Source of the DNA: Lysinibacillus sp. FSL W8-0992
Lineage (GTDB): Bacteria > Bacillota > Bacilli > Bacillales_A > Planococcaceae
Assembly: GCF_038008685.1 (NCBI RefSeq)
Contig: NZ_JBBOZQ010000001.1
Coordinates: forward strand, 3,906,001-3,970,000
Direction: 5' to 3'
DNA: 64,000 nt
Each line of letters starts with the position of its first letter. The first letter of the stretch is position 1. Shown here in pieces: positions 1 through 64,000 of the stretch. The notes under the pieces are model-generated. The model did no database searches. It was given only the letters and a program-made list of their open reading frames with translations, and had not been told where the DNA came from. A program made the translations under genes and the position numbers.

Positions 1-37
1 AATCGATAACGATTAAAACATCTGCACTAGTCTTCAT
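1..37 (-). CDS. N-terminus of an isochorismatase-like cysteine hydrolase (partial)
   Basis: Only the first 12 codons lie in the window; the gene runs off the left edge. An ATG at 37 follows a strong GAGGAGG site 7-8 bases upstream. It opens a reading frame MKTSADVLIVID, which is typical of the first beta strand of isochorismatase/nicotinamidase-type cysteine hydrolases, where the Asp after ALIVI is catalytic. Reading frame and RBS are seen; the family is inferred from a very short stretch. Confidence 0.45.
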   Translation of the reverse strand, partial: MKTSADVLIVID

Positions 38-166
38 TATCTTGCCTCCTCTATTTATACAAAAATTCTATCATTTGAAAACGGTATAAAGATATAGCAT
101 GACATTCAATTAGTTATGCTACATTATAATATACATCAGTTAATTTTAATCAGAGGAGGAATTTAC

Positions 167-385
167 TTGAAATTCATTAAAATTAGCCTTACATGTCTTA
201 TCGTTTACATATTTGTGCATAGCCTCATTAAAAATGATTTTTTATATAGTCCAATATCCTCGCTATTACTCGGCTGCTTATTAGCAATTGTAGGATTAGA
301 ACAATTTAAAAAAAGACGCAATTGGGGTTATTTATTTTCAGCAGTATCTTTGCTAGTAATCGTAGTAAGTATTTACTCATTTTAA
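167..385 (+). CDS. Small membrane protein, DUF3953 (YczI-like)
   Basis: A 72-residue protein of two to three hydrophobic segments separated by a short charged loop (LEQFKKRRN). This layout fits the YczI/DUF3953 family of Bacillus, whose function is unknown. The TTG start at 167 is chosen because GAGGAGGA lies 7-8 bases before it; an ATG at 116 in the same frame has no RBS. It is a single gene ending at a strong bidirectional hairpin. Family recognition is from pattern and moderate in certainty. Confidence 0.7.
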   Translation: MKFIKISLTCLIVYIFVHSLIKNDFLYSPISSLLLGCLLAIVGLEQFKKRRNWGYLFSAVSLLVIVVSIYSF

Positions 386-420
386 CCCCAAATACTAGTC
401 ATTTATTATTTCATAAAAAA

Positions 421-464
421 AGAGAAAATACCTTGCTCGACGTAACACAAGAGGTATTTTCTCT
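421..464. terminator. Bidirectional intrinsic terminator
   Basis: A perfect 12-bp stem (AGAGAAAATACC at 421-432 with GGTATTTTCTCT at 453-464) is flanked by A-rich sequence on the left and T-rich sequence on the right. It lies between the converging DUF3953 and PH-domain genes and can serve both. Confidence 0.8.
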
Positions 465-471
465 ATATTTT

Positions 472-912
472 TTACTCGAAGCTTTGCATCTGCATATTAG
501 GACAGCGTTTACTTAATTCTGCAATGAACTCCGTTTTATTGTCTGGTGAAATCTTTATACTACTAAAGCTTGTAGATTCCACACATAATTCGAGTCCTTG
601 ATCTGTTGGTGAAATTTTATAACCAGTGAATTCATCTGTTGTCGGAGAAACCTTTGTTATATTTTGATAAGGGATTCGACGTTTGAATGGTCCACCTTTA
701 ATACATAAATACTCTTTATAGAAAACATATTGTATCGAAGTGCCATACCACCAAACAAAACCTCCAGCAACAAGAAAGAGAACAGCAATCAGCAGTAAAA
801 TTGCAAACGGTAATTGTTTATACAAAGGAAGCAATGGGATTGAACCCATAATGACAACGACTAAAAATATACCGGTTAACAAAAACATGTTTACCTTCGT
901 GCGAAAAACCAT
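472..912 (-). CDS. Membrane protein with bacterial PH-like domain (YyaB-like)
   Basis: A 146-residue protein with two adjacent transmembrane helices (about residues 10-30 and 35-57). A small soluble domain follows with the pattern KGGPFKRRIPYQNI and TSFSSIKISPDNKTEFIAEL. This matches the bPH_4/DUF1200 (YyaB) family, in which a short pleckstrin-like domain follows two helices. The ATG at 912 follows AAGGGTGATG. It appears monocistronic. No cellular role is established for the family. Confidence 0.7.
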   Translation of the reverse strand: MVFRTKVNMFLLTGIFLVVVIMGSIPLLPLYKQLPFAILLLIAVLFLVAGGFVWWYGTSIQYVFYKEYLCIKGGPFKRRIPYQNITKVSPTTDEFTGYKISPTDQGLELCVESTSFSSIKISPDNKTEFIAELSKRCPNMQMQSFE

Positions 913-1016
913 TCGTCCATCACCCTTTCTTATATACTTACATTATAAGCAACAATCCATAAAATTGTAATTATTTTCAAAGATGCACTTTGTAATCGAG
1001 TCTGAATTACGCTTTT

Positions 1017-2711
1017 TTATCGAATATTATATTTAGCAATTTTTCTACTAATTGTTGATTGATTCACTTCTAATAATTTTGCCATTTCCACAGTTGTTTT
1101 ACATGTTTCAAATGCCATCTGCAATAATTCTTTTTCAGCAAATTCTACACACTCTTTTAAGGGCATAATTTCTTTTACGAGTACAGACTTGCTCTTCTTA
1201 GTTTCATTCAGTGCAATTGCGAGTATTTCGCTTGTCAAATCATCTGAGTCGCTCATAACATAACTTCGTTCAACTACATTTTGTAATTCTCTAATATTAC
1301 CAGGCCACTCATACTCGGTTAACTTTTCGGTAAAGGTTGAATTGAATGTTTTGGATGTATGGTATTTGTTATTTAATGTAGTTAAAAAATGCGTCGCTAA
1401 AGAAAGTATATCTTCCTTGCGTTCACGTAACGGGGGTAAATGAATTGGAATAACATTTAAACGGTAATATAAATCTTGTCTAAACTTTCCTATATCAACC
1501 TCTTCAGCAAGATCTCGATGTGTTGCTGCTATAAACCGCACATTGATATGGATTGCTTTAGTACTACCAATACGTTGTAGCGTTCTTTCTTGTATTACTC
1601 TAAGTAATTTTATTTGAAGTGAAAGAGGCATATCCCCAATTTCATCTAATAACAAAGTGCCGTGATTAGCAAGCTCTAGTAACCCTTTTTTCCCCTCTCT
1701 ATTTGCTCCAGTAAATGCACCTTTTTCATAGCCAAATAACTCAGATTCTAATAAGTTTTCGGGTATAGCACTACAATTGATTTTAATAAAAGGCTTATTT
1801 TTCCGATAGCTCATTTCATGAATAAAATTGGCAAAAACCTCTTTGCCAACACCGGTTTCTCCTAAAATTAAGACGGTCGAATCTACTGCTGCTACACGTT
1901 TTGCAAGTTTAACTGCTGCCTCTAGTTTTTTACTTTTATAAACGAGCGAACTCGAAGGTGCCTTCCTATCGTTTTGTAATTTTGACAATTCACGTTGATA
2001 TTCATTTATTAAACATTTCAACTGTTGTATTTCTTGTTGTAGGTTACTAATATCTGTAATATCCCTCGAAGCATTTACAACCCTTATTATTTCTCCCTGC
2101 TTATTTTTTATAGGGGTTCCTACTACTAATAACCTTTTGTTGTTTTTAGTTGATTGGACCGTTGATATTTTCTTTTTATTTTCTAAAACTAGTCTTGTTA
2201 TTGAAGGTTGGTATACCCCTTCCTTTTCCAAATCTAAAACATTTTTCCCAACAAGCTGTTCTTCACTTACACCCCATATATGCTTGCATGCTGCACTAAC
2301 TCTTAATGTATTTCCTTTGTGATCGGATACATACAGAACGTCGTAAATAGATTCAAATATCGCTTTTAAATCTTCACTTTCTTCCTTATACCGTTCATAA
2401 TCTTGTTGCAATGGCCATGACGAATTAATAGAAACTAATATGTAGTTTTTGTCTTTCTCACTTATTCTAGAGAAGAAAAATTGATATGCTTTGTCACCGC
2501 AACAAAAACTTTTCATTAATGGAATGTCAGTGGCAAAAGCTTTTTTCAATAGCGGTGCTAATTTTCGATGATTAATAATTTCACGGTTAAGTTGAATGGC
2601 TTTTTGTGCTTTGGTATTTAGCATTTTAATAGAAAAATTTTCATTGTAAATAATTGATGCTAATGGTAGCTTTTCGATTGTTTCAGAAGAAATTTTAGTA
2701 TTTCCAAGCAT
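1017..2711 (-). CDS. PAS-domain sigma-54-dependent activator (bEBP)
   Basis: A 564-residue enhancer-binding protein. An N-terminal sensory part contains a PAS domain (about 118-220) and a short coiled coil (about 222-248). The AAA+ domain has Walker A GETGVGKE (284-291), the sigma-54 contact loop GAFTGA (331-336) and an R-finger region. A Fis-type helix-turn-helix lies at about 540-564. Start ATG at 2711 follows GGAGAGGT. It is divergent from the deacetylase/CobW operon and is the obvious candidate regulator. I found no clear GG-N10-GC (-24/-12) promoter in the 150-bp gap, so control of that operon is inference. Confidence 0.93.
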
Positions 2712-2757
2712 AGTACCTCTCCATTCTTTAATTTTTTCAGCATTATAACATAAGCTT

Positions 2758-2773
2758 TATGCAATTGTGCATA
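2758..2773. promoter_or_regulatory. Candidate activator-binding inverted repeat
   Basis: TATGCA-ATTG-TGCATA is a perfect 6-bp inverted repeat. It sits 47 bp from the start of the sigma-54 activator and about 88 bp from the start of the divergent deacetylase operon, a usual place for an upstream activating sequence. Function is inferred from position and symmetry only. Confidence 0.4.
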
Positions 2774-2860
2774 TTTTCTAAATTATTTAAAAAATTTATT
2801 ACAAGAATCATTTTTTTCGCTAGACTAATGATAAAAAATCATTAAAGGGATGGATGATAG

Positions 2861-3739
2861 ATGCAACGAGAGATTTTAGTAGCATATGGTATTGACGTTG
2901 ATGCAGTAGCAGGTTGGCTTGGGTCTTACGGAGGCGAAGATTCACCTGATGATATTTCACGTGGTTTATTTGCAGGTGAAGTTGGAACTCCTAGACTTTT
3001 AGATTTATTCGACAAACATAATATTAAAACAACTTGGTTTATTCCTGGTCATTCGATTGAAACGTTCCCAATTGAAATGAAAGATGTTTTTAAACGAGGT
3101 CATGAAATTGGCGCACACGGATATTCTCATGAAAATCCTATTGCGATGACACCGAAACAAGAAGAACAGGTTTTGCTCAAATCGATTCAACTTATTGAAG
3201 ATTTAACGGGCAAAAAACCGACTGGCTATGTTGCACCTTGGTGGGAGTTTTCCAATGTAACGAATGAATTATTAATTAAACATGGCATTAAATACGATCA
3301 CAGTTTAATGCATAATGATTTTACACCTTACTATGTACGTGTCGGGGATAAATGGACAAAAATTGATTATAGCAAGCAAGCTGAAGAATGGATGAAGCCT
3401 TTAGAAAGGGGCGAAGAAACCGATTTAATTGAAATTCCAGCAAACTGGTATTTAGATGATTTACCTCCAATGATGTTTATTAAAAAATCTCCAAATAGTC
3501 ATGGTTTTGTTAATCCTCGCGATATCGAACAAATGTGGAAAGATCAATTCGATTGGGTTTACGAAAATATGGATTATGCTGTATTTACGATGACAATCCA
3601 TCCAGATGTCAGTGGTCGTCCTCAAGTATTACAAATGCATCATCGCCTTATAAAGTATATTAACTCCCATGAACATATTCGGTGGGTAACATTTAATGAA
3701 ATTGCCAACGATTTCGCAAAACGTTATCCACGCACATAA
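2861..3739 (+). CDS. Polysaccharide deacetylase family protein, H. pylori PgdA-like
   Basis: A 292-residue carbohydrate esterase 4 fold protein of the PgdA/HP0310-PuuE branch. The metal ligands expected for that branch are visible: Asp12 and Asp14 ([10 protein letters not shown]) and His86 and His90 (GAHGYSHEN). Long stretches such as [22 protein letters not shown] and [15 protein letters not shown] are characteristic. There is no signal peptide, so a cytoplasmic substrate is possible. Members of this branch resemble cyclic imidases and allantoinase-like PuuE as much as true peptidoglycan deacetylases, so the substrate is open. It is first gene of an operon with an unknown CxxC protein and a metallochaperone-type GTPase. 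Confidence 0.85.
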
Positions 3740-3750
3740 GGGGGCATCCT

Positions 3751-4080
3751 ATGTGTATTTTTTGTGGTGATTTCATTGCGAACGTACATTGGACAGAGTT
3801 TAAAGAAGATGCTACATCTGAAATTATTGTTGGTGACTTACAACGTTCTAGACAGCAATCGAGAATTGAGCGCGTTCAATTCATCAACAAAATTTTAGTT
3901 TTATATCAATTAAAACTTACTGAATGGAATGGCAGTAAATTTATTCTTAGCGATTTAAAAGGGAATACATCAATCATCCATGATTTAGGGACTTTATGGG
4001 CTGAAGTAGAAAAGCTTAACGGCTACGCTATTGATCCACTGAGCGCGGACGTAATGGAAAAAATAACGATAGCGAATTGA
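3751..4080 (+). CDS. Unknown 109-residue CxxC protein of the deacetylase-CobW operon
   Basis: I do not recognise a named family. The protein begins MCIFCGDFIANVHWTE, giving an N-terminal CxxC pair that could bind a metal. A basic segment (QRSRQQSRIERVQF) follows, then a region with WNGSKFILSD and IIHDLGTLWAE. It starts 11 bp after the deacetylase stop, behind AAGGGGGC, and its stop lies 10 bp before the GTPase start. Tight linkage to a CobW GTPase and a metal-dependent hydrolase suggests an accessory or metal-delivery role (inference). Confidence 0.8.
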   Translation: MCIFCGDFIANVHWTEFKEDATSEIIVGDLQRSRQQSRIERVQFINKILVLYQLKLTEWNGSKFILSDLKGNTSIIHDLGTLWAEVEKLNGYAIDPLSADVMEKITIAN

Positions 4081-4090
4081 GTGAAAGTAT

Positions 4091-5095
4091 ATGCCATCTA
4101 GAAAAAAAGCGATTACGATTTTAACTGGTAGCTTAGGTAGCGGTAAAACAACACTGCTTCAAAGCTTATTAACGCATCATCAACTAACTGAAAACATTGC
4201 GATTATAGTCAATGAGTTTGGCAAAATCGGCTTAGATCATCATTTACTAAGACAAGCAGAAGAAAAAACGACCTTACTACAAGGCGGTTGTATTTGTTGT
4301 CATGCGCGTGAAGATTTAGAGGAAGAACTAAAAAACTTGTTATTTAGTTCTGAACAGGGTGAAATTGATTTTGATCGTATTATTATCGAAACAACTGGCT
4401 TAGCTGACCCCGCTCCGATTTTATTTACCATCATGACAAATCCCCTTTTACAACATCGTTTTGTTGTTGATGGGATAATAACAACCGTCGATGCTAAAAA
4501 TGGCGCTATGCAAATAAAAAATCATGAAGAAACAGTCAAGCAAATCTCGGCAGCTGATATCGTTGCGCTAACGAAAGTAGATATAGTAACGACAGAAGAA
4601 CTTGATTTGATTTGTGCAGAAATAATAAGAATTAACCCAACATGTAAAATTTTTCATGTTGAAAATGGCAATGTGAACCCATCTATTTTAAATGTTGAAA
4701 GGAAACTTTATAACAATCGTCTACCTAGCAACTATCAGCTACCTCCTTACAATAATACATCGCATATTCATTCAATTTCTTTTGCATTTTTGCAACCGTT
4801 AAATTGGAATAGTTTCGGTGTATGGCTTAGCTTATTACTATATGCAAAAGGAGAAAACATCCTGCGCGTCAAAGGAATGCTCAATGTCGGTGAAGCAGGG
4901 CCGATCATCTTAAATGGTGTACAGCATATTATTCACCCTCCTATCCATTTAAGTGAATGGCCAGAAAATACAAAGGTTTCACATATTGTCTTTATTATGA
5001 AAGATATCCCACCTACGTTATTACACCAATCATTATTCTCCTTTCAAACATTTCTTGGTACGGAAATCAATTTACTGCATGTTCATTGCATTTAG
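4091..5095 (+). CDS. CobW/COG0523-family GTPase, putative metallochaperone
   Basis: A 334-residue G3E GTPase. P-loop GSLGSGKTT lies at 13-21, the COG0523 metal motif GGCICC (Cys67, Cys69, Cys70) follows, with IIETTGLADPAP (switch II) and ALTKVD (guanine specificity). The C-terminal CobW_C domain covers roughly 240-334. Such proteins deliver Zn, Co or other metals to client enzymes. The likely client here is the deacetylase-like hydrolase two genes upstream (inference from the operon). Start ATG at 4091 has only a weak GTGAAAG site, consistent with translational coupling. A strong terminator follows. Confidence 0.88.
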   Translation: MPSRKKAITILTGSLGSGKTTLLQSLLTHHQLTENIAIIVNEFGKIGLDHHLLRQAEEKTTLLQGGCICCHAREDLEEELKNLLFSSEQGEIDFDRIIIETTGLADPAPILFTIMTNPLLQHRFVVDGIITTVDAKNGAMQIKNHEETVKQISAADIVALTKVDIVTTEELDLICAEIIRINPTCKIFHVENGNVNPSILNVERKLYNNRLPSNYQLPPYNNTSHIHSISFAFLQPLNWNSFGVWLSLLLYAKGENILRVKGMLNVGEAGPIILNGVQHIIHPPIHLSEWPENTKVSHIVFIMKDIPPTLLHQSLFSFQTFLGTEINLLHVHCI

Positions 5096-5124
5096 GAAAC
5101 ATTGTCGAAAGCTTAATATGAATA

Positions 5125-5172
5125 CGTGCTTAGATGAATCCATTCTTTCCTCGCATCTAAGCACGTTTTTTT
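5125..5172 (+). terminator. Intrinsic terminator of the deacetylase-CobW operon
   Basis: Perfect 12-bp stem CGTGCTTAGATG (5125-5136) with CATCTAAGCACG (5154-5165) followed by seven T. Confidence 0.9.
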
Positions 5173-5377
5173 ATGCATTACTTTAAAAGACCTTCCCTCT
5201 ATATTCAATTGTTTCATCCATAAACTATCATTTAACATCCATATTTGCCCTCTATTTCCTATCTCTAATTTCTTCTAAAATTTCGATTACTCGATTGTTT
5301 TGTTTTTCAATATTTATCAAACTTCGGTAAACCGCTACTGCTTATGAATGCACATGTGCAGAGTAATTTTAACAACG

Positions 5378-5409
5378 AAAAAAGCAACCGGTTTACAAAA
5401 CCAGCTGCT
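5378..5409 (-). terminator. Terminator downstream of yneF
   Basis: On the minus strand AGCAGCTGGTTT pairs with AAACCGGTTGCT (two G-U pairs) across a 3-base loop and runs into a T-rich tract. It lies 16 bp after the yneF stop. Confidence 0.75.
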
Positions 5410-5424
5410 CCTTAAAAACTCCAA

Positions 5425-5643
5425 TTATTTCTGGAATTTATTCATTTGAGTCATCATTTGGCGTACTTGCTTTTCAGACGGCGTACGACCCATTTGTGCC
5501 ATCATCATTCGAATCATTTGTTCGTTAATTGGTGGGTTTTCTTTTAAATATTTCATCATAGCTTGACGTGCAAAATAGAAACCAAGTGCTGCGCCAGCTG
5601 CTAATGCGATAATTACAATAATAATCCAGCCCCATGTAGGCAT
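5425..5643 (-). CDS. yneF: YneF, UPF0154 small membrane protein
   Basis: 72 residues: one N-terminal transmembrane helix (WGWIIIVIIALAAGAALGFYFA) followed by a conserved cytoplasmic tail with NPPINEQMIRMMMAQMGRTPSEKQ, the hallmark of UPF0154. The ATG at 5643 is used because GGAGGAGGTT lies just upstream; a longer frame from 5697 contains this RBS inside it. As in B. subtilis it follows sirA. Function is unknown. Confidence 0.92.
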   Translation of the reverse strand: MPTWGWIIIVIIALAAGAALGFYFARQAMMKYLKENPPINEQMIRMMMAQMGRTPSEKQVRQMMTQMNKFQK

Positions 5644-5743
5644 ACAACCAACCTCCTCCACTACAATATACCGAGAAAAAAACTCTCCACGCTCCATTAT
5701 ACACCAAATACTAGCGTGTTACTATATATTATAGTGAAAATTC

Positions 5744-6169
5744 CTAGTGCATTGTATACTTCATCGGCTTTAACCAACCACACTCATTATCTTGTTTATT
5801 AAAGGCAATAAAACGCTCACTCATTTTTGCTAGCATTTGAAATAAATCCAAATCAAGCATTCGCGACCCTTCACAATAGACACAGATTTTACGATCTACT
5901 AAATAAATCGCCATCTTTCCTTTTATCGGATGTTCTAAAAATAAAGCATTCCGCGCTCTTTCTAAATGAGCATATTTGGAATCTAGCTGTGCTTCTAGCA
6001 TTGCAGCAATTTCATCGAAGCGGACAGTTTCACATATATACGCGAGTTCTTTTAAGGATTTCTCATTGGCATCTTCACAGCCCTGCATCATTTCTAATAA
6101 CTTACGCTCTCTACCGAAAATAAACGTTAAATGCTCTTCTTTTATTTTATATATGGAATAGGTTCTCAC
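5744..6169 (-). CDS. sirA: SirA, sporulation inhibitor of replication (DnaA antagonist)
   Basis: 141 residues. In B. subtilis SirA binds DnaA domain I and blocks new rounds of replication during sporulation. The family pattern is visible: an N-terminal YSIYKIKEEH followed by FGRE, a middle helical region, and the C-terminal GWLKPMKY close to GWLKPVKE of B. subtilis SirA. The GTG start at 6169 is preferred because AAGGGGG lies 7 bases upstream and the product then aligns with SirA; the ATG at 6223 would add 18 unrelated residues. It keeps its synteny with yneF but is separated from tkt by the lia-like cluster. Confidence 0.85.
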   Translation of the reverse strand: MRTYSIYKIKEEHLTFIFGRERKLLEMMQGCEDANEKSLKELAYICETVRFDEIAAMLEAQLDSKYAHLERARNALFLEHPIKGKMAIYLVDRKICVYCEGSRMLDLDLFQMLAKMSERFIAFNKQDNECGWLKPMKYTMH

Positions 6170-6398
6170 CAGAAATCCCCCTTCGCTCAGTTTCTTTAAC
6201 GTAAGTATAGCTGATTGGAACATGTTAATTTGTCAAACGAAGGAGGGAACCATCTTCTATTTTTGTCGAAAAGCTTCTAGTTTCAGCTTATAAAATAATG
6301 CTCAGCCTCAAGACCTAGATGAAAATCCATTTCCAGTCCGTTTTAGATGATCTTTCAAACAGGTAACATAAAGATACAAACGAAAGGAGCTAAAACAT

Positions 6399-6752
6399 AT
6401 GAAAAAATTTCTTTTATTAATTGGAGGTATTATTGCAGCTTGTGTCGCACTTGCATTAATTGGCCCAATTACAGGTTTATTATTTTCAGGTGTACTCGTT
6501 GCACTAGGCATGCACTTCTACATTGGCAGTAAATCGACATTTGCAAAAATCATTTGGTTTACAGTTGGTCTAATTGGTGTGCTTTCAGCTGTTTCTAATA
6601 TTCCAGCAATGATTGGTCTTGCAGCAATCGCCATTATTTATGTTATCTACAAAAAATGGAATGGCGAAGACGTTAAAATCCCAACAGTGGAAGCGAAAGA
6701 AGAAGATCCGTTTACAAACTTTGAAAAAGAATGGTCAAATTTAACAAAATAA
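6399..6752 (+). CDS. LiaI-like membrane protein preceding the PspA homologue
   Basis: 117 residues with three to four hydrophobic segments (about 4-20, 22-40, 50-68, 70-84) and a charged C-terminal tail. Start ATG at 6399 follows AAAGGAGC. The PspA/LiaH gene starts 17 bp after its stop. In LiaFSR loci a small membrane protein (LiaI) usually precedes LiaH and anchors it at the membrane, and that role is inferred here from position and topology. Sequence similarity to B. subtilis LiaI is not obvious, and related genes are often mis-annotated as flagellar. Confidence 0.7.
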   Translation: MKKFLLLIGGIIAACVALALIGPITGLLFSGVLVALGMHFYIGSKSTFAKIIWFTVGLIGVLSAVSNIPAMIGLAAIAIIYVIYKKWNGEDVKIPTVEAKEEDPFTNFEKEWSNLTK

Positions 6753-6768
6753 AAGGAGCGAATTAAAA

Positions 6769-7407
6769 ATGAACTTATTCCAACGTTTTAGATACACAAT
6801 TGAGGCTGATTTACATCAAGTATTTGATAAAAAGGAACAAAAAAATCCTATCGCCATGTTAAATCAATATATTCGCGAAGCAGAGAAGCAAACAGAACAA
6901 ACAGGCAAATTATTAGAACGTCAAGGCAAGCTAAAAGAAAAAATGGAACTTGAGCTAAAACAAAATGCCGAATTACTAGCTAAACGTGAAGCGCAACTTC
7001 AATTAGCATTAGGTAGTGGCGAACAAGACTTAATCGATTTCGCTTCTGACGAAGTAGCAGCTTATACAACTCGCAATCATACGTTGCAATCAAGTATTGA
7101 AGCGAGCACGCAAGAATACTTTGAGCTAGAGCGTAAATTTGAAACAATGAAGCACAAAATTAAAGATATGAAAGTTCGTCAATTACAGTTAATGGGGAAA
7201 GAAAATGTCACACGTGCACACCATCAAATGGACGGCATGCTTGCCAACAACAACAAGGCGAATTTCGAGGATTTAGAATCTTATATCGATAAGCTTGCTT
7301 ACCGTATCGACAAAGATCACGAAGTAACAACTTTTGAGGCACGCCTTGCAGCGCTTGAAAAAAATACAGCCGAAGCTACTTCACCTCTACTCATTGAAAA
7401 GAAATAA
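6769..7407 (+). CDS. liaH: PspA/IM30 family phage-shock protein (LiaH-like)
   Basis: 212 residues, almost entirely long amphipathic helices forming coiled coils. It starts NLFQRFRYTIEADLHQVFD, the membrane-binding amphipathic helix of the PspA/IM30/LiaH family, followed by KNPIAMLNQYIREAE, a strong family signature. It forms membrane-associated rings under envelope stress. Start ATG follows AAAAGGAGC. It ends before a terminator hairpin, so the two-gene liaI-liaH unit is likely induced by the LiaRS system encoded just downstream. Confidence 0.9.
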   Translation: MNLFQRFRYTIEADLHQVFDKKEQKNPIAMLNQYIREAEKQTEQTGKLLERQGKLKEKMELELKQNAELLAKREAQLQLALGSGEQDLIDFASDEVAAYTTRNHTLQSSIEASTQEYFELERKFETMKHKIKDMKVRQLQLMGKENVTRAHHQMDGMLANNNKANFEDLESYIDKLAYRIDKDHEVTTFEARLAALEKNTAEATSPLLIEKK

Positions 7408-7430
7408 CATGTTATAATGGAAAGAAATAA

Positions 7431-7457
7431 GGGATGCCTCAATTATTGAAGCATCCC
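7431..7457 (+). terminator. Terminator after liaH
   Basis: GGGATGC (7431-7437) pairs with GCATCCC (7451-7457); the loop extends the pairing (CTCAAT/ATTGA) and ATTTCTTT follows. It separates the liaIH unit from the hydrolase and liaFSR. Confidence 0.7.
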
Positions 7458-7505
7458 ATTTCTTTGAGTATAGGGGGAATAAAAAGAGATAAAGGATAAT
7501 GATCA

Positions 7506-8633
7506 ATGAAAAATAATAAAAGAAGGAAACGGTTTAATCTATTGATTACTATATGTATTTTTGCTTTTCTTATACTTATGTTTCTAACAATCCTATTATT
7601 TAGTTATCGTTTTATCGCACAACAACACATTCAACAAAAAAGTAGTGATCTAATCGCCAATGGTGGCATTAGTGAGCTTAAAGAAGTAAATGTAAATGGA
7701 GACAAACAGTTTCTATTAATTGAAGGTAAAGATAAGAACAAACCATTTTGTTTATTTTTACATGGTGGACCAGGCTCGCCGTTCCCATATGGCGTAAGCG
7801 CTCGAACATTGTTTCCGGAAATAACCGATCATTGTGTTGCTGTGTATTATGATCAAAGGGGTTCAGGTAAAAGTTATACTAAAGATTTATCTATTTCTAC
7901 AATGAACCTTAGTCAATTCACAGATGATACGAATGTTATCGTTGATTATATTAGAGAAACTTATCATCAAGAAAAAATATTTGTCATTGGTCAATCTTTT
8001 GGTACAGTGATTGGAACTCAATTAGTAGCCAACTATCCAGAGAAAATTCATGCCTATATGGGCATAGCTCAATTAACGAGCAGTAGTAAAGGGCAAGAAC
8101 TTGGTTATAATTGGTTAAAGGGTGAAGCTATTGCTAATGATGATAAGAAGACACTCCAAGTATTAGAGACTTTAGGAGAAGGACCGTATTTTGCAGAAGA
8201 TGAAGATCGATTTAGCGATCTTATCAATCAATATAAAGGCATGAATTATTATGATAATACAATAAAAAAAGTGAATGTCATTGATTTAATAAAAGGGGCG
8301 TTTACTTCCCCTGATTATTCACTACAGGATTTATATAAATCATTTATTTCAGGTCCACAATTTAGCCTTATCAAAAGCACCGAACTAAAAAAAGAAATCA
8401 TTAAGACAGATTTTTTTGAGTCTGTAAAGCGTATCGATGTCCCTGTATATTTTATTCAAGGTAAATACGATAAACAGACTAATTATGAATTAGCACAACA
8501 ATACTATGAATTTATAGATGCACCAAACGGTAAACAATTTATCACATTAGAGCACTCTGCCCATTATCCGAATGCACTTGATGCTGCTATAATACCAAAC
8601 GCCATCAAAACGATGGTAGAAGCTCATTACTAG
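7506..8633 (+). CDS. Membrane-anchored alpha/beta hydrolase, proline iminopeptidase-like
   Basis: 375 residues. An N-terminal transmembrane anchor (about 11-34) precedes an extracytoplasmic alpha/beta-hydrolase domain. HGGPG lies at 86-90 (oxyanion region, typical of prolyl aminopeptidases), YYDQRGSGKS follows, and the nucleophile elbow GQSFG has Ser164. A likely acid Asp lies in GKYDKQTN and the His in EHSAHYPN. RBS AAAGGATAATG precedes the ATG. It is inserted between liaH and liaF, where B. subtilis has liaG. Substrate unknown. Whether it belongs to the Lia response is open. Confidence 0.88.
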   Translation: MKNNKRRKRFNLLITICIFAFLILMFLTILLFSYRFIAQQHIQQKSSDLIANGGISELKEVNVNGDKQFLLIEGKDKNKPFCLFLHGGPGSPFPYGVSARTLFPEITDHCVAVYYDQRGSGKSYTKDLSISTMNLSQFTDDTNVIVDYIRETYHQEKIFVIGQSFGTVIGTQLVANYPEKIHAYMGIAQLTSSSKGQELGYNWLKGEAIANDDKKTLQVLETLGEGPYFAEDEDRFSDLINQYKGMNYYDNTIKKVNVIDLIKGAFTSPDYSLQDLYKSFISGPQFSLIKSTELKKEIIKTDFFESVKRIDVPVYFIQGKYDKQTNYELAQQYYEFIDAPNGKQFITLEHSAHYPNALDAAIIPNAIKTMVEAHY

Positions 8634-8683
8634 GAATCTGACATTCCTCAGAAATAAATTTAGTAGAAAGAAGGGTGACCCTC

Positions 8684-9364
8684 TTGCAAAACTTTACAAC
8701 AAATAAACTTACATTTTGGGTACTATGCTTCTTTTTACTCGTTTTTGTAGAGCTCACAATTTTCAATAATGGTGGCGCTTTTTGTTTAATAATTGGAGCT
8801 GTATTGCTCTATTTAAGCTTTTCGAAAAACATACGATTTTTAAAATGGACTGGAATTTTCTTTATCGCCATCTCCCTCTTTACGATGTGGAGTTTGCGCC
8901 TATTTATCGTTATTTTGCTCTTATACATGCTCTATCAATACTTACAACGAGAAAATGAACCGAAAATCGTTACATTAGAGTTCGAAAAGCTTCCAGCAAA
9001 TAAAAATGAACTATTTGGTACAATACCTGCACCTGTCGATGCCTATAAATGGCAAGATGTACAAATCCAACGTCTTGCTGGTGACATTACAATCGATACA
9101 ACCCAAACGATTTTACCTGCTGGCCCAAGTCTAGTTACAATACGACAAGGAATTGGCAAAGTGCAAATATATGTTCCTTATGAAATTCCATTTCGATTAC
9201 ACTACACGACGTTATTTGGTGAATTTACGTGTCTACAAGGCGGTCCACAGCGACTCCTGAATGAAAGCATTGTGTTCTCAGATGGCAACCATGAAGATGC
9301 AAAGCGTACCCTCGTTATACACGTTGCTACATGGCTAGGAGATTTGGAGGTGCTACGTAAATGA
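8684..9364 (+). CDS. liaF: LiaF-like negative regulator of the envelope-stress system
   Basis: About 226 residues. Four to five N-terminal hydrophobic segments (to about residue 90) are followed by a soluble C-terminal domain (KWQDVQIQRLAGDITIDTT ... IYVPYEIPFRLHYTTLFGEF) typical of LiaF/DUF2154. LiaF holds the LiaS kinase in check in the absence of cell-wall antibiotics. The TTG at 8684 has GAAGG about 9 bases upstream; the in-frame GTG at 8675 abuts that RBS. It overlaps liaS by 4 bp (ATGA), indicating coupled translation. Confidence 0.88.
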   Translation: MQNFTTNKLTFWVLCFFLLVFVELTIFNNGGAFCLIIGAVLLYLSFSKNIRFLKWTGIFFIAISLFTMWSLRLFIVILLLYMLYQYLQRENEPKIVTLEFEKLPANKNELFGTIPAPVDAYKWQDVQIQRLAGDITIDTTQTILPAGPSLVTIRQGIGKVQIYVPYEIPFRLHYTTLFGEFTCLQGGPQRLLNESIVFSDGNHEDAKRTLVIHVATWLGDLEVLRK

Positions 9365-10398
9365 TTGCATTTCTTTCAAGAGTATTTACTTTATTTTTCA
9401 TATTAATTGGTGCAGCATTCGGCCTTCTCTTTGCTGTCTGGGGCGAACCAAATGAAAAAGTTTGGCAACCTTTATGGCAACAAAATTATGATAATATGCC
9501 GCTAGGTGGCGTAATTTTAATAAGTCTGTTTGCTCTTAGTTTCATCATTTCATGCTGGATTAGTATGACAGCTCGAGCGCGAGAGGCACAAGCTACTCGC
9601 TTTGTGAAGGAATTAATCGAGCCAGATTTCGTCCTTCCTAAAAAACAGGCATTACCGAAACCGTTGAAAAAAGCGCTTGTTCAAACGAGCGAGCTAATCG
9701 ATACACAGCGAAAAAGTTTACAGCGACTTTCCAATGAACGCGCGGAAGCGAATGATAAAGTCATCCAAGAGCGCATTATTGCCGAACGTCAACGTCTTGC
9801 ACGTGAACTGCATGACTCCGTTTCACAGCAATTATTTGCCGCTTCCATGTTACTTTCTGCTCTAACAGAAAGCGATGAAAATGCTAAAAGCTTAAAGCAA
9901 GTAGAAAAAATTGTACAGCAGGCACAGCTTGAAATGCGGGCATTATTATTACATTTACGTCCTGTTGCTCTGCACAATAAAACACTCGCCCAAGGCTTAG
10001 AGGAATTAATTATCGAGCTTCAACAAAAAGTATATTTTCATATTGAATATGAGCTAGAGGAAATGTCTTTATCGAAGGCAGAGGAAGATCATTTGTTCCG
10101 CATTGCGCAAGAAGCTTTATCAAATACGTTGCGTCATTCTAAAGCAACTGAGGTTGAACTACTTCTTGTTGCTCGAGATGGTTTAGCGATATTACGTATT
10201 CAGGATAATGGCCTCGGCTTTGATGTGGAAGCTGATAAATCAACTTCCTATGGACTACAAAATATAGCCGAGCGAGCGGTTGAAATTGGCTGTACGTATA
10301 AAATTGTTTCTGTTCCTGGAGAAGGTACAATTGTAGAGGTAAAAGTTCCCCTACAGAAGGAGGTTGTTGAAGTTGATACAAGTATTAATAGTGGATGA
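9361..10398 (+). CDS. liaS: LiaS-like sensor histidine kinase
   Basis: 345 residues. Two transmembrane helices (about 7-25 and 48-67) enclose a short external loop, typical of intramembrane-sensing kinases. A HAMP-like linker and coiled coil follow, then a HisKA_3 dimerisation domain with phospho-acceptor His in [15 protein letters not shown] HATPase domain follows ([12 protein letters not shown]-box, DNGLGFD G1 box, [10 protein letters not shown]). It overlaps both neighbours, liaF by 4 bp and liaR by 26 bp. It phosphorylates the LiaR-type regulator downstream. Confidence 0.93.
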
Positions 10399-11005
10399 CC
10401 ACGAGATGGTCAGAATTGGCGTATCTGCCTACTTGTCAGCACAGCCTGATATTACCGTTGTTGGTGAAGCGGAAAATGGTGCAGAGGCTGTGGAACGTGC
10501 CCTCGCCCTTCGCCCCCATATTATTTTAATGGACAATGTCATGCCTGTAATGACAGGAGCGGAAGCGACTGCCAAAATATTAGAAGCCTGGCCAGAAGCG
10601 AAAATCATGATGGTCACAAGCTTTTTAGATGATGACAAAGTATATCCGGCTTTGGAGGCTGGCGCGGTCAGCTATATTTTAAAAACATCCAACGCTAAGC
10701 AAATTGCTGACGCCATCCGTAAAACAATCGGTGGAGAAACCGTTTTGGAGCCAGAAGTCACAACTAAAATGATGCACCGTATGCGCTACGGTTCGAACAC
10801 ACCACTGTATGAACAATTAACTGACCGGGAAATGGAAGTGCTTCTATTAATGGCAAAGGGCAAAGCAAATCAAGAAATTGCCGACGACTTATACATCGCA
10901 TTAAAAACTGTGAAAACCCATGTCAGCAATATTTTAGCCAAATTAGACGTCCAAGATCGTACACAAGCCGTCGTCTACGCCTTTCAAAATGGTTTGGCCA
11001 AATAA
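10373..11005 (+). CDS. liaR: LiaR-like NarL/FixJ response regulator
   Basis: 210 residues. The receiver domain has the acidic pair in VDDHEMVR, phospho-acceptor Asp in ILMDNVMP and the conserved Lys in YILKTS. A LuxR-type HTH near the C-terminus ([22 protein letters not shown]) includes the helix [16 protein letters not shown]. The TTG at 10373 is preferred over one at 10364 because GAAGGAGG ends at 10363. Together with LiaF and LiaS it should activate the upstream liaIH promoter in response to cell-wall damage (established for B. subtilis). Confidence 0.92.
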
Positions 11006-11021
11006 TATTATGAGTGTCACG

Positions 11022-11210
11022 AGATTACCGGCGATTTGTGCTGTTTTAGTGGCGATTCTCTGAGTTTTATCGGCGATTCTCTGAGTTTTATCGGCGATTC
11101 GCCATGTTTTATCGGCGATTCCTCTCGTGCTATCGGCGATTCGCCACGTTCTATCGGCGATTTCCCTCGTGCTATCGGCGATTCATGCCCTTATATCGGC
11201 GATTCCTCAT
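11022..11210. repeat. 21-bp ggcgatt tandem repeat array 1 (9 units)
   Basis: Nine units with exact 21-bp spacing, core ATCGGCGATT, with variable 10-11-bp tails such as CTCTGAGTTTT or CCTCTCGTGCT. It fills the gap between the converging liaR and tkt genes. The core recurs in two other arrays in this window (31711-31806 and 58312-58790). No spacers of CRISPR type and no ORF with an RBS. Confidence 0.9.
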
Positions 11211-11222
11211 AAATTACTCAAA

Positions 11223-11261
11223 AAAATACCGCAGCGCTCAATTAGAGCGTTGCGGTATTTT
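11223..11261. terminator. Bidirectional terminator between liaR and tkt
   Basis: AAAATACCGCAGCGCTC (11223-11239) pairs with GAGCGTTGCGGTATTTT (11245-11261), with one G-T pair and a 5-base loop. It lies 17 bp after the tkt stop. Confidence 0.85.
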
Positions 11262-11277
11262 GTATTATAGCCAAATC

Positions 11278-13272
11278 TTATAGCGCTTTTACTTTCGCTA
11301 CAACATTTTCTACTGTGAAACCGTATTTTTCCATTACTAATTCACCTGGTGCAGAAGCGCCGAACTTGTCGATAGCAAGAACGTCTCCTTCAAAGCCAGT
11401 GTATTTATGCCAACCGAATGATGCACCCATTTCGATTGCAAGACGTTTAGTCACAGCTTTTGGAAGAACTGATTCTTTATATGCTGCATCTTGTTTTTCG
11501 AAGCGATCCATTGACGGCATTGACACAACTGCTACATCCATACCATCAGCTTTTAAAGCTTTTTGTGCTTCGATAGCAAGTGAAACTTCAGAACCTGTTG
11601 CAATTATAATTGCATCTGCTACTTCTTTAGAAGCAGGTGATACAGTGTAAGCACCTTTTGTAACACCTTCGCGAACTGTTTCAATTGACGCGTCAAGCAC
11701 TGGTAAGTTTTGACGAGATAATACTAATACAGTTGGTGTGTTTTCAGAAGATACAGCAAGCTCCCATGCAACTGCAGATTCATTTGCATCTGCTGGACGT
11801 ACAACAGAAAGATTTGGCATTGCACGTAATGAAGCTAAATGTTCGATAGGTTCATGTGTTGGGCCATCTTCCCCTACAGCGATTGAGTCATGTGTGAATA
11901 CATATGTTACAGGAAGACCCATTAATGCAGAAAGACGAACAGCTGGACGTACGTAATCTGAGAATACGAAGAATGTACCACCAAAGACGTTTAGACCACC
12001 GTGAAGAGCCATACCGTTCATTGCTGCGCCCATTGCAAATTCACGCACACCGAACCAAATATTGCGACCAGCATAATCGTCTGCTGAGAAATCGCCTGCG
12101 CCTTTCATCGTCGTTTTGTTTGAGCCTGCAAGGTCAGCTGAACCACCGAAGAATGATGGAGTTTTCTTCGCAATCGCATTGATTGCATCACCTGAAGAAG
12201 AACGTGTTGCTACAGATTTACCTGCTTCATATACTGGCAATTCTGCTGCAAAATCTTCTGGTAACTTACCATTCATAGCATTTTCGAATTGAGTTGCTAA
12301 TTCAGGAAACTCCGCTTTGTATGCTTCAAATTTCGTATTCCAAGCCGCTTCTGATTGTGCACCTTGCACTTCAGCAGCTGCATTGAACGTATCATATACT
12401 TCAGCAGGAATTTGGAATGGTTCGTGCGCCCATTCGTATGCTGCTTTTGTTAATACAACCTCATCAGTACCTAGTGGAGCACCGTGAGAATCAGATTTAC
12501 CTGACTTGTTTGGAGAACCGAAACCAATTACTGTTTTCACTTCAATAAGTGTTGGCTTGCCAGTAGATTTTTTAGCTTCCTCGATTGCTTTGTTAACAGC
12601 TTCTACTTCTGTGCCATCAGCAACTTTTAAATAGTTCCAGCCATATGACTCAAAGCGTTTTTGTACGTTTTCAGAGAATGATTTTTCTAAATCACCATCT
12701 AATGAAATATCGTTTGAATCGTATAATACGATTAATTTTTCAAGTTTTAAGTGACCAGCTAATGAAATCGCTTCAGCTGCAACACCTTCCATTAAATCGC
12801 CATCGCCGCAAAGCGCAAATGTATAGTGATCGACAATATCATGTCCTGGTTTATTATAAGTAGCAGCTAAATGACTCTCTGCCATTGCCATACCAACTGA
12901 CATGGCAATACCTTGTCCAAGAGGACCTGTAGTTGCCTCTACTCCAACAGTATGACCGTATTCTGGATGTCCTGGAGTTAATGAATCCCATTGACGGAAG
13001 TTTTGAATTTCTTCCATTGGAAGGCCGTAACCTCCAAGGTGAAGTAGGCTATATAAAAGCATAGAGCCGTGACCTGCTGAAAGTACGAAACGATCGCGGT
13101 TATACCACTTTGGATTAGCCGGATTGTGGCGAAGTTGTTTTGTCCAAAGCGTATAAGCCATTGGCGCTGCCCCCATCGGTAAGCCTGGGTGACCTGAATT
13201 TGCTTTTTCAATTGCATCAATTGACAATGTTCGGATAGCATTAATCGCTAGTTGATCCGCATGTTGAGTCAT
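11278..13272 (-). CDS. tkt: Transketolase
   Basis: 664 residues, the usual length for transketolase. It transfers two-carbon units between sugar phosphates in the non-oxidative pentose phosphate pathway, using thiamine diphosphate. The start [19 protein letters not shown] with [12 protein letters not shown], the TPP motif beginning [13 protein letters not shown] (near residue 155) and the pyrimidine-domain segments [17 protein letters not shown] and [16 protein letters not shown] are all diagnostic. Start ATG follows AAAGGATG. It keeps the lexA-yneA-yneB-ynzC-tkt order of B. subtilis. Confidence 0.97.
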
Positions 13273-13492
13273 TATGTTGTGACATCCTTTCTCGTCCTAT
13301 ATATTGTTCTACTACAGTTTAGTCAACATTGTCCTAGAAAACAATGCTTTTGTTATACTATTTGAGATTTATGTCATACTTTATCATCATTTTGTAACTT
13401 GCCATTTAAAATGTAAGAATTGAATGATGAATATTATCCAGCTATAACAATAGAAAATCCAAATGTTCTAGTAGTGGATTAAATGTGACATA

Positions 13493-13726
13493 TTAATTTA
13501 AAAATTTATTTTTTTTCGCTTGTTTTACCTTCTCAGGTGTAACGTCATTACCTTCTTCATCGACAACTTTAACATTTTCAATCGTATCGCGCATTGACGC
13601 TCTAAATGTATCTAAATATTCTTTGCGAAGAGAAGTACGCTCTTTCGCTTCTTCCTCTGTTAAGTTGCCCGCTTTTGCTTTTGCTGCTAATTCATTAATT
13701 CGATTAATTTTTTCTTTTGATAACAT
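13493..13726 (-). CDS. ynzC: YnzC, DUF896/UPF0291 protein
   Basis: 77 residues. It begins [20 protein letters not shown] and continues [17 protein letters not shown], the conserved two-helix hairpin of UPF0291. In B. subtilis ynzC is the third gene of the LexA-controlled yneA operon. Here a gap of about 0.8 kb, holding a GNAT gene on the other strand, separates it from yneB, so it must have its own promoter. RBS AAAGGTGTG precedes the ATG. Confidence 0.92.
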
Positions 13727-13909
13727 TGTTACACACCTTTCAATACCTTTATCACTTCAGTATGCAAAGTATAGCATGGTTTCCCTTAAAATGCAGTTAT
13801 ACCAACCCTTAAAAACACTTCTTAGCCATAATTTACATGACTTCCAGATGTTAGTCGTGTATAACTAATTATACAAGGAAAAAATTTATACTTTATTGGA
13901 GGAAATAAG

Positions 13910-14431
13910 GTGAACATCACAACACAACGATTACATATCCGAAAATTTGAAGCACAAGATTTGCAAGCTGTTTATAGTTATATGTCTGATAAATCGGTGA
14001 TGCACTATATGCCAGAAGGTGTTTTAACTGTAGAACAGGTACAAAAATTTATAACAGATAATAGCGGTGAGCAAGCACAACATTTTGCTATTGTTTTACA
14101 TGATCAGCAACAAGTCATTGGTCATCTAGTTTTCCATCCCTACTTTGGCGAACATACATATGAAATTGGATGGGTGTTGAATCCTGCATATTATCGTCAA
14201 GGTTATGCTTCAGAAGCAGCGCACGCCCTATTGGATTACGGGTTTACGAAAATGAAGCTTCATAGAATTATCGCTACATGCCAGCCTGAAAATATTGCCT
14301 CCTACCGAGTGATGGAAAAAATCGGTATGCAACGTGAAGGATTTTTTAAAAAATGCATTCCGTATGGTGACGGTTGGTGGGATGAATACTATTACGCTAT
14401 TTTGCAGGAAGAATGGGTAGCTATAATATGA
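13910..14431 (+). CDS. GNAT N-acetyltransferase, RimJ/RimL type
   Basis: 173 residues, a GNAT fold with acetyl-CoA-binding segment RQGYASEAAHALLDYGF and the C-terminal HRIIATCQPENIASYRVMEKIGMQREG typical of RimJ/RimL-like enzymes. GTG start at 13910 follows TTGGAGG. It is a lone plus-strand gene inserted between ynzC and yneB, breaking the ancestral yneA-yneB-ynzC operon. Substrate unknown; ribosomal-protein or small-molecule acetylation are both possible. Confidence 0.88.
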   Translation: MNITTQRLHIRKFEAQDLQAVYSYMSDKSVMHYMPEGVLTVEQVQKFITDNSGEQAQHFAIVLHDQQQVIGHLVFHPYFGEHTYEIGWVLNPAYYRQGYASEAAHALLDYGFTKMKLHRIIATCQPENIASYRVMEKIGMQREGFFKKCIPYGDGWWDEYYYAILQEEWVAII

Positions 14432-14498
14432 AATTAATCTTGCCCTCCTACCTACTTGGACAGTTTATTTTCCAATCAGGAGTGTTTTTAAACATGAA

Positions 14499-15494
<996 letters not shown>

Positions 15495-15512
15495 TCATCA
15501 TATCCCCTTTTA

Positions 15513-15591
15513 AGAATGTTTGTTCGGAATGTATGTTCTTATGATAAAGCGAACAGACGTTTTTGTCAAACACTTTTCGAACCTATGTTTG
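15513..15591. promoter_or_regulatory. Cluster of LexA (SOS) boxes between yneA and lexA
   Basis: Against CGAAC-N4-GTTCG: CGAACCTATGTTTG (15578-15591, 9 of 10), CGAACAGACGTTTT (15550-15563, 8 of 10), AGAATGTTTGTTCG (15513-15526, 8 of 10) and a weaker GGAATGTATGTTCT (15526-15539). The arrangement matches the shared yneA/lexA control region of Bacillus. Confidence 0.85.
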
Positions 15592-15669
15592 CATAAGTGT
15601 TCGCATTCTGCTATACTATCTAGTAAGAAGATAGTAAGAAGAATGATATAAAAAAAGAGGTGAGCAATC

Positions 15670-16287
15670 ATGAAAAAAGTTTCGAAAAGACAAGAGGATA
15701 TACTAGCGTTTATCAAAGAAGAAGTACGTGCAAAAGGGTATCCGCCATCTGTACGTGAGATTGGGGAAGCAGTTGGACTTGCATCAAGCTCAACGGTTCA
15801 TGGACATTTAGCTCGTTTAGAGCAAAAAGGCTTTATTCGACGAGACCCTACTAAGCCACGTGCCATTGAAATTTTAGAGCCAGAAGATTCAATTCAAAAG
15901 CAAAGCGTCATCCATGTACCGCTTGTTGGTAAGGTAACAGCTGGATCACCGATTACTGCCATCGAAAATATCGACGAATATTTCCCATTACCTGATATTT
16001 ACGGTACAAGTGAAGATCAACTATTTATGTTAGAAATCATGGGTGAATCGATGATTGAGGCGGGTATTTTTGATGGCGATTTAGTCATCGTGAAGCAAAA
16101 AGCAACAGCAGATAACGGTGATATTGTCGTTGCAATGACAGAAGAAGATGAAGCAACAGTTAAACGCTTCTTCAAAGAAAAAAATCATTTCCGCTTACAG
16201 CCAGAAAACGCTACAATGGAACCGATTATTGTAGACCAAGTTTCAATTTTAGGACAAGTAGTCGGCTTATATCGCCGTGTACACTAA
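15670..16287 (+). CDS. lexA: LexA, SOS repressor and S24 autoprotease
   Basis: 205 residues. A winged HTH covers 1-65 ([44 protein letters not shown]). The self-cleavage site Ala91-Gly92 lies in KVTAGSP, and the catalytic dyad is Ser127 (MGESMI) and Lys165 (ATVKRF). RBS AAGAGGTGA. It represses DNA-damage genes including itself and the divergent yneA. Confidence 0.97.
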
Positions 16288-16311
16288 TGCATTCTCATAC
16301 TTAGCAAACAA

Positions 16312-16339
16312 AAAAGAGAAGCACTCATGCTTCTCTTTT
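16312..16339. terminator. Bidirectional terminator between lexA and the amidotransferase
   Basis: AAAAGAGAAGCA (16312-16323) pairs with TGCTTCTCTTTT (16328-16339) across a 4-base loop. The right arm overlaps the 3' end of the minus-strand gene. Confidence 0.85.
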
Positions 16340-17047
16340 ATATTTTAAGCTCTCCTCAGTAAAGGCTGTAAAAAGCTTCTGTGCAGCTAAATCCCCTACA
16401 ACTGCTTGTTCTTCTGGGTGCCACTGCACTGCTAAACAAAACGGATAGTCTTCGTGCACGAACGCTTCAACTAGACCATCACTCGATTTCGCTGCAACGA
16501 TTAGCTTCTCTGCTAATACATTTACAGCTTGATGGTGAAATGAATTCACAGCAATTTTTTCTTCCTCGATAATTGATTTTAACAACGTATCTGGCGTAAT
16601 TTGTACATAATGTGTAGCAACACCCCGAGCTGCTTGTTGAGTATGCTTTAACAGCTTACTACTATGATATTCGCTATCAATATCTTGGTATAAAGTTCCA
16701 CCTAACGCAACATTAAGTATTTGCATGCCACGGCAAATCCCCAAAATTGGCATTTTCCTTGTAAAAGCCGCATGAATTAAGGCAAGTTCCACCTTATCTC
16801 GTTCTGGATGTATTTGTCCTAGCTTCGGTAGAGGCTCCGCTCCAAATTCAAATGGATGCACATCATGACCACCAGATAATAATAAACCGTCCGTCAACGA
16901 TAAAATTTGTGCTACATCTTCCTCTACCCCTAGTGGAATAATAAGTGGAATGCCACCAGCCTCAATGACACTTTTACTATAGGCTACATTCAATCTTGAC
17001 GATAAATCGTCTTCCGCAAATGCTGTAATACCAATAATCGGTTTCAT
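16325..17047 (-). CDS. Class I glutamine amidotransferase-like hydrolase (peptidase C26, PuuD-like)
   Basis: 240 residues. It has the fold and motifs of gamma-glutamyl-gamma-aminobutyrate hydrolases: LLLSGGHDVHPFEFG, the nucleophile Cys105 in ILGICRGMQ, LGGTLYQD, NSFHHQAV and the His-Glu pair in QWHPEEQ. These enzymes release a gamma-linked glutamate from small molecules such as gamma-Glu-GABA. It starts 13 bp downstream of pilD on the same strand and may be co-transcribed with the pilus operon, though nothing links their functions. Confidence 0.88.
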   Translation of the reverse strand: MKPIIGITAFAEDDLSSRLNVAYSKSVIEAGGIPLIIPLGVEEDVAQILSLTDGLLLSGGHDVHPFEFGAEPLPKLGQIHPERDKVELALIHAAFTRKMPILGICRGMQILNVALGGTLYQDIDSEYHSSKLLKHTQQAARGVATHYVQITPDTLLKSIIEEEKIAVNSFHHQAVNVLAEKLIVAAKSSDGLVEAFVHEDYPFCLAVQWHPEEQAVVGDLAAQKLFTAFTEESLKYKREA

Positions 17048-17059
17048 CCATATACCCCC

Positions 17060-17812
17060 TTACCATAATCCTACATACCAATCAATGATGACATCCCCAT
17101 AGAAATACACGATAATTGCAGCTAAAGCAATGGATGGTCCAAAAGGAATCGGCGTTTTTCGACCTTGTTGCCGTACTTTGAGCACGATTATCCCGACAAT
17201 CATACCAATTACCGCCGCTACAAATAATGTCAATAATGTATTTATTGTACCAAGTACAAGTCCAAGTAAAAAGAATAATTTAATATCGCCACCGCCCATA
17301 CCACCACGTGATACAACAGCGATACAATATAATATGCCAAAGCCAACGACGGCACCTACGATACTATCCCACCAAGGCGTTAATGGCGATAGCATACGTC
17401 CAATAGCTAATAACGGTAAAAAAAACAAAAGCACTTTATCAGGAATAAGCATATATGCAAAGTCCGATACGACAAGGATTACTAATAATGAAATCAATAG
17501 TATCGCTACGATAAACTCTTCGCTAAAGCCCAATTGCCAATATGAAAAGGCGAATAATACGCCTGTTAACAACTCCATTAGTGGATAAATCCACGAAATT
17601 TTTTGTCCACAGCTACGACATTTACCTGCTAAAAAAATATAGGATAAAACGGGCACTAAATCAATTGCTGTTAATTGTCTTTGACAGCTCGTACAATGAG
17701 AAGGCGGCTTAACAATTGACTCCTTTAGCGGCACACGTAAGCCTACAACATTAAAAAACGATCCAAAAACTAGTCCAAATACAAATACTAGTATTGTATA
17801 AGCCATTTCCAT
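17060..17812 (-). CDS. pilD: Prepilin peptidase / N-methyltransferase
   Basis: 250 residues, polytopic (seven to eight helices). N-terminal zinc-binding tetracysteine loop CTSC ... CRSC, catalytic aspartates in DFAYMLIPD and in the GGGDIKL motif that defines family A24 peptidases. It removes the leader from type IV prepilins at G^F or G^L and methylates the new N-terminus, acting in the cytoplasmic membrane. It closes the pilB-pilD operon, and its targets should be the major pilin at 20251-20703 and the divergent minor pilins. Confidence 0.93.
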   Translation of the reverse strand: MEMAYTILVFVFGLVFGSFFNVVGLRVPLKESIVKPPSHCTSCQRQLTAIDLVPVLSYIFLAGKCRSCGQKISWIYPLMELLTGVLFAFSYWQLGFSEEFIVAILLISLLVILVVSDFAYMLIPDKVLLFFLPLLAIGRMLSPLTPWWDSIVGAVVGFGILYCIAVVSRGGMGGGDIKLFFLLGLVLGTINTLLTLFVAAVIGMIVGIIVLKVRQQGRKTPIPFGPSIALAAIIVYFYGDVIIDWYVGLW

Positions 17813-17870
17813 TTTTATTGCCTCCTAAACTAACATAGCGCCCATACTTTGGAGTATGCGCGCCTTTACA

Positions 17871-18581
17871 TCATTGTTCTCCCTCATAATAGAAGGTTGT
17901 TACCTGAATGGTAGCTTTAATGGATGAATCTGCATCCTCCTCGAATACGGCCTCTTCCCCAGTTAATGTAATATCTAATGTGTCGATTTTCATCACACGT
18001 TCAATTTTTTCAATTTCCTTTAAAAATTCAAGCATTGCCTTCGTATCTATAGCAACAACATCAATACTAAACGTCACTAATTTCAATTCTACTGGTAATG
18101 ATTCTTTAGCAATAGTAGACGTTGGTAATGCATTATCCCCTTCTTCACTATCTGCTTGCTCGCTATTTTCAGTAGGTTGTTGTGCTGTGACCGCTTGCTC
18201 CTCATTTGCTGGCGAGTTTGGGTCAATAATCGAAGAGTCCATCACGAGTGAATCATAATTATTAAATTCTACAGCTTCAACCCGAGTTCCTGTGACTGCT
18301 TCTATTTCTTCGATATTTCGAATAACGCCTTCAATGGCACGTGTTTGAGGCACTTTTTTTCGCAAAGATAGCATACTTACACCATGTGATTGCTGTACCG
18401 TATCTAATGCAGTAATTTGCTCTTGAATTGATGCAATTTCTTGTTGAAGTGCACTAACGTCTCGTTCCTTCGCTTCTACCTCTTCCAATTTAGGGGTTAA
18501 TAAGTAGTAATAGAGTGCAAATAACAATGCTGCGACTAATGCGGTAAGCAGAAGAATCGCTGAGTTTTTGCTGCTTGTCAT
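17871..18581 (-). CDS. pilO: PilO-like pilus alignment-complex protein
   Basis: 236 residues. One N-terminal transmembrane helix (about 8-28), a coiled coil (about 33-62) with VEAKERDVSALQQEIASIQ, an acidic low-complexity spacer (about 128-155) and a C-terminal ferredoxin-like domain. Position after pilM and pilN and this topology support PilO. With PilN it links PilM to the growing pilus. It overlaps pilN by 4 bp. Confidence 0.8.
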   Translation of the reverse strand: MTSSKNSAILLLTALVAALLFALYYYLLTPKLEEVEAKERDVSALQQEIASIQEQITALDTVQQSHGVSMLSLRKKVPQTRAIEGVIRNIEEIEAVTGTRVEAVEFNNYDSLVMDSSIIDPNSPANEEQAVTAQQPTENSEQADSEEGDNALPTSTIAKESLPVELKLVTFSIDVVAIDTKAMLEFLKEIEKIERVMKIDTLDITLTGEEAVFEEDADSSIKATIQVTTFYYEGEQ

Positions 18582-19171
18582 GATTCTCTACCTCCAGCCA
18601 AATAAATAAAATCAATTGCCAACGTAATGGTTACCGAATAACGTGGTAATTCTTGATATTTATCCTTCAAATTTACTTCGCTCTGCTCCCCAATCGATAA
18701 CTCAAAATTTTCAATTGTTCCAACTTGAATATCAGTGAAATAAGGGCTTACGTTTAATTGATCAAGATAGTTTGAAATAGCTGACATCGTTTCAAAATCA
18801 GCGGTAATTTCTATAGTTGTTTCACCAAATTTATAATTCCGTAAATACGTCTGCTCTGGCAATAATGCTTGCGTCTCATCTATTAATGGTGTCACAGGGT
18901 AAGCTACATGATTGACAAATTGAACCGATTGCTCAAGTGACCCTGCATTCATATTTCGTATACCATCTAATTCTATTTGTAGCTGCTCTTGCTGGGACGT
19001 CAACTCTATTTCCTGTGCATTTAATTTCGTAATCTCGCCTCTTGCCTGGAAGTATTGGATTATCATGAATGCTAAAACGATACCAACGAGTACAATAATG
19101 AATATATATAAGAGTATTGGTGCTGATTTCTGTTTTTCTAAATTCGGTAAGAGGTTAATTTCAGGTACCAT
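18578..19171 (-). CDS. pilN: PilN-like pilus assembly protein
   Basis: 197 residues. It starts VPEINLLPNLEKQK, the short cytoplasmic INLLP motif by which PilN docks into the groove of PilM. A transmembrane helix (about 19-41), coiled coil and periplasmic-type ferredoxin-like domain follow. Overlaps pilM by one base and pilO by four, so translation is coupled. Confidence 0.9.
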   Translation of the reverse strand: MVPEINLLPNLEKQKSAPILLYIFIIVLVGIVLAFMIIQYFQARGEITKLNAQEIELTSQQEQLQIELDGIRNMNAGSLEQSVQFVNHVAYPVTPLIDETQALLPEQTYLRNYKFGETTIEITADFETMSAISNYLDQLNVSPYFTDIQVGTIENFELSIGEQSEVNLKDKYQELPRYSVTITLAIDFIYLAGGRES

Positions 19172-20145
19172 CAGTGTACCTCCTTCAAAGCCAGCCCTAT
19201 TAGACTCGCAAACTTCTCAGAAAATTGAGGGAATAATTTTTGTACCATAGCATCATTTAACACCGTAATGGGCGTCGTGAAATTATTACTTAGAAACTCA
19301 GTAATCGTAGGCAATAAAGGATTATCACCTAAAAGGAAAATATCATCTACACTTTTCTCACCTTTATGTAACGAGAATTTAAAAAAGTTCATAATACGAT
19401 CAATTTCAAGAATTTGATCCGTTAGTGTCAATTGATAATTATCTTGATCATCTATTAAATGGAAAGAGTAATTAAACTCCTCCTGCTCTTTTGGTTGCCA
19501 TTTTGCTAAGTTTGTTTCAAACGATTGATAGCGTAAAAACTCTAGTTGACCGTACGAATAAATACTAATCGACAATTCGTTTATAGACCAATCTGCTATT
19601 AAATATGTTCTGTCTAATTCTAGTAATTGCATATGCTCTAATAGACGAATATTACATAACGCTCGAATATCGGCAGCTTGCGGTTCTAGCGAAGCATCGA
19701 GCAACATCCCGATTGTTTTATTTACTTCTTCTGATGGAGCCGCAAATAACATCGCTTGTCCATCATTCGGTGTTGGATCATAAACATCTATAAGTGGCTC
19801 ATGAAATGGTAAATGAATCGTTTGCCCAAGCTCCATTTCAGCGTAGCTTTTTAACTCTTTTGATTCAACATCATGCGGATGCTCAAAGCTCTTTAGCAAC
19901 ACGGATGTATCTGGTACAAAAATACGAGCATTTTGCTTCTTGCCTGCCCATTTAGCAACATGATTTTTCATCATATCAAACAATACGATTTCATCATTGA
20001 TTATTGAACCTTCGACTATTCCTTGCGCCAATGGCAACTCATAGCCCTTCCACTGCGATGGATCAGCACCTTTTGCCACAAGCGCACGCAAAACATAATC
20101 CTTTATTTCAATCGACACATGCGAATTCTTTTTCTTTTTAAACAT
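19171..20145 (-). CDS. pilM: PilM-like actin-fold pilus assembly ATPase
   Basis: 324 residues. It starts with SHVSIEIKDYVLRALVAKG, the first nucleotide-binding strand of the PilM/FtsA family, and has no transmembrane segment. LLDASLEPQAADIRALCNIRLL and DRTYLIADWSINELSISIY correspond to the second lobe. PilM forms the cytoplasmic ring that binds PilN and PilB. RBS GGAGGCATC. A hairpin separates it from the pilin gene upstream. Confidence 0.9.
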   Translation of the reverse strand: MFKKKKNSHVSIEIKDYVLRALVAKGADPSQWKGYELPLAQGIVEGSIINDEIVLFDMMKNHVAKWAGKKQNARIFVPDTSVLLKSFEHPHDVESKELKSYAEMELGQTIHLPFHEPLIDVYDPTPNDGQAMLFAAPSEEVNKTIGMLLDASLEPQAADIRALCNIRLLEHMQLLELDRTYLIADWSINELSISIYSYGQLEFLRYQSFETNLAKWQPKEQEEFNYSFHLIDDQDNYQLTLTDQILEIDRIMNFFKFSLHKGEKSVDDIFLLGDNPLLPTITEFLSNNFTTPITVLNDAMVQKLFPQFSEKFASLIGLALKEVH

Positions 20146-20206
20146 GTGAAAAGATGCCTCCTTTTGAGTAGTATAAAATATATATTTATTATTTAATTCT
20201 TTACTT

Positions 20207-20234
20207 GAACATCTAACTAGGGTTGTTAGATGTT
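20207..20234. terminator. Hairpin between pilA and pilM (attenuator or mRNA stabiliser)
   Basis: GAACATCTAAC (20207-20217) pairs perfectly with GTTAGATGTTC (20224-20234) across 6 bases. No good T-tract follows on either strand, so partial read-through or protection of the pilA transcript is more likely than full termination. Confidence 0.55.
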
Positions 20235-20250
20235 CTATAAAGATTAAATA

Positions 20251-20703
20251 TTATTTTATTATTGCAGTTAGGTCTTTACTCCCCTTTTGCTTATCTTCAT
20301 TAATCCCAGCTATAGTTGCTCCGGTAAATGTTACTGTCTTATCTCCTGAGTATTTTACTGTTCCAGTTATCTTATTACCACCCGATACCATATCAACTTT
20401 TGAAGCTGTATCTGATACAAATACACCAGCATTTTCTAAGTAATTATCTTCTAATAGCTTTTTAATAGTAACTGAAGCGCCATCTTTGGATCCTTCATCG
20501 GTGAAATAAATATTAGCCGCATTAATTACATTAAGAGCGTCTGCTTTAGCAGCATTATAGCGCGAATTTTCAATAATATTCCCAATCGCAGGAATGGCAA
20601 TGGCAGCAATAATTGCTAAAATCACGATTACAGCTAGTAACTCGATAAGTGTTAAACCTTTTTGGTTTTTTAATAGTTTTTTGTTCAGTAATTTTTTGAA
20701 CAT
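20251..20703 (-). CDS. pilA: Major type IV pilin (prepilin)
   Basis: 150 residues. A basic leader (FKKLLNKKLLKNQKG) is cut before LTLIELLAVIVILAIIAAIAI, with the essential Glu at mature position 5, then a soluble domain of about 100 residues. Gly at -1 fits the PilD-type peptidase encoded downstream. RBS AAGGAGGAAC is the strongest of the operon. The central position, strong RBS and following hairpin suggest this is the major subunit (inference). No cysteine pair is present in the C-terminal part. Confidence 0.92.
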   Translation of the reverse strand: MFKKLLNKKLLKNQKGLTLIELLAVIVILAIIAAIAIPAIGNIIENSRYNAAKADALNVINAANIYFTDEGSKDGASVTIKKLLEDNYLENAGVFVSDTASKVDMVSGGNKITGTVKYSGDKTVTFTGATIAGINEDKQKGSKDLTAIIK

Positions 20704-20808
20704 GATGTGTTCCTCCTTTAATAATGTTTTTATAATTAGTGCGAAAACACGTACACCCGTAACGACGCTAGTTATTGTCTACATCACCTCCTTTAAATCA
20801 TCAATTGT

Positions 20809-22014
20809 TTACATACTTTCATAGAGTGCGAACATCGGTAGGAAGATTGCTGCTACGATAACGCCGACAACTCCTGCTAAAACGAGTATCATTAATGGTT
20901 CGATTAACGATTTTAATGTATCGACCGAGCGATCGACTTCGTCCTCATAGAAATCGGCTATTTTTTCTAACATATAATCGAGCGAACCTGTTGTTTCGCC
21001 GATCGATGTCATTTGCGTTACTAAAGGTGGAAATAGCCAGCTTTTTTCTAATGGCTCTGATAATGTGCCACCCTTTTCAAGATTTTCGCGTGCCTCTAAA
21101 ACAACCTTTCCTACAACTGGATTGCCTACAACTTTTTCAACAATCGTGAGTGCATGTAATATTGGCACTGCACTACTAAACAAGGAGGATAATGTTCTTG
21201 TCATCCGAGCAATGACATTTTTTTGCATTAAAACGCCAAATACAGGGATTCGTAATAACACATAATTTACATTGTAATGAAAGAGCTGATTATGGTTATA
21301 AAAATACCTAAACAGGATGACTGCTAACAAGAACATGCCAATCACTATATACCAAAATTTAACTAACCAATCTGACACGCTGACAACAATAACCGTTAAT
21401 AGTGGCATTTCTAAATCCATGTCCTCAAAAGTTGCCATAAATGTTGGGACGATAAAAATCATTAAAAACATCCCTACTGCGATTGTTAGCACCGATAAAA
21501 TAGCTGGATAAGTTAATGCTGATTGCACTTTTTTCTTTATTTTAAATTGCTTTTCTAACGTACCAGCTAGTCGCTCTAAAGTGTCATCCACATTACCTGT
21601 CGCCTCTCCAGAACGCATCATATTAACGAACATCACTGGAAAAACTTTTGGATGCTTTGCCGCTGCATCTGAAAATGAAGTACCGCTACGGATGTCCTCT
21701 TCTACTTGCTCCAAAGCCTTTTTAAGTGGCTTACTTTTCGTTTGCACACCTAAAATATGTGTTGCTTCAACGATTGACACCCCAGCACGGATGAGCGTTG
21801 CATATTGACGGCAGTAAATAACGAAATCTTGATGCTTCACTTTACCGCCGAGATTTAATTCTTTATGCAAAAGACTTTTCGACTCTTCCAGTTCTCGCGC
21901 ATTAATGCCTTGCGTGCGTAATTTTTCGAGTGCTGCCTTTTTATTGACTGCATCAATAATTCCTTTTTTGTGTGTACCAGTTTTAGTACGTCCGCTGTAG
22001 CGAAAAACGGTCAC
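20809..22014 (-). CDS. pilC: PilC/GspF inner-membrane platform protein
   Basis: 401 residues, two T2SSF domains (about 65-190 and 270-395), each with HQDFVIYCRQYATLIRAGVSIVEA-like or TRTLSSLFSSAVPILHAL segments, and three transmembrane helices. It anchors the PilB/PilT motors. The GTG start at 22014 overlaps the pilT end by 4 bp behind GGGTGAG. Confidence 0.95.
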   Translation of the reverse strand: MTVFRYSGRTKTGTHKKGIIDAVNKKAALEKLRTQGINARELEESKSLLHKELNLGGKVKHQDFVIYCRQYATLIRAGVSIVEATHILGVQTKSKPLKKALEQVEEDIRSGTSFSDAAAKHPKVFPVMFVNMMRSGEATGNVDDTLERLAGTLEKQFKIKKKVQSALTYPAILSVLTIAVGMFLMIFIVPTFMATFEDMDLEMPLLTVIVVSVSDWLVKFWYIVIGMFLLAVILFRYFYNHNQLFHYNVNYVLLRIPVFGVLMQKNVIARMTRTLSSLFSSAVPILHALTIVEKVVGNPVVGKVVLEARENLEKGGTLSEPLEKSWLFPPLVTQMTSIGETTGSLDYMLEKIADFYEDEVDRSVDTLKSLIEPLMILVLAGVVGVIVAAIFLPMFALYESM

Positions 22015-23063
22015 TGATACTCACCCGCATTCATATATGGTCTTGCATCCTCCAACGAAATTTTCCCCATTGCAATTAACTGCTGCATGGATGACTCCAA
22101 TGTGTGCATACCGAGCGCACGGCTTGTCTGCATTACACTTGGGATTTGGTGTACCTTTTCATTGCGGATTAAGTTAGCAATGGACGGTGCCTGTACTAAT
22201 ATTTCCGTTGCTGCAATACGCCCCTTTGCATCTTTTCGAATAAATAAACGCTGTGAAATAATCCCTACTAATACATTCGCTAACTGCACACGAATTTGAC
22301 CTTGCTGATGTGGTGGAAAAACATCAATAATACGATCAATCGTCGTTGGTGCACTACTTGTATGCAATGTCGCCATTACTAAGTGACCTGTTTCAGCGGC
22401 TGTAATGGCTGTTGAAATCGTTTCATAGTCACGCATCTCACCGACTAATATCATGTCAGGGTCCTGACGTAGCGCAGCACGTAAACCATTGGCAAAGCTT
22501 TGTGTATCCACACCTACTTCTCGTTGATTGATGACCGACTTTTTATGTGTATGTAAATACTCAATTGGGTCTTCAAGTGTAATAATATGCTTTGCTTTCG
22601 TTTCATTAATATAGTCAATCATCGCAGCTAGTGTCGTCGATTTCCCAGAACCTGTTGGACCTGTTACTAAAATAAGTCCTTGTGGTTTTTCAGCTAGCTG
22701 ATACAACACCTGAGGCATATTTAACGATTCAATCGACGGAATTTTTGCTTCAATTAAACGTGCCGCGATTGTCATTTCATTTCGCTGATGATAGGCGTTT
22801 ACACGAAAGCGACATTTCCCGGGCAATGAATAGTTAAAATCCGTTTCACCTTTATCATGAAATTCTTGGAGTTTATGGTCAGGTAAAATAGCTTTCACCA
22901 TCGTTTGTAATTCTTCTGAAGTAAGCGGTTCAGTCCCGTAATGCTCCAACTGACCATGGATGCGATATACAGGAGGAATCCCCTTTGTTAAATGTAAGTC
23001 TGAAGCCTTTTCCTCAAATGAACGTGTTAAAAGCTCTTCTATATTTCTCGATGTTGTCATCAT
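22011..23063 (-). CDS. pilT: PilT retraction ATPase
   Basis: About 350 residues. Walker A GPTGSGKSTT, Asp box LEDPIEY, Walker B ILVGEMRD, His box ETGHLVMATLHT and a C-terminal SIANLIRNE corresponding to the AIRNLIRE retraction signature. Its presence predicts pili that retract, hence twitching or DNA-uptake-type dynamics. The ATG at 23063 is preferred over a GTG at 23072 since GGATGTG lies just before it. It lies between pilB and pilC. Confidence 0.95.
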   Translation of the reverse strand: MMTTSRNIEELLTRSFEEKASDLHLTKGIPPVYRIHGQLEHYGTEPLTSEELQTMVKAILPDHKLQEFHDKGETDFNYSLPGKCRFRVNAYHQRNEMTIAARLIEAKIPSIESLNMPQVLYQLAEKPQGLILVTGPTGSGKSTTLAAMIDYINETKAKHIITLEDPIEYLHTHKKSVINQREVGVDTQSFANGLRAALRQDPDMILVGEMRDYETISTAITAAETGHLVMATLHTSSAPTTIDRIIDVFPPHQQGQIRVQLANVLVGIISQRLFIRKDAKGRIAATEILVQAPSIANLIRNEKVHQIPSVMQTSRALGMHTLESSMQQLIAMGKISLEDARPYMNAGEYQ

Positions 23064-23075
23064 ACGGTTCACATC

Positions 23076-24752
23076 CTAGTCTACATTTGCTACACGTAAT
23101 ACTTCTGAAGTAGTCGTTTGTCCTTCAACAACTTTTAACAATCCATCTACTAGTAACGTGTAATAGCCTTCTTGTTTCATATAGTCGCGAATAGCACTAT
23201 CTCCACTACGATTTAAAATCAAATCTTTAATCGTCCGATCGATTGGTAAAATTTCATGGATGGCCATACGCCCTCGATACCCCGTTTGATTGCATGAAGG
23301 ACAGCCCCTTCCACGTCTGCCATGTGTTACCCCTTCAATGCCGTTTTTCTGCATGATTTCTAGTTCGTGATTCGTAAATGCATAGGTTTCTCCACAATCT
23401 CGACATACTTTACGCACTAAGCGTTGTGCCATAATACCTACTAATGAAGAAGATAGTAAAAACGGCTCTACCCCCATGTCCTGCAAACGAGAAATAGATT
23501 CCACCGCACTATTTGTATGCAATGTACTTAACACTAGATGCCCTGTTAAGGAGGCACGCACAGCAATTTGCGCAGTTTCTAAATCTCTTATTTCCCCAAT
23601 CATTACTATATCTGGGTCTTGTCGCAAAATAGAACGTAATCCAGTTGCAAATGTTAAACCAACTTCTTCTTTCACTTGAATTTGGTTAATGCCATCGAGC
23701 TGATATTCCACAGGATCTTCTACTGTAATAATATTGACGCCCTCTTCGTTCAAGTTACTTAAAGCCGCGTACAATGTAGAGGACTTACCTGAACCAGTAG
23801 GGCCAGTAATGAGCATAATGCCATTCGGGTGCGCAATCATTTTACGGAAAAATGCTTCATTGCGCTCTGTAAAGCCAAGCTGATCTATCGCATTCGCTAC
23901 ATTGCTTAAATCCAAAATACGCATGACAACTTTTTCTCCATAAACAGTTGGTAGCGTAGAAAGTCGAATATCCACTGGCTTGAAATTGACATTTGTTTTA
24001 ATACGTCCATCTTGTGGAATACGATTTTCTGTAATATTTAAGTTGCCCATAATTTTAATACGAGCAAGTACAATACTTTGCATGTGCTTAGGCAAAGACC
24101 GTTCAGTTTTCAGCACACCGTCTACACGATATCGAACCCGTAAATCCGTTTCTTGTGGGTCAAAGTGAATATCACTCGCACGTTGCGCAACACCGTTCGC
24201 AATAATTTGATTGACGAGTCGCACAATCGGTGAATCTTCACGTTCGATTTCTACTTGTGTTTCTCCAGCAGTTGCCCCAATATCTTGCAATGCCGCTTCC
24301 ATTGATTCCTGTAAATCATAATATTTCGTAAGTGTTCGATATAAATCATCTTTTGCGGCTATACTTGTTTCGATTTGACAGCCTGTCGCCATGCGGACTT
24401 CTTCGATTGCGAAATAATCCATCGGGTCTGCCATCGCGATAAATAGCTTGTTTTTCTCACGTCGAATCGGAATAATATTTGCACGTTTTGCTAGCTCCGC
24501 AGGAACGAGTTGAAGTAAATCCGGGCTTATTGAGTATTGATTTAAATGAATATGTGGGATGCCTAATTGAAACTCCAGCACCTCAATTAATTGTTGCTCT
24601 GTTAAGATATTTTCTTTAATTAGAAAATCGCCTAACTTTTCTTCCTTTGTTTTCGTCGTAAGAGCATACTCTAGCTGCTCATTCGTAATAACTCCCGATT
24701 CAACAAGTAAATCCCCTAAACGCTTACGCCCAGTTCTTACAGCCATTTGCAT
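23076..24752 (-). CDS. pilB: PilB/GspE pilus assembly ATPase
   Basis: 558 residues. N-terminal GspE_N domain (about 55-150), ATPase core with GPTGSGKSSTLYA, VEDPVEYQLDGI, IVMIGEIRD and TGHLVLSTLHT. A tetracysteine zinc element follows (CRDC ... CPSC) near residues 455-490. It powers pilus extension. Alternative starts ATG 24752 and 24746 are both close to GAGAGGAGC. Confidence 0.96.
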   Translation of the reverse strand: MQMAVRTGRKRLGDLLVESGVITNEQLEYALTTKTKEEKLGDFLIKENILTEQQLIEVLEFQLGIPHIHLNQYSISPDLLQLVPAELAKRANIIPIRREKNKLFIAMADPMDYFAIEEVRMATGCQIETSIAAKDDLYRTLTKYYDLQESMEAALQDIGATAGETQVEIEREDSPIVRLVNQIIANGVAQRASDIHFDPQETDLRVRYRVDGVLKTERSLPKHMQSIVLARIKIMGNLNITENRIPQDGRIKTNVNFKPVDIRLSTLPTVYGEKVVMRILDLSNVANAIDQLGFTERNEAFFRKMIAHPNGIMLITGPTGSGKSSTLYAALSNLNEEGVNIITVEDPVEYQLDGINQIQVKEEVGLTFATGLRSILRQDPDIVMIGEIRDLETAQIAVRASLTGHLVLSTLHTNSAVESISRLQDMGVEPFLLSSSLVGIMAQRLVRKVCRDCGETYAFTNHELEIMQKNGIEGVTHGRRGRGCPSCNQTGYRGRMAIHEILPIDRTIKDLILNRSGDSAIRDYMKQEGYYTLLVDGLLKVVEGQTTTSEVLRVANVD

Positions 24753-24764
24753 ATGCTCCTCTCA

Positions 24765-26120
24765 TTACGGACTTGTTTGTACAAAATTACCGCCTTTATC
24801 GTAGTAACCATAAACAATTTCCGGATCATTCGACGATGTTGTATTTGAAGATCCACTTGTATTCGAAGTGTTACTATTGGTAGATGGATTTTTAGAAGGT
24901 TGTTCTGGCGAATCCGCTAATCCGTCCCCATCTAAATCAACCTGTAAATCCGCATCATTTGAAGTATCTCCTGTACCATCACTTACTGCAGGCTGTCTTG
25001 AAGATTGAACGACAATTCTATTGATTGGTGCGTAGTAATCACGGCTCACCAATTCTTCTCTAGAACTACCGTTTTCCATTATCGATCGATACACTTCTAC
25101 TCGCACACCTTCTTGTCCATTTTGTATAATCTCTTCTTGTCCAATGGCTAAATCTTTTGAATAGCGAGTAATGATTCGCGGCTGTACGATTTTATCTTTA
25201 CTTACACGAACGGTAATTTCTTTTTCTTTGTTTTGAGCTAATAATTCTACTTTTAATGAATCGTTTTCAATCATTAGTTTTAACTTACTCGGTTGGTTGG
25301 CATCATTGATAAATTGCAAATCTTTATTTAATGCACGATTGACTGCTGCATCCAAACCTTGTTGTAAATACTCAATCTTTTTGTCTTGTGCATGGCGCTC
25401 TAAAATCTCAAATTCTGTTTGCAGTACCGTATGATAAATTAAAGAAGCTACAAAATTTAACCCTTCACTATTGGCTTCCTCTGCCTTTTCTCCTATAACG
25501 CTTAACAAGGAGAACGGCTCATTCGGAGCGATAATGTAGTCATTTAACGTATTTACTAGTGCTAAAACACCTTTTGCATTTGTCGGTATTTGCTCGATTG
25601 ATAATGCTAATCGCTCTGCTTCCATAGAAGTCGTATCTGCAACGATTGCTTCAATGCTATGATTATTTAAATAAGATGCTTGCGCTATAACTTCATTTAA
25701 AGTTGTTTCTGCCTCCCATACCCCCATAGATTCAAGCTGCTTTGTCAGCTGCTCGTCCCCTATGACTTGTAAAGGAATATGAACTGTTCGTTTTCCCTCC
25801 CAAAAGGCAAACCAAGGCTTACCCGTTAAATTGCGATATTCAGCCACCGAACTTGCGACGTCAAATACTAACAATTTTGGATCGAGTGATGTTGTTACAC
25901 CTGCACCTTCAACAGTAATTGGCGTATCTTGCCAAACACGAATAGCTTCTTGCAAAGCTACCTCTATTGCATCCTCTTCTAAATTTTTTACTAAAACGCC
26001 TCCAATTGAGGAGCCATCACCTTTTGCTAGCGCACGATCTATGATTAGATTCGGAAGCCATAAAGCTAACAGCACAACTAAACCTACTATAATCGCACCC
26101 AACTTCAAATATAATTTCAT
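24765..26120 (-). CDS. VanW-like and G5-domain secreted/membrane protein heading the pilus operon
   Basis: 451 residues. N-terminal transmembrane anchor (about 5-25), a VanW-like region (NTLNDYIIAPNEPFSLLSVIG near 210-235) and a G5 domain (about 305-380, KDLAIGQEEIIQNGQEGVRVEVYRSI). A Ser/Asn/Thr-rich low-complexity tail with the EF-hand-like DLDGDGLADSPEQ follows. G5 domains bind sugars or the wall matrix. It ends 12 bp before pilB, so a role in passage or anchoring of the pilus at the cell wall is plausible (inference). Similar to YoaR-type proteins. Confidence 0.82.
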   Translation of the reverse strand: MKLYLKLGAIIVGLVVLLALWLPNLIIDRALAKGDGSSIGGVLVKNLEEDAIEVALQEAIRVWQDTPITVEGAGVTTSLDPKLLVFDVASSVAEYRNLTGKPWFAFWEGKRTVHIPLQVIGDEQLTKQLESMGVWEAETTLNEVIAQASYLNNHSIEAIVADTTSMEAERLALSIEQIPTNAKGVLALVNTLNDYIIAPNEPFSLLSVIGEKAEEANSEGLNFVASLIYHTVLQTEFEILERHAQDKKIEYLQQGLDAAVNRALNKDLQFINDANQPSKLKLMIENDSLKVELLAQNKEKEITVRVSKDKIVQPRIITRYSKDLAIGQEEIIQNGQEGVRVEVYRSIMENGSSREELVSRDYYAPINRIVVQSSRQPAVSDGTGDTSNDADLQVDLDGDGLADSPEQPSKNPSTNSNTSNTSGSSNTTSSNDPEIVYGYYDKGGNFVQTSP

Positions 26121-26412
26121 AGCCTCACAACCTTTACTAATTTATTGAAAAAATGAATGTCTATTATATTATTTAAAATCATTACTATATATCTATATTT
26201 TTATAATACTACAAAGGTATCTCGTTTGAATATATCTTTTAACCTAAAATTTGTCACATTTTTGTACAATATATATATCAAGTGTGTAATTTCATTCATT
26301 TCATTATATTGTAAATGTGTTTTTTAACCTATATAATTAGGCTGAAAACTACCTATCAATTTGTAACATAACGGAATTTTTGGATAAAGCACTCTATAAT
26401 CGAGGTGAGTAT

Positions 26413-26865
26413 ATGAAAAGGATAAAATCACAGCGAGGATTTTCTTTATTAGAAGTTGTAGCATCTATCGTATTAATATCTATTATTTTATTAAGCTTTG
26501 CTCAAATTTTTGTTCAGGCAAATAGTACAGCAAATATTAATAATGAAAAGTTAGTGGTTATTAATTTAGCAGATGCTTATTTAGAAAGGTTAAAGGCTAC
26601 AGGGCTTGAAGAAAAAAAATTTACTAACATAGAAGATTATTTTAAAGATTACCCGAAAACAGTAAAAATAATAGACGATCCTAAATCTCCTACCTATACA
26701 GTTAGCATTAAACCGTCAAACACAAATGTAATTTCCAATGCAATTACAACTGAAATTAATCAAAACAAAATAAATATAGTAGTAACAGTGACTTCTAGTA
26801 AAAAAATAAATAATAGAATAATCTCAAGCACCACAGAGGGGTATGTTCAAATTGAAAAAAAATAA
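26413..26865 (+). CDS. Type IV minor prepilin (PilV-like)
   Basis: 150 residues. Leader MKRIKSQRG is followed by FSLLEVVASIVLISIILLSF, with Glu at position 5 of the mature protein, so it is a prepilin. ATG at 26413 follows CGAGGTGAG; an upstream in-frame ATG at 26380 lacks an RBS. It is first of three minor-pilin genes transcribed away from the pil operon. The soluble part is Lys/Asn/Thr rich and not recognisable by itself. Confidence 0.85.
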   Translation: MKRIKSQRGFSLLEVVASIVLISIILLSFAQIFVQANSTANINNEKLVVINLADAYLERLKATGLEEKKFTNIEDYFKDYPKTVKIIDDPKSPTYTVSIKPSNTNVISNAITTEINQNKINIVVTVTSSKKINNRIISSTTEGYVQIEKK

Positions 26866-27427
26866 ACTTGATGAATGCGGTTTAACGTTAATAGAAGTTT
26901 TAGTAACAATAGTATTGACGGTCACTATTGCCATATTTTCTTTCTCCTTTCTCACTAATAGTATAAACACCCAAAAAAAAATAATAATAGAAAACAACAT
27001 TCGAGACGAAGCTGATTTAATCATGAGTAATCTTGTTAAAAACTTTTATACATTAAAAGAAAACGAAGTACGAAAAACTGAGTTTGATGACATTAACAAA
27101 AAATATTTAATCTATACTTCAATACTTGAATCATCATGCTCAAAGCCAACATCAGTTGAATACAAAAATAATTGTATAATCACAGGCTTTACTCCCGCTA
27201 CTGTCGAGGGAAGAACAATTATGAAATTGAACATAAAAAATCAAGAGTACCTTGTTTCCAATCCCTATATAACAATCCACAAAGATTCATATATAAAGAG
27301 CAGCACTAGTACAAATAAGAAAGTAAGTTACCATATAAAGTTAGCGCTACAATACGATAATAAAAAGTTTTCAAAAGTATATTATTTTGAAAACCAAATA
27401 CAAAGTATTCCGGATATAAAAAATTAG
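26843..27427 (+). CDS. Type IV minor prepilin (PilW/ComGF-like)
   Basis: 194 residues. Leader ends ...DECG and is followed by LTLIEVLVTIVLTVTIAIFSFSF, a class III prepilin N-terminus with Glu5. ATG at 26843 follows GAGGGGT and the gene overlaps the previous one by 23 bp. Two cysteines (SSCSKPT and NNCIIT) may form a disulphide. Likely a pilus-tip or priming subunit. Confidence 0.82.
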   Translation: MFKLKKNKLDECGLTLIEVLVTIVLTVTIAIFSFSFLTNSINTQKKIIIENNIRDEADLIMSNLVKNFYTLKENEVRKTEFDDINKKYLIYTSILESSCSKPTSVEYKNNCIITGFTPATVEGRTIMKLNIKNQEYLVSNPYITIHKDSYIKSSTSTNKKVSYHIKLALQYDNKKFSKVYYFENQIQSIPDIKN

Positions 27428-27443
27428 TACAAGGAGTGCGCCA

Positions 27444-27692
27444 ATGAGAAAAATTCTTCGTAATCAAAATGGATATGCGTTATATATTGTTTTTTGCTTG
27501 ATTATTATCGTCTCAATTTTAGGTATAAGTTTACAAATAATCACAACTAGTGGCTACACTAAAAATCATAAAAGAGAAGAGGTCGTTCTTGCCCAAGATT
27601 TATCTACTAAAGGCATAGACTATATCCAAACTGAAATCGACACATATTTTAAACAAAAAATTGGGGACCGGTGTAACTATTTTAGAATTTGA
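27444..27692 (+). CDS. N-terminal part of a frameshifted PilX-like minor pilin
   Basis: The 82-residue frame starts MRKILRNQNGYALYIVFCLIIIVSILGISL after AAGGAGTG. This is the leader and membrane helix of a PilX-type pilin (Gly-Tyr instead of Gly-Phe, and no Glu5). After about residue 73 the frame goes wrong and stops. The next frame continues immediately from 27661. The join falls in a run A6-TT-G4 at about 27655-27665; removing one base gives KQKIG-TGVTILEF with no gap. Either a real frameshift, a phase-variable run or a sequence error. Confidence 0.75.
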   Translation: MRKILRNQNGYALYIVFCLIIIVSILGISLQIITTSGYTKNHKREEVVLAQDLSTKGIDYIQTEIDTYFKQKIGDRCNYFRI

Positions 27693-29082
27693 ACAAATCC
27701 TTAAAGACTCGCTCGAAGATCCTAGTAAATCTAACTATCTATGCCCTAAAACCATCAATATTAAAGGGAAATTAGGAAATACAAAAATATGTATTCAAAA
27801 AAGCGAAAAATTTTCTGATAAACAAGAAGATCGTTTAAAACGAATAATTACTGTAAAAAGTGAAGGAATTACAAATAAATCAAATCAACATAATATTAGT
27901 TATGCAAAAATTGTAGTTGGCTCTAGCTCAGTTCCAGAGCAACTTAACTATGCCATCTCGACAAATGCAGATGAAAAAGGAAATGGTGGGAATCTATTTT
28001 TATTTGGTGGTATTGATGTGCTCGGTGATATAAAAGCTGATGGAGATATTTACTTAAATAAATCAGCATTTAGCGGCTATTTAAATAGTCCAACCTGGAA
28101 AGATAGTACGTTTGCAAAACTTACTGCTGCTGAAGGAAATTCATTTCCAAAAATTATTGTGAATCCTAAAAAAAATATTATCGAAATGAAAAAAAATATA
28201 ACGGGTACTTCATTTGATAGTTTTATAAAAGCCCCATCTTTGAGCTATTTAAGTAATAGCTATACTTTGTTTAAAGTTAATGAAATGGATGCAAATGAAC
28301 AAAGCAAACTTCAAAAATTATTTAAAGACTATAATCTTAGTGAGAAGAACAAACCTAGAGTGATTGTTCAAAATGTATTGCAAGATACAATAAATATTAA
28401 GGAGGAAGTGAACCCAAGCGGGAAAACATTATTAAAAAGCTGCGATAAAAACACGGATGCCTGTAATACTATTACTATAAAGGGTGAAAAAAATAAAAAT
28501 ACTTCCTATGGTAATAAAAAAGATTCCTATTATATTAAAGGAAATTTATTAATTGGTCCTTATGCTGGAACCGATACTTTAGAAAATGACCAAAGCAATT
28601 ATTACAATATTACTTTACAAGGGAAATACTATGTAGAAGGTTATATTGATATTAAAGGTGCTAAATTAAATGGGGATGCCACTTTTTACTCTTTAAAAGA
28701 TATTGATATTACATCAAGTGTTATTAATGGATACAATGGAGGTACCAACTTCTTCTTCGCAAATGACTTTATAAATATTTCAAATATTTCTTCCGAAACA
28801 GCTATTAATAATTACAGTAATATTGATGGTTTCTTCTATACGAAAGGTCATTTTTTAATGTATGGTTTTGGGTCTAATATTAAAATAAATGGAGGAATTT
28901 CTGCAAATAGAATTGTCCTAACCGCATTAAGGGGAAAAGCAAATACAGGGGATTTAACTTCTGAATCTAGATTACGTGTAAATTATGATTTTGAAATGAT
29001 TAAAAAGTTTATCGAAACACGGGATCAAAATACAATAAAAATAACTACAACAACCGAACCAATAATACTAGAAAATTTCTAA
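27661..29082 (+). CDS. C-terminal part of the frameshifted large minor pilin
   Basis: The 473-residue frame has no RBS of its own and begins inside the homopolymer, so it is best read as the continuation of the 27444 gene (combined about 545 residues). It contains repeated short beta-strand patterns (GNLFLFGGIDVLGDIKADGD, YYVEGYIDIKGAKLNG, FLMYGFGSNIKINGG) that suggest a beta-helix or bactofilin-like stalk. Four cysteines are present. It ends just before a terminator. A large adhesin-like tip pilin is an inference from size, position at the end of the minor-pilin operon and the beta pattern. Confidence 0.75.
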   Translation: MGTGVTILEFEQILKDSLEDPSKSNYLCPKTINIKGKLGNTKICIQKSEKFSDKQEDRLKRIITVKSEGITNKSNQHNISYAKIVVGSSSVPEQLNYAISTNADEKGNGGNLFLFGGIDVLGDIKADGDIYLNKSAFSGYLNSPTWKDSTFAKLTAAEGNSFPKIIVNPKKNIIEMKKNITGTSFDSFIKAPSLSYLSNSYTLFKVNEMDANEQSKLQKLFKDYNLSEKNKPRVIVQNVLQDTINIKEEVNPSGKTLLKSCDKNTDACNTITIKGEKNKNTSYGNKKDSYYIKGNLLIGPYAGTDTLENDQSNYYNITLQGKYYVEGYIDIKGAKLNGDATFYSLKDIDITSSVINGYNGGTNFFFANDFINISNISSETAINNYSNIDGFFYTKGHFLMYGFGSNIKINGGISANRIVLTALRGKANTGDLTSESRLRVNYDFEMIKKFIETRDQNTIKITTTTEPIILENF

Positions 29083-29102
29083 GCTATTATTATTTCAAAA
29101 AT

Positions 29103-29140
29103 AAATCACAGGCAAACACTAAATGTTAGCCTGTGATTTT
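29103..29140. terminator. Bidirectional terminator after the minor pilins
   Basis: AAATCACAGGC (29103-29113) pairs with GCCTGTGATTTT (29129-29140), T-rich on the right and A-rich on the left; serves the pilin operon and the converging DUF2339 gene. Confidence 0.85.
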
Positions 29141-29143
29141 TCG

Positions 29144-31222
29144 TTATTTCCTCAACAACCGCCCCGACAGCAGCATGCCAATTCCACCAATTGCAATGAA
29201 AAGTACTGCTCTTATTAATAAATCGAGTGCCGATAAATCGAAGAATATAAGCTTTACAAATGCGATGGCTAGTATGGCAAAGCCAGAAAGCCGAAGTATT
29301 CGTAAGTGTCGTACTGAGCCGAGCCATAGTGACAAACTTGCCGACAAGAATAGTGTTATTGTCGTGAATGCAATACTGAGTTTCCAATCCAGTAGATTAT
29401 TGTAAGCTAGCTGTGACACTAGACCGCATAGTGCAATCATCGTGAATACTACGCTTGCGCTGACAATTGGATCTAAAAATTTCGTCATATGTTGTTGATA
29501 AATTTGATAAATGCGCCCCTTCATCAGTAAATCGAAGATGATAGCTACAAATACTGCAATATAAACTAATCTAGTACCAATATTCAACCATACAATTCCT
29601 TGTACATTATATGGGATCACACTGAGCATGAGCGTAACAAGAAGGAAAAACAGACCGACAACTGGCGTTAATGCACGGCCTTTATATTTTTCAGGTAGCA
29701 ACAGCGAGCCCACAAACAGTATCACTATACCGATACTCATCAAATGCGGGAAATTGCTAGCACTTGTAACATAAACACTATCAAGCTTAGCAATATAAGC
29801 AAGGAAGTATCCAGCTGTAATAACAGCTAAAATATCTGTCACATATAAATCCTTCATTATTTTCTCAAAAGCATTCAATGTTTCCTTCTGACGTATTGTA
29901 TACATATAAATAATTAACAAGTATACGCCAGGCAGTATTAAGCTAATATGTCCTATGCTAAAAAATGGGGTCGGCTCATGTACGATATAGCTTAAAATAA
30001 GTGCAATTGAAAACCCGAATGAACTAACGACCTTCATTAAACTTGCTCGTAGTCGTAAGCTCATCATAACACCTGCAAATGTCATGAATGGTAAAAGTAA
30101 ATCATCAACCTTTTCTGGTATATTCATAATCAATACTGTATTACAAAGTGTAATAAATGCGAGTGTTACAGCACTATCAAATGCCTCCTGCCATTTTTGC
30201 TTATAGCTATAACTCGCTACAGTTACAAACAAAATACATAGTCCAAGCAATAGTACCTCATTATATTCAAGCCGACTACTTACGAGGTTCATAAGGAGTA
30301 AACTAAAGATCCCTAAACTGAATTGTAGTCCAGCATGAATATGCTTCGATTTAGATTCAGCATTATATAAGCGACACCAACTCGTGTAAAAGATTGCAAG
30401 TGTAATGAGCAGTCCTATTGCAAAAATAACTCGATTGTCACTATTCATAAACGCTACAATACTTACTGCCATAATAGAGAAAAAGGTTGTGACATAGAGC
30501 GCAATTTTTTGTTTATGTTGAAGTATAACGAATTGCAGCATTGTAAACAGGACGATCACAAAAATTAATATAATGAACGCGCTAAAATCCATATACTCTA
30601 GTAAATATGGTAGTAACAACGAGGTAAAAGCAACAAATAAAGTAAGCACTTCGTTTTTCTTTAAATAGCTAATGGCTATACCATAGACAATAAACCCAAA
30701 GGCAATGAACAGTGCTAAAGTTAAGCCTAATACCTCGTATAAAATAGCACCAGCCGCGGTTGTTAAAATTCCTACGATAAATGCCCCACCGTATAAGGAA
30801 ACGGTTACAGCTGGTGATGCCAGCTTTTTATGTTCTAAAACATAAGCTATAGCCCCTAATGCGATTGATAATAAATAAGCGAGGATGATTTTCACCTCGT
30901 TCGATAAGTAGCCATAATCACTAACTAGCTTTAGCCCCCATAACACTCCCAGCACTAAAATAACCATAAAGACTTTCGGGAGCGCCCACATAATTTGCTC
31001 CTCAAATGAACGCTGTGGCTGAGCATTAGTTTTCGGTGTTGATTTTTGTATTGGTGTTGGTGTTGGCTCTGGTAATGCAGGTTGTACAGTAATGGATCGG
31101 TTAACATTTTTTACAGTTGTCTTTTGTTGTGACTGTTGTTGCTTTAACACATCCATTTCCTGCCGTAACTCTTCCATCTCCTTTTCAAGCTTAGCGATTC
31201 GCTGCTCCATTTCAAGCGACAA
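29144..31222 (-). CDS. DUF2339 large polytopic membrane protein
   Basis: 692 residues. A short N-terminal coiled coil (about 3-45, LEKEMEELRQEMDVLKQQQ), a Pro/Thr linker, then some 18-20 hydrophobic helices to the C-terminus. This architecture is that of DUF2339, a family of unknown function. The TTG at 31222 has AGGGGGAT 8 bases upstream; the ATG at 31210 is an alternative. It appears monocistronic. Confidence 0.85.
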   Translation of the reverse strand: MSLEMEQRIAKLEKEMEELRQEMDVLKQQQSQQKTTVKNVNRSITVQPALPEPTPTPIQKSTPKTNAQPQRSFEEQIMWALPKVFMVILVLGVLWGLKLVSDYGYLSNEVKIILAYLLSIALGAIAYVLEHKKLASPAVTVSLYGGAFIVGILTTAAGAILYEVLGLTLALFIAFGFIVYGIAISYLKKNEVLTLFVAFTSLLLPYLLEYMDFSAFIILIFVIVLFTMLQFVILQHKQKIALYVTTFFSIMAVSIVAFMNSDNRVIFAIGLLITLAIFYTSWCRLYNAESKSKHIHAGLQFSLGIFSLLLMNLVSSRLEYNEVLLLGLCILFVTVASYSYKQKWQEAFDSAVTLAFITLCNTVLIMNIPEKVDDLLLPFMTFAGVMMSLRLRASLMKVVSSFGFSIALILSYIVHEPTPFFSIGHISLILPGVYLLIIYMYTIRQKETLNAFEKIMKDLYVTDILAVITAGYFLAYIAKLDSVYVTSASNFPHLMSIGIVILFVGSLLLPEKYKGRALTPVVGLFFLLVTLMLSVIPYNVQGIVWLNIGTRLVYIAVFVAIIFDLLMKGRIYQIYQQHMTKFLDPIVSASVVFTMIALCGLVSQLAYNNLLDWKLSIAFTTITLFLSASLSLWLGSVRHLRILRLSGFAILAIAFVKLIFFDLSALDLLIRAVLFIAIGGIGMLLSGRLLRK

Positions 31223-31312
31223 TCAATCATCCCCCTAGCTATTAGAATTTTCTTACATTATATCATATTCATTCTATTGTAAAATTACACTTTTTTAAAT
31301 GTAATGAAATGT

Positions 31313-31564
31313 TTATCTTGGTCTGCGATACATTAAAGCACGTTCACTATCACTGGTGCCACTTGTAGTCGGATCAACAACAACCCCCATTAATACAAGA
31401 ATCGATAACACTGTATTCAAAATGGACGTTAGTTGCTCACTCATTCCGCTTGTTAAATCAAAGCCAAACAAAGCTCCCACTTGCTGAGCGAGTAGTAGCA
31501 GCATGGAAAACAACGCTAATACAAACGGCTTATGCATGAATCGAACTTTCCAGTTAATTCTCAT
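31313..31564 (-). CDS. Phi-LC3-family holin, isolated
   Basis: 83 residues. Start RINWKVRFMHKPFVLALFSMLLLL, two hydrophobic helices, and GVVVDPTTSGTSDSERALMY near the C-terminus. These match phi-LC3-type phage holins, whose family end pattern is DPTT-x-G-x-SDS-x-RAL. RBS GGGAGGTGAG before ATG 31564. No endolysin or other phage gene adjoins it, so it is either a prophage remnant or a domesticated holin. Confidence 0.9.
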   Translation of the reverse strand: MRINWKVRFMHKPFVLALFSMLLLLAQQVGALFGFDLTSGMSEQLTSILNTVLSILVLMGVVVDPTTSGTSDSERALMYRRPR

Positions 31565-31710
31565 ATTTGCTCACCTCCCCCCTTCCTCACTACAGTATAT
31601 GCGCCTTACGACTTGGCACATATGCAAAAATATAGCTTTACAAAGAGGAATTTATAATTTCTTCCCAATAAAATTGTCGTTTCAATTTCTATTAACGATA
31701 GTTACAGTTT

Positions 31711-31806
31711 TATCGGCGATTTGCGCTAGCTTATCGGCGATTCACATTGTTTTATCGGCGATTGGAACTAGTTAATCGGCGATTCACACCGACTTACCGG
31801 CGATGA
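31711..31806. repeat. 21-bp ggcgatt tandem repeat array 2 (5 units)
   Basis: Five units spaced 21 bp apart, core ATCGGCGATT, the last diverged to ACCGGCGAT. It lies between the holin start and a small plus-strand ORF. The same core is seen at 11022-11210 and 58312-58790. Confidence 0.88.
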
Positions 31807-31883
31807 CAACCTTTTCTATGAACTAAAATTTACAACATTACATAATATAGAAATGAACTAATGAATAAAGGGTGATGTAGAAA

Positions 31884-31994
31884 ATGTCTTACAGAGAAAG
31901 ACCCGATGTGTGGGACGAAGATGGAAGGGATATTGATCGTTGGGAAAATGACGGTGGTAGAAGTCATTTAATAAGACAGGGAATTTCCGCTTGA
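31884..31994 (+). CDS. Small ORF, 36-residue Asp/Trp/Arg-rich peptide
   Basis: An ATG at 31884 preceded by AAAGGGTGATG encodes 36 residues, including RPDVWDEDGRDIDRW and ending LIRQGISA. It is highly charged, has two Trp and no hydrophobic segment. Followed by a hairpin at 32028-32063. I do not recognise a family. RBS plus hairpin make it plausible as a real gene, but it is short and unsupported by context. It lies near comX on the opposite strand. Confidence 0.5.
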   Translation: MSYRERPDVWDEDGRDIDRWENDGGRSHLIRQGISA

Positions 31995-32027
31995 CCACTT
32001 GTCTGCTTTGCAAAAGTACTGTAAATA

Positions 32028-32063
32028 CAAATGGGCTGTCTATTTCTTAAGATAGCTTATTTG
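32028..32063 (+). terminator. Hairpin downstream of the 36-residue ORF
   Basis: CAAATGGGCTGTCT (32028-32041) pairs with AGATAGCTTATTTG (32050-32063) using three G-T pairs; TATTTGTCTTG follows, a weak T-tract. Confidence 0.5.
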
Positions 32064-32093
32064 TATTTGTCTTGAATAAGTCCGCTATGTAAT

Positions 32094-32133
32094 AAAAAAA
32101 GGAGATGAACTATTGATACATAGCTTCATCCCC
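32094..32133 (-). terminator. Probable terminator downstream of comX
   Basis: On the minus strand GGGGATGAAGCTA pairs with TAGTTCATCTCC (one bulge, one mismatch) and runs into seven T. It is the first such structure after comX, about 130 bp from its stop. Confidence 0.6.
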
Positions 32134-32262
32134 TCTAATTCTAAGCTTATCATTTACGTCAATAATTTGTAAAATCCTCCCTATTTGTGCTTAAACAAGT
32201 ACTCCTAATGACAGGACTATTAACCACAATGGAAAGTCTACAAATGACCTTAGTGGTAATAA

Positions 32263-32439
32263 TTACGCGCGCCAGTAAGCAGAAAGATTATTTTTTAATA
32301 CTTTCTTTTCGCCTTGTTCAAAAGACTCTAAAATTAAATTTTTTTCAAATTCATTGATATTTAAAAGCGATACTTTATTCTCTTTTAAAAGGTCTAAAAT
32401 GTTTTTGTTTTTTTGAAGATATTGAGTAATTTCTAACAT
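32263..32439 (-). CDS. comX: ComX-like pheromone precursor
   Basis: 58 residues. It resembles ComX prepheromones in length, in the N-terminal MLEITQYLQKNKNILDLLK and SLLNINEFE patterns, and in a C-terminal end with a single Trp (SAYWRA, Trp56 of 58). In ComX that Trp is prenylated by ComQ, and the last 5-10 residues form the secreted signal. The ATG at 32439 is chosen because GAGGTGAAGG lies just upstream; an in-frame GTG at 32448 lies inside that RBS. It starts 14 bp after comQ ends. No comP or comA follows. Confidence 0.85.
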   Translation of the reverse strand: MLEITQYLQKNKNILDLLKENKVSLLNINEFEKNLILESFEQGEKKVLKNNLSAYWRA

Positions 32440-32453
32440 GTCCTTCACCTCAT

Positions 32454-33323
32454 CTAAATATATTGTTTGAATATTTCAACATTTTGTGTTGGATATACTT
32501 CTTTTAATAAGTCTAGTGCAAGATTAAGATATTTAGATTGTATTAGATGCACGTAAACGTGTAATCCAGAATCTACAATCTGCTGTTTAGTAATACAAAT
32601 CTTCGTAGTTGCATTCCCTTGCTGTCTATAATACAATCGCAATTCGTCAAATGCCGAATCCTCGAATTGTAATAAATATAGTAAAGGCAAGGTTCTTTTT
32701 TTAACTTGTAAATCTCTTTGTAAATTTAATAAGTCGTTATAATCATTTTTAAGTTGAGCGACAATTGCGATATAGTGCGCACTCATTTCAAGCTTTGTTG
32801 TATACTTTCCAGTCGCTAACACTGCGCCAAGCGTGGATGAAAGTGCTATTAATGAACCTGATTTCTTTTTAACAACATCTATATACATTTCTTCAGATGT
32901 TATCTTGTTCATTAAGTCATGATGCTGTCCGTCAACCGCTTGTAGTAAGTAATGGCAAAATAAACGAGTAACCTCACTTTTATAAGGTATCTCTAGCTTT
33001 TCTAGCTCCAACAATACGATACTAACTAAAGCTGTAGAAGCATTCAACAATATGTTCCCATCTATTCCCCACTTTGATTCATCACCGTCTTCAATATCAT
33101 CAACGATATCCGTAAAAAGAATCCATAATTCTAGAAGATTAAAAACTTCTTCTATAGATTTCGTTAATGTGCCACCATTCATTTGAAAATGCAATTTACT
33201 TAAACCACTAAAATCACCACCTTCATGTTGATCTAATAAGTCGTTTAAACAGCGATTAAACTCATCTGATAGTTGATAATTACCTGCAATTATCTTTAAT
33301 GATTGCTTAATTCCCTCCATCAT
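32454..33323 (-). CDS. comQ: ComQ-like isoprenyl transferase for ComX
   Basis: 289 residues of the polyprenyl synthase fold. The first Asp-rich motif is visible as FTDIVDDIEDGDESKW (about 72-87) and the second as QLKNDYNDLLNLQRDLQ (about 190-206), a degenerate form seen in ComQ rather than in housekeeping synthases. ComQ attaches a geranyl or farnesyl group to the ComX Trp and is needed for its maturation. The pair comQ-comX is adjacent and co-directional as in B. subtilis. Start ATG 33323 or 33320 behind AGGGTGA. Confidence 0.88.
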   Translation of the reverse strand: MMEGIKQSLKIIAGNYQLSDEFNRCLNDLLDQHEGGDFSGLSKLHFQMNGGTLTKSIEEVFNLLELWILFTDIVDDIEDGDESKWGIDGNILLNASTALVSIVLLELEKLEIPYKSEVTRLFCHYLLQAVDGQHHDLMNKITSEEMYIDVVKKKSGSLIALSSTLGAVLATGKYTTKLEMSAHYIAIVAQLKNDYNDLLNLQRDLQVKKRTLPLLYLLQFEDSAFDELRLYYRQQGNATTKICITKQQIVDSGLHVYVHLIQSKYLNLALDLLKEVYPTQNVEIFKQYI

Positions 33324-33455
33324 TCACCCTACCAATTATTTATTTTATTGAGATTTCACCTTACAGCTTTCTAACGATTAAAATGGACTGTTAACAATGC
33401 GCAATATTTTGGATGTTCGACTCTGGTATATCAAATACAATTTAACCTCACATCA

Positions 33456-33470
33456 ATGAAAGCGCTTACT
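33456..33470. promoter_or_regulatory. cre-type CcpA site upstream of comQ
   Basis: ATGAAAGCGCTTACT fits the consensus WTGNAANCGNWNNCW at every position and contains the symmetric core AAAGCGCTT. It lies 133-147 bp upstream of comQ, in a gap of about 450 bp with no other gene it could serve. Catabolite control of the pheromone operon is inferred. The rest of the gap (33324-33770) is AT-rich and I see nothing else in it. Confidence 0.6.
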
Positions 33471-33770
33471 GAAATGACTTAAAAAGTTCTAACCATTTAT
33501 TACATTGGACTTACATATGTATCATACTCTCTAAACAAACTAGAGGTAAAAAATAAAAATGTCTGCTGGTTCTACAACTATTTTTCCTATTAATTACTAG
33601 TATATCATCTATCCTTAAAATGTAAATATATACATATTTTAAACTATTAACACTTTTAAACCAATTAATAATAAAAATTATGTATTATTATTACAATTAT
33701 CTTTCTAAAATCTATATTAGTGATATAAAATTTTTTAGAGCCGTAGAATATGAGTAAAAAGTCATTAATA

Positions 33771-33800
33771 AAGCGTTTCAACAAAATTGTTGAAACGCTT
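33771..33800 (-). terminator. Terminator after proS
   Basis: Perfect 13-bp stem AAGCGTTTCAACA (33771-33783) with TGTTGAAACGCTT (33788-33800), followed on the minus strand by TATTAATG; only a short T-tract but a very stable hairpin. Confidence 0.75.
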
Positions 33801-33822
33801 TATATTTGTACTTCGTCGTAAA

Positions 33823-35259
33823 TTAGTAAGCTCGTGCAAACCAAACTGTATGTTTTGCTTCATGCCCACAATGAATGCAAGTATCCTTTGTAACTGGTGG
33901 GTTAAATGGAATGTTACGTGTTGTGAATTTTGTCTCTTCTTTTACCTTTTCTTCACATGCATCGTCTCCACACCAACCTGCTAAAATCCAACCTGGTATT
34001 GTTTCATTCTGTTCAGCTTGAGTTAAATGTTGTTGTAACTGCTCCATTGAATCAATATGTGTATGCGAGTTATTCGCACGGAAAGCTTTTGCTTTTTCGA
34101 AAAGACGTGTTTGCATTGTTTCAAGTTCTGTTTCAATGCTTTCAACAATTGTTTCTAAAGATACAGAAACTTTTTCTTCTTCATCACGGGCTTTCATTAA
34201 ACCTTGTTGATTCTCTAAATCACGTGGTCCCAACTCAATACGTACCGGTACACCTTTTAACTCCCACTCATTAAATTTATAGCCTGGCGATTGATCCGAG
34301 TCATCAAGGCGAACACGAATTCCTTTTGCTTTTAACGCTGCAAAAATTTCATCTAATTTCTCGATAATAGCAGGGTTCTTTTTCCATGGTCCGACAGGGA
34401 TTAACACAACTTGAGTCGGTGCAATCTTTGGTGGTAAAACAAGACCTTGCTCATCGCCATGCACCATGATGACAGACCCGATTAATCGTGTCGATGTACC
34501 CCAAGAAGTTGTATGCACATAAACATGTTTATTTTCTTTATTTAAATATTTTATATCAAATGCTTCAGCAAATTTTGTACCTAAGTAATGGGATGTACCC
34601 GCTTGCACAGCTTTTCCATCCTTCATCATCGCTTCAATAGAGAATGTATCAACCGCTCCAGCAAAACGTTCAGATGGTGTCTTTTGTCCATCATATACTG
34701 GAATCGCTAGCAAACCTTCTACTACTTCTTTGTAAATTGCTAACATTTGCATTGTCTCTTTACGTGCATCTTCTTCATCGACATGGGCAGTATGACCTTC
34801 TTGCCATAAAAATTCAGAAGTACGGATAAACGGTAGCGTTTTCTTCTCCCAACGGAATACATTTGCCCATTGATTAATTAAAACTGGAAGATCACGATAA
34901 CTTTTAATCCAATTTGAATATAAATGTCCAATCATTGTTTCAGAAGTTGGACGTAATGCTAAGCGCTCCTCTAACTTCTCACCCGCCGCTTCTGTAACCC
35001 ATGGAAGCTCTGGTGAAAATCCTTCAATATGATCTTTTTCCTTTTGAAAAAATGATTCTGGTATTAACATCGGGAAGTAAGCATTGCGGTGACCTGTTTC
35101 CTTAAACCGCATATCCATCTCAGCTTGAATGTGCTCCCATAATTCATAGCCGTCTGGTTTAAAAGCAATACAGCCACGAACTGGCGTATAATCCATTAAA
35201 TCCGCTTTTTGAATCGTATCCACATACCATTTTGAAAAATCGTTTATTTTTTGAGCCAT
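33823..35259 (-). CDS. proS: Prolyl-tRNA synthetase, short (archaeal/eukaryotic-like) type
   Basis: 478 residues, without the editing insertion of the long bacterial form. Class II signatures are visible: motif 2 INQWANVFRWEKKTLPFIRTSEFLWQEGHTAH and motif 3 GLVLPPKIAPTQ region. A C-terminal zinc-binding-type domain has cysteines in GWCGDDACEE and CIHCGHEAKH and ends with WFARAY, as in archaeal-type ProS. Start ATG follows AGGAGGAA. Expression is controlled by the T-box leader just upstream. Confidence 0.96.
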   Translation of the reverse strand: MAQKINDFSKWYVDTIQKADLMDYTPVRGCIAFKPDGYELWEHIQAEMDMRFKETGHRNAYFPMLIPESFFQKEKDHIEGFSPELPWVTEAAGEKLEERLALRPTSETMIGHLYSNWIKSYRDLPVLINQWANVFRWEKKTLPFIRTSEFLWQEGHTAHVDEEDARKETMQMLAIYKEVVEGLLAIPVYDGQKTPSERFAGAVDTFSIEAMMKDGKAVQAGTSHYLGTKFAEAFDIKYLNKENKHVYVHTTSWGTSTRLIGSVIMVHGDEQGLVLPPKIAPTQVVLIPVGPWKKNPAIIEKLDEIFAALKAKGIRVRLDDSDQSPGYKFNEWELKGVPVRIELGPRDLENQQGLMKARDEEEKVSVSLETIVESIETELETMQTRLFEKAKAFRANNSHTHIDSMEQLQQHLTQAEQNETIPGWILAGWCGDDACEEKVKEETKFTTRNIPFNPPVTKDTCIHCGHEAKHTVWFARAY

Positions 35260-35283
35260 CTTCTTTTCCTCCTATGTTTTAAA

Positions 35284-35512
35284 TAATAAAAAAAGCATAA
35301 AGCATCCTAATAAAGGACGTCTTTACGCTAATTGACGTGGTACCACCTTAGTTCGACTTAATAACTATATTAAGTCCTCTAAACGTTTGTAACGAAACGA
35401 CTCGGTTAGTTGTTAACTGACATCTCCGTGATAGGGTTCAATAAGAAGAGGTGATATAGCTTTCAGCCTAGGCTATAATTTCTGTTTCACAATACTTATT
35501 TACTTGATCACA
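35284..35512 (-). promoter_or_regulatory. T-box riboswitch of proS
   Basis: On the minus strand a leader of about 230 nt contains the antiterminator T-box AAGGTGGTACCACG (35333-35349 region). A terminator stem follows, GCGTAAAGACGTCCT pairing with AGGATGCTTTATGC, then eight T (35284-35330). Stem I carries TTGAACCCTATCAC near 35430-35443, where CCC or CCU (Pro codons) would be the specifier. Uncharged tRNA-Pro should allow read-through into proS. From 35513 to 35776 I see nothing further apart from a gene-proximal RBS. Confidence 0.92.
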
Positions 35513-35776
35513 TCATCGATTTATTATTTATACATTAATATACCAATTTGCTAAATGTAATTCAATCATTACTGTCATACATCACCACATATTACCCTAC
35601 CCAACGGAGGAAATCCCGCTCGGCGTTTTAAAAATAGGGCAAGACCTTCTCATCTCTCCCAACTTACAGTGTTTTATTTGTTTGTTTAGCTAAAATATCA
35701 TAGAAATGTCGTTAATCAACATGTATGATGTTTATACTGTAATAAATTTAAACAATTGTTATGGGAAGGTGATTGT

Positions 35777-36139
35777 ATGAAACGTCAACGAACTGAAAAA
35801 TTATGGCGAGAAGAAAAGTATCGTGTCATGTTTCATAGCCAAAAGCATTACAATCAGCTTCGGCTGGCAATGCGCGATATACTGCCCCATGAACAAATTG
35901 AACAATTGATCGAAGATGCATTACAACAAATACCTACTGACGGCAGCATGCGCAATGCGTGCCAGCATATGTGGGGGTATTTCCGTAAAGTTGCTACATC
36001 CGAGGAAAAGCAAAAATATGAGAAATTGCTCATCACTGGTCAAATACAGGCGCTTCTTTGCTTTTTACAGCAATTATCCATACAATATAACATTACATAT
36101 TTACGACAAAGTACTATTTTAAAAATACTGGAAGAGTAA
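35777..36139 (+). CDS. YbgA/DUF1722-domain protein
   Basis: 120 residues. It contains EEKYRVMFHSQKHYNQL, YFRKVATSEEKQKYEKLL and YLRQSTILK, hallmarks of the YbgA (DUF1722) domain, which is often fused to DUF523 but here stands alone. The ATG at 35777 follows GGAAGGTGATT; an ATG at 35756 would place that RBS inside the gene. Function is unknown. Followed 58 bp later by a BRCT gene. Confidence 0.82.
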   Translation: MKRQRTEKLWREEKYRVMFHSQKHYNQLRLAMRDILPHEQIEQLIEDALQQIPTDGSMRNACQHMWGYFRKVATSEEKQKYEKLLITGQIQALLCFLQQLSIQYNITYLRQSTILKILEE

Positions 36140-36197
36140 GTCTAATTTTAAAGCAAGATATTACACTCCTTTAAAATCAACCTCTTAGGAGACCAAC

Positions 36198-36515
36198 ATG
36201 AACAAAAATCAGGACAATACAGAAGTTATCTACCTATCCAATCCATCCGAACGTTTAATGCATCCATTTTATAATAAACAAATCGTCTTTACAGGAGCTC
36301 TCTCCACAATGACACGTTCTGAAGCTGCAAAAAAGGCCCGAGCTTATGGAGCTTTCATGCAAGGGGCCGTGACAAAAGAGACAGATTTCCTTATTCTTGG
36401 CAAAAACCGACGAGAAAAAAGTACAAAACATTTAAAGGCTGAGCAGTTAATTCAACTCGGTCACGACATTCAAATTATAGCTGAAGATGATTTTATTTGG
36501 CTTATTTCGATGTAA
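36198..36515 (+). CDS. Stand-alone BRCT-domain protein
   Basis: 105 residues with one BRCT fold: NKQIVFTGALSTMTRSEAAKKARAYGAFMQGAVTKETDFLILG, including the G-x-x-V-x(n)-T-x-L-I-x-G pattern of DNA ligase-type BRCT domains, then KAEQLIQLGHDIQIIAEDDFI. RBS CTTAGGAGAC. Such isolated domains bind DNA ends or other repair proteins; its partner is unknown. Confidence 0.85.
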   Translation: MNKNQDNTEVIYLSNPSERLMHPFYNKQIVFTGALSTMTRSEAAKKARAYGAFMQGAVTKETDFLILGKNRREKSTKHLKAEQLIQLGHDIQIIAEDDFIWLISM

Positions 36516-36596
36516 AAAGAGTATGTACCATCTTATATGCAGTAACAGTAACCTCCTAAACTCCTTTCCTAAGTACTTTTCATCAATAAAAGAGGA

Positions 36597-36690
36597 GAGG
36601 CTGGGACAAAAGACAAAAAGTATTAGATTGACTGCCATCAATCTAACACTTTTTTGCTATGCCGTTGTTGTCTGCTATGGTGGATGCTTT
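36597..36690. repeat. Dispersed hairpin element, copy 1 (GGGACAAAAG type)
   Basis: GAGGCTGGGACAAAAGAC is followed by a hairpin with arms AGTATTAGATTGA and TCAATCTAACACT flanked by A and T runs, then GCTATGCCGTTGTTGTCTGCTATGGTGGATGC. A close copy lies at 58225-58314. It looks like a decayed mobile or REP-like intergenic element. From 36691 to 37003 only degenerate sequence and no gene is apparent. Confidence 0.7.
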
Positions 36691-37003
36691 CCTCGCTCAC
36701 CACACTAAACCACAAACCTCGCTACCTTGATTTTTGTTGAGTCATGCCTTCTGTGTGTTCTTCAACAATTAACCCAAAAATTGAAAGCTTTACAGGTCTT
36801 GATGTACGAGCAGAATTGGCGACTCTACACATAAAACCTAGTCACTCGCCCCTATCGTTGCCAACAGGCTAAGCATATTTTCCGATGAAAAAGATTTTGC
36901 ACTAAGTAAAGCGATTTCCATTTTAAAACGTAAAAGCAAAGCCCTTTAATTCATCGTTTTCAAAACTGCTTTCGCTTTATGATGGATCACCGTAAAAAAA
37001 GAA

Positions 37004-37040
37004 GCGTCAACTAACAGTATGTTCTGTCATTGACGCTTTT
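37004..37040 (-). terminator. Terminator after the M20 amidohydrolase
   Basis: AAGCGTCAA (37012-37020) pairs with TTGACGCTT (37030-37038); on the minus strand the hairpin is followed by C-T6 at 37004-37011. Confidence 0.75.
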
Positions 37041-37044
37041 GTTA

Positions 37045-38517
37045 TTACTCGATTACATCAGATGAGAATTTTTGTACATGCGAAGGATTTATTTTTGCAG
37101 GAATCGGATTTTGATAAACATCGTCACCCAATCGCTCTTTTAAATCTTGCTTTGCCTGATCTATTAATTGTGGTTGAGCGAGCATTGCTGCAGCAGTTGC
37201 CGCCATAACTTTACCAGCATGTAGCATACCTTTATGAGCGATTGCCGTCGTGCCTGTTGCAACCGCCTGCCAAGAATGCAACTGTGTGCCCTGTGCATGA
37301 CAAGTCGTTGTACATTGTGCAGTCGGCACAACCCAACTCACATCTCCTACATCTGTAGATCCTGGCATCGTCACATTCGTAAAAGCTTTATGGTAAGGAA
37401 GTAAGGCTGTTGACAATGGCGCATCCTTCTCTTTTGCTAAAATCTCTCTATATACCGGTATAGAGAGTAGTGCTCCACCGCTTTTTTCCTGTTGTGACAA
37501 CGTATTGCGAATAGCAGCCGCAAATTGATAGTCTTCTTCGCTAAATTCAGGTGTTCCTAGCTGTGCAAATTGTTCAAACATAACTTGCTGCATCGTATGG
37601 TTTGGAATAAGATTGGAACAAGCTTTATCGAAAATGATTTCCACTTCTGTTCCAGTCATTAATGCTGCACCCTGTGCAACTTTACAAACACGCTCATAGA
37701 TTTCATTTACTTGACTCGTTTTAGGTGCACGTATTAAGTAAAGTACACTGGCATCTGCTTGGACAATATTAGGGGACAATCCACCAGTATTTGTCACTGC
37801 GTAATGCACACGAGCTTCCGGAATTATATGTTCTCGGAGATAGTTGACCCCAACGTTCATCAGCTCAACAGCATCTAACGCACTACGTCCAAGATGTGGT
37901 GCTTGAGCCGCATGCGCTGCACGACCTGTGAATTGAAAGGAAACTTGTGTATTCGCTAATGAACTTGTGCACATCATTAAATTATGATCGGCTGGATGCC
38001 AGCATAATGCAAAATCTACATCATCGAAAAGTCCAGCACGTACCATCAACGTTTTCCCAGAGCCCCCCTCTTCTGCCGGACAGCCATAGTAACGAATTGT
38101 TCCAGAAATATTATGTTTCACCATATAGTCACGTAAAGCTACGGCTGCGGCTAAAGAACCTGTTCCAAGTAAATTATGACCGCATCCATGCCCATTACCA
38201 CCTTGCTCTATAGCAGATTTTATGGCAGTCCCCCCTTGTTGACTTAAACCAGACAGAGCATCATATTCTCCTAAAAAAGCAATGACTGGCTTTCCACTGC
38301 CATAACTTCCGATAAAGGCTGTTTCCAGATTTGCAACACCTTTCTCAACATCAAATCCTTCACTTTCCAATGCCGTACATAACAAATCTGCAGATTGAAA
38401 TTCTTTAAAACGGATTTCCGCGAAATTCCAAATTTTATTACTGATATCGATAAACTTATCTCGCTTATCTTCAATAATTTTGGATAGCTCGTTTATAGCA
38501 TTTAATGTATTAGACAT
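37045..38517 (-). CDS. M20 family amidohydrolase, AbgB-like
   Basis: 490 residues. Metal-dependent M20 peptidase of the AbgB/indole-acetyl-amino-acid hydrolase type: FLGEYDALSGLSQQ, GNGHGCGHNLLGTG (metal-binding His and Asp/His region), AEEGGSGKTLM with the catalytic Glu pair, a dimerisation domain with HAAQAPHLGRSALDAVELM, and TDVGDVSWVVPT. It probably cleaves an aminobenzoyl-glutamate-like or other N-acyl amino acid amide. It is downstream of an MFS transporter (35 bp), so import plus hydrolysis of one substrate is likely. Confidence 0.9.
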   Translation of the reverse strand: MSNTLNAINELSKIIEDKRDKFIDISNKIWNFAEIRFKEFQSADLLCTALESEGFDVEKGVANLETAFIGSYGSGKPVIAFLGEYDALSGLSQQGGTAIKSAIEQGGNGHGCGHNLLGTGSLAAAVALRDYMVKHNISGTIRYYGCPAEEGGSGKTLMVRAGLFDDVDFALCWHPADHNLMMCTSSLANTQVSFQFTGRAAHAAQAPHLGRSALDAVELMNVGVNYLREHIIPEARVHYAVTNTGGLSPNIVQADASVLYLIRAPKTSQVNEIYERVCKVAQGAALMTGTEVEIIFDKACSNLIPNHTMQQVMFEQFAQLGTPEFSEEDYQFAAAIRNTLSQQEKSGGALLSIPVYREILAKEKDAPLSTALLPYHKAFTNVTMPGSTDVGDVSWVVPTAQCTTTCHAQGTQLHSWQAVATGTTAIAHKGMLHAGKVMAATAAAMLAQPQLIDQAKQDLKERLGDDVYQNPIPAKINPSHVQKFSSDVIE

Positions 38518-38552
38518 AAATAATCACTCCAATAGTTTTTATTTCAAGCACT

Positions 38553-39773
38553 TTAAAAGGATGGATCAGGTGAGATTTTATCCCTAGTTTGTAATGTCAT
38601 AGCCGTAACAATTGGAATGATGATCATCACCATTAAGAACATAAATGCTGCCGAATAGGAGCCACCGAAAATTGTGATGATGAATCCCATGACAAATGGC
38701 GAAATTGCACCAGCTACTTGTCCTCCAAAATACATGAACCCTGTTGCAGTACCAATTACATCATGTGAGAAATATTTCAGTGGTAACGTCAGAATCGTAG
38801 TAGTAGCAAATAAACACCCTGCTGATGTTAAAGCTTGGAAAGTTACCACCATAGTTATGGAAGAAGCACTTGTCATGAAAAATAAACTAATTCCTGCAAT
38901 GACAGCACCAACCATTATCAAATACTTTTCTTTACCTACTGCAAACTTATCAATCAACCAACCTGTAAGCACAACTGCAATGAGCGCGGCAAACGCAGGA
39001 ATAATTGCAAGTGTGCCCATCGATACCATATCTAAATTTTTCTCTTTCACCATAAATGTTGGCATCCATGATGTGAGCCCCCAATTGACAATACTTACGC
39101 CAAAGTACATCAACATTAACTGCCACAACATTGGCATCTTTAATAATTTTTTTAACGGCACCTTAGTAGCTGTAGTTGTTACTGCCGTTTTTATTTGTGA
39201 CTCGCTTGGCTTTAAAAAGAAATAAAGGACAATCGTCAAGAAAAGCCCTAAAACCCCAAAAATAAAGAACAAATTCCGCCAGCCAATCGAAGTTATTAAA
39301 GCGGCAGCTAATATTGCTGAAATCATACTGCCAATTGTCGTTGCGGCAGTAAGCGTCGACTTAGCACGACCTCGTTCAGATTTTGGGAAATTGTCTGCAA
39401 CTGCTAATGAACTAGCTGCAGGAAAGCTCCCCTCTCCAATCCCAAATAGTAGTCGTATCGCAATAAGCGATATAAATGACCAGGCAAAACCAGTTAGAAT
39501 CGTGAAAATAGACCATAATAAAACGGATATGAGAATCATTCTTCTTGCCCCGTATTTATCAGAAAGAAAACCTCCAACTAATTGCATTACTGCATAACTC
39601 AAAAAAAATACACTAATAATTAATCCAGCTTGCGTTTCATTCAACTTAAATTCTTCTGCTATCGGTATAATCGCCACGTTCATCGAAAGCTTGTCCAGAT
39701 AGTTGACAATCCACGTCATAAACAAAATTCCAAGAATTATGTATTTTTGCTTAGTCGTACCGGTTCTTTCCAA
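38553..39773 (-). CDS. MFS transporter, anion:cation symporter-like
   Basis: 406 residues, 12 predicted helices, with FLSDKYGARRMILISVLLWS (the MFS loop 2-3 motif) and FGIGEGSFPAASSLAVADNFP typical of the ACS (hexuronate/phthalate/organic anion) family. TTG start at 39773 follows AAGGGGGAC. Forms an operon with the M20 hydrolase; the regulator is divergent. Likely substrate is the amide or glutamate conjugate that the hydrolase cleaves (inference). Confidence 0.9.
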   Translation of the reverse strand: MERTGTTKQKYIILGILFMTWIVNYLDKLSMNVAIIPIAEEFKLNETQAGLIISVFFLSYAVMQLVGGFLSDKYGARRMILISVLLWSIFTILTGFAWSFISLIAIRLLFGIGEGSFPAASSLAVADNFPKSERGRAKSTLTAATTIGSMISAILAAALITSIGWRNLFFIFGVLGLFLTIVLYFFLKPSESQIKTAVTTTATKVPLKKLLKMPMLWQLMLMYFGVSIVNWGLTSWMPTFMVKEKNLDMVSMGTLAIIPAFAALIAVVLTGWLIDKFAVGKEKYLIMVGAVIAGISLFFMTSASSITMVVTFQALTSAGCLFATTTILTLPLKYFSHDVIGTATGFMYFGGQVAGAISPFVMGFIITIFGGSYSAAFMFLMVMIIIPIVTAMTLQTRDKISPDPSF

Positions 39774-39814
39774 AAAAAGTCCCCCTTGTGATAAAACACA
39801 TTATTTTTAGACAT

Positions 39815-39833
39815 ATTAAAGACAGTCTTTAAT
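39815..39833. promoter_or_regulatory. Operator-like perfect palindrome
   Basis: ATTAAAGAC-A-GTCTTTAAT is a perfect 9-1-9 inverted repeat in the 180-bp divergent region between the MFS/M20 operon and its putative regulator, 42 bp from the MFS start. Best explained as the regulator's binding site. Confidence 0.6.
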
Positions 39834-39953
39834 TATTATAAGATTGACTATTAAAAAAATCAATAAAATTCAAAAAATACACTTCTATATTGATATAGAC
39901 AGCATTTGTCAAATATACTAGAACTAATAGATAATCTAGGAGGAGAATTAACT

Positions 39954-41264
39954 TTGATTCGAATCGGTGTAATCGTAGCGCATAATTCACTACAAGATGT
40001 TTTACCTATCCAAGAAAAATTAAAAGAACGCTGCGAGTTGACTTTTTTTACATATAGAAAACTTTCAGAAATAAAACCTTTATATCTGGAAAACTATATA
40101 TTTTTTGATGCGATTGTCATGAATGGCTTGGCACATCTAGTGTTACAAAGTTCTCAGATTAACTATCAAATACCAACTCATTATTATATGGCGAATGAGC
40201 GTGATTTTTATAAAAAGCTGTTTCATATTAGTAGAAAATATCCAAATATCGATTTTTCAAAAGTGACATTTGATTTTAGTGGCTACACGGATTTAATAAA
40301 ATTAGAGGAAATATATGCAAAAGATGAGGAAGCTCATATTATCCATTTACCTATTACGGATAATTTTTACGAGGATTTATTAGATAAGCATATTGAATTG
40401 AATAGATCCGGGAAAGTAGAACTATCTATTACAGCTTTTAGTAATATATTAAACAAACTTTCAGAGCATGGTGTGACCGCAGAGCTGATAACTGCGTCTC
40501 CACAAACTATTCAAGAAATATTTGAAAAAGTAATTCAGGAAGTTCGGCATAAACAATTAACAGAGAGTATTATTGCCATTGGAAAAATTACAAGTGATGC
40601 ACTGATTCCATCTAAAGTAGAAAATGTAAATACAGAATTCAATCAAATTCTTTTACACACTACCCTATTGGAATATAGAGAAAAAAATCACTTATCGATG
40701 ATTATTCAAAAACAAAGTGTACATTTCGAAATCTTTACATCTCAAAAAGAATTACTGACAGTTACTAATAATTTTTCACATGATGGATTAGAACAAACAT
40801 TAACTGAGAGCTTACCTTTTCCAGTGACCATTGGCTGGGGAGTTGGTCAAAGTATTGATGATGCCAGAAAAAAAGCGCATATTGCAAATCATGAGGCTCA
40901 AAAACAAGAAAAGTCGTCTTGCATTATTACAGAAAATGGTCAAATCATTGCGCCAAACACGCAAGAGAAAATGGTTTTACATATAAAAGAGGAAACGCCG
41001 GAGTTACAGCGTTTAAGTGAAAAACTGAATATTTCTATGCTGTTAATGCAAAAAATTCTCTCCGTTATTGAAAAAATGAATACCAATGAATTATCTTCTG
41101 ACGATATAGCATTACATTTAGGCATTACAATCAGAAGCTCTAACCGTATTTTGAATGAATTAGAAGAAAAAGGAGTAGCTGAATTAATTTATAAAAAACA
41201 TGAAAAACTGCGAGGTAGACCTAAGAAATTTTATAAAATCAATTTCCATAAAAATGAAGCATGA
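39954..41264 (+). CDS. Putative transcriptional regulator divergent from the MFS/M20 operon
   Basis: 436 residues, not assigned to a named family. The N-terminal part (1-190) resembles a sensory domain (RIGVIVAHNSLQDVLPIQEKL). A middle part has GWGVGQSIDDARKKAHIANHEA, like a degenerate nucleotide-cyclase or GGDEF-type fold. The C-terminal 80 residues form a winged helix (LSSDDIALHLGITIRSSNRILNELEEKGVAEL ... GRPKKFYKIN). TTG at 39954 follows AGGAGGAG; an ATG at 39906 lies before the RBS. Divergent position suggests it controls the neighbouring transport/hydrolase operon. Confidence 0.75.
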   Translation: MIRIGVIVAHNSLQDVLPIQEKLKERCELTFFTYRKLSEIKPLYLENYIFFDAIVMNGLAHLVLQSSQINYQIPTHYYMANERDFYKKLFHISRKYPNIDFSKVTFDFSGYTDLIKLEEIYAKDEEAHIIHLPITDNFYEDLLDKHIELNRSGKVELSITAFSNILNKLSEHGVTAELITASPQTIQEIFEKVIQEVRHKQLTESIIAIGKITSDALIPSKVENVNTEFNQILLHTTLLEYREKNHLSMIIQKQSVHFEIFTSQKELLTVTNNFSHDGLEQTLTESLPFPVTIGWGVGQSIDDARKKAHIANHEAQKQEKSSCIITENGQIIAPNTQEKMVLHIKEETPELQRLSEKLNISMLLMQKILSVIEKMNTNELSSDDIALHLGITIRSSNRILNELEEKGVAELIYKKHEKLRGRPKKFYKINFHKNEA

Positions 41265-41459
41265 TACGTGGAACTTCAATTCGTAGGGGGGTCATAATGC
41301 TAAAGAAATTCTCCATAACAGAGTTGTCGTAACAGTTTCCTTTACGAGACATATTTTGGACAAACCATTTGATGGCTCAAATAAATCAAATGAGCCAAGG
41401 TGTTTTAAAATTACTGAAATAAAAAAATGAGGAGCAAAATTATCTTTGTTTCTCCAAAG

Positions 41460-41507
41460 AAAAGCACGTTGACCAGCCGCAACACTGCGGTCAATCAACG
41501 TGCTTTT
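41460..41507 (-). terminator. Terminator after the cyclophilin gene
   Basis: AAAAGCACGTTGA (41460-41472) pairs with TCAACGTGCTTTT (41495-41507), and the inner arms AGCCGC/GCGGT extend the hairpin. It lies 24 bp from the minus-strand gene's stop and can also stop the regulator transcript. Confidence 0.8.
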
Positions 41508-41530
41508 AAATTTTAGTAGTATGTCTAATA

Positions 41531-42184
41531 CTATTTTTGCACTACTGGTGCAGGATAGTCAAAGCCCTTTGTATCCACTTCGACTTTTTTCATGATTTGA
41601 TCTTCGAACGGCTTATCTGTAGCGTCTCGATCAACTGCAACAATCTCATCTACCGTTTCCATACCTTCGATGACTTTTCCAAATGCAGCGTAATCTCCAT
41701 CAAGATTGGACGCTTCTTCTACCATAATAAAAAATTGTGAGCCCGCAGAATTTGGATTGTTATTCGTCCGTGCCATTGAAATAACACCGCGCTCATGTTT
41801 TAAATTATTTTCAAAGCCATTATTCGTAAACTCACCGTTAATCGAGTACTCTGGTCCACCAGATCCATTTCCAGCAGGATCTCCACCTTGAACCATAAAG
41901 CCAGGAATTACACGATGAAAAATAAGCCCATCATAAAAACCATCTTTTACTAAAGAAATAAAATTAGCAACTGTATTCGGTGCTACTTTAGGCTCTAGTT
42001 CAATAACAATTTTTTTATCGTCATTCATCGTAATTGTCACAATTGGATTTTCTTTCACTGCAGATGCATAATCTACTTTTTCTTCCACTGTCTTATCCTC
42101 TTTTGATGTTCCACAACCTGTCAGAACAAAAGCTAGTGCCATCAGACTAAAGACAAAATACAATACTTTAGATCGTGCCAACAT
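41531..42184 (-). CDS. Cyclophilin-type peptidyl-prolyl isomerase lipoprotein
   Basis: 217 residues. Signal peptide with lipobox LTGC (Cys24) places it on the outer face of the membrane. The cyclophilin domain shows FHRVIPGFMVQGGDPAGNGSGGPEY, ISMARTNNNPNSAGSQFFIM and FGKVIEGMETVDEI; the catalytic Arg of FHRV is present. Probably assists folding of exported proteins. Monocistronic with its own terminator. Confidence 0.95.
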   Translation of the reverse strand: MLARSKVLYFVFSLMALAFVLTGCGTSKEDKTVEEKVDYASAVKENPIVTITMNDDKKIVIELEPKVAPNTVANFISLVKDGFYDGLIFHRVIPGFMVQGGDPAGNGSGGPEYSINGEFTNNGFENNLKHERGVISMARTNNNPNSAGSQFFIMVEEASNLDGDYAAFGKVIEGMETVDEIVAVDRDATDKPFEDQIMKKVEVDTKGFDYPAPVVQK

Positions 42185-42259
42185 TCTTTCAACTCCCTAT
42201 ATAATCAGTTTATTAAAGTATATAACTATAAGATTATTTAAGACAACTTATATATAATC

Positions 42260-43093
42260 TTACAAATGAATATTAAAAACGGAGATTTCAGGTGGGACCA
42301 TAAAACGAGCTGGAATTCTAGATGTCCCTATTCCGGTATTTACATAAAGCTGCATCCCATTGCTTTTATTAATAGTATAAAATCCATCACTATATTTTTC
42401 AGCTAAGGAAGTAGTCATTGTTTTCATAAATGGAATTTTTATTTGTCCTCCATGACTATGCCCAGCTAACAGCAAATTAATTGAAGTATCTTTTAATAAG
42501 TCTGCCATATCTGGTTCATGCATAAGTACAATTTTATAATCAAAACTATCATCCAATTGCGATAACAATTGGTCTATATCTGGATTTCCAAGCAAACCAT
42601 CATCCAATCCTCCGATAAATAGCTTCTTATCATTTAATACAGTAACATTTACTCCACTATTTTTTAATAAAGTAAAACCTGAATTCGTTAATAAATCTTC
42701 ATATATTTTAAAAGCACCACCACCGTAATCGCGGTTTCCCCAAACTGCATATTTCCCCACGGTAGCTTTAAGCTTTGATAAATTTTCAGTTACTTGTTGT
42801 TTCTGTTGAAATGTAGAAAAATTTTCGAATAAATCCCCTGTAAAAACAATAATATCAGGTGATAATTGATTAATCTTTTCTACTAAACGGTTTAATTGTT
42901 TTATTGTGTAAGTTTCACTAACTTGAATATCAGATATTTGAACTACTTTGACTGATTCACCCTTGTCTTCATTTAAATCATACGAATGAATGACAAGCCT
43001 TGTTGGTTCAACTTTAAAAGCGTACCCTACAAATAAACCTATTAATACCATCAGTAATAAAACTATTTTTACAATCCTTTTAAAACTCTTCAT
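42260..43093 (-). CDS. Membrane-anchored metallophosphoesterase (YkuE/YaeI-like)
   Basis: 277 residues. N-terminal anchor (about 7-25), then a calcineurin-like phosphoesterase with VVQISDIQV (metal ligands), VFTGDLFENF, WGNRDYGGG, LMHEPDMADLL and AGHSHGGQIKIP. YkuE is a wall-associated, Tat-exported enzyme; here the leader lacks a clear twin Arg, so membrane anchoring is more likely. The usual GNHD motif appears as GNRD. Substrate unknown. Confidence 0.88.
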   Translation of the reverse strand: MKSFKRIVKIVLLLMVLIGLFVGYAFKVEPTRLVIHSYDLNEDKGESVKVVQISDIQVSETYTIKQLNRLVEKINQLSPDIIVFTGDLFENFSTFQQKQQVTENLSKLKATVGKYAVWGNRDYGGGAFKIYEDLLTNSGFTLLKNSGVNVTVLNDKKLFIGGLDDGLLGNPDIDQLLSQLDDSFDYKIVLMHEPDMADLLKDTSINLLLAGHSHGGQIKIPFMKTMTTSLAEKYSDGFYTINKSNGMQLYVNTGIGTSRIPARFMVPPEISVFNIHL

Positions 43094-43235
43094 TCCAATA
43101 TAAATGCCCCTTTCAAATCTATAACCATTATTATAAAGGTGCTATGTTACAGTAATATGTACTTTTTATGATTGTTAGAAAAAGGCACTCAATAAATGAA
43201 AAAAACGTGCACCAAATAGATGCCCGTTCTTTGTT

Positions 43236-44636
43236 TTATTTTGATTCAACTAAATCAAACCATATCGTAAAACGAATATACGAGTCTACTAACACCACTT
43301 CATACTGTAAATCATTTTTAGCTAAGATGCTAGCAACAATCGACAATCCTAAGCCTGTCCCGCTAATTTCTTTGTTCCTCGATTCTTCTGCTACGTAGAA
43401 TGCATCCCAAATAAAAGGAAGATGCTCTTGTTGCAAACTTGTCGTTTTATTTCGTATCGAGAACTTTATTTTGTTTTTATCTTCATTTGTTAAGTTGATT
43501 TCGAAATACTGCTCTTCGCCATATTTAATGGCGTTGCTTATTAAATTATTCATTACAATCTCTATTTGATTACTATCTTCATAAATAAAGGAATGTTGTA
43601 TTGAATCTAAATTTTGCACTACATGCACATTGTTATTTCTTAATGAAATATTATATTGTGTAATAATTTTTTGAATAAGATGCTTTAATTCGAATGGCTC
43701 TTTTTTCACTTCTAATTCGTGGATTTTAGATAATTTGATTAAATAATCCACCATTTCTGAAGTGTAATTTACTTGTTCTAAAATAATATCCGTATAGGAG
43801 CCATCATCAAAACCATCTTTAATACCAATTGTATATGCTTGTATTAATGACAAGGGTGTTTTTACTTCATGAGAGATACTTGAAATTAACGTATTTAAAC
43901 TTTGATTTTTCTTTTCTAATTGTGAATGAACATTTTTCAAAGAATTACTCATTTCATTAATACTGTGTGACAACTCCTCAATTTCATCGCCTGAGGTTAT
44001 CTCCACTTCTTTAAAGTTTAAATTTGTAATATCTTTTGCTACGTTTTTTAATTTCTCTAAAGGAGTAATAATTTTCTTAGAGAATAGTGCTACCAATAAT
44101 ATACTAATTATAATTCCTAGCAATAAGGAATATAAATATAATTGGTTTACTATTTTTAAAGCATCTGTATTATGAGCAACTACTGTTCCTACTAACACTA
44201 AATGTTGATCTTTCTCATACAGCACAGTTAGAAGGCTCGACTTTAGTTTTCCTTGATTAAATAATAGTCTTACTGTTTTTCCTTCCTTTATTTTTTCTAG
44301 AGAATTCTCCGTAATCCAAAATTTATTTAAAACAATTTTATCTTTAAACAATGCAAATTCGATATTTTCATTAATTTCATCGGTACTACCGCTATTTTGA
44401 ATAATAACAATTGTAACGTTATTATCATTTTCAATTTTTTCTTGTGTTTCTATTAGTTGTGGAATTGTTAAATCCTTTAGCTCTTCATAAACGGCGTTAA
44501 CATTATTTTTCATTTTAAATAAATAATAATTAGCGGAAAAGTAATTGTTTAACAAAAAGGAAACACCGAAAACGATGAGCATAATTACACTCACCATCAA
44601 TAACAATTTCTTTCCAATTTTATTCAACTTTATCAT
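43236..44636 (-). CDS. Two-component sensor histidine kinase
   Basis: 466 residues. Transmembrane helices at about 11-31 and 168-188 enclose an extracytoplasmic sensor of about 135 residues. A HAMP domain follows (KIITPLEKLKNVAKDITNLN), then HisKA with phospho-acceptor His in ISHEVKTPLSL, then HATPase with NNLISNAIKYG and GTGLGLSIV. It overlaps the response regulator by 17 bp. VanS/PhoR-like in type; signal unknown, envelope-related is plausible. A weak hairpin at about 43200-43225 follows. Confidence 0.93.
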   Translation of the reverse strand: MIKLNKIGKKLLLMVSVIMLIVFGVSFLLNNYFSANYYLFKMKNNVNAVYEELKDLTIPQLIETQEKIENDNNVTIVIIQNSGSTDEINENIEFALFKDKIVLNKFWITENSLEKIKEGKTVRLLFNQGKLKSSLLTVLYEKDQHLVLVGTVVAHNTDALKIVNQLYLYSLLLGIIISILLVALFSKKIITPLEKLKNVAKDITNLNFKEVEITSGDEIEELSHSINEMSNSLKNVHSQLEKKNQSLNTLISSISHEVKTPLSLIQAYTIGIKDGFDDGSYTDIILEQVNYTSEMVDYLIKLSKIHELEVKKEPFELKHLIQKIITQYNISLRNNNVHVVQNLDSIQHSFIYEDSNQIEIVMNNLISNAIKYGEEQYFEINLTNEDKNKIKFSIRNKTTSLQQEHLPFIWDAFYVAEESRNKEISGTGLGLSIVASILAKNDLQYEVVLVDSYIRFTIWFDLVESK

Positions 44637-45267
44637 TAAAGCTATACCCCATTCCTCTATGGGTTATAATATGGTCATCTCCAATCTTGTCACGCAGCCT
44701 ATTAATGTGCGTATCGACTGTACGTTCCTCACCAAGATAGTCCAAGCCCCAAACCATTGATAACAAAGAATTTCTAGATAATACTTGCCCTTTATTTTCA
44801 TATAAAATCTTCAATAAGTCATATTCTTTTTTAGAGAGTACTATGTCTTCTTCGTCCTTAAATACTTTCTTACTTTGTAAATTGATTTTCAAATTCCTTA
44901 TTTCAGCCAACTTTTCTGTTCCAAGCATTTTTTTCACTCTTAAAATTAATATTCGCGGATCAAATGGCTTACGAATATATTCATCTGCCCCAATATCTAA
45001 TGCCATAAATTCATCATCATTGGACGACTTTGCTGTTAACATGACCACTTTCGTTAAGCTTACTTTCTTTATTTCTCTGCATACTTCAATGCCACTTAAC
45101 TTAGGCATCATCCAATCCAAAACTGCAAGATCGATTTTTTTTGAATAAAAAATTTCAAGTGCTTCTTCTCCTTCAAAAGCAATACTGACATTAAAACCTT
45201 CCTTTTCAAAGTAGGTTTTCAAGATAGCAGTCATGTGTTTCTCATCATCAGCTATTAGTATATTCAC
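44620..45267 (-). CDS. OmpR-family response regulator
   Basis: 215 residues. Receiver with IADDEKHM, phospho-acceptor Asp in LAVLDWMMPKLSG and Lys in YIRKPFDP; winged HTH with LSKKEYDLLKILYENKGQVLSRNSLL and ERTVDTHINRLRDKIG. It pairs with the kinase downstream. A hairpin separates it from the GH5 gene upstream, so it probably has its own promoter in the 125-bp gap. Confidence 0.95.
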   Translation of the reverse strand: MNILIADDEKHMTAILKTYFEKEGFNVSIAFEGEEALEIFYSKKIDLAVLDWMMPKLSGIEVCREIKKVSLTKVVMLTAKSSNDDEFMALDIGADEYIRKPFDPRILILRVKKMLGTEKLAEIRNLKINLQSKKVFKDEEDIVLSKKEYDLLKILYENKGQVLSRNSLLSMVWGLDYLGEERTVDTHINRLRDKIGDDHIITHRGMGYSFNDKVE

Positions 45268-45320
45268 TTTATATAAACTCCTTATCTGTCTTACCAGTAA
45301 CTCTTCTCATAATAAAAGGC

Positions 45321-45358
45321 AAAAGGTGAAAACCTTAAAAGAAGACTTCACCTTTTTT
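45321..45358 (-). terminator. Terminator between the GH5 gene and the two-component genes
   Basis: AAAAGGTGAA (45321-45330) pairs with TTCACCTTTT (45347-45356) and more T follow on the plus strand; on the minus strand the tract after the hairpin is TTTTGCC. Confidence 0.65.
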
Positions 45359-45392
45359 CTAACATTTATACGATAGAGTAGCATACGTATTT

Positions 45393-46685
45393 TTACTTTT
45401 CTAATCCATTTTTCAGGGCACCCCATAATGGATTACTTACTTCTACTTGTTCTCGATTTGGTAGCTTTCCTTTTTCAAATGCCTCCCAATATTTCCAATT
45501 TGGCGGTTGCTCTCCTAATTGATAATCCATGCCTTCCCATGTGTCTTCACGGAATGCATAGAACGCCCAATGCCAGCCATATTCATCAAAAATTGAAATA
45601 AGATCTGATAAATATTGATCAGCACCTTTGACCATTCGGTTAATGCCGAATTCTTCCGCAATGATTCGATTAGCAGGAATATTATTTTCTTCTGCCCACT
45701 TATCTACAGGTTGTAAAAAGTCTTTTAAAGTATCTTTATTAAACATTTTTTCCGTTTTCTGCTCTCCTACTTTCACCTTGCCAGGATAAGCATACTCGAA
45801 TCCTCGTTTACGATTTTGACTTGTCATTTCATATGGCTCATACATATGAAATGCGTACAGTACATTATCATCCTGGATTGGTTTCAGATACTCAAATGCC
45901 CAAGGAGTTGCATATAATCCAGAATTAAGAATAATCGGTGTTTCTTTATCCACCAAGCGAATCGCTTCTACAATCGTTTCATACAATTTATTTAAATCGG
46001 CAGCTGTATTTTCCACTTGACTGTACCAGTCACTATAATCCTGCGTCCAAAAATCATTAAATCCTGTAGCTGTTTCAGGGTGTGGCTCATTCACTAAATT
46101 ATATCCAACAACAGCGGGATGATCCTTCAATCTAGTAGCAAGATCTTGCCAAAACTGCGCTGATTGCTGATGATAACTTAAATCCTGCCATATTCGATCA
46201 TCGTTTTGACGATTATTAAATTGTCTCCAACGATTTCCTGGCAAACTTAAAACTGTTAACACTACTTTTGAACCTCGTTCATAAGCTGCATCCAAGTCTG
46301 CTTTTAATGCTTCAAAATCTTCTTCTACAATACCTTCATAATGATCTACATTACCAATTAAAAAATCTTTTTTGGGATTTGAATCTGGCTGATCATTAAA
46401 TAAAAAATCTCTGTCCTTTGACCATTTATCTGGAGCTAAGCGTATAAATTCGATGTTTTCTTTATTAACTTCTGTATAGTTTTCTGGTATGGATTTTGAA
46501 TTCATGAAATTGGTACCTTTTTTCTGTTCATCCCAAAATGATAACTTGCTTGCTAGTGTACCTGCCTCTATATTTATTTGTTTTTCTTCTTCCTGTTTAC
46601 TTGCACATCCTCCTACGAGTAATAGGACAAAAACTATAATTAACGAAAGAATACTCCTTTTCGAACGATTTTGATTGACTCTCAT
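45393..46685 (-). CDS. Glycoside hydrolase family 5 (endoglucanase-like) lipoprotein
   Basis: 430 residues. Lipobox VGGC (Cys27) anchors it outside the membrane. The (beta/alpha)8 domain shows YNLVNEPHPE with the acid/base Glu, YAFHMYEPYEMTSQ, and IIAEEFGINR with the nucleophile Glu, the GH5 cellulase pattern. It probably hydrolyses beta-linked glucan or mannan, or trims a self-made polysaccharide. ATG 46685 behind TGAGGTGAGGTGAGGAGAT region. From 46686 to 47072 (about 390 bp) I see no gene or clear signal. Confidence 0.92.
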   Translation of the reverse strand: MRVNQNRSKRSILSLIIVFVLLLVGGCASKQEEEKQINIEAGTLASKLSFWDEQKKGTNFMNSKSIPENYTEVNKENIEFIRLAPDKWSKDRDFLFNDQPDSNPKKDFLIGNVDHYEGIVEEDFEALKADLDAAYERGSKVVLTVLSLPGNRWRQFNNRQNDDRIWQDLSYHQQSAQFWQDLATRLKDHPAVVGYNLVNEPHPETATGFNDFWTQDYSDWYSQVENTAADLNKLYETIVEAIRLVDKETPIILNSGLYATPWAFEYLKPIQDDNVLYAFHMYEPYEMTSQNRKRGFEYAYPGKVKVGEQKTEKMFNKDTLKDFLQPVDKWAEENNIPANRIIAEEFGINRMVKGADQYLSDLISIFDEYGWHWAFYAFREDTWEGMDYQLGEQPPNWKYWEAFEKGKLPNREQVEVSNPLWGALKNGLEK

Positions 46686-47072
46686 CTCCTCACCTCACCT
46701 CACAAGCATTGTAAAATACTAATGTCACAAGCATGTCACATAAAAAAATGTCATTCAATTGTTATAAAGTTAAAAGAAATTATTCAGCTAGATCAAAAAA
46801 AGTTTGATGATGTGATTTGTTGTAATTTTTCGGTTCCAAGTGGCGAACTGGAACGCACCATTTTATGGACAACGTACGGCATTAATTCTAAAAGCTATTA
46901 GCTCATTTCTCCCTCATTAACATTTTATCGTTCATTTAACGTAATTATCTCTCACCTCCTCCCTCCAAATATTTTTAGTGAAAATTTTTAAGTTTAAAAT
47001 GAGAAATTACTGGCTTCCTTTCGTTATAGTAGATGTAAAGGCCTTTACAAAAATTTGAAGGAGCCATTTTAG

Positions 47073-47639
47073 ATGAAATCTAATGAAACAAATTTTATCC
47101 AGCGTCTGCAATTTGGAAAAGAAGACGCACTCGAATATATTGTGGACAACTATTTATCCCTAATAAAGGGCATTACCTATAAAGTGCTATCTCCATTTAA
47201 TAACCAAGGCATGATAGATGAATGCGTGAATGATATTTTGTTATCTGTGTGGCATCATGCTAAAGATTTCGATGGTGATTCTGCGAAATTCAAAAGTTGG
47301 ATTTGTTCGATAGCGAAGTTTAAGGCCATTGATTATTACAGAAAAGCTGCTAAAAATATAGAGGTTTCCAGTGATTACTTGGAGCCTTCTAGTGCTGACT
47401 CTTTAGAAAAGGATTTGCTGCGCAATGAAAATAGATCGGAACTCATGCAATTGATTAACCGACTTGATCCGATTGATCAACAAATCTTTATTCGAAAATT
47501 TTTCCTTGGTGAACATTCAGAAGACATCGCTCGCAGATTTGGAAAAACGAAAGCTTCTATCGACAATCGCATTTACCGCTGTAAAAAGAAACTAAAAGTA
47601 CATGCATCTGATTTTTTTACGGGAGGTAGTATGGTATGA
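47073..47639 (+). CDS. ECF sigma factor (first sigma/anti-sigma pair)
   Basis: 188 residues. Region 2 with MIDECVNDILLSVWHHAKDFDGDSAKFKSWICSIAKFKAIDYYRK and region 4 with RLDPIDQQIFIRKFFLGEHSEDIARRFGKTKASIDNRIYRCKKKL. RBS GAAGGAGCC before ATG. It overlaps the anti-sigma gene by 4 bp, a typical arrangement. Its regulon is unknown, but autoregulation from the upstream gap is likely. Confidence 0.92.
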   Translation: MKSNETNFIQRLQFGKEDALEYIVDNYLSLIKGITYKVLSPFNNQGMIDECVNDILLSVWHHAKDFDGDSAKFKSWICSIAKFKAIDYYRKAAKNIEVSSDYLEPSSADSLEKDLLRNENRSELMQLINRLDPIDQQIFIRKFFLGEHSEDIARRFGKTKASIDNRIYRCKKKLKVHASDFFTGGSMV

Positions 47640-48715
47640 AAAATATTTATAAGCACTTAAATGATTTGGACATTGACATAGAAGAGTTTGAAGAAATGGA
47701 AGTCAGTGCGTTTGAAAAGGCTAGAGTAAAAAAAGAACTGTTGAAAAATATTCACGCTAGCAAACAAAAGAAATGGAAAAAGTCCGTAACTGCTGCTTCT
47801 CTTGCATTAGGTTTAATTGCCTCCACCCTCTTAGGTTTATCGTTTACTGCTAACGCAGAAGAGATTCCAATTCTAGGTAATATCTTTAAATTTTTTAACA
47901 ACGATGGCTTATCTGTAGACTATAAAGAAAATGCCAATCTAATAAATGGAGTTGCCAATAGCAATGGTATCAAGGTAACAGTGAATGATGCCATATATGA
48001 TGGTGAAAAGCTCATTGTCACATATACAATTGAAACTAATAAATACATGGGGGAAACACTTCATATTAAGGGAATCCCGCTGATAGAAAATAAAGGTGAT
48101 GGAATAAACGAGGTTTCGCGAATAGATGAAAATAAATATGTTGGGAAAGCCACAACTTTTACTGAGGAGAAGTATAGTTCCATCAATGTAAATTGGAAGC
48201 TTGATTATATCCTTTCAGATCTGACAACTGATAAAGAGCACATTACTGGTGACTGGCAATTCAGTTTTCATTTAGACAAAGCAAATATTACAGTGCAAAA
48301 CATTCAACAGCACAGTGAAACGGAAGGCATTTCAGTAAATATTGAAAATATCACGCTTACACCAACATCATTCCAAATCAATTACGAACAAGCTGTTTCG
48401 AAGGAAATAGAAAATGAATGGGATATGGCAGATATAGATATTGAAGTAAAAGATAATTTAGGACATCAATATGTTAGCAACTATCATGGCGGGGCCGGTA
48501 CAAATGATGTCAAAATGACTTGGAATAAAACCTTCCAGGCGCTAAATCCTGAGGCATCCAAACTCATCATCACACCAAAAGTAACACTCTCGGATTATGA
48601 CGGAGTCGATTACAATACGGATGGCTCCATTAAAGGGAAATATAGATTGATGAATAGTAAAGCAAGCTTAAAAGAATTTGATATGGACGAGATTATCGTT
48701 GAAATCGAAAAATAA
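47636..48715 (+). CDS. DUF4179 transmembrane anti-sigma factor
   Basis: 359 residues. A cytoplasmic N-terminus of about 55 residues, one transmembrane helix (about 58-77, VTAASLALGLIASTLLGL), and an extracytoplasmic DUF4179 domain with NGIKVTVNDAIYDGEKLIVTYTIE. In Bacillus this type binds the cognate ECF sigma with its N-terminus and releases it on envelope stress. Coupled to the sigma gene by an ATGA overlap. Confidence 0.9.
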   Translation: MKNIYKHLNDLDIDIEEFEEMEVSAFEKARVKKELLKNIHASKQKKWKKSVTAASLALGLIASTLLGLSFTANAEEIPILGNIFKFFNNDGLSVDYKENANLINGVANSNGIKVTVNDAIYDGEKLIVTYTIETNKYMGETLHIKGIPLIENKGDGINEVSRIDENKYVGKATTFTEEKYSSINVNWKLDYILSDLTTDKEHITGDWQFSFHLDKANITVQNIQQHSETEGISVNIENITLTPTSFQINYEQAVSKEIENEWDMADIDIEVKDNLGHQYVSNYHGGAGTNDVKMTWNKTFQALNPEASKLIITPKVTLSDYDGVDYNTDGSIKGKYRLMNSKASLKEFDMDEIIVEIEK

Positions 48716-48724
48716 TATATTAAA

Positions 48725-48765
48725 TCCCTCTTGTTCAAATAGCGAAAATTATTTGAACAGAGGGA
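48725..48765. terminator. Hairpin between DUF4179 and MFS genes
   Basis: TCCCTCTTGTTCAAAT (48725-48740) pairs with ATTTGAACAGAGGGA (48751-48765) with a small internal loop. T-tracts are weak on both sides, but the position between convergent genes supports termination. Confidence 0.65.
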
Positions 48766-48775
48766 TAATTATTAA

Positions 48776-49972
48776 TTAGCGAATATTACGTTTTAACAGT
48801 ACTAATCCAATAGCTATAAGAGCCACAATGGAGCATACAATAAACATTATGGCATACGATGTCAGCTGTACAACAATACCCATCACAAAACTCCCAAATG
48901 AAAATCCTAAATCATAAGTTGCAAGATAGACCCCTAGTAAAATATGTTTTTTCTTTTCTGGAATGGCAAACGATATGTAGGTCACAATTGTAGGATATAA
49001 CATGGCAGATGCTAAACCATTAAACATAGCAGAGAGATAAATGAAGTAGCCAAGATGTTCCCCGAAGGCTAGCATTGTTGTTCCAATGGTGGATGACAAA
49101 AGTACAAGTATAATGAAACTCGGATGCCAATGTCCGTCAGAGGGGATTCGTTTTCGCAAAATAAAACGACTTCCTACTACAACAAGCGCTTGGATAAATA
49201 AATATACTGCTATATTCCCAAGATTGAACTTTAACATATATAGAGGTAAAAACGTCGATATTGCACCAATTATTGTAGAACCTAATATCATTGTAATAGC
49301 TGCAATAACGAGTCCTTTACTACTGGTCGTTTTTTTGACTGCACCAAGCAATTCTCGAAATGAAAAAGCAAGAACTGTCTTTTGATCTTGTGGTAAAGGA
49401 GCACGAATAAATAAAAGTAACGGCAAAATTGCCAATACGATAATACAACCAATTAAGTATTTTTCATCTAATTGTTGCCAAAGATTTATAGCCAATATAG
49501 GACCATAGAGAGAAGGCATAACTGTTGAAAGAGTATACATTGACATGCCTTGTCCACGATCTTTATTTCTTAACAAGTCACTTATGCCTAGTTGCATCGA
49601 CATTGAAAAAAAGGCGAGTACGATTCCCTGCAACACTCGCACAACGTAAAGGCTATGAATACCAAATAATATATAAAGCGTAAGTGTGACAGCATGCCCT
49701 ACTAAAAGCCATTTCATCATTTTTTTCACACTATACTTCGCAATCATCTGGCCAGCCCACGGTCTTAAGATCATACATATAAACATGGTGATGCCCATTA
49801 TAAAGCCTATTTCACCTTCAGAAATACCACTTTTCTCAGCCTGCAGCGGAAAAATAATTGTTAAAATTGAAGATGCTGTGAAAAATAACATTGATAATAA
49901 ATAGAGTTGAAGCATTGCTAAAGAAAGTGGTGTAAAAGTACTTTCCATTAAACTACTATTTTTACCTGTCAT
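48776..49972 (-). CDS. MFS transporter, Fur-regulated (putative metallophore exporter)
   Basis: 398 residues with 12 predicted helices and MFS features such as FIMGITMFICMILRPWAGQMIAKYSVKKMM (loop 2-3) and VLQGIVLAFFSMSMQLG. The start lies 53 bp from a near-perfect Fur box, so expression should rise under iron limitation. Together these suggest export of a siderophore or related molecule, as with YmfD in B. subtilis (inference); no biosynthesis genes lie in the window. Confidence 0.85.
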   Translation of the reverse strand: MTGKNSSLMESTFTPLSLAMLQLYLLSMLFFTASSILTIIFPLQAEKSGISEGEIGFIMGITMFICMILRPWAGQMIAKYSVKKMMKWLLVGHAVTLTLYILFGIHSLYVVRVLQGIVLAFFSMSMQLGISDLLRNKDRGQGMSMYTLSTVMPSLYGPILAINLWQQLDEKYLIGCIIVLAILPLLLFIRAPLPQDQKTVLAFSFRELLGAVKKTTSSKGLVIAAITMILGSTIIGAISTFLPLYMLKFNLGNIAVYLFIQALVVVGSRFILRKRIPSDGHWHPSFIILVLLSSTIGTTMLAFGEHLGYFIYLSAMFNGLASAMLYPTIVTYISFAIPEKKKHILLGVYLATYDLGFSFGSFVMGIVVQLTSYAIMFIVCSIVALIAIGLVLLKRNIR

Positions 49973-50024
49973 GATGTTACGCCTACCTTTTACTTTATAA
50001 CCTCACATTCTCCATCATTCGAAT

Positions 50025-50039
50025 GAGAATCATTTTCAT
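50025..50039. promoter_or_regulatory. Fur box upstream of the MFS transporter
   Basis: TGAGAAT-C-ATTTTCA is the 7-1-7 Fur motif (TGATAAT-N-ATTATCA) with one change in each half, and the two changes are not complementary. It lies 53 bp upstream of the minus-strand MFS gene. The rest of the 310-bp gap to 50283 shows no other element. Confidence 0.8.
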
Positions 50040-50282
50040 TTAACGATATAGTAGTCTATTCTCTTTTTTTCGTCAATAACTTTTAATAATTTTTCAGAAG
50101 AGCAAAATACACCTAATCCAAGGCCTTCAGAGGAAAATAATTCCTTTAATTCCCTCCAGGATTTCCTTCTTATTTACTATTTTATAAGAAAAACAAAACA
50201 GATTTGCCTCGTTTCTTTTCAATTTACAAACAAAGATATATGTATATAAAATAGATAAAAAAGTAGTTATGGGGGTGGAGTA

Positions 50283-50705
50283 ATGCATAAAAGCAATAGT
50301 TCATTCATTGTAGCGTCTACAAATATTATCATTATATCTTTAGCCCAAATTCTTTATTGGACAGTCCTAGAAGACTCAATAAATATGATGATTTATCAAT
50401 TTTTACTTTTCCCATTTACCTTAGTGTTGATTAATATAATTTTTTGGTTTAGCAAATTTAAACTACAGTTTTATCAACACGCACTTTTTGCCTACGCTGC
50501 GTTCTTTAGTTCGATTATTATTACGTTTATTGCAGTTCTATCAACTCCTGCTCAAGAATTGCCACCAGGCGAAATTGTATTATTTGCAGATGTGTTATTT
50601 GTTGTCATTACAATAACAATACAGATGATTATCTTGTTGTTGTTAAATTCCATAATTTATGTGGTTTATAGACTCTATCTTTCTCGGAATAAAATTAATA
50701 TTTAA
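50283..50705 (+). CDS. Hypothetical four-helix membrane protein
   Basis: 140 residues, not recognised. Four hydrophobic segments at about 8-28, 36-56, 66-88 and 100-130, with a short external-type loop LSTPAQELPPGE. RBS GGGGGTGGAG lies just before ATG 50283. It is followed 100 bp later by the first of the small unknown proteins, but there is no evidence that they form an operon. Confidence 0.75.
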   Translation: MHKSNSSFIVASTNIIIISLAQILYWTVLEDSINMMIYQFLLFPFTLVLINIIFWFSKFKLQFYQHALFAYAAFFSSIIITFIAVLSTPAQELPPGEIVLFADVLFVVITITIQMIILLLLNSIIYVVYRLYLSRNKINI

Positions 50706-50805
50706 GGTTGATTATTTGTCAAAAATGTCCCTTTTAGTATTGAAAGCATCAATTAAATTCCTAGGAAAAAACTGCTTTCAAAATTATTAAAAAGGAGAGG
50801 TAAAT

Positions 50806-51288
50806 ATGGCATTATTCCCTGAAGATAATGGAAATTTTGATTACAAAGCAAATGGTTATTACATCTATGAAAATGTGGCTGTAGGTTCTATTCAAAATGC
50901 TCGAATTAACGTGAAATACCAACGAGCAATCGCAATTTCTTTAATTCATGGTAATACAGCCGTACAATGTGCTAGTTCATTAAGAGAATGTTATAATCTT
51001 GCGGTAGAAGCTCGTAAAATTTATTTAAATACATTCCGAGAACGCTTTCCAGTTTCAGCTGAGGCAATGGCTTGGGAAATTTGGATTCATGCTACTCCAG
51101 AAGTATTGGATAGAGTGATAAATAATAAAGTTGTTCGAGTAATTCTCGGTGCTACGCTTACTGGAAAAATTGCTATAGCTATTTCAAGAGTAGTTGCTAG
51201 TCACACAGAATACGCTGATATAGGTATTAATGATGATTTACGAAGATTTGATAGTTTTTTTGAAAAAGCTTATAACTTAATCTATTAA
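50806..51288 (+). CDS. Unknown 160-residue cytoplasmic protein
   Basis: Not recognised. No signal peptide. Features: ENVAVGSIQNARINVKYQRAI, then HGNTAVQCASSL, an alpha-helical middle (ECYNLAVEARKIYLNTFRERF), and a hydrophobic helix near 130-147 (VILGATLTGKIAIAIS). RBS AAAAAGGAGAGG. It ends in a strong terminator. The segment G-N-x-A-V also occurs in the small proteins at 53094 and 55979, and its upstream region shares a CCCTTT motif with theirs. Confidence 0.75.
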   Translation: MALFPEDNGNFDYKANGYYIYENVAVGSIQNARINVKYQRAIAISLIHGNTAVQCASSLRECYNLAVEARKIYLNTFRERFPVSAEAMAWEIWIHATPEVLDRVINNKVVRVILGATLTGKIAIAISRVVASHTEYADIGINDDLRRFDSFFEKAYNLIY

Positions 51289-51295
51289 TAAATTT

Positions 51296-51333
51296 AAAAA
51301 CAAGAGTGATATATCATTATCACTCTTGTTTTT
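51296..51333. terminator. Terminator after the 160-residue protein gene
   Basis: AAAACAAGAGTGATA pairs perfectly with TATCACTCTTGTTTT across a 6-base loop and continues in T; strong and symmetric. Confidence 0.88.
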
Positions 51334-51493
51334 ATCAACAAATCTAGTTCAACAACATACCGAACTATAAAACAGGTAAAAAAGAGATGTTAGCACTAAA
51401 ATTCCCAATGAAGCATGGTTAAATGCTATCAACTAGCCCCTCTTTATTCCTAAAATTTACTCGTTTTATAACATTATCTTAAAAACTATATTT

Positions 51494-51964
51494 TCAGTGA
51501 ATGACATCATTATTGTTATTCGTAATTACAATATTTTCTTTATTAATAGTTGCACCAACAGAATCTTGTTTGAAAACATTGATAATCCCATCTACTACGT
51601 TTTGAATAATTTGGTCATCAAATGTTGACTCCGTGCGTAGCACAACTGAACATGTTATTTCTTGATTCTTTGTATCGCCTATATTTGATTCAGAGGTTGC
51701 CGAAACTAGCACATCTTCACCTTTTAAACCTGTTTGTTCGGCTATGAGTGATTGTATATTTGCTTTTTTTTCGTCAAACCACTTCATTGTTTCTTCATCG
51801 ACTTTTTCCATAATTGATACCTTCATTTCACCATTTGGCAATATCTCAGTCAATTCACTTGTAACCTCGGGTTTCGGTTTTGGTTGTCCAATAAGATAGT
51901 ACGATACAGCAAAAGTCACAGGAAGCATCGAAAATAGTATTGTTTTTTTAGATTTGCTTTTCAT
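51494..51964 (-). CDS. Hypothetical exported or membrane-anchored protein
   Basis: 156 residues. A basic N-terminus and one hydrophobic segment (about 6-22, TILFSMLPVTFAVSYYLIG) act as signal or anchor, followed by a mixed alpha/beta domain (EILPNGEMKVSIMEKVDEETMKWFDEKKANI ... CSVVLRTESTFDDQIIQNVVDGIINVF). I do not recognise a family. The ATG at 51964 follows AAAGGTGTGAT. It is transcribed away from the sigma-like gene at 52397. The 430-bp gap to that gene is AT-rich with no gene. Confidence 0.75.
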   Translation of the reverse strand: MKSKSKKTILFSMLPVTFAVSYYLIGQPKPKPEVTSELTEILPNGEMKVSIMEKVDEETMKWFDEKKANIQSLIAEQTGLKGEDVLVSATSESNIGDTKNQEITCSVVLRTESTFDDQIIQNVVDGIINVFKQDSVGATINKENIVITNNNNDVIH

Positions 51965-52396
51965 CGATATCACACCTTTTTAATTTACTTGTTTTAATTA
52001 GTAAACTTCTAAAGTTCCCCCCAAAGGCTTCCAAATAAAATATCTTTGAAATATGTTATTGCCTTCCCTTTCAAACGATACGATACTTATCTATTTCAAC
52101 TCCCTCCTTTTATTTTTTTATAATTTATCAGAATCTTTAAGTATTTTCAATTAAAAATAGAGAGTAATTATTAAAAAAATTTACTAAGAAACCATCTTTT
52201 ACAAAGGATATTTCCATTATAAAAATATTCATTTCCTTCAAATACCTCTTAAAAAAAAACCAATTCTCCACTAAATTAACCGAAAATCCCCTAACAATTT
52301 TAATCAAATGTATAGTTGATTTTGTTTCAAGAAAAGTCCTTTATATAAATAAAAAATTATTTTGAATGTATTCGCTAGCGCAAAGGAGGGATTTTT

Positions 52397-52957
52397 TTGA
52401 TTCAAAATCAGTTACTTAAAAACTTCTTGAAAAACCCAGAAATAAAAGAGCTGTATCAAAGTTATTTAGAAAAGCCTACTGCTCGCAAAAAAGAATTGAT
52501 TGAAAAATTGTTTCAAATTCATGGTCGAAAGATTCAACTGCTTAGTTATTTTTCACAAACTTTAACTTTTGAATCTCAAAAATTTGATAAAAAAATTCGC
52601 CATAACAGTAAACTTAATCAATTGATATTAGATAAAAGCATCGATGGAGGGAGCAAATTGCTTGATTTAATTCCAGATGAACAAAACCTTCATAATTTTG
52701 AATTCTACACTCCTGTTGAATCTTGTAAATTAGAAATGATTTTTGAAGATAAACAACTGTACGAAATCGTTTCTAGATTAAGTGCAAAACAAAAGGAGAT
52801 TCTGTACTTCCTTTTTGTGAAGGATTGGACTGAAGGAGAATTGGCTATGGAGCTTGGTGTTTCGATACAAGCTATCAATAAGATCAAAAATCAAGCGTTA
52901 CGAAAAATTAAAGAAGAGTATGAATTGGCAAAGCAGAATATTAAAGATAAGAATTAA
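52397..52957 (+). CDS. SigO/YvrI-like sigma factor with region 4 only
   Basis: 186 residues. The C-terminal 65 residues form a sigma region 4 HTH (YEIVSRLSAKQKEILYFLFVKDWTEGELAMELGVSIQAINKIKNQALRKI). The N-terminal 120 residues show no recognisable region 2, as in B. subtilis SigO (YvrI), which needs the separate co-sigma RsoA. An rsoA-like and a yvrJ-like gene lie 2.3 kb away on the other strand. TTG start behind AAAGGAGGG. Homology to SigO is proposed from architecture, length and neighbours rather than proved. Confidence 0.75.
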   Translation: MIQNQLLKNFLKNPEIKELYQSYLEKPTARKKELIEKLFQIHGRKIQLLSYFSQTLTFESQKFDKKIRHNSKLNQLILDKSIDGGSKLLDLIPDEQNLHNFEFYTPVESCKLEMIFEDKQLYEIVSRLSAKQKEILYFLFVKDWTEGELAMELGVSIQAINKIKNQALRKIKEEYELAKQNIKDKN

Positions 52958-53033
52958 ACTACAAGTCTATGGTAGGTTTTTAGATTAAAAACTCCTAAAG
53001 GTGGTTGTTAAATCGCTTTAAATTTCCCTTTAA

Positions 53034-53066
53034 AAAGTGTTAAATTGGCCAACTTTAACACTTTTA
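53034..53066. repeat. 33-bp near-perfect palindrome upstream of the 145-residue protein gene
   Basis: Arms AAAAGTGTTAAA and CTTTAACACTTTT surround TTGGCCAA, itself a palindrome. It could be the terminator of the sigma-factor gene 76 bp upstream, or an operator in front of the next gene; followed by ATATTA rather than a T-run. Confidence 0.55.
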
Positions 53067-53093
53067 TATTAAATTTTAAGGAGGAATTTCATT

Positions 53094-53531
53094 ATGGCGA
53101 TTTATAATTATCGAAAAGGTTCTACTACATCAACAAATTTAACAAAAGAGCAATTACTTCAGTTGAGGCATGCAACTCTTAGTGGTGCAGAATTTTTACT
53201 TTCTACCGCAAATCATTCAAGTATTCAAGATAAATTAAAAAATGTTTATCCTGGAAATTTAAATAAGGTGTTTGGCATTTATTCTGTTACTACTATTGCC
53301 ACTCGTTTGTCATTAATTTATGATGGTATGCCGCATTCAACAAGGAATACGGTAGCAACAGAAGGAAATACTGCCGTTAAAAACTTTAGCGATATTTTTA
53401 ACAATGCTGACTCCAATGGTGCTAGATTAATAACTGTTAACATCAATTATTATGAACTATTCAACGCAACGACAGGGGCCACTACCTTGACACTTCCTGT
53501 TTCAGTAATCCCTACTCGATACCACTTCTAA
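53094..53531 (+). CDS. Unknown 145-residue small protein
   Basis: Not recognised. No signal peptide. The N-terminal half is helical (LTKEQLLQLRHATLSGAEFLLS), the middle has IYDGMPHSTRNTVATEGNTAVKNF, and the C-terminus is beta-rich (ARLITVNINYYELFNATTGATTLTLPVSVIP). The P-x-S-x-R-N ... G-N-x-A-V pattern followed by beta strands recurs in the 158-residue protein at 55979, suggesting distant paralogy. It lies directly downstream of the SigO-like gene with RBS AAGGAGG and its own terminator. Confidence 0.78.
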   Translation: MAIYNYRKGSTTSTNLTKEQLLQLRHATLSGAEFLLSTANHSSIQDKLKNVYPGNLNKVFGIYSVTTIATRLSLIYDGMPHSTRNTVATEGNTAVKNFSDIFNNADSNGARLITVNINYYELFNATTGATTLTLPVSVIPTRYHF

Positions 53532-53548
53532 TCGTAAGCACAAATAAG

Positions 53549-53571
53549 CCCCTGTCTATAATAGACAGGGG
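53549..53571 (+). terminator. Terminator after the 145-residue protein gene
   Basis: CCCCTGTCTAT and ATAGACAGGGG form an 11-bp perfect stem at 53549-53571 with TTTATTATT following. Confidence 0.85.
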
Positions 53572-53575
53572 TTTA

Positions 53576-54046
53576 TTATTGAATAGCTTGTTCTAAAGTA
53601 TTAAAAAATTCATCACTGTTCAGTATTTTAAAATATCTCGTATCGCTACTAAAGCATATTTCTTTTTTGTCTTTGAATATATAAATGTAATAATCCTTAT
53701 TTGATTTTATTTTAAACCAATAATCTGCATCACTTAACATATATATATTGTTCGATATTTGTAATTGTAAGTTTTGAAAATTATGGACGATTTTTTTCCG
53801 CTGTTCTTCCTCCTCTATAAAAATCGTTTCATAATCCTCTATATTCCCATCAATAATCCCAATACCAAGCTTCATTTTATCAGCATTAAAATCTGCATCC
53901 TTCATTATATCCGATACTGTATAAATTTTTTCAGCTTCCGCCTTAAGAGTAGCTTCTCTTTTTTTATTTTCATATACATCCAATCCCATCAAAGCAAGAC
54001 TGACTATAACTACAAAAATGACTATGAAAATTGAACGTTTCCGCAT
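53576..54046 (-). CDS. Hypothetical membrane-anchored protein
   Basis: 156 residues. Basic N-terminus and one transmembrane helix (about 6-22, IFIVIFVVIVSLALMG), then an extracytoplasmic domain with IIDGNIEDYETIFIEEEEQRKKIV, YWFKIKSNKDYYIYIFKDKKEICF and a terminal LNSDEFFNTLEQAI. The overall pattern is shared loosely with the 148-residue protein at 56475 and, closely, with a decayed fragment at 55209-55308. Start at 54046 since AGGAGG overlaps the upstream ATG at 54061. Function unknown. Confidence 0.75.
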   Translation of the reverse strand: MRKRSIFIVIFVVIVSLALMGLDVYENKKREATLKAEAEKIYTVSDIMKDADFNADKMKLGIGIIDGNIEDYETIFIEEEEQRKKIVHNFQNLQLQISNNIYMLSDADYWFKIKSNKDYYIYIFKDKKEICFSSDTRYFKILNSDEFFNTLEQAIQ

Positions 54047-54217
54047 AGAGTTCCTCCTCATTTTTATTTTTTAAATTATATCAAATTTCATATATTTTCA
54101 CTCTATTTAACTTAAAATTCTCGTAAATTCACCCTTTTACTCTATTGATAAAAAAAGTATGTTTCGATTATTTAATCAAAACATACCTCTATCTGCTTCA
54201 TTTATTCGTTAAAGAAA

Positions 54218-54340
54218 GGACCAGAAATAATTTATTCAGCTGTTCCAGATAATCCTAAAGAAATCGGGGGACTTTGGCCATTTTTAAAAAGTGAATTTGT
54301 GAACGTTGGACGTTCCTATGATAGTTGGCAAAATAACTAG
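54218..54340 (+). pseudogene. C-terminal remnant of an unidentified gene
   Basis: An open frame without start codon or RBS encodes GPEIIYSAVPDNPKEIGG and LWPFLKSEFVNVGRSYDSW before a TAG at 54338. A strong terminator (54342-54368) follows at once, as expected for the 3' end of a real gene. The upstream part is missing. I cannot name the parent protein. Confidence 0.4.
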
Positions 54341-54341
54341 A

Positions 54342-54368
54342 AAAAAGACCGTTTCAACGGTCTTTTTG
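54342..54368. terminator. Bidirectional terminator
   Basis: AAAAAGACCGTT pairs with AACGGTCTTTTT around a 2-3-base loop; serves the remnant at 54218 and the converging minus-strand gene. Another hairpin (AGTATGTTTCGATTA with AATCAAAACATAC, 54150-54186) lies further left. Confidence 0.8.
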
Positions 54369-54396
54369 TCCTAGAGTTTGTTTTTCTATGTTCATT

Positions 54397-54795
54397 TTAA
54401 TCATTTTTTGAAAGATTATTTAATCGCCATTTATAAAAAACTTTCAGCAAATAATCACTAATCACAAATATTGTTACAAATATACTACTTATTGAGATAG
54501 TTAAATAAATGCTATCGTTGAAAGTAGCTTTACTATCAGACATTACCAAACTAAATAATAAAGAATAGGTCAAAGCACAAAGTAAATGCTTAATATACAT
54601 GACATAGATATTCATAATTTTACTATAATGTTCAATTAGTATTGATACCAATATGGCTACAAGCATTGCAGGCCCAGTAAATATAGTACTATAAATACCA
54701 TATGATATGCTGTAAGAAGAGCCAATAAATAGCGGAATAATAAATATCCCAATTACTAGTGTAACGACTGCTGCAATTATTTTGTTTCTCAACAT
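54397..54795 (-). CDS. Hypothetical four-helix membrane protein
   Basis: 132 residues with hydrophobic segments at about 6-27, 36-55, 66-86 and 96-120, ending in a basic tail FYKWRLNNLSKND. No family recognised. The RBS is weak (AAAGGTTGTGAAT). Monocistronic between the accessory genes, with a terminator 29 bp after its stop. Confidence 0.65.
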   Translation of the reverse strand: MLRNKIIAAVVTLVIGIFIIPLFIGSSYSISYGIYSTIFTGPAMLVAILVSILIEHYSKIMNIYVMYIKHLLCALTYSLLFSLVMSDSKATFNDSIYLTISISSIFVTIFVISDYLLKVFYKWRLNNLSKND

Positions 54796-55208
54796 CTTTA
54801 TTCACAACCTTTAATCATTTTTAATATTTTAAAATGGCTAAAGTTATACGATTTGAACGACAATATGTGTAAACAGCTATATTAAACCATATAATACATA
54901 GTATTTCGTTGCGCTACTACCTCCTGCAAAAAATCTCTTATACTTGACTTCTATTATATTTTAATACAAAAATTATTATGTATAAATTACTTTTAATGAC
55001 TTATATTTTATTTTAATTTGTATTTGATCCATTACTTCAATATCACATTTCCTATAAAAGAATATATAAATAAAGGCTATGCTAAATCTTTCAAACCTGT
55101 AGCACAGCCTTTTCTAACTTATATTTTACGATTCACTATGGAAATCTGTTCGCTTTGGGATGTGGAACACTCTCTAAATGGAAGTTAGGCATCTTAACTT
55201 GAGAGTTT

Positions 55209-55308
55209 GATACTTGTAATTGTAAGTTTGTACATAATGGACGATTGGGTTTTGCTGTTCTCCACCTTCTACAAAAATCGTTTCACAATTCTCTATATTT
55301 CCGTCAAT
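55209..55308 (-). pseudogene. Decayed copy of the 53576 membrane-protein gene
   Basis: This stretch closely matches 53754-53856 of the intact gene, and its minus-strand reading (IDGNIENCETIFVEGGEQ then IVHYVQT) aligns with IDGNIEDYETIFIEEEEQ and IVHNFQN there. No start or 5' part remains, and its left end runs into a hairpin region at 55070-55117. It marks duplication followed by decay. The 500-bp gap 54796-55303 holds nothing else that I can identify. Confidence 0.7.
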
Positions 55309-55519
55309 TCTCTTTTTTTGTTTGCGTATTTTTTTCTTTATCCATAAGTTCAAAGAAGGACGGGAGTTGCTTAAATCCTTTTCTCTTTATCGTTGATAAC
55401 ACTTTTAAGATTAGTTCTTGCTCTAAATCCTTTTGATCTTGCTTATTAGTTTGCCTTAACACAGCTTTAATTTTTGGTGTCAACAGTTCAATAACTTCTT
55501 GTTCAAATCTGCCATCCAC
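55304..55519 (-). CDS. RsoA-like co-sigma / HTH_16-type protein
   Basis: 71 residues, fully helical, FEQEVIELLTPKIKAVLRQTNKQDQKDLEQELILKVL then PSFFELMDK. This resembles the region-2-like N-terminal segment of sigma factors and RsoA (YvrHa) of B. subtilis, the co-sigma of SigO. GTG at 55519 follows GAGGTGAT at proper spacing. It follows a yvrJ-like gene, as in the B. subtilis yvr locus. Predicted partner: the region-4-only sigma at 52397. Similarity judged by eye. Confidence 0.7.
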   Translation of the reverse strand: MDGRFEQEVIELLTPKIKAVLRQTNKQDQKDLEQELILKVLSTIKRKGFKQLPSFFELMDKEKNTQTKKEN

Positions 55520-55580
55520 CGCTATCACCTCAAATATATTTATGATATTTTTTTCGATCCTTTACCGCTAAAGCACAACA

Positions 55581-55766
55581 TCAATTTATATGTTCGCCCC
55601 CCTCCCTCTGCGCTTTTTGCAATAATAACTGCACAGCTTGCGTGTTATTATTGACTGCTTCTGTCAATAAGGCTAGGGATTTATCAAATTTCCAAAAAAC
55701 CATTAGAAACGCTACTATCGGAAAACCAACATTACTAATTAAATTCATTAATATAGATTGATCCAT
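55581..55766 (-). CDS. YvrJ-family small membrane protein
   Basis: 61 residues: LISNVGFPIVAFLMVFWKFDKSLALLTEAV. The NVGFP segment followed by a hydrophobic helix and a charged amphipathic tail is the YvrJ family signature. The ATG at 55766 follows AAAGGAGG; the longer frame from 55787 includes the RBS. Encoded just upstream of the rsoA-like gene. YvrJ function is unknown, though in B. subtilis it lies in the sigO locus. Confidence 0.8.
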   Translation of the reverse strand: MDQSILMNLISNVGFPIVAFLMVFWKFDKSLALLTEAVNNNTQAVQLLLQKAQREGGEHIN

Positions 55767-55780
55767 ATTAAAACCTCCTT

Positions 55781-55941
55781 TGTTCATAAAGGGGACTTAA
55801 CATGTATTTTATCAACCTTCTATAAGAATTATTAATGTATTTCCGAACATATAATAATAGCCTTTCCGACTACTTAGTTTTTATAAAACTAAATATCATC
55901 TATGGTTGTTATTTTGGCTACTAGTTCCCCTTTATAGATTG
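55781..55941. promoter_or_regulatory. Divergent region with two copies of a TCCCCTTTAT motif
   Basis: AAGTCCCCTTTATGAAC reads toward yvrJ (55798-55782 on the minus strand) and AGTTCCCCTTTATAGATTG reads toward the 158-residue protein gene (55923-55941). Related stretches occur before 50806 (TGTCCCTTTTAG, 50726-50737) and before 53094 (TTTCCCTTTAAAAA, 53023-53036). May be a promoter or regulatory box of the SigO-like system; unproved. Confidence 0.4.
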
Positions 55942-55978
55942 TTAGCTAACACAATAGCAATATAAAGGAGAGGTTAAT

Positions 55979-56455
55979 GTGCCAACAGTAACGAAAGAAT
56001 ATATTGCAGTAAAGAAAATAAAAGGAGATCGCGATATTCTCTCAATTCGACTTGCGCAAATTGAAGCAATAGATTACCTAGAAGGAAGAACCAATGCAGA
56101 TCAACTTAAATCAAATATTGGAAATATTGCATCACTTGCAGGTATTGCTTATTCGGTCTTCGGTAAAAGTAGCGCAATAGGGGTTGCTTTAGGTGTTATT
56201 AGTTTCCTCGCTTCAAGCCCATCTCAATCACACCGCAATGGTATGATTCAAGGGCTTAAAGCAGGTAATAATGCGGTGCAACGCTTGGAGAATGATTTAG
56301 TTAATTCATACCGATATAGTGAAACATTCGATATTGAGTTAGGGTTTTTAGAAGCGAGTGACTGGGCTACTCAACAGCAACTTTTCAAAGGAGTAACAGG
56401 AGTAGGAAAAATCCACGCCTTTTACGATGAAAAAGGTAATCGAATCCCTGTATAA
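55979..56455 (+). CDS. Unknown 158-residue small protein
   Basis: Not recognised. The N-terminus is strand/helix (TKEYIAVKKIKGDRDILSIRLAQI). A hydrophobic Gly/Ala/Ser-rich centre (GNIASLAGIAYSVFGKSSAIG and VISFLASS) may insert in membranes. Then PSQSHRNGMIQGLKAGNNAVQ and a beta-rich end (ETFDIELGFLEASDW). The R-N ... G-N-x-A-V pattern matches the 53094 protein. GTG start behind AAAGGAGAGG, the same RBS block as at 50806. Divergent from the yvrJ-rsoA pair. Confidence 0.75.
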   Translation: MPTVTKEYIAVKKIKGDRDILSIRLAQIEAIDYLEGRTNADQLKSNIGNIASLAGIAYSVFGKSSAIGVALGVISFLASSPSQSHRNGMIQGLKAGNNAVQRLENDLVNSYRYSETFDIELGFLEASDWATQQQLFKGVTGVGKIHAFYDEKGNRIPV

Positions 56456-56495
56456 AATAATGAGGTAGTCGAATTTATTCGACTACCTCATTATT
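56456..56495. terminator. Bidirectional terminator
   Basis: Perfect 18-bp stem AATAATGAGGTAGTCGAA (56456-56473) with TTCGACTACCTCATTATT (56478-56495). The right arm overlaps the last codons of the minus-strand gene. Confidence 0.9.
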
Positions 56496-56921
56496 ATGTA
56501 AATAACTTTGAACAAACGAAAAAAATTCAGAACTATCCTCCAGAATATATTGCTTCATCATTTTAGGCCTTTCAATAATTCCAATGATATTTCTTTCGTA
56601 ATCTAAAATTATTGTATAGGATTGATCTGGATTTACAGAATAAAAGTAAATATAAGCATCCTCATTAAAAGCCGGTCGATTAGGAATTATTTTCTTTTTC
56701 ATCAAGAGTCTATCTAGTATTGAAGTAAATCGTTTTGTCTCCTCTTGTTCAATATAATACGATTCTCTCATATCTGAAATCAAAACATTATTGATGCTCG
56801 CAATATCCAATGTTGGTACAGCCTCATTAAAAGTAATTAGTGGTCTAGTGTACAACCATATTAGCCAAATCACAACTACTATCAACAATAACCATATTTT
56901 TTTATTGCGAATATCCATCAT
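56475..56921 (-). CDS. Hypothetical membrane-anchored protein, distant relative of the 53576 protein
   Basis: 148 residues. One N-terminal transmembrane helix (about 8-24, IWLLLIVVVIWLIWLY). The extracytoplasmic part has EQEETKRFTSILDRLL, DAYIYFYSVNPDQSYTIIL and a terminal YILEDSSEFFSFVQSYL. The order of these elements mirrors the 53576 product (EEEEQRKKIV, YYIYIFKDKKEICF, ILNSDEFFNTL), so the two may be one family; DUF5301 is a possible home. GGAGG directly abuts the tandem ATGs, leaving the exact start uncertain. Confidence 0.7.
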   Translation of the reverse strand: MMDIRNKKIWLLLIVVVIWLIWLYTRPLITFNEAVPTLDIASINNVLISDMRESYYIEQEETKRFTSILDRLLMKKKIIPNRPAFNEDAYIYFYSVNPDQSYTIILDYERNIIGIIERPKMMKQYILEDSSEFFSFVQSYLHNNEVVE

Positions 56922-57210
56922 CCTCCTTTCCTATTTCCTCATTTTCTTTTTTTAAATTATAACAAAACACTAGCATTTCTTTAAACAGTTGTCTGAATAT
57001 TACGCAAAATAAATCTATATATCAAGAACATGCACACTAAATTTCACCGTTTTCTAACTCATACGTCGAGAGAATAACACCATCACCTCAAGTGAATCTT
57101 TATCTACACCACACCAACTCCTGGTCTATCAACATATAAAATCCATGTCATTATTACTCGGGGTATGCTAAGGTAAATTATCGAAACAATTATATTAAAG
57201 GTGGATAATT

Positions 57211-58215
57211 ATGTTAGAAGTAAGTGAAAGTAAGTTAGCACAATATGTTGTACATTATGTAAGCGATACCCTTGTTCTTGGAGAGGAAGCATTCTCTCAA
57301 CCAGAGGTCATGCTAGAAGCAGCGTTTACTCAATTAGCATTTAACAAACTAGACTTTGAGCAGCAATATGAATTTTTTCATGAATCAAATATTGGATTAA
57401 ATGAAGTGTATACGTACGTGAAAGCCATTTTTGATGAGGAAGCTAGTTTCCTTGAACAGTCCAAACATATTGCCACGCACTTACATAGTGCATCTGGTCA
57501 TCCAAATATTAAAAGCGGCGAGTTATTTATTGGACTATTTGACAATTGTTTTATGTCGACAGAAGTAAAGAAAGTTATTGCCATTGTCAAAATTGAAGAA
57601 AAAGAAATGTTTTTAGATGTAAAAAATGAACAAAATAAAGTGACTGTCAATGGCATCGACGGCATTAATGTAAAGAAAATCAATAATATGGCCGTCATTG
57701 TAGATATGGGGGCAGACGAAGCGCCAGTTGTCTTTATGAAAACGAAAAAGAAAGAAGATGTCGTTTACTGGCAAGAACGTTTTTTGAAAGTTAAAGTAGC
57801 TGATGAACATTATCATAAAACAAACTTAGCATTAACTGAATGTAAAAAATATATTTTAAAAGAAGAGAGTTTTACCAATCCCGAAAAGTTAGGCCTTTTA
57901 AACAAAACGCTCGATTATTTCCGCAGTGAAGAAGAATTTCAAGTAAACGACTATATTGAAACTGTATTTGAATCAGCAGATTCAACGCAAAAAGATATTA
58001 TTGTGAATTCAGTCAAGCCCTACGAAACTGTGATTTCCGAAAGTGCCATTGCAAAAGCTGAGAAAAGCTATAAACGTAAAATCAAACTGGATTCCGCAAT
58101 TGAAATTCAAGTGAACGTACGTGATATTGAGCAAATGGATGAGCTAATTGAAGTTGGCTTTGATGAGGAAACGAATCGCAAATTTTATAAAATCTATTTT
58201 AATGAAGAAGTATAA
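57211..58215 (+). CDS. 37-kDa nucleoid-associated protein (NA37/NdpA-like)
   Basis: 334 residues. Features of the NdpA/YejK family: GELFIGLFDNCFM, VKKVIAIVKIEEKEMFL, INNMAVIVDMGADEAPVVFMKTKKKEDVVYW (a barrel-like N-terminal half), then a helical region and a C-terminal strand rich end (YKRKIKLDSAIEIQVNV). RBS TAAAGGTGG. YejK binds nucleoid DNA, and in firmicutes relatives also occur in accessory and defence contexts. Its position beside the accessory block is notable but not conclusive. Confidence 0.85.
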   Translation: MLEVSESKLAQYVVHYVSDTLVLGEEAFSQPEVMLEAAFTQLAFNKLDFEQQYEFFHESNIGLNEVYTYVKAIFDEEASFLEQSKHIATHLHSASGHPNIKSGELFIGLFDNCFMSTEVKKVIAIVKIEEKEMFLDVKNEQNKVTVNGIDGINVKKINNMAVIVDMGADEAPVVFMKTKKKEDVVYWQERFLKVKVADEHYHKTNLALTECKKYILKEESFTNPEKLGLLNKTLDYFRSEEEFQVNDYIETVFESADSTQKDIIVNSVKPYETVISESAIAKAEKSYKRKIKLDSAIEIQVNVRDIEQMDELIEVGFDEETNRKFYKIYFNEEV

Positions 58216-58224
58216 TTCGAAATA

Positions 58225-58314
58225 AGAGTCTGAGACAAAAGAGAAAAAGTGTAAGATTGACTGCAATCAATCTTACACTTTTTGTATTGCTGTTGATGTC
58301 CGTTACAGCGGGTC
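58225..58314. repeat. Dispersed hairpin element, copy 2 (GAGACAAAAG type)
   Basis: GAGTCTGAGACAAAAGAG is followed by a perfect hairpin (AAAAAGTGTAAGATTGA with TCAATCTTACACTTTTT) and GTATTGCTGTTGATGTCCGTTACAGCGGG. It matches 36597-36690 in order and sequence. The hairpin also acts as a plausible terminator for the nucleoid-associated protein gene. Confidence 0.75.
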
Positions 58315-58790
58315 TACTGGCGATTCACTGGCTTTTAGTTGCGGTTTCTCCTTTTCAGGCGATTCACGGACTTCTATCGGCGGTTTCTCCTGCCTTACCG
58401 GCGATTCACGGACTTCTATCGGCGGTTTCCCCTGCTTTACCGGCGTTTCATGAACTTCTATCGGCGGTTTCTCCTGCTTTACCGGCGGTTCATGAACTTC
58501 TATCGGCCATTTCCCCTGCTTTACCGGCATTTCATGAACTTCTATCGGCGGTTTCTCCTGCCTTACCGGCGATTCACGGACTTCTATCGGCGATTTCTCC
58601 TGCCTTACCGGCGATTCACAGACTTCTATCGGCGATTTCCCCTGCTTTACCGGCGTTTCATGAACTTCTATCGGCGATTTCCCCTGCCTTACCGGCGTTT
58701 CATGAACTTCTATCGGCGATTTCTCCTGCTTTACCGGTGTTTCATGGACTTCTATCGGCGGTTTCTCCTGCTCTATCGGCGATTTACTTA
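58312..58790. repeat. 21/42-bp ggcg tandem repeat array 3 (about 23 units)
   Basis: About 23 units of 21 bp alternate between two types, CGGCGATTTCTCCTGCYTTAC and CGGCGATTCACGGACTTCTAT-like, so the true period is 42 bp. The array abuts the stop codon of the DinB-like gene. Because 21 is a multiple of 3, several frames stay open for long stretches; none has an RBS and I do not treat them as genes. Same core as arrays at 11022-11210 and 31711-31806. Confidence 0.92.
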
Positions 58791-59261
58791 CCGCTGCCAG
58801 CTCTTTTGCATCTTCCGTATATAAACAATTTGACCGATATGGTAGGCATTATGCGTTGTCACATTCCCCACTACTTGCCACCAATTTGCATTAAAATACC
58901 CTTTTACTTCGCTTTCAAGCTGTTGTTCTGATAATAATTCTTGCCAATATAAAAGGACTGTTAATAGCTGTTGCTGAAGTTCAACGAATGTTTTATTTTC
59001 TGAAATGGTAAACGTACTGTCATTACTCCCTACCGCCTGAACTGCATGTATACTATTTTCTTTATATCTCGTTTGCCACGTTTCATTCCAATAAAGTAAA
59101 TGCTGTACAATTTCAGCAATACTATTACTTTCCTCACTTACCTTCCAAAAAGCTTCTTCCTCTGTTAGATTTTTAACAGCCTCTGTCAATGGGACGTACC
59201 AGCTTGGATCGTTTGCATTCGCTAACAACTGATCGGATAAAACATCTTTTAGGTGAAACAT
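58788..59261 (-). CDS. DinB-superfamily protein
   Basis: 157 residues, four-helix bundle pattern of DinB/YfiT-like proteins. Metal-binding type His residues are visible in EIVQHLLYWNETW and in THNAYHIGQIVYIRK. Members act as thiol-dependent or metal-dependent transferases, often of unknown substrate. Start ATG at 59261 follows AAGGAGTTGGG. Its stop codon sits within the edge of repeat array 3. Confidence 0.88.
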   Translation of the reverse strand: MFHLKDVLSDQLLANANDPSWYVPLTEAVKNLTEEEAFWKVSEESNSIAEIVQHLLYWNETWQTRYKENSIHAVQAVGSNDSTFTISENKTFVELQQQLLTVLLYWQELLSEQQLESEVKGYFNANWWQVVGNVTTHNAYHIGQIVYIRKMQKSWQR

Positions 59262-59342
59262 TTACCCAACTCCTTCTTTTCCTTAATGTTAATCATTCGC
59301 TTTGAGATGGGAATCCCCTCTTTCTAAAGATCAACCGAAGTC

Positions 59343-59383
59343 AAAAAGATGCTCAAAAAGGATCTCCTCCCTTTTGAACATCT
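59343..59383 (-). terminator. Terminator after the second DUF4179 gene
   Basis: On the minus strand AGATGTTCAAAAGG pairs with CTTTTTGAGCATCT (one G-T pair) and is followed by TTTTTGA. Confidence 0.75.
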
Positions 59384-59388
59384 GTATT

Positions 59389-60639
59389 TTATTTTAATGG
59401 AATCTTCAATTCAATATTTTGACCGATAGGATTGAAGTAATAGTCTATTAATATTTTGGCTTTACCATCGTATTTTTTAAAGGTCTCCGTTGCGTATAGG
59501 TACTCATCATCATCTGCGTATGAGCCTCCTGCAAATTCTAACACCGTGCCATCTGCTTTTAGAGCACTCACAAAGAACATATGGCGCTCGCGATTATCCC
59601 ATTTCTTTGCTGCAGTTTTTAGGCTTTGTTGCTCTACAGATATATCCCAATCTAAATAATCTGGTTTTGAAATTATTTTCTGTGTAGCAAAATCAACTTC
59701 GATAAAATCCTCACCCTTTGGCACTGCTTGTACAGCACCAATTATAAGCTTCAATGACTCTGAATCATCGAAATAATTACTTTGCAAATATACCGTGAAT
59801 TTTCCATTGGAATTATTTCTGTATATTGATGAGCGATTTCTATCTGTTTCTCTACGCTCACCACTTTCCGTCACGACTGCAATATCTTCCAGTGCTATTA
59901 TTTGCATTGTATTTTCCTCGTCAACTTCAATATCGAGTGCCAATTTTAGTGGACTACGGCGAATTTGTTTAATCGTAAGTTTCTGACCTTGGACATCTAC
60001 AGTACGATTCGCATTAAAAACTTTTTCCTGTGCGATTTCATTTTGTAGTGAAAACGGTATTGTTATTTCAATGTTCCCTTTATCTTTATCATTAAAATGA
60101 AAAACAGCTTTAAAATCCTTTGAAGTATAGGCGATAGGCTCTAAAAAACTAAAATCGACTGAAGATGAGATGTTTGTTTGATTACTTGCATTATGAGTAA
60201 AAGAACAACCGCATTCAATTTCATCCTCTCCTTGGAACAATTGCACTTTCTCCAAAAATAATTCAAATGGCGCATCCGCATCATAGTAAAGGACAAATCC
60301 CGAATAATCTGCTATAACCCCTTGCAATGTAAGCGATAAGCCATCTTTATTTTGCGTCACATTGATTTCTTCATAGTAATGATTATCCACAATATCTTTT
60401 ATCCCTTTATCTCTTCCTACCGCTAATACAATAGCCTCGAGACCAGGTATTTTTGCAACATAGCTTGCAATTGTTGGCGATACACGAATTGAAAATAAAA
60501 GACTTAGACAACACAAAAATACGATTGCAACCGAAACGATGCGCTTCTTTTTTCTTTTTTCTCTCTTCACTTTACGAAATGTATCGATTCGGATTTGATG
60601 AAGTTTGTCCTTTGGAACGTCAATCGGTAGTTTACTCAT
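59389..60639 (-). CDS. DUF4179 transmembrane anti-sigma factor (second pair)
   Basis: 416 residues. Cytoplasmic N-terminus (1-33, including HQIRIDTFRKVKREKRKKKR), one transmembrane helix (about 34-52), then a DUF4179 domain with TQNKDGLSLTLQGVIADYSGFVLYYD and a large C-terminal beta-rich region (VDVQGQKLTIKQIRRSPLKLALDIE). Overlaps the sigma gene by 4 bp. It resembles the 47636 protein in plan but is longer and diverged. Confidence 0.88.
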   Translation of the reverse strand: MSKLPIDVPKDKLHQIRIDTFRKVKREKRKKKRIVSVAIVFLCCLSLLFSIRVSPTIASYVAKIPGLEAIVLAVGRDKGIKDIVDNHYYEEINVTQNKDGLSLTLQGVIADYSGFVLYYDADAPFELFLEKVQLFQGEDEIECGCSFTHNASNQTNISSSVDFSFLEPIAYTSKDFKAVFHFNDKDKGNIEITIPFSLQNEIAQEKVFNANRTVDVQGQKLTIKQIRRSPLKLALDIEVDEENTMQIIALEDIAVVTESGERRETDRNRSSIYRNNSNGKFTVYLQSNYFDDSESLKLIIGAVQAVPKGEDFIEVDFATQKIISKPDYLDWDISVEQQSLKTAAKKWDNRERHMFFVSALKADGTVLEFAGGSYADDDEYLYATETFKKYDGKAKILIDYYFNPIGQNIELKIPLK

Positions 60640-61136
60640 AGCCAGTCCTCCTTTTCTCTTGCGAAGGTTCTAAGTTTTTTTAGAATGTGATGAAGCTTAG
60701 ACTTTACAGTACCCTCAGGAATATGATTGAGTTCGGCAATTTCTTTATTTTTTAGTTGCTGAAAATATTTCATATAGACGAGTTGCTGCTCTGATAAGGT
60801 TAATTGTTCTAACAATTTCTCAATATCTGAGTAAATGGCCCATTCAAATAAGTGATATTCTTCAATTTGAACGGTTTGTTGGCGTTTACGTAAATGATCT
60901 TTACAACAATTGATTAAGACACGCACGAGCCATGTTCTGGCATATTCGTGCTGTTGAACGGTATGCATTTTTTTAAGTGCCTTATAAACTAGCTCCTGCA
61001 TTACGTCTAAAGCGTCTTGCTCATTTTTCATATATGTAAAAGCCATGCGATATAAAATATCTTCATCCATTTCAATAAGAGAAAGTATCGCTTGATGATC
61101 CCCACATATAGCACGCTGTGTCATTTCAAATTCCAT
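60636..61136 (-). CDS. ECF sigma factor (second sigma/anti-sigma pair)
   Basis: 166 residues. Region 2 with LYRMAFTYMKNEQDALDVMQELVYKALKKM and WLVRVLINCCKDHLRKR; region 4 with LTLSEQQLVYMKYFQQLKNKEIAELNHIPEGTVKSKLHHILKKL. SigV/SigM-like in type. RBS GAAGGAGGCG. Paired with the DUF4179 gene by ATGA-type overlap. Confidence 0.93.
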   Translation of the reverse strand: MEFEMTQRAICGDHQAILSLIEMDEDILYRMAFTYMKNEQDALDVMQELVYKALKKMHTVQQHEYARTWLVRVLINCCKDHLRKRQQTVQIEEYHLFEWAIYSDIEKLLEQLTLSEQQLVYMKYFQQLKNKEIAELNHIPEGTVKSKLHHILKKLRTFAREKEDWL

Positions 61137-61241
61137 CCTTTTCGCCTCCTTCCTTCATTAGACTGTAAAATACTTCATTTCGTTCAAATATTTTAAAATA
61201 TTTATTATGTAAGAAGACATAAAATATTTGGTAAATAAAAA

Positions 61242-61272
61242 AATCCATTTCAAAAAGTCTTTAAAATGGATT
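61242..61272 (-). terminator. Terminator after the threonine aldolase gene
   Basis: AATCCATTT (61242-61250) and AAATGGATT (61264-61272) form a stem; on the minus strand T-rich sequence follows. Confidence 0.75.
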
Positions 61273-61282
61273 CCTCTATAAC

Positions 61283-62326
61283 TTAGCTATATTTTAATTT
61301 CCTAATATCCTCAATTAGCATTTCAACATCTTCCTTTTTAGTTGCCCAGCTAGTACAAAATCTTACAACACTTTGCGTAGCATCGAACTGTTCCCAAAAG
61401 GAAAATGAATAGTTCTTACCTAATTTAGTTAACACATCATTCGGTAAAATAGGAAACTGTTGATTTGTTTTCGAATCATATCTTAATGAATAACCTTCTT
61501 CAACAAATGCCTCTCGGATCATCATCGCCAGTTCCACAGCATGATTAGAAATCTCATAGTATAAGCCATCTTCAAACAATGTTTCAAACTGGATTCCTAA
61601 CAGTCTCCCCTTAGCGAGCATTCCTCCATTTTGTTTGATAAAATAGCGAAAATCCTTTTTAAGATTATCATTTATTATGACTACTGCTTCCCCAAACATT
61701 GCACCTACTTTCGTTCCACCGATATAAAACACATCACAAAGTCTAGCGATATCTGCTAAGGATAAATCACTGTCTTTTGAAACAAGACCATATCCTAATC
61801 GAGCTCCATCCATAACCAATGGCAAACTACATTGTCGGCAAACTTTGCTTAACTCCTCTAATTCGGATTTACTGTAAGTCGTCCCATTCTCGCTAGGATG
61901 AGATATGTAAACTAAGCCTGGCTGAACCATATGTTCATGCGTGACATCATTCCAATGCGCATCATATAATTCTTTTACTTGTTGTGCTGTAATTTTGCCA
62001 TCATCACTCGTTAAAGTAAGTACTTTATGACCTGTAGCTTCAATTGCGCCTGTTTCATGTACAGCAATATGACCTGTAATAGCAGCAACGGCACCTTGAT
62101 GTGGACGCAAAATGGACGCGATAATTGTAGTATTCGTTTGAGTTCCTCCAACTAAGAAGTGCACATCTGCATTATCTGCACCACACGCTTTTCGAATGTA
62201 AGATCTGGCTTTATCACAATGTTCATCCATACCATAACCAGGTGTCTGCTCTTCATTCGTTTCGATTAGTCGGCTCAGTATTTGCTTATGAGCACCTTCT
62301 GCATAATCACTTTCAAAACGTATCAT
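61283..62326 (-). CDS. Low-specificity L-threonine aldolase / beta-eliminating lyase family
   Basis: 347 residues, PLP-dependent fold type I. Visible: VHFLVGGTQTNTTIIASILRP, PLVMDGARLGYGL (cofactor Asp), and the PLP-binding Lys in FYIGGTKVGAMFGEA. These place it in the LtaA/threonine aldolase group, which cleaves L-threonine or related beta-hydroxy amino acids to glycine and an aldehyde. It is 1 bp downstream of the MarR gene, so the regulator likely controls it. The annotation as aldolase versus another lyase is not settled by sequence. Confidence 0.88.
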   Translation of the reverse strand: MIRFESDYAEGAHKQILSRLIETNEEQTPGYGMDEHCDKARSYIRKACGADNADVHFLVGGTQTNTTIIASILRPHQGAVAAITGHIAVHETGAIEATGHKVLTLTSDDGKITAQQVKELYDAHWNDVTHEHMVQPGLVYISHPSENGTTYSKSELEELSKVCRQCSLPLVMDGARLGYGLVSKDSDLSLADIARLCDVFYIGGTKVGAMFGEAVVIINDNLKKDFRYFIKQNGGMLAKGRLLGIQFETLFEDGLYYEISNHAVELAMMIREAFVEEGYSLRYDSKTNQQFPILPNDVLTKLGKNYSFSFWEQFDATQSVVRFCTSWATKKEDVEMLIEDIRKLKYS

Positions 62327-62327
62327 T

Positions 62328-62771
62328 TTATATTTCCTCCAACATATTTAATTTCTTTTGAATCATTAACATAGAGGCATGTATTTCTTTAGTCTCCATT
62401 GGTGACAAACCTTGCAGTAATTTCACGATTTGTTCATCAGATTTCTCATTGAGTTGATCAAATAAAGCAAGCCCTTTAGGTGTCAATCGAATCAATTTTG
62501 TTCTGTTATCCAGTATCGATGATTCTTTACTAATTAGTCCATCATTACTAAGCTTAGTAATGATTCTGCTCATGTAACTGCGATCAATATTTAGATTTTC
62601 AACTAAATTGTTTGAAATACACTGTTCCAACAAACCAATCTCAACAATTACTCGTGCCTCTGTAAAAGAATAACCGGTATCCAAAACATGTTTATCTAAT
62701 AACCCAAGTAAATTCGTATAAAACCGATTGAATTGCCGTATATCAGCGATAATATTATCATTTACGTTCAT
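62328..62771 (-). CDS. MarR-family transcriptional regulator
   Basis: 147 residues. Winged HTH with SFTEARVIVEIGLLEQCISNNLVENLNIDRSYMSRIITKLSNDGLI and SSILDNRTKLIRLTPKGLALFDQL (wing). It dimerises and usually represses its own operon. Two matching operator-like repeats and a good sigma-A promoter lie just upstream (62790-62837). Co-transcribed with the aldolase. Confidence 0.93.
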   Translation of the reverse strand: MNVNDNIIADIRQFNRFYTNLLGLLDKHVLDTGYSFTEARVIVEIGLLEQCISNNLVENLNIDRSYMSRIITKLSNDGLISKESSILDNRTKLIRLTPKGLALFDQLNEKSDEQIVKLLQGLSPMETKEIHASMLMIQKKLNMLEEI

Positions 62772-62789
62772 ATTCGCATTCCTTTATTT

Positions 62790-62837
62790 GTGGACTATGT
62801 CAACAAATATTAATGAATTTAGTGGACAATGTCAACA
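62790..62837 (-). promoter_or_regulatory. Promoter and twin operators of the marR-aldolase operon
   Basis: On the minus strand TTGACA (62835-62830) and TAATAT (62812-62807) are separated by exactly 17 bp. Two copies of a palindromic 16-mer, GTGGACAATGTCAACA (62822-62837) and GTGGACTATGTCAACA (62790-62805), overlap the -35 region and lie just after the -10. This placement suits repression by the MarR protein. Confidence 0.8.
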
Positions 62838-62878
62838 TTTTTTGAAGTAATAAGGTATCACTTGTTTAATAAAAAAAA

Positions 62879-62896
62879 GAGCTGCTTATGCAACTC
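62879..62896 (-). terminator. Terminator after the GNAT gene
   Basis: On the minus strand GAGTTGC pairs with GCAGCTC across four bases, followed by eight T. Confidence 0.8.
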
Positions 62897-62903
62897 AATG
62901 GTT

Positions 62904-63452
62904 TTAATTTGCGTTTATAAAGTAGACTAGGTGATCAGTCCATTTGTCGTTCTCGTAGATGAAACCTTTCCTTGTACATTCATAGACCATTCCAACACTT
63001 TCTGCCAATTTTATAGACGGTATATTATCAATATTTATGTGAGCTTCTATTCGATGATAATTTAATTTTTCAAACGCTAAATCAATCGCTGCTTTTACAG
63101 CCTCTTTACCATAACCTTGTCTCCAAAATTGGTTATGGATCGTATAACCGAATCTAGCCCATTGAAATTCTCTCCTCATAATTGTCGAAAAGTCTATAAA
63201 GCCAATATGAGTATTATCGACTTTTCTAAACACACCAAATATATATACTTTGTCATCAACAGCCAGTTGAAAATGTTCTGTAACTAAATCATGAAACCAT
63301 TCTTTCGTACAAATACTCATATCTATTTTACCTTCATCGTATTTATGCTGAGAAGGTAAACGATGTTCATATTGGGAAAGCCAAGTAGAATAATCTTCCT
63401 CTTCTATTAATCGAATAACTAATCTTTCTGTTTCGGTTTTTATCTTATTCAA
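62904..63452 (-). CDS. GNAT N-acetyltransferase, RimJ/RimL type
   Basis: 182 residues. RFGYTIHNQFWRQGYGKEAVKAAIDLAFEKL (acetyl-CoA loop) and HRIEAHINIDNIPSIKLAESVGM are characteristic of this GNAT group. It starts TETERLVIRLIEEED, as in ribosomal-protein-alanine acetyltransferase relatives. No operon partner. Substrate unknown. Confidence 0.88.
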   Translation of the reverse strand: MNKIKTETERLVIRLIEEEDYSTWLSQYEHRLPSQHKYDEGKIDMSICTKEWFHDLVTEHFQLAVDDKVYIFGVFRKVDNTHIGFIDFSTIMRREFQWARFGYTIHNQFWRQGYGKEAVKAAIDLAFEKLNYHRIEAHINIDNIPSIKLAESVGMVYECTRKGFIYENDKWTDHLVYFINAN

Positions 63453-63612
63453 TCAAACACCTCATCTAGAAATATTTTCTAATAGATATAAAAGTTCTCC
63501 TGAAAAACGATAAATCCTTCTTCCACAATCCTGATCCTTCACAGACAAAAAATTGGCCCGCGATAGTGAAGCCCATTCATATGAGTCGTCGATTTATTTT
63601 TATAGCATTATT

Positions 63613-63999
63613 TCAGAGTGTCTCTAAAATTTCCTTTGCAATTTCATCAAGTTCTTCTGCAAGCTCAACTTCTGTAGGGGTTTCGGCCACCCTCGTTAAA
63701 TATTCTTTAAACTGCTCTCTTGACTCTAATGGCAATTCAATAACTAAAAAGTGAAGAATAAACCACTTCCAGTTATCATCATCTGAAGATAAAACAGCAT
63801 GCACATGGGGGACAATTTCTTTAGGGAAAGTTAATAAAATTTCCAATACACCAGGTGCAACTGGCCAGTTCATATCCTGCGTAAATACGAGTAGCTCAGG
63901 CAATAAAGACACTAGTATATTGCTATCCAGTTTTTTAATTTCTTCAACCTTATCGATATCATGTTTATTTCTTGGGAGGAAAACTTCAAACTCTTCCAA
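63613..63999 (-). CDS. DUF5071-domain protein (truncated by the window edge)
   Basis: 128 residues are visible and the frame is still open at the right edge, so the true start may lie outside. LPRNKHDIDKVEEIKKL, LLPELLVFTQDMNWPVAPGVLEILL, DDDNWKWFILHFLVIELP and ELDEIAKEIL match DUF5071, an all-helical repeat-like domain of unknown function sometimes found near toxin/immunity loci. No neighbour in the window supports such a role. Confidence 0.8.
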   Translation of the reverse strand: MEEFEVFLPRNKHDIDKVEEIKKLDSNILVSLLPELLVFTQDMNWPVAPGVLEILLTFPKEIVPHVHAVLSSDDDNWKWFILHFLVIELPLESREQFKEYLTRVAETPTEVELAEELDEIAKEILETL

Positions 64000-64000
64000 A

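Follow-up and report, generated by a model that had tools for sequence, protein, structure and literature searches.

A SigO/RsoA-like split sigma factor, with its two halves encoded in separate genes, is well supported by the sequence of the island described here, and so is a single predicted promoter type shared by the sigma genes and three small client genes. These clients resemble bacteriocins and seem to have cognate partners in the membrane, a feature absent from an earlier note on this DNA; small clients lying mostly beside an immunity-like membrane partner suggest an undescribed kind of antibacterial weapon. The window that we analysed is a stretch of 64,000 nt from the soil bacterium Lysinibacillus sp. 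FSL W8-0992 (GCF_038008685.1, NZ_JBBOZQ010000001.1, 3,906,001-3,970,000).

The sigO-like gene (52397..52957, plus strand, TTG start, ribosome site AAAGGAGGG) encodes a 186-aa protein matching Pfam Sigma70_r4 at residues 126-173 (2.5e-8), with no Sigma70_r2 match at E≤1, confirming the earlier claim that it carries sigma region 4 only; a recognisable region 2, which had been named as grounds for abandoning the proposal, was looked for with Pfam and not found. In full-length alignment, the protein is 24 and 26% identical to SigO of two B. subtilis-type genomes. The rsoA-like gene (55304..55528, minus strand, GTG start) encodes a diverged RsoA homologue, the predicted sigma region 2-type half, which matches NCBIfam PRK14082 (5.7e-12, 45.3 bits, cut-off 86) and sigO_reg_RsoA NF041489 (1.1e-5); its 25.4 bits against the latter fall below the curated equivalog cut-off of 100, and we therefore regard it as a homologue outside the same orthologous group. 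It is 29 and 27% identical to RsoA of two B. subtilis-type genomes, and the DLEQE and P-F motifs are present. The RsoA likeness noted earlier thus stands, the length being 74 rather than 71 residues, and the unrelated family membership that would have counted against it did not appear, no such match exceeding its cut-off while the RsoA models match.

Upstream of rsoA, as the first gene of a yvrJ-rsoA operon, lies a gene for a YvrJ-like, single-TM holin-type protein (55581..55766, minus strand; ORF 55581-55787, likely start 55766). PHROG holin 4898 matches this protein at 1.8e-9, as it does a B. subtilis-type YvrJ (7.5e-6), and the score against Pfam YvrJ PF12841 is 17.8 bits, below the cut-off of 29.5. 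The measured spacing of the halves, 2.35 kb on opposite strands, agrees with the roughly 2.3 kb first reported. Three more Lysinibacillus genomes (L036, L037, L038) show an identical layout of sigO, rsoA and yvrJ, and in almost every further SigO-type locus fetched from this genus the sigO and rsoA matches are adjacent or have yvrJ between them, indicating that the grouping is more than chance.

The promoter consensus consists of a -35 element GGTTGWT, a spacer of mostly 17-18 nt and a -10 element CCyTTTATA (core GTTGWT-N17/18-CCTTT). Sites of this type lie upstream of sigO (52315..52342, plus strand, PWM 23.8), yvrJ-rsoA (55788..55816, minus strand, 28.4) and the client genes starting at 50806 (g508; 50707..50734, plus strand, 22.0), 53094 (g530; 53004..53031, plus strand, 27.4) and 55979 (g559; 55905..55933, plus strand, 29.6), and these five are the window's five best by a position weight matrix trained on other genomes. 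A dyad (53036..53062, plus strand) closely follows the -10 element of the g530 promoter, and another, TGTTAGCTAACA (55940..55951, plus strand), is common to several g559-family promoters. Because the motif precedes both sigO and yvrJ-rsoA, the sigma factor is probably autoregulated. The block between the halves had been proposed as a private regulon; the private regulon itself holds as a prediction, but within the block only 53094 (plus strand) has the promoter, which is missing from the opposite-strand partner genes 53576 and 54397, and the clients 50806 and 55979 lie outside.

Among upstream regions, 22 were counted out of 24, leaving aside the operon-internal rsoA and the sigO of G007, which has a motif match 162 nt upstream; the motif was missing from one of the 22, that of a sigO copy in G017. 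A blind scan of the genome with the motif located, 1.8 Mb from the island, a further client belonging to this protein family; client candidates elsewhere in the chromosome number two in all, at 2.174 and 3.193 Mb. The scan gave 29 matches outside the window, of which 26 were examined. In a separate analysis six matches were taken as chance, L150 among them judged solely by sequence identity to L144 and L151. The matrix used for ranking the window had 17 sites, and 14 of these went into a later matrix. The motif was absent at the B. subtilis-type loci scanned, and neither the promoter nor a toxin/immunity-like regulon was found in the literature searched, the sigma pair itself being of a known kind.

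All clients are small proteins, nearly all of them leaderless, although one client copy has an export-type N-terminus (signal and TM statements are based on hydropathy or made by eye). In the window, g508 (50806..51288, plus strand) encodes a leaderless protein of 160 aa, g559 (55979..56455, plus strand) a leaderless protein of 158 aa with a hydrophobic centre, and g530 (53094..53531, plus strand) a 145-aa distant homologue of g559, the g559 profile matching the g530 of G024 at 1.7e-7; g530-type clients were identified beside others, without a profile of their own. Comparison by eye with L041 and L047 also revealed what is left of the 3' end of a DUF3238 client gene (54218..54340, plus strand); the name DUF3238 was not found in the literature searched.

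Facing the clients are genes for predicted membrane proteins: g535 (53576..54061, minus strand), a single-TM partner with an outer domain and the putative immunity protein of g530, and g564 (56475..56921, minus strand), a single-TM partner and the putative immunity protein of g559. The hydrophobic membrane protein g543 (54397..54795, minus strand) is an orphan partner without an intact DUF3238 client, and a g535-like partner remnant is found at 55174..55353 (minus strand, E 9.1e-6). The candidate partner of g508, the hydrophobic membrane protein g502 (50283..50705, plus strand), is upstream and co-directional rather than convergent; its homologue adjoins that of g508 in L046, and it is retained without g508 in L036. 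None of the partner genes in the window has the special promoter. Across 32 Lysinibacillus genomes, each of the 14 intact clients found of the g559/g530 family converges tail-to-tail on a gene whose product is a membrane-anchored protein, while 14 of the 30 partner genes examined had no intact client and one more, in G009 with 132 nt of DNA behind it, was undecidable (31 rows at a threshold of 80 bits, 30 used, G017 C52 left out). The 15 partner rows with a client include G026, in which a g508-type ORF lies beside a g530 remnant. Two partner rows of G002 face other ORFs. With a looser pattern, five partner rows without an intact client show a facing match, including that of sigO itself in G020, one in G004 resembling a promoter left without its client, and one in G024 that is the promoter remaining behind g502 where g508 is absent. 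A client that is always paired and a partner that is sometimes alone form an asymmetry typical of toxin/immunity genes.

We consider it somewhat probable that SigO and RsoA act as an AND-gate driving leaderless bacteriocin-like proteins, with the holin-like protein as a possible exit route; we infer the toxicity of the clients and their export through the holin. A signal would raise SigO and RsoA together, and the holoenzyme would then activate the clients and the YvrJ-like holin simultaneously. The clients may leave the cell via this membrane protein, or by lysis, and would target the cell envelope of competitors. Partners, expressed from promoters of their own, would protect the producer, and could persist in non-producers as orphan immunity genes.

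An ordinary SigO-RsoA module, in which the clients are cell-surface or stress proteins like OxdC and the partners receptors, chaperones or regulators, seems unlikely to us. In its favour, the founding B. subtilis system has as its clients the sigma genes, yvrJ and oxdC-yvrL (PMC8103513), and at some loci from other genera the motif is followed by a subtilase-like gene (L139, by eye) or a Peptidase_C92-like gene (L120, 3e-5, below cut-off). Against it, the ten island proteins scanned include no oxdC-type match, g543 shows no likeness to YvrL (hhalign probability 0.3%), and the frequent client-less partners together with strongly diverged matched pairs would be unusual for a housekeeping pair.

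A role of the clients inside the cell, as toxins of an anti-phage or abortive-infection system that the split sigma factor triggers, is improbable. By eye, the DUF3238-type client loci L041 and L047 adjoin prophage-lysis-like genes, and L041 tail-like genes as well, but PADLOC gave nothing at E≤0.01 for nine of the ten island proteins, the two CARF fusion models that match sigO (3.9e-4) probably doing so via the HTH. In addition, a membrane anchor is predicted for the partners, and one client copy is apparently equipped for export. Single-TM proteins adjoining sigma factors are often anti-sigmas, and the partners could accordingly be anti-sigma or signalling proteins with the clients as ligands. 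We think such a circuit very improbable, since the partners track the clients and not sigO: they are found with clients where the fetched DNA has no sigO (L084, L093, L097), and also in genomes without a type-A sigO.

The known SigO-RsoA system has a tiny regulon and is split without clear reason; the island ties this machinery to fast-evolving pairs of small proteins and partners, and supplies a predicted promoter with which a further client was located blind. An AND-gate would be useful if the products are costly or dangerous to make. Should the clients kill, they would represent new leaderless antibacterial families (g559/g530, possibly DUF3238), and single-TM holin-like proteins a release route for leaderless proteins. 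As a tentative and rather doubtful extension, SigO-RsoA-type split sigmas in Bacilli may at root be specialised in the control of leaderless antagonistic proteins, forming with a YvrJ/UviB-type holin a mobile module for weapon control. This module would recognise GGTTGTT-N17/18-CCyTTTATA, its recurring weapon families would be DUF3238 and g559, and B. subtilis SigO-RsoA-OxdC would be a domesticated derivative.

The island resembles SigO-RsoA (YvrI-YvrHa) of B. subtilis in having region-4 and RsoA halves in separate genes with an adjoining YvrJ protein, and in the autoregulation of the sigma genes, which is motif-based here and published for B. subtilis. It differs in that the halves are convergent and 2.35 kb apart, and in that the clients are small protein/partner pairs, with neither oxdC nor yvrL among the ten island proteins scanned. 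UviA of C. perfringens is a one-piece sigma factor of group V, whereas the sigma factor here is split and has small clients that mostly come with a membrane partner. The UviA-UviB-Bcn5 system is nevertheless like the island in that a sigma factor dedicated to it occurs with a small holin-type protein and its products are leaderless (PMC9527704). Bcn5 has cell-wall domains and an accompanying endolysin, unlike the Lysinibacillus clients; in a Pfam scan of ten island proteins, neither an endolysin nor a cell-wall domain was found. Bacteriocin/immunity and polymorphic toxin loci share with the island the divergence of client/partner pairs and the occurrence of remnants and of orphan partner genes. 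The island departs from them in that neither a toxin domain nor a dedicated transporter was recognised, and in its convergent layout, in which only the client is under the predicted control of the special sigma factor.

The window, positions 3906001–3970000 of contig C1 in genome G000, belongs to a Lysinibacillus chromosome. The 186-aa open reading frame (ORF) at 52397–52957 (+), sigO, carries a C-terminal sigma region 4, with no region 2 detectable in the same Pfam profile search, as an earlier note had read from the DNA alone. The separate RsoA-like protein of that note, rsoA, is 74 aa long rather than 71 (55304–55528, −) and hits two NCBIfam models, PRK14082 and sigO_reg_RsoA, in each case with a score under the curated cut-off; the ORF ahead of it, previously placed in the YvrJ family, is YvrJ-like by Pfam with a score under the cut-off, and holin-like by PHROG. 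When aligned with two B. subtilis-type genomes, the SigO half proved homologous over its full length, at 24 and 26% identity, and the RsoA half was 29 and 27% identical. At the level of sequence, these data show a split sigma factor, which is a new member of the already known SigO-RsoA kind. The comparison of relatives suggested in the earlier note showed that the order sigO (+) ... rsoA (−) yvrJ (−) is retained in three more Lysinibacillus genomes, with sigO identities of 76–82%; at almost every other SigO-type locus in the genus, sigO has an rsoA match next to it on its own strand, in some cases separated from it by yvrJ. Five of 32 genus genomes contain the type-A sigO (E ≤ 1e-20), and all five also have matches to the family of g559, a small neighbour protein. 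Elsewhere in the window, the long ORF at 58257–58931 is built from repeats some 14 residues in length (LLSAVSPALPAIHG). Other frames also contain repeat ORFs here, and the stretch resembles a minisatellite more than a gene.

The upstream regions of sigO, yvrJ and small neighbour genes have the motif GTTGWT-N17/18-CCTTT in common, in exact form in 17 and in a looser form in 21 of the 22 regions counted, with two further regions left out (sigO of genome G007 and an operon-internal rsoA). The exact motif occurs six times in the window, against 0.26 expected, and five of these occurrences lie directly upstream of g508, sigO, g530, yvrJ-rsoA and g559, where g508, g530 and g559 encode small proteins that we term clients. 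A weight matrix was derived from 17 sites of other genomes, many of which are orthologues of the five window sites. When the window was scanned with it on both strands, these five scored highest (29.6, 28.4, 27.4, 23.8 and 22.0), compared to 17.2 for the sixth-best and maxima of 11.6–17.8 in ten random sequences, showing a putative promoter shared by sigma genes and clients. Dyads of perfect or nearly perfect symmetry (TGTTAGCTAACA, for example), varying by client type, were seen directly behind the −10 element of most client promoters (window 55940–55951; leaders of loci L084, L036, L037, L039 and L093).

Across the genome, the short motif alone lacks specificity (35 matches versus 29 for the reversed control). 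Among the 26 of 29 matches outside the window that were inspected, two were placed as small-protein promoters, in each of which a dyad follows the −10. The first, at 2.174 Mb (L084), precedes a g559-family gene, again with a convergent partner gene, and the second, at 3.193 Mb (L085), precedes two genes in tandem, for proteins of 121 and 118 aa. The tandem proteins (L085 5827–6584, −) are paralogues with no family assigned, and a single-TM protein gene lies downstream on the same strand. A stricter pattern gave 18 matches in 32 genus genomes, versus 8 for the control; three lie in the window and two were already known. By inspection, 11 of the 18 in total have sigO, yvrJ, a client or a partner gene, or a remnant of one, next to them, six look like chance, and L141 was placed in neither group.

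The partners are putative immunity membrane proteins: g535 (of g530), g564 (of g559), g502 (a candidate, of g508) and g543 (of a DUF3238 client type). Partner matches at E ≤ 1e-5, weak ones counted, occur in 24 of 32 genus genomes, and matches of at least 80 bits without a stop in 16; client matches occur in eight, that in G026 being only a fragment. Thirty of the 31 partner matches of at least 80 bits without a stop were examined for facing clients: a client ORF stands beside 15, with a facing motif at 13 of those, an intact client is missing at 14, and one further match is at a contig end. Genome G024 has three consecutive partner genes without clients (L036 3798–5680), and one of these three is nearer to window g535 than is the paired copy in G024 (301.6 versus 136.9 bits). 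G024 also has a SigO-RsoA-type promoter directly behind g502, with g508 absent. Window g543 adjoins the 40-residue tail of a DUF3238 gene, and intact DUF3238-type genes face homologues of this hydrophobic membrane protein at L041 and L047. Clients of the g559/g530 family are never alone and partners often are, a pattern that immunity genes show; comparative sequence data show the client/partner pairing and the orphan partners. At L088 (2632–3114, −), a g530 homologue with a lipoprotein-type N-terminus is convergent with a g535-type partner, and a SigO-type promoter is absent there.

Of 299 genomes of the class, 39 have RsoA-type genes. At several such loci in other genera, a version of the motif with a high score precedes a yvrJ-like gene (L129), SigO-like genes as judged by eye (L121, L122) or a small protein with no family assigned (L125). 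Near an RsoA-type gene of another genus, a leaderless subtilase-like gene (L139 6815–7693, −) has a motif scoring 23.2 upstream. L111/L170 and L131/L175 have DUF3238 genes adjoining sigO-rsoA, and at L172 such a gene adjoins a SigO match of lower strength; such genes next to sigO-type genes recur in several genera (L111, L131, L172, L041, L047), and the name DUF3238 was not found in the open-licence literature searched. In G139 and G101, of one genus, the neighbour is a PHROG 1625 protein (1.8e-28 and 2.2e-21), annotated as 'involved in bacteriocin production or immunity'. The genome of the window (G000) also has a second, compact sigO-yvrJ-rsoA locus (L034 6887–7919, about 32.9–33.9 kb of contig C1). 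Matrix scans did not detect the motif at this locus or at B. subtilis-type SigO-RsoA loci, so members of the family have probably diverged in promoter specificity; two split sigmas of differing specificity may coexist in G000.

In the mechanism we propose, SigO and RsoA would together activate transcription as an AND-gate, the clients would be toxic and exit the cell via the YvrJ-like protein, and the partners would confer immunity. AND-gate activation is described as established for B. subtilis SigO-RsoA in excerpts of PMC10028694 and PMC8103513. Open-licence literature, mainly titles and abstracts, yielded neither a SigO-RsoA sigma tied to bacteriocin-like genes nor a description of the island's promoter. 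The regulon and promoter are what sets the island apart from the known SigO-RsoA kind. As a working model, the sigma/holin/bacteriocin set UviA-UviB-Bcn5 comes nearest; excerpts of PMC9527704 put forward holin-dependent release for this set.
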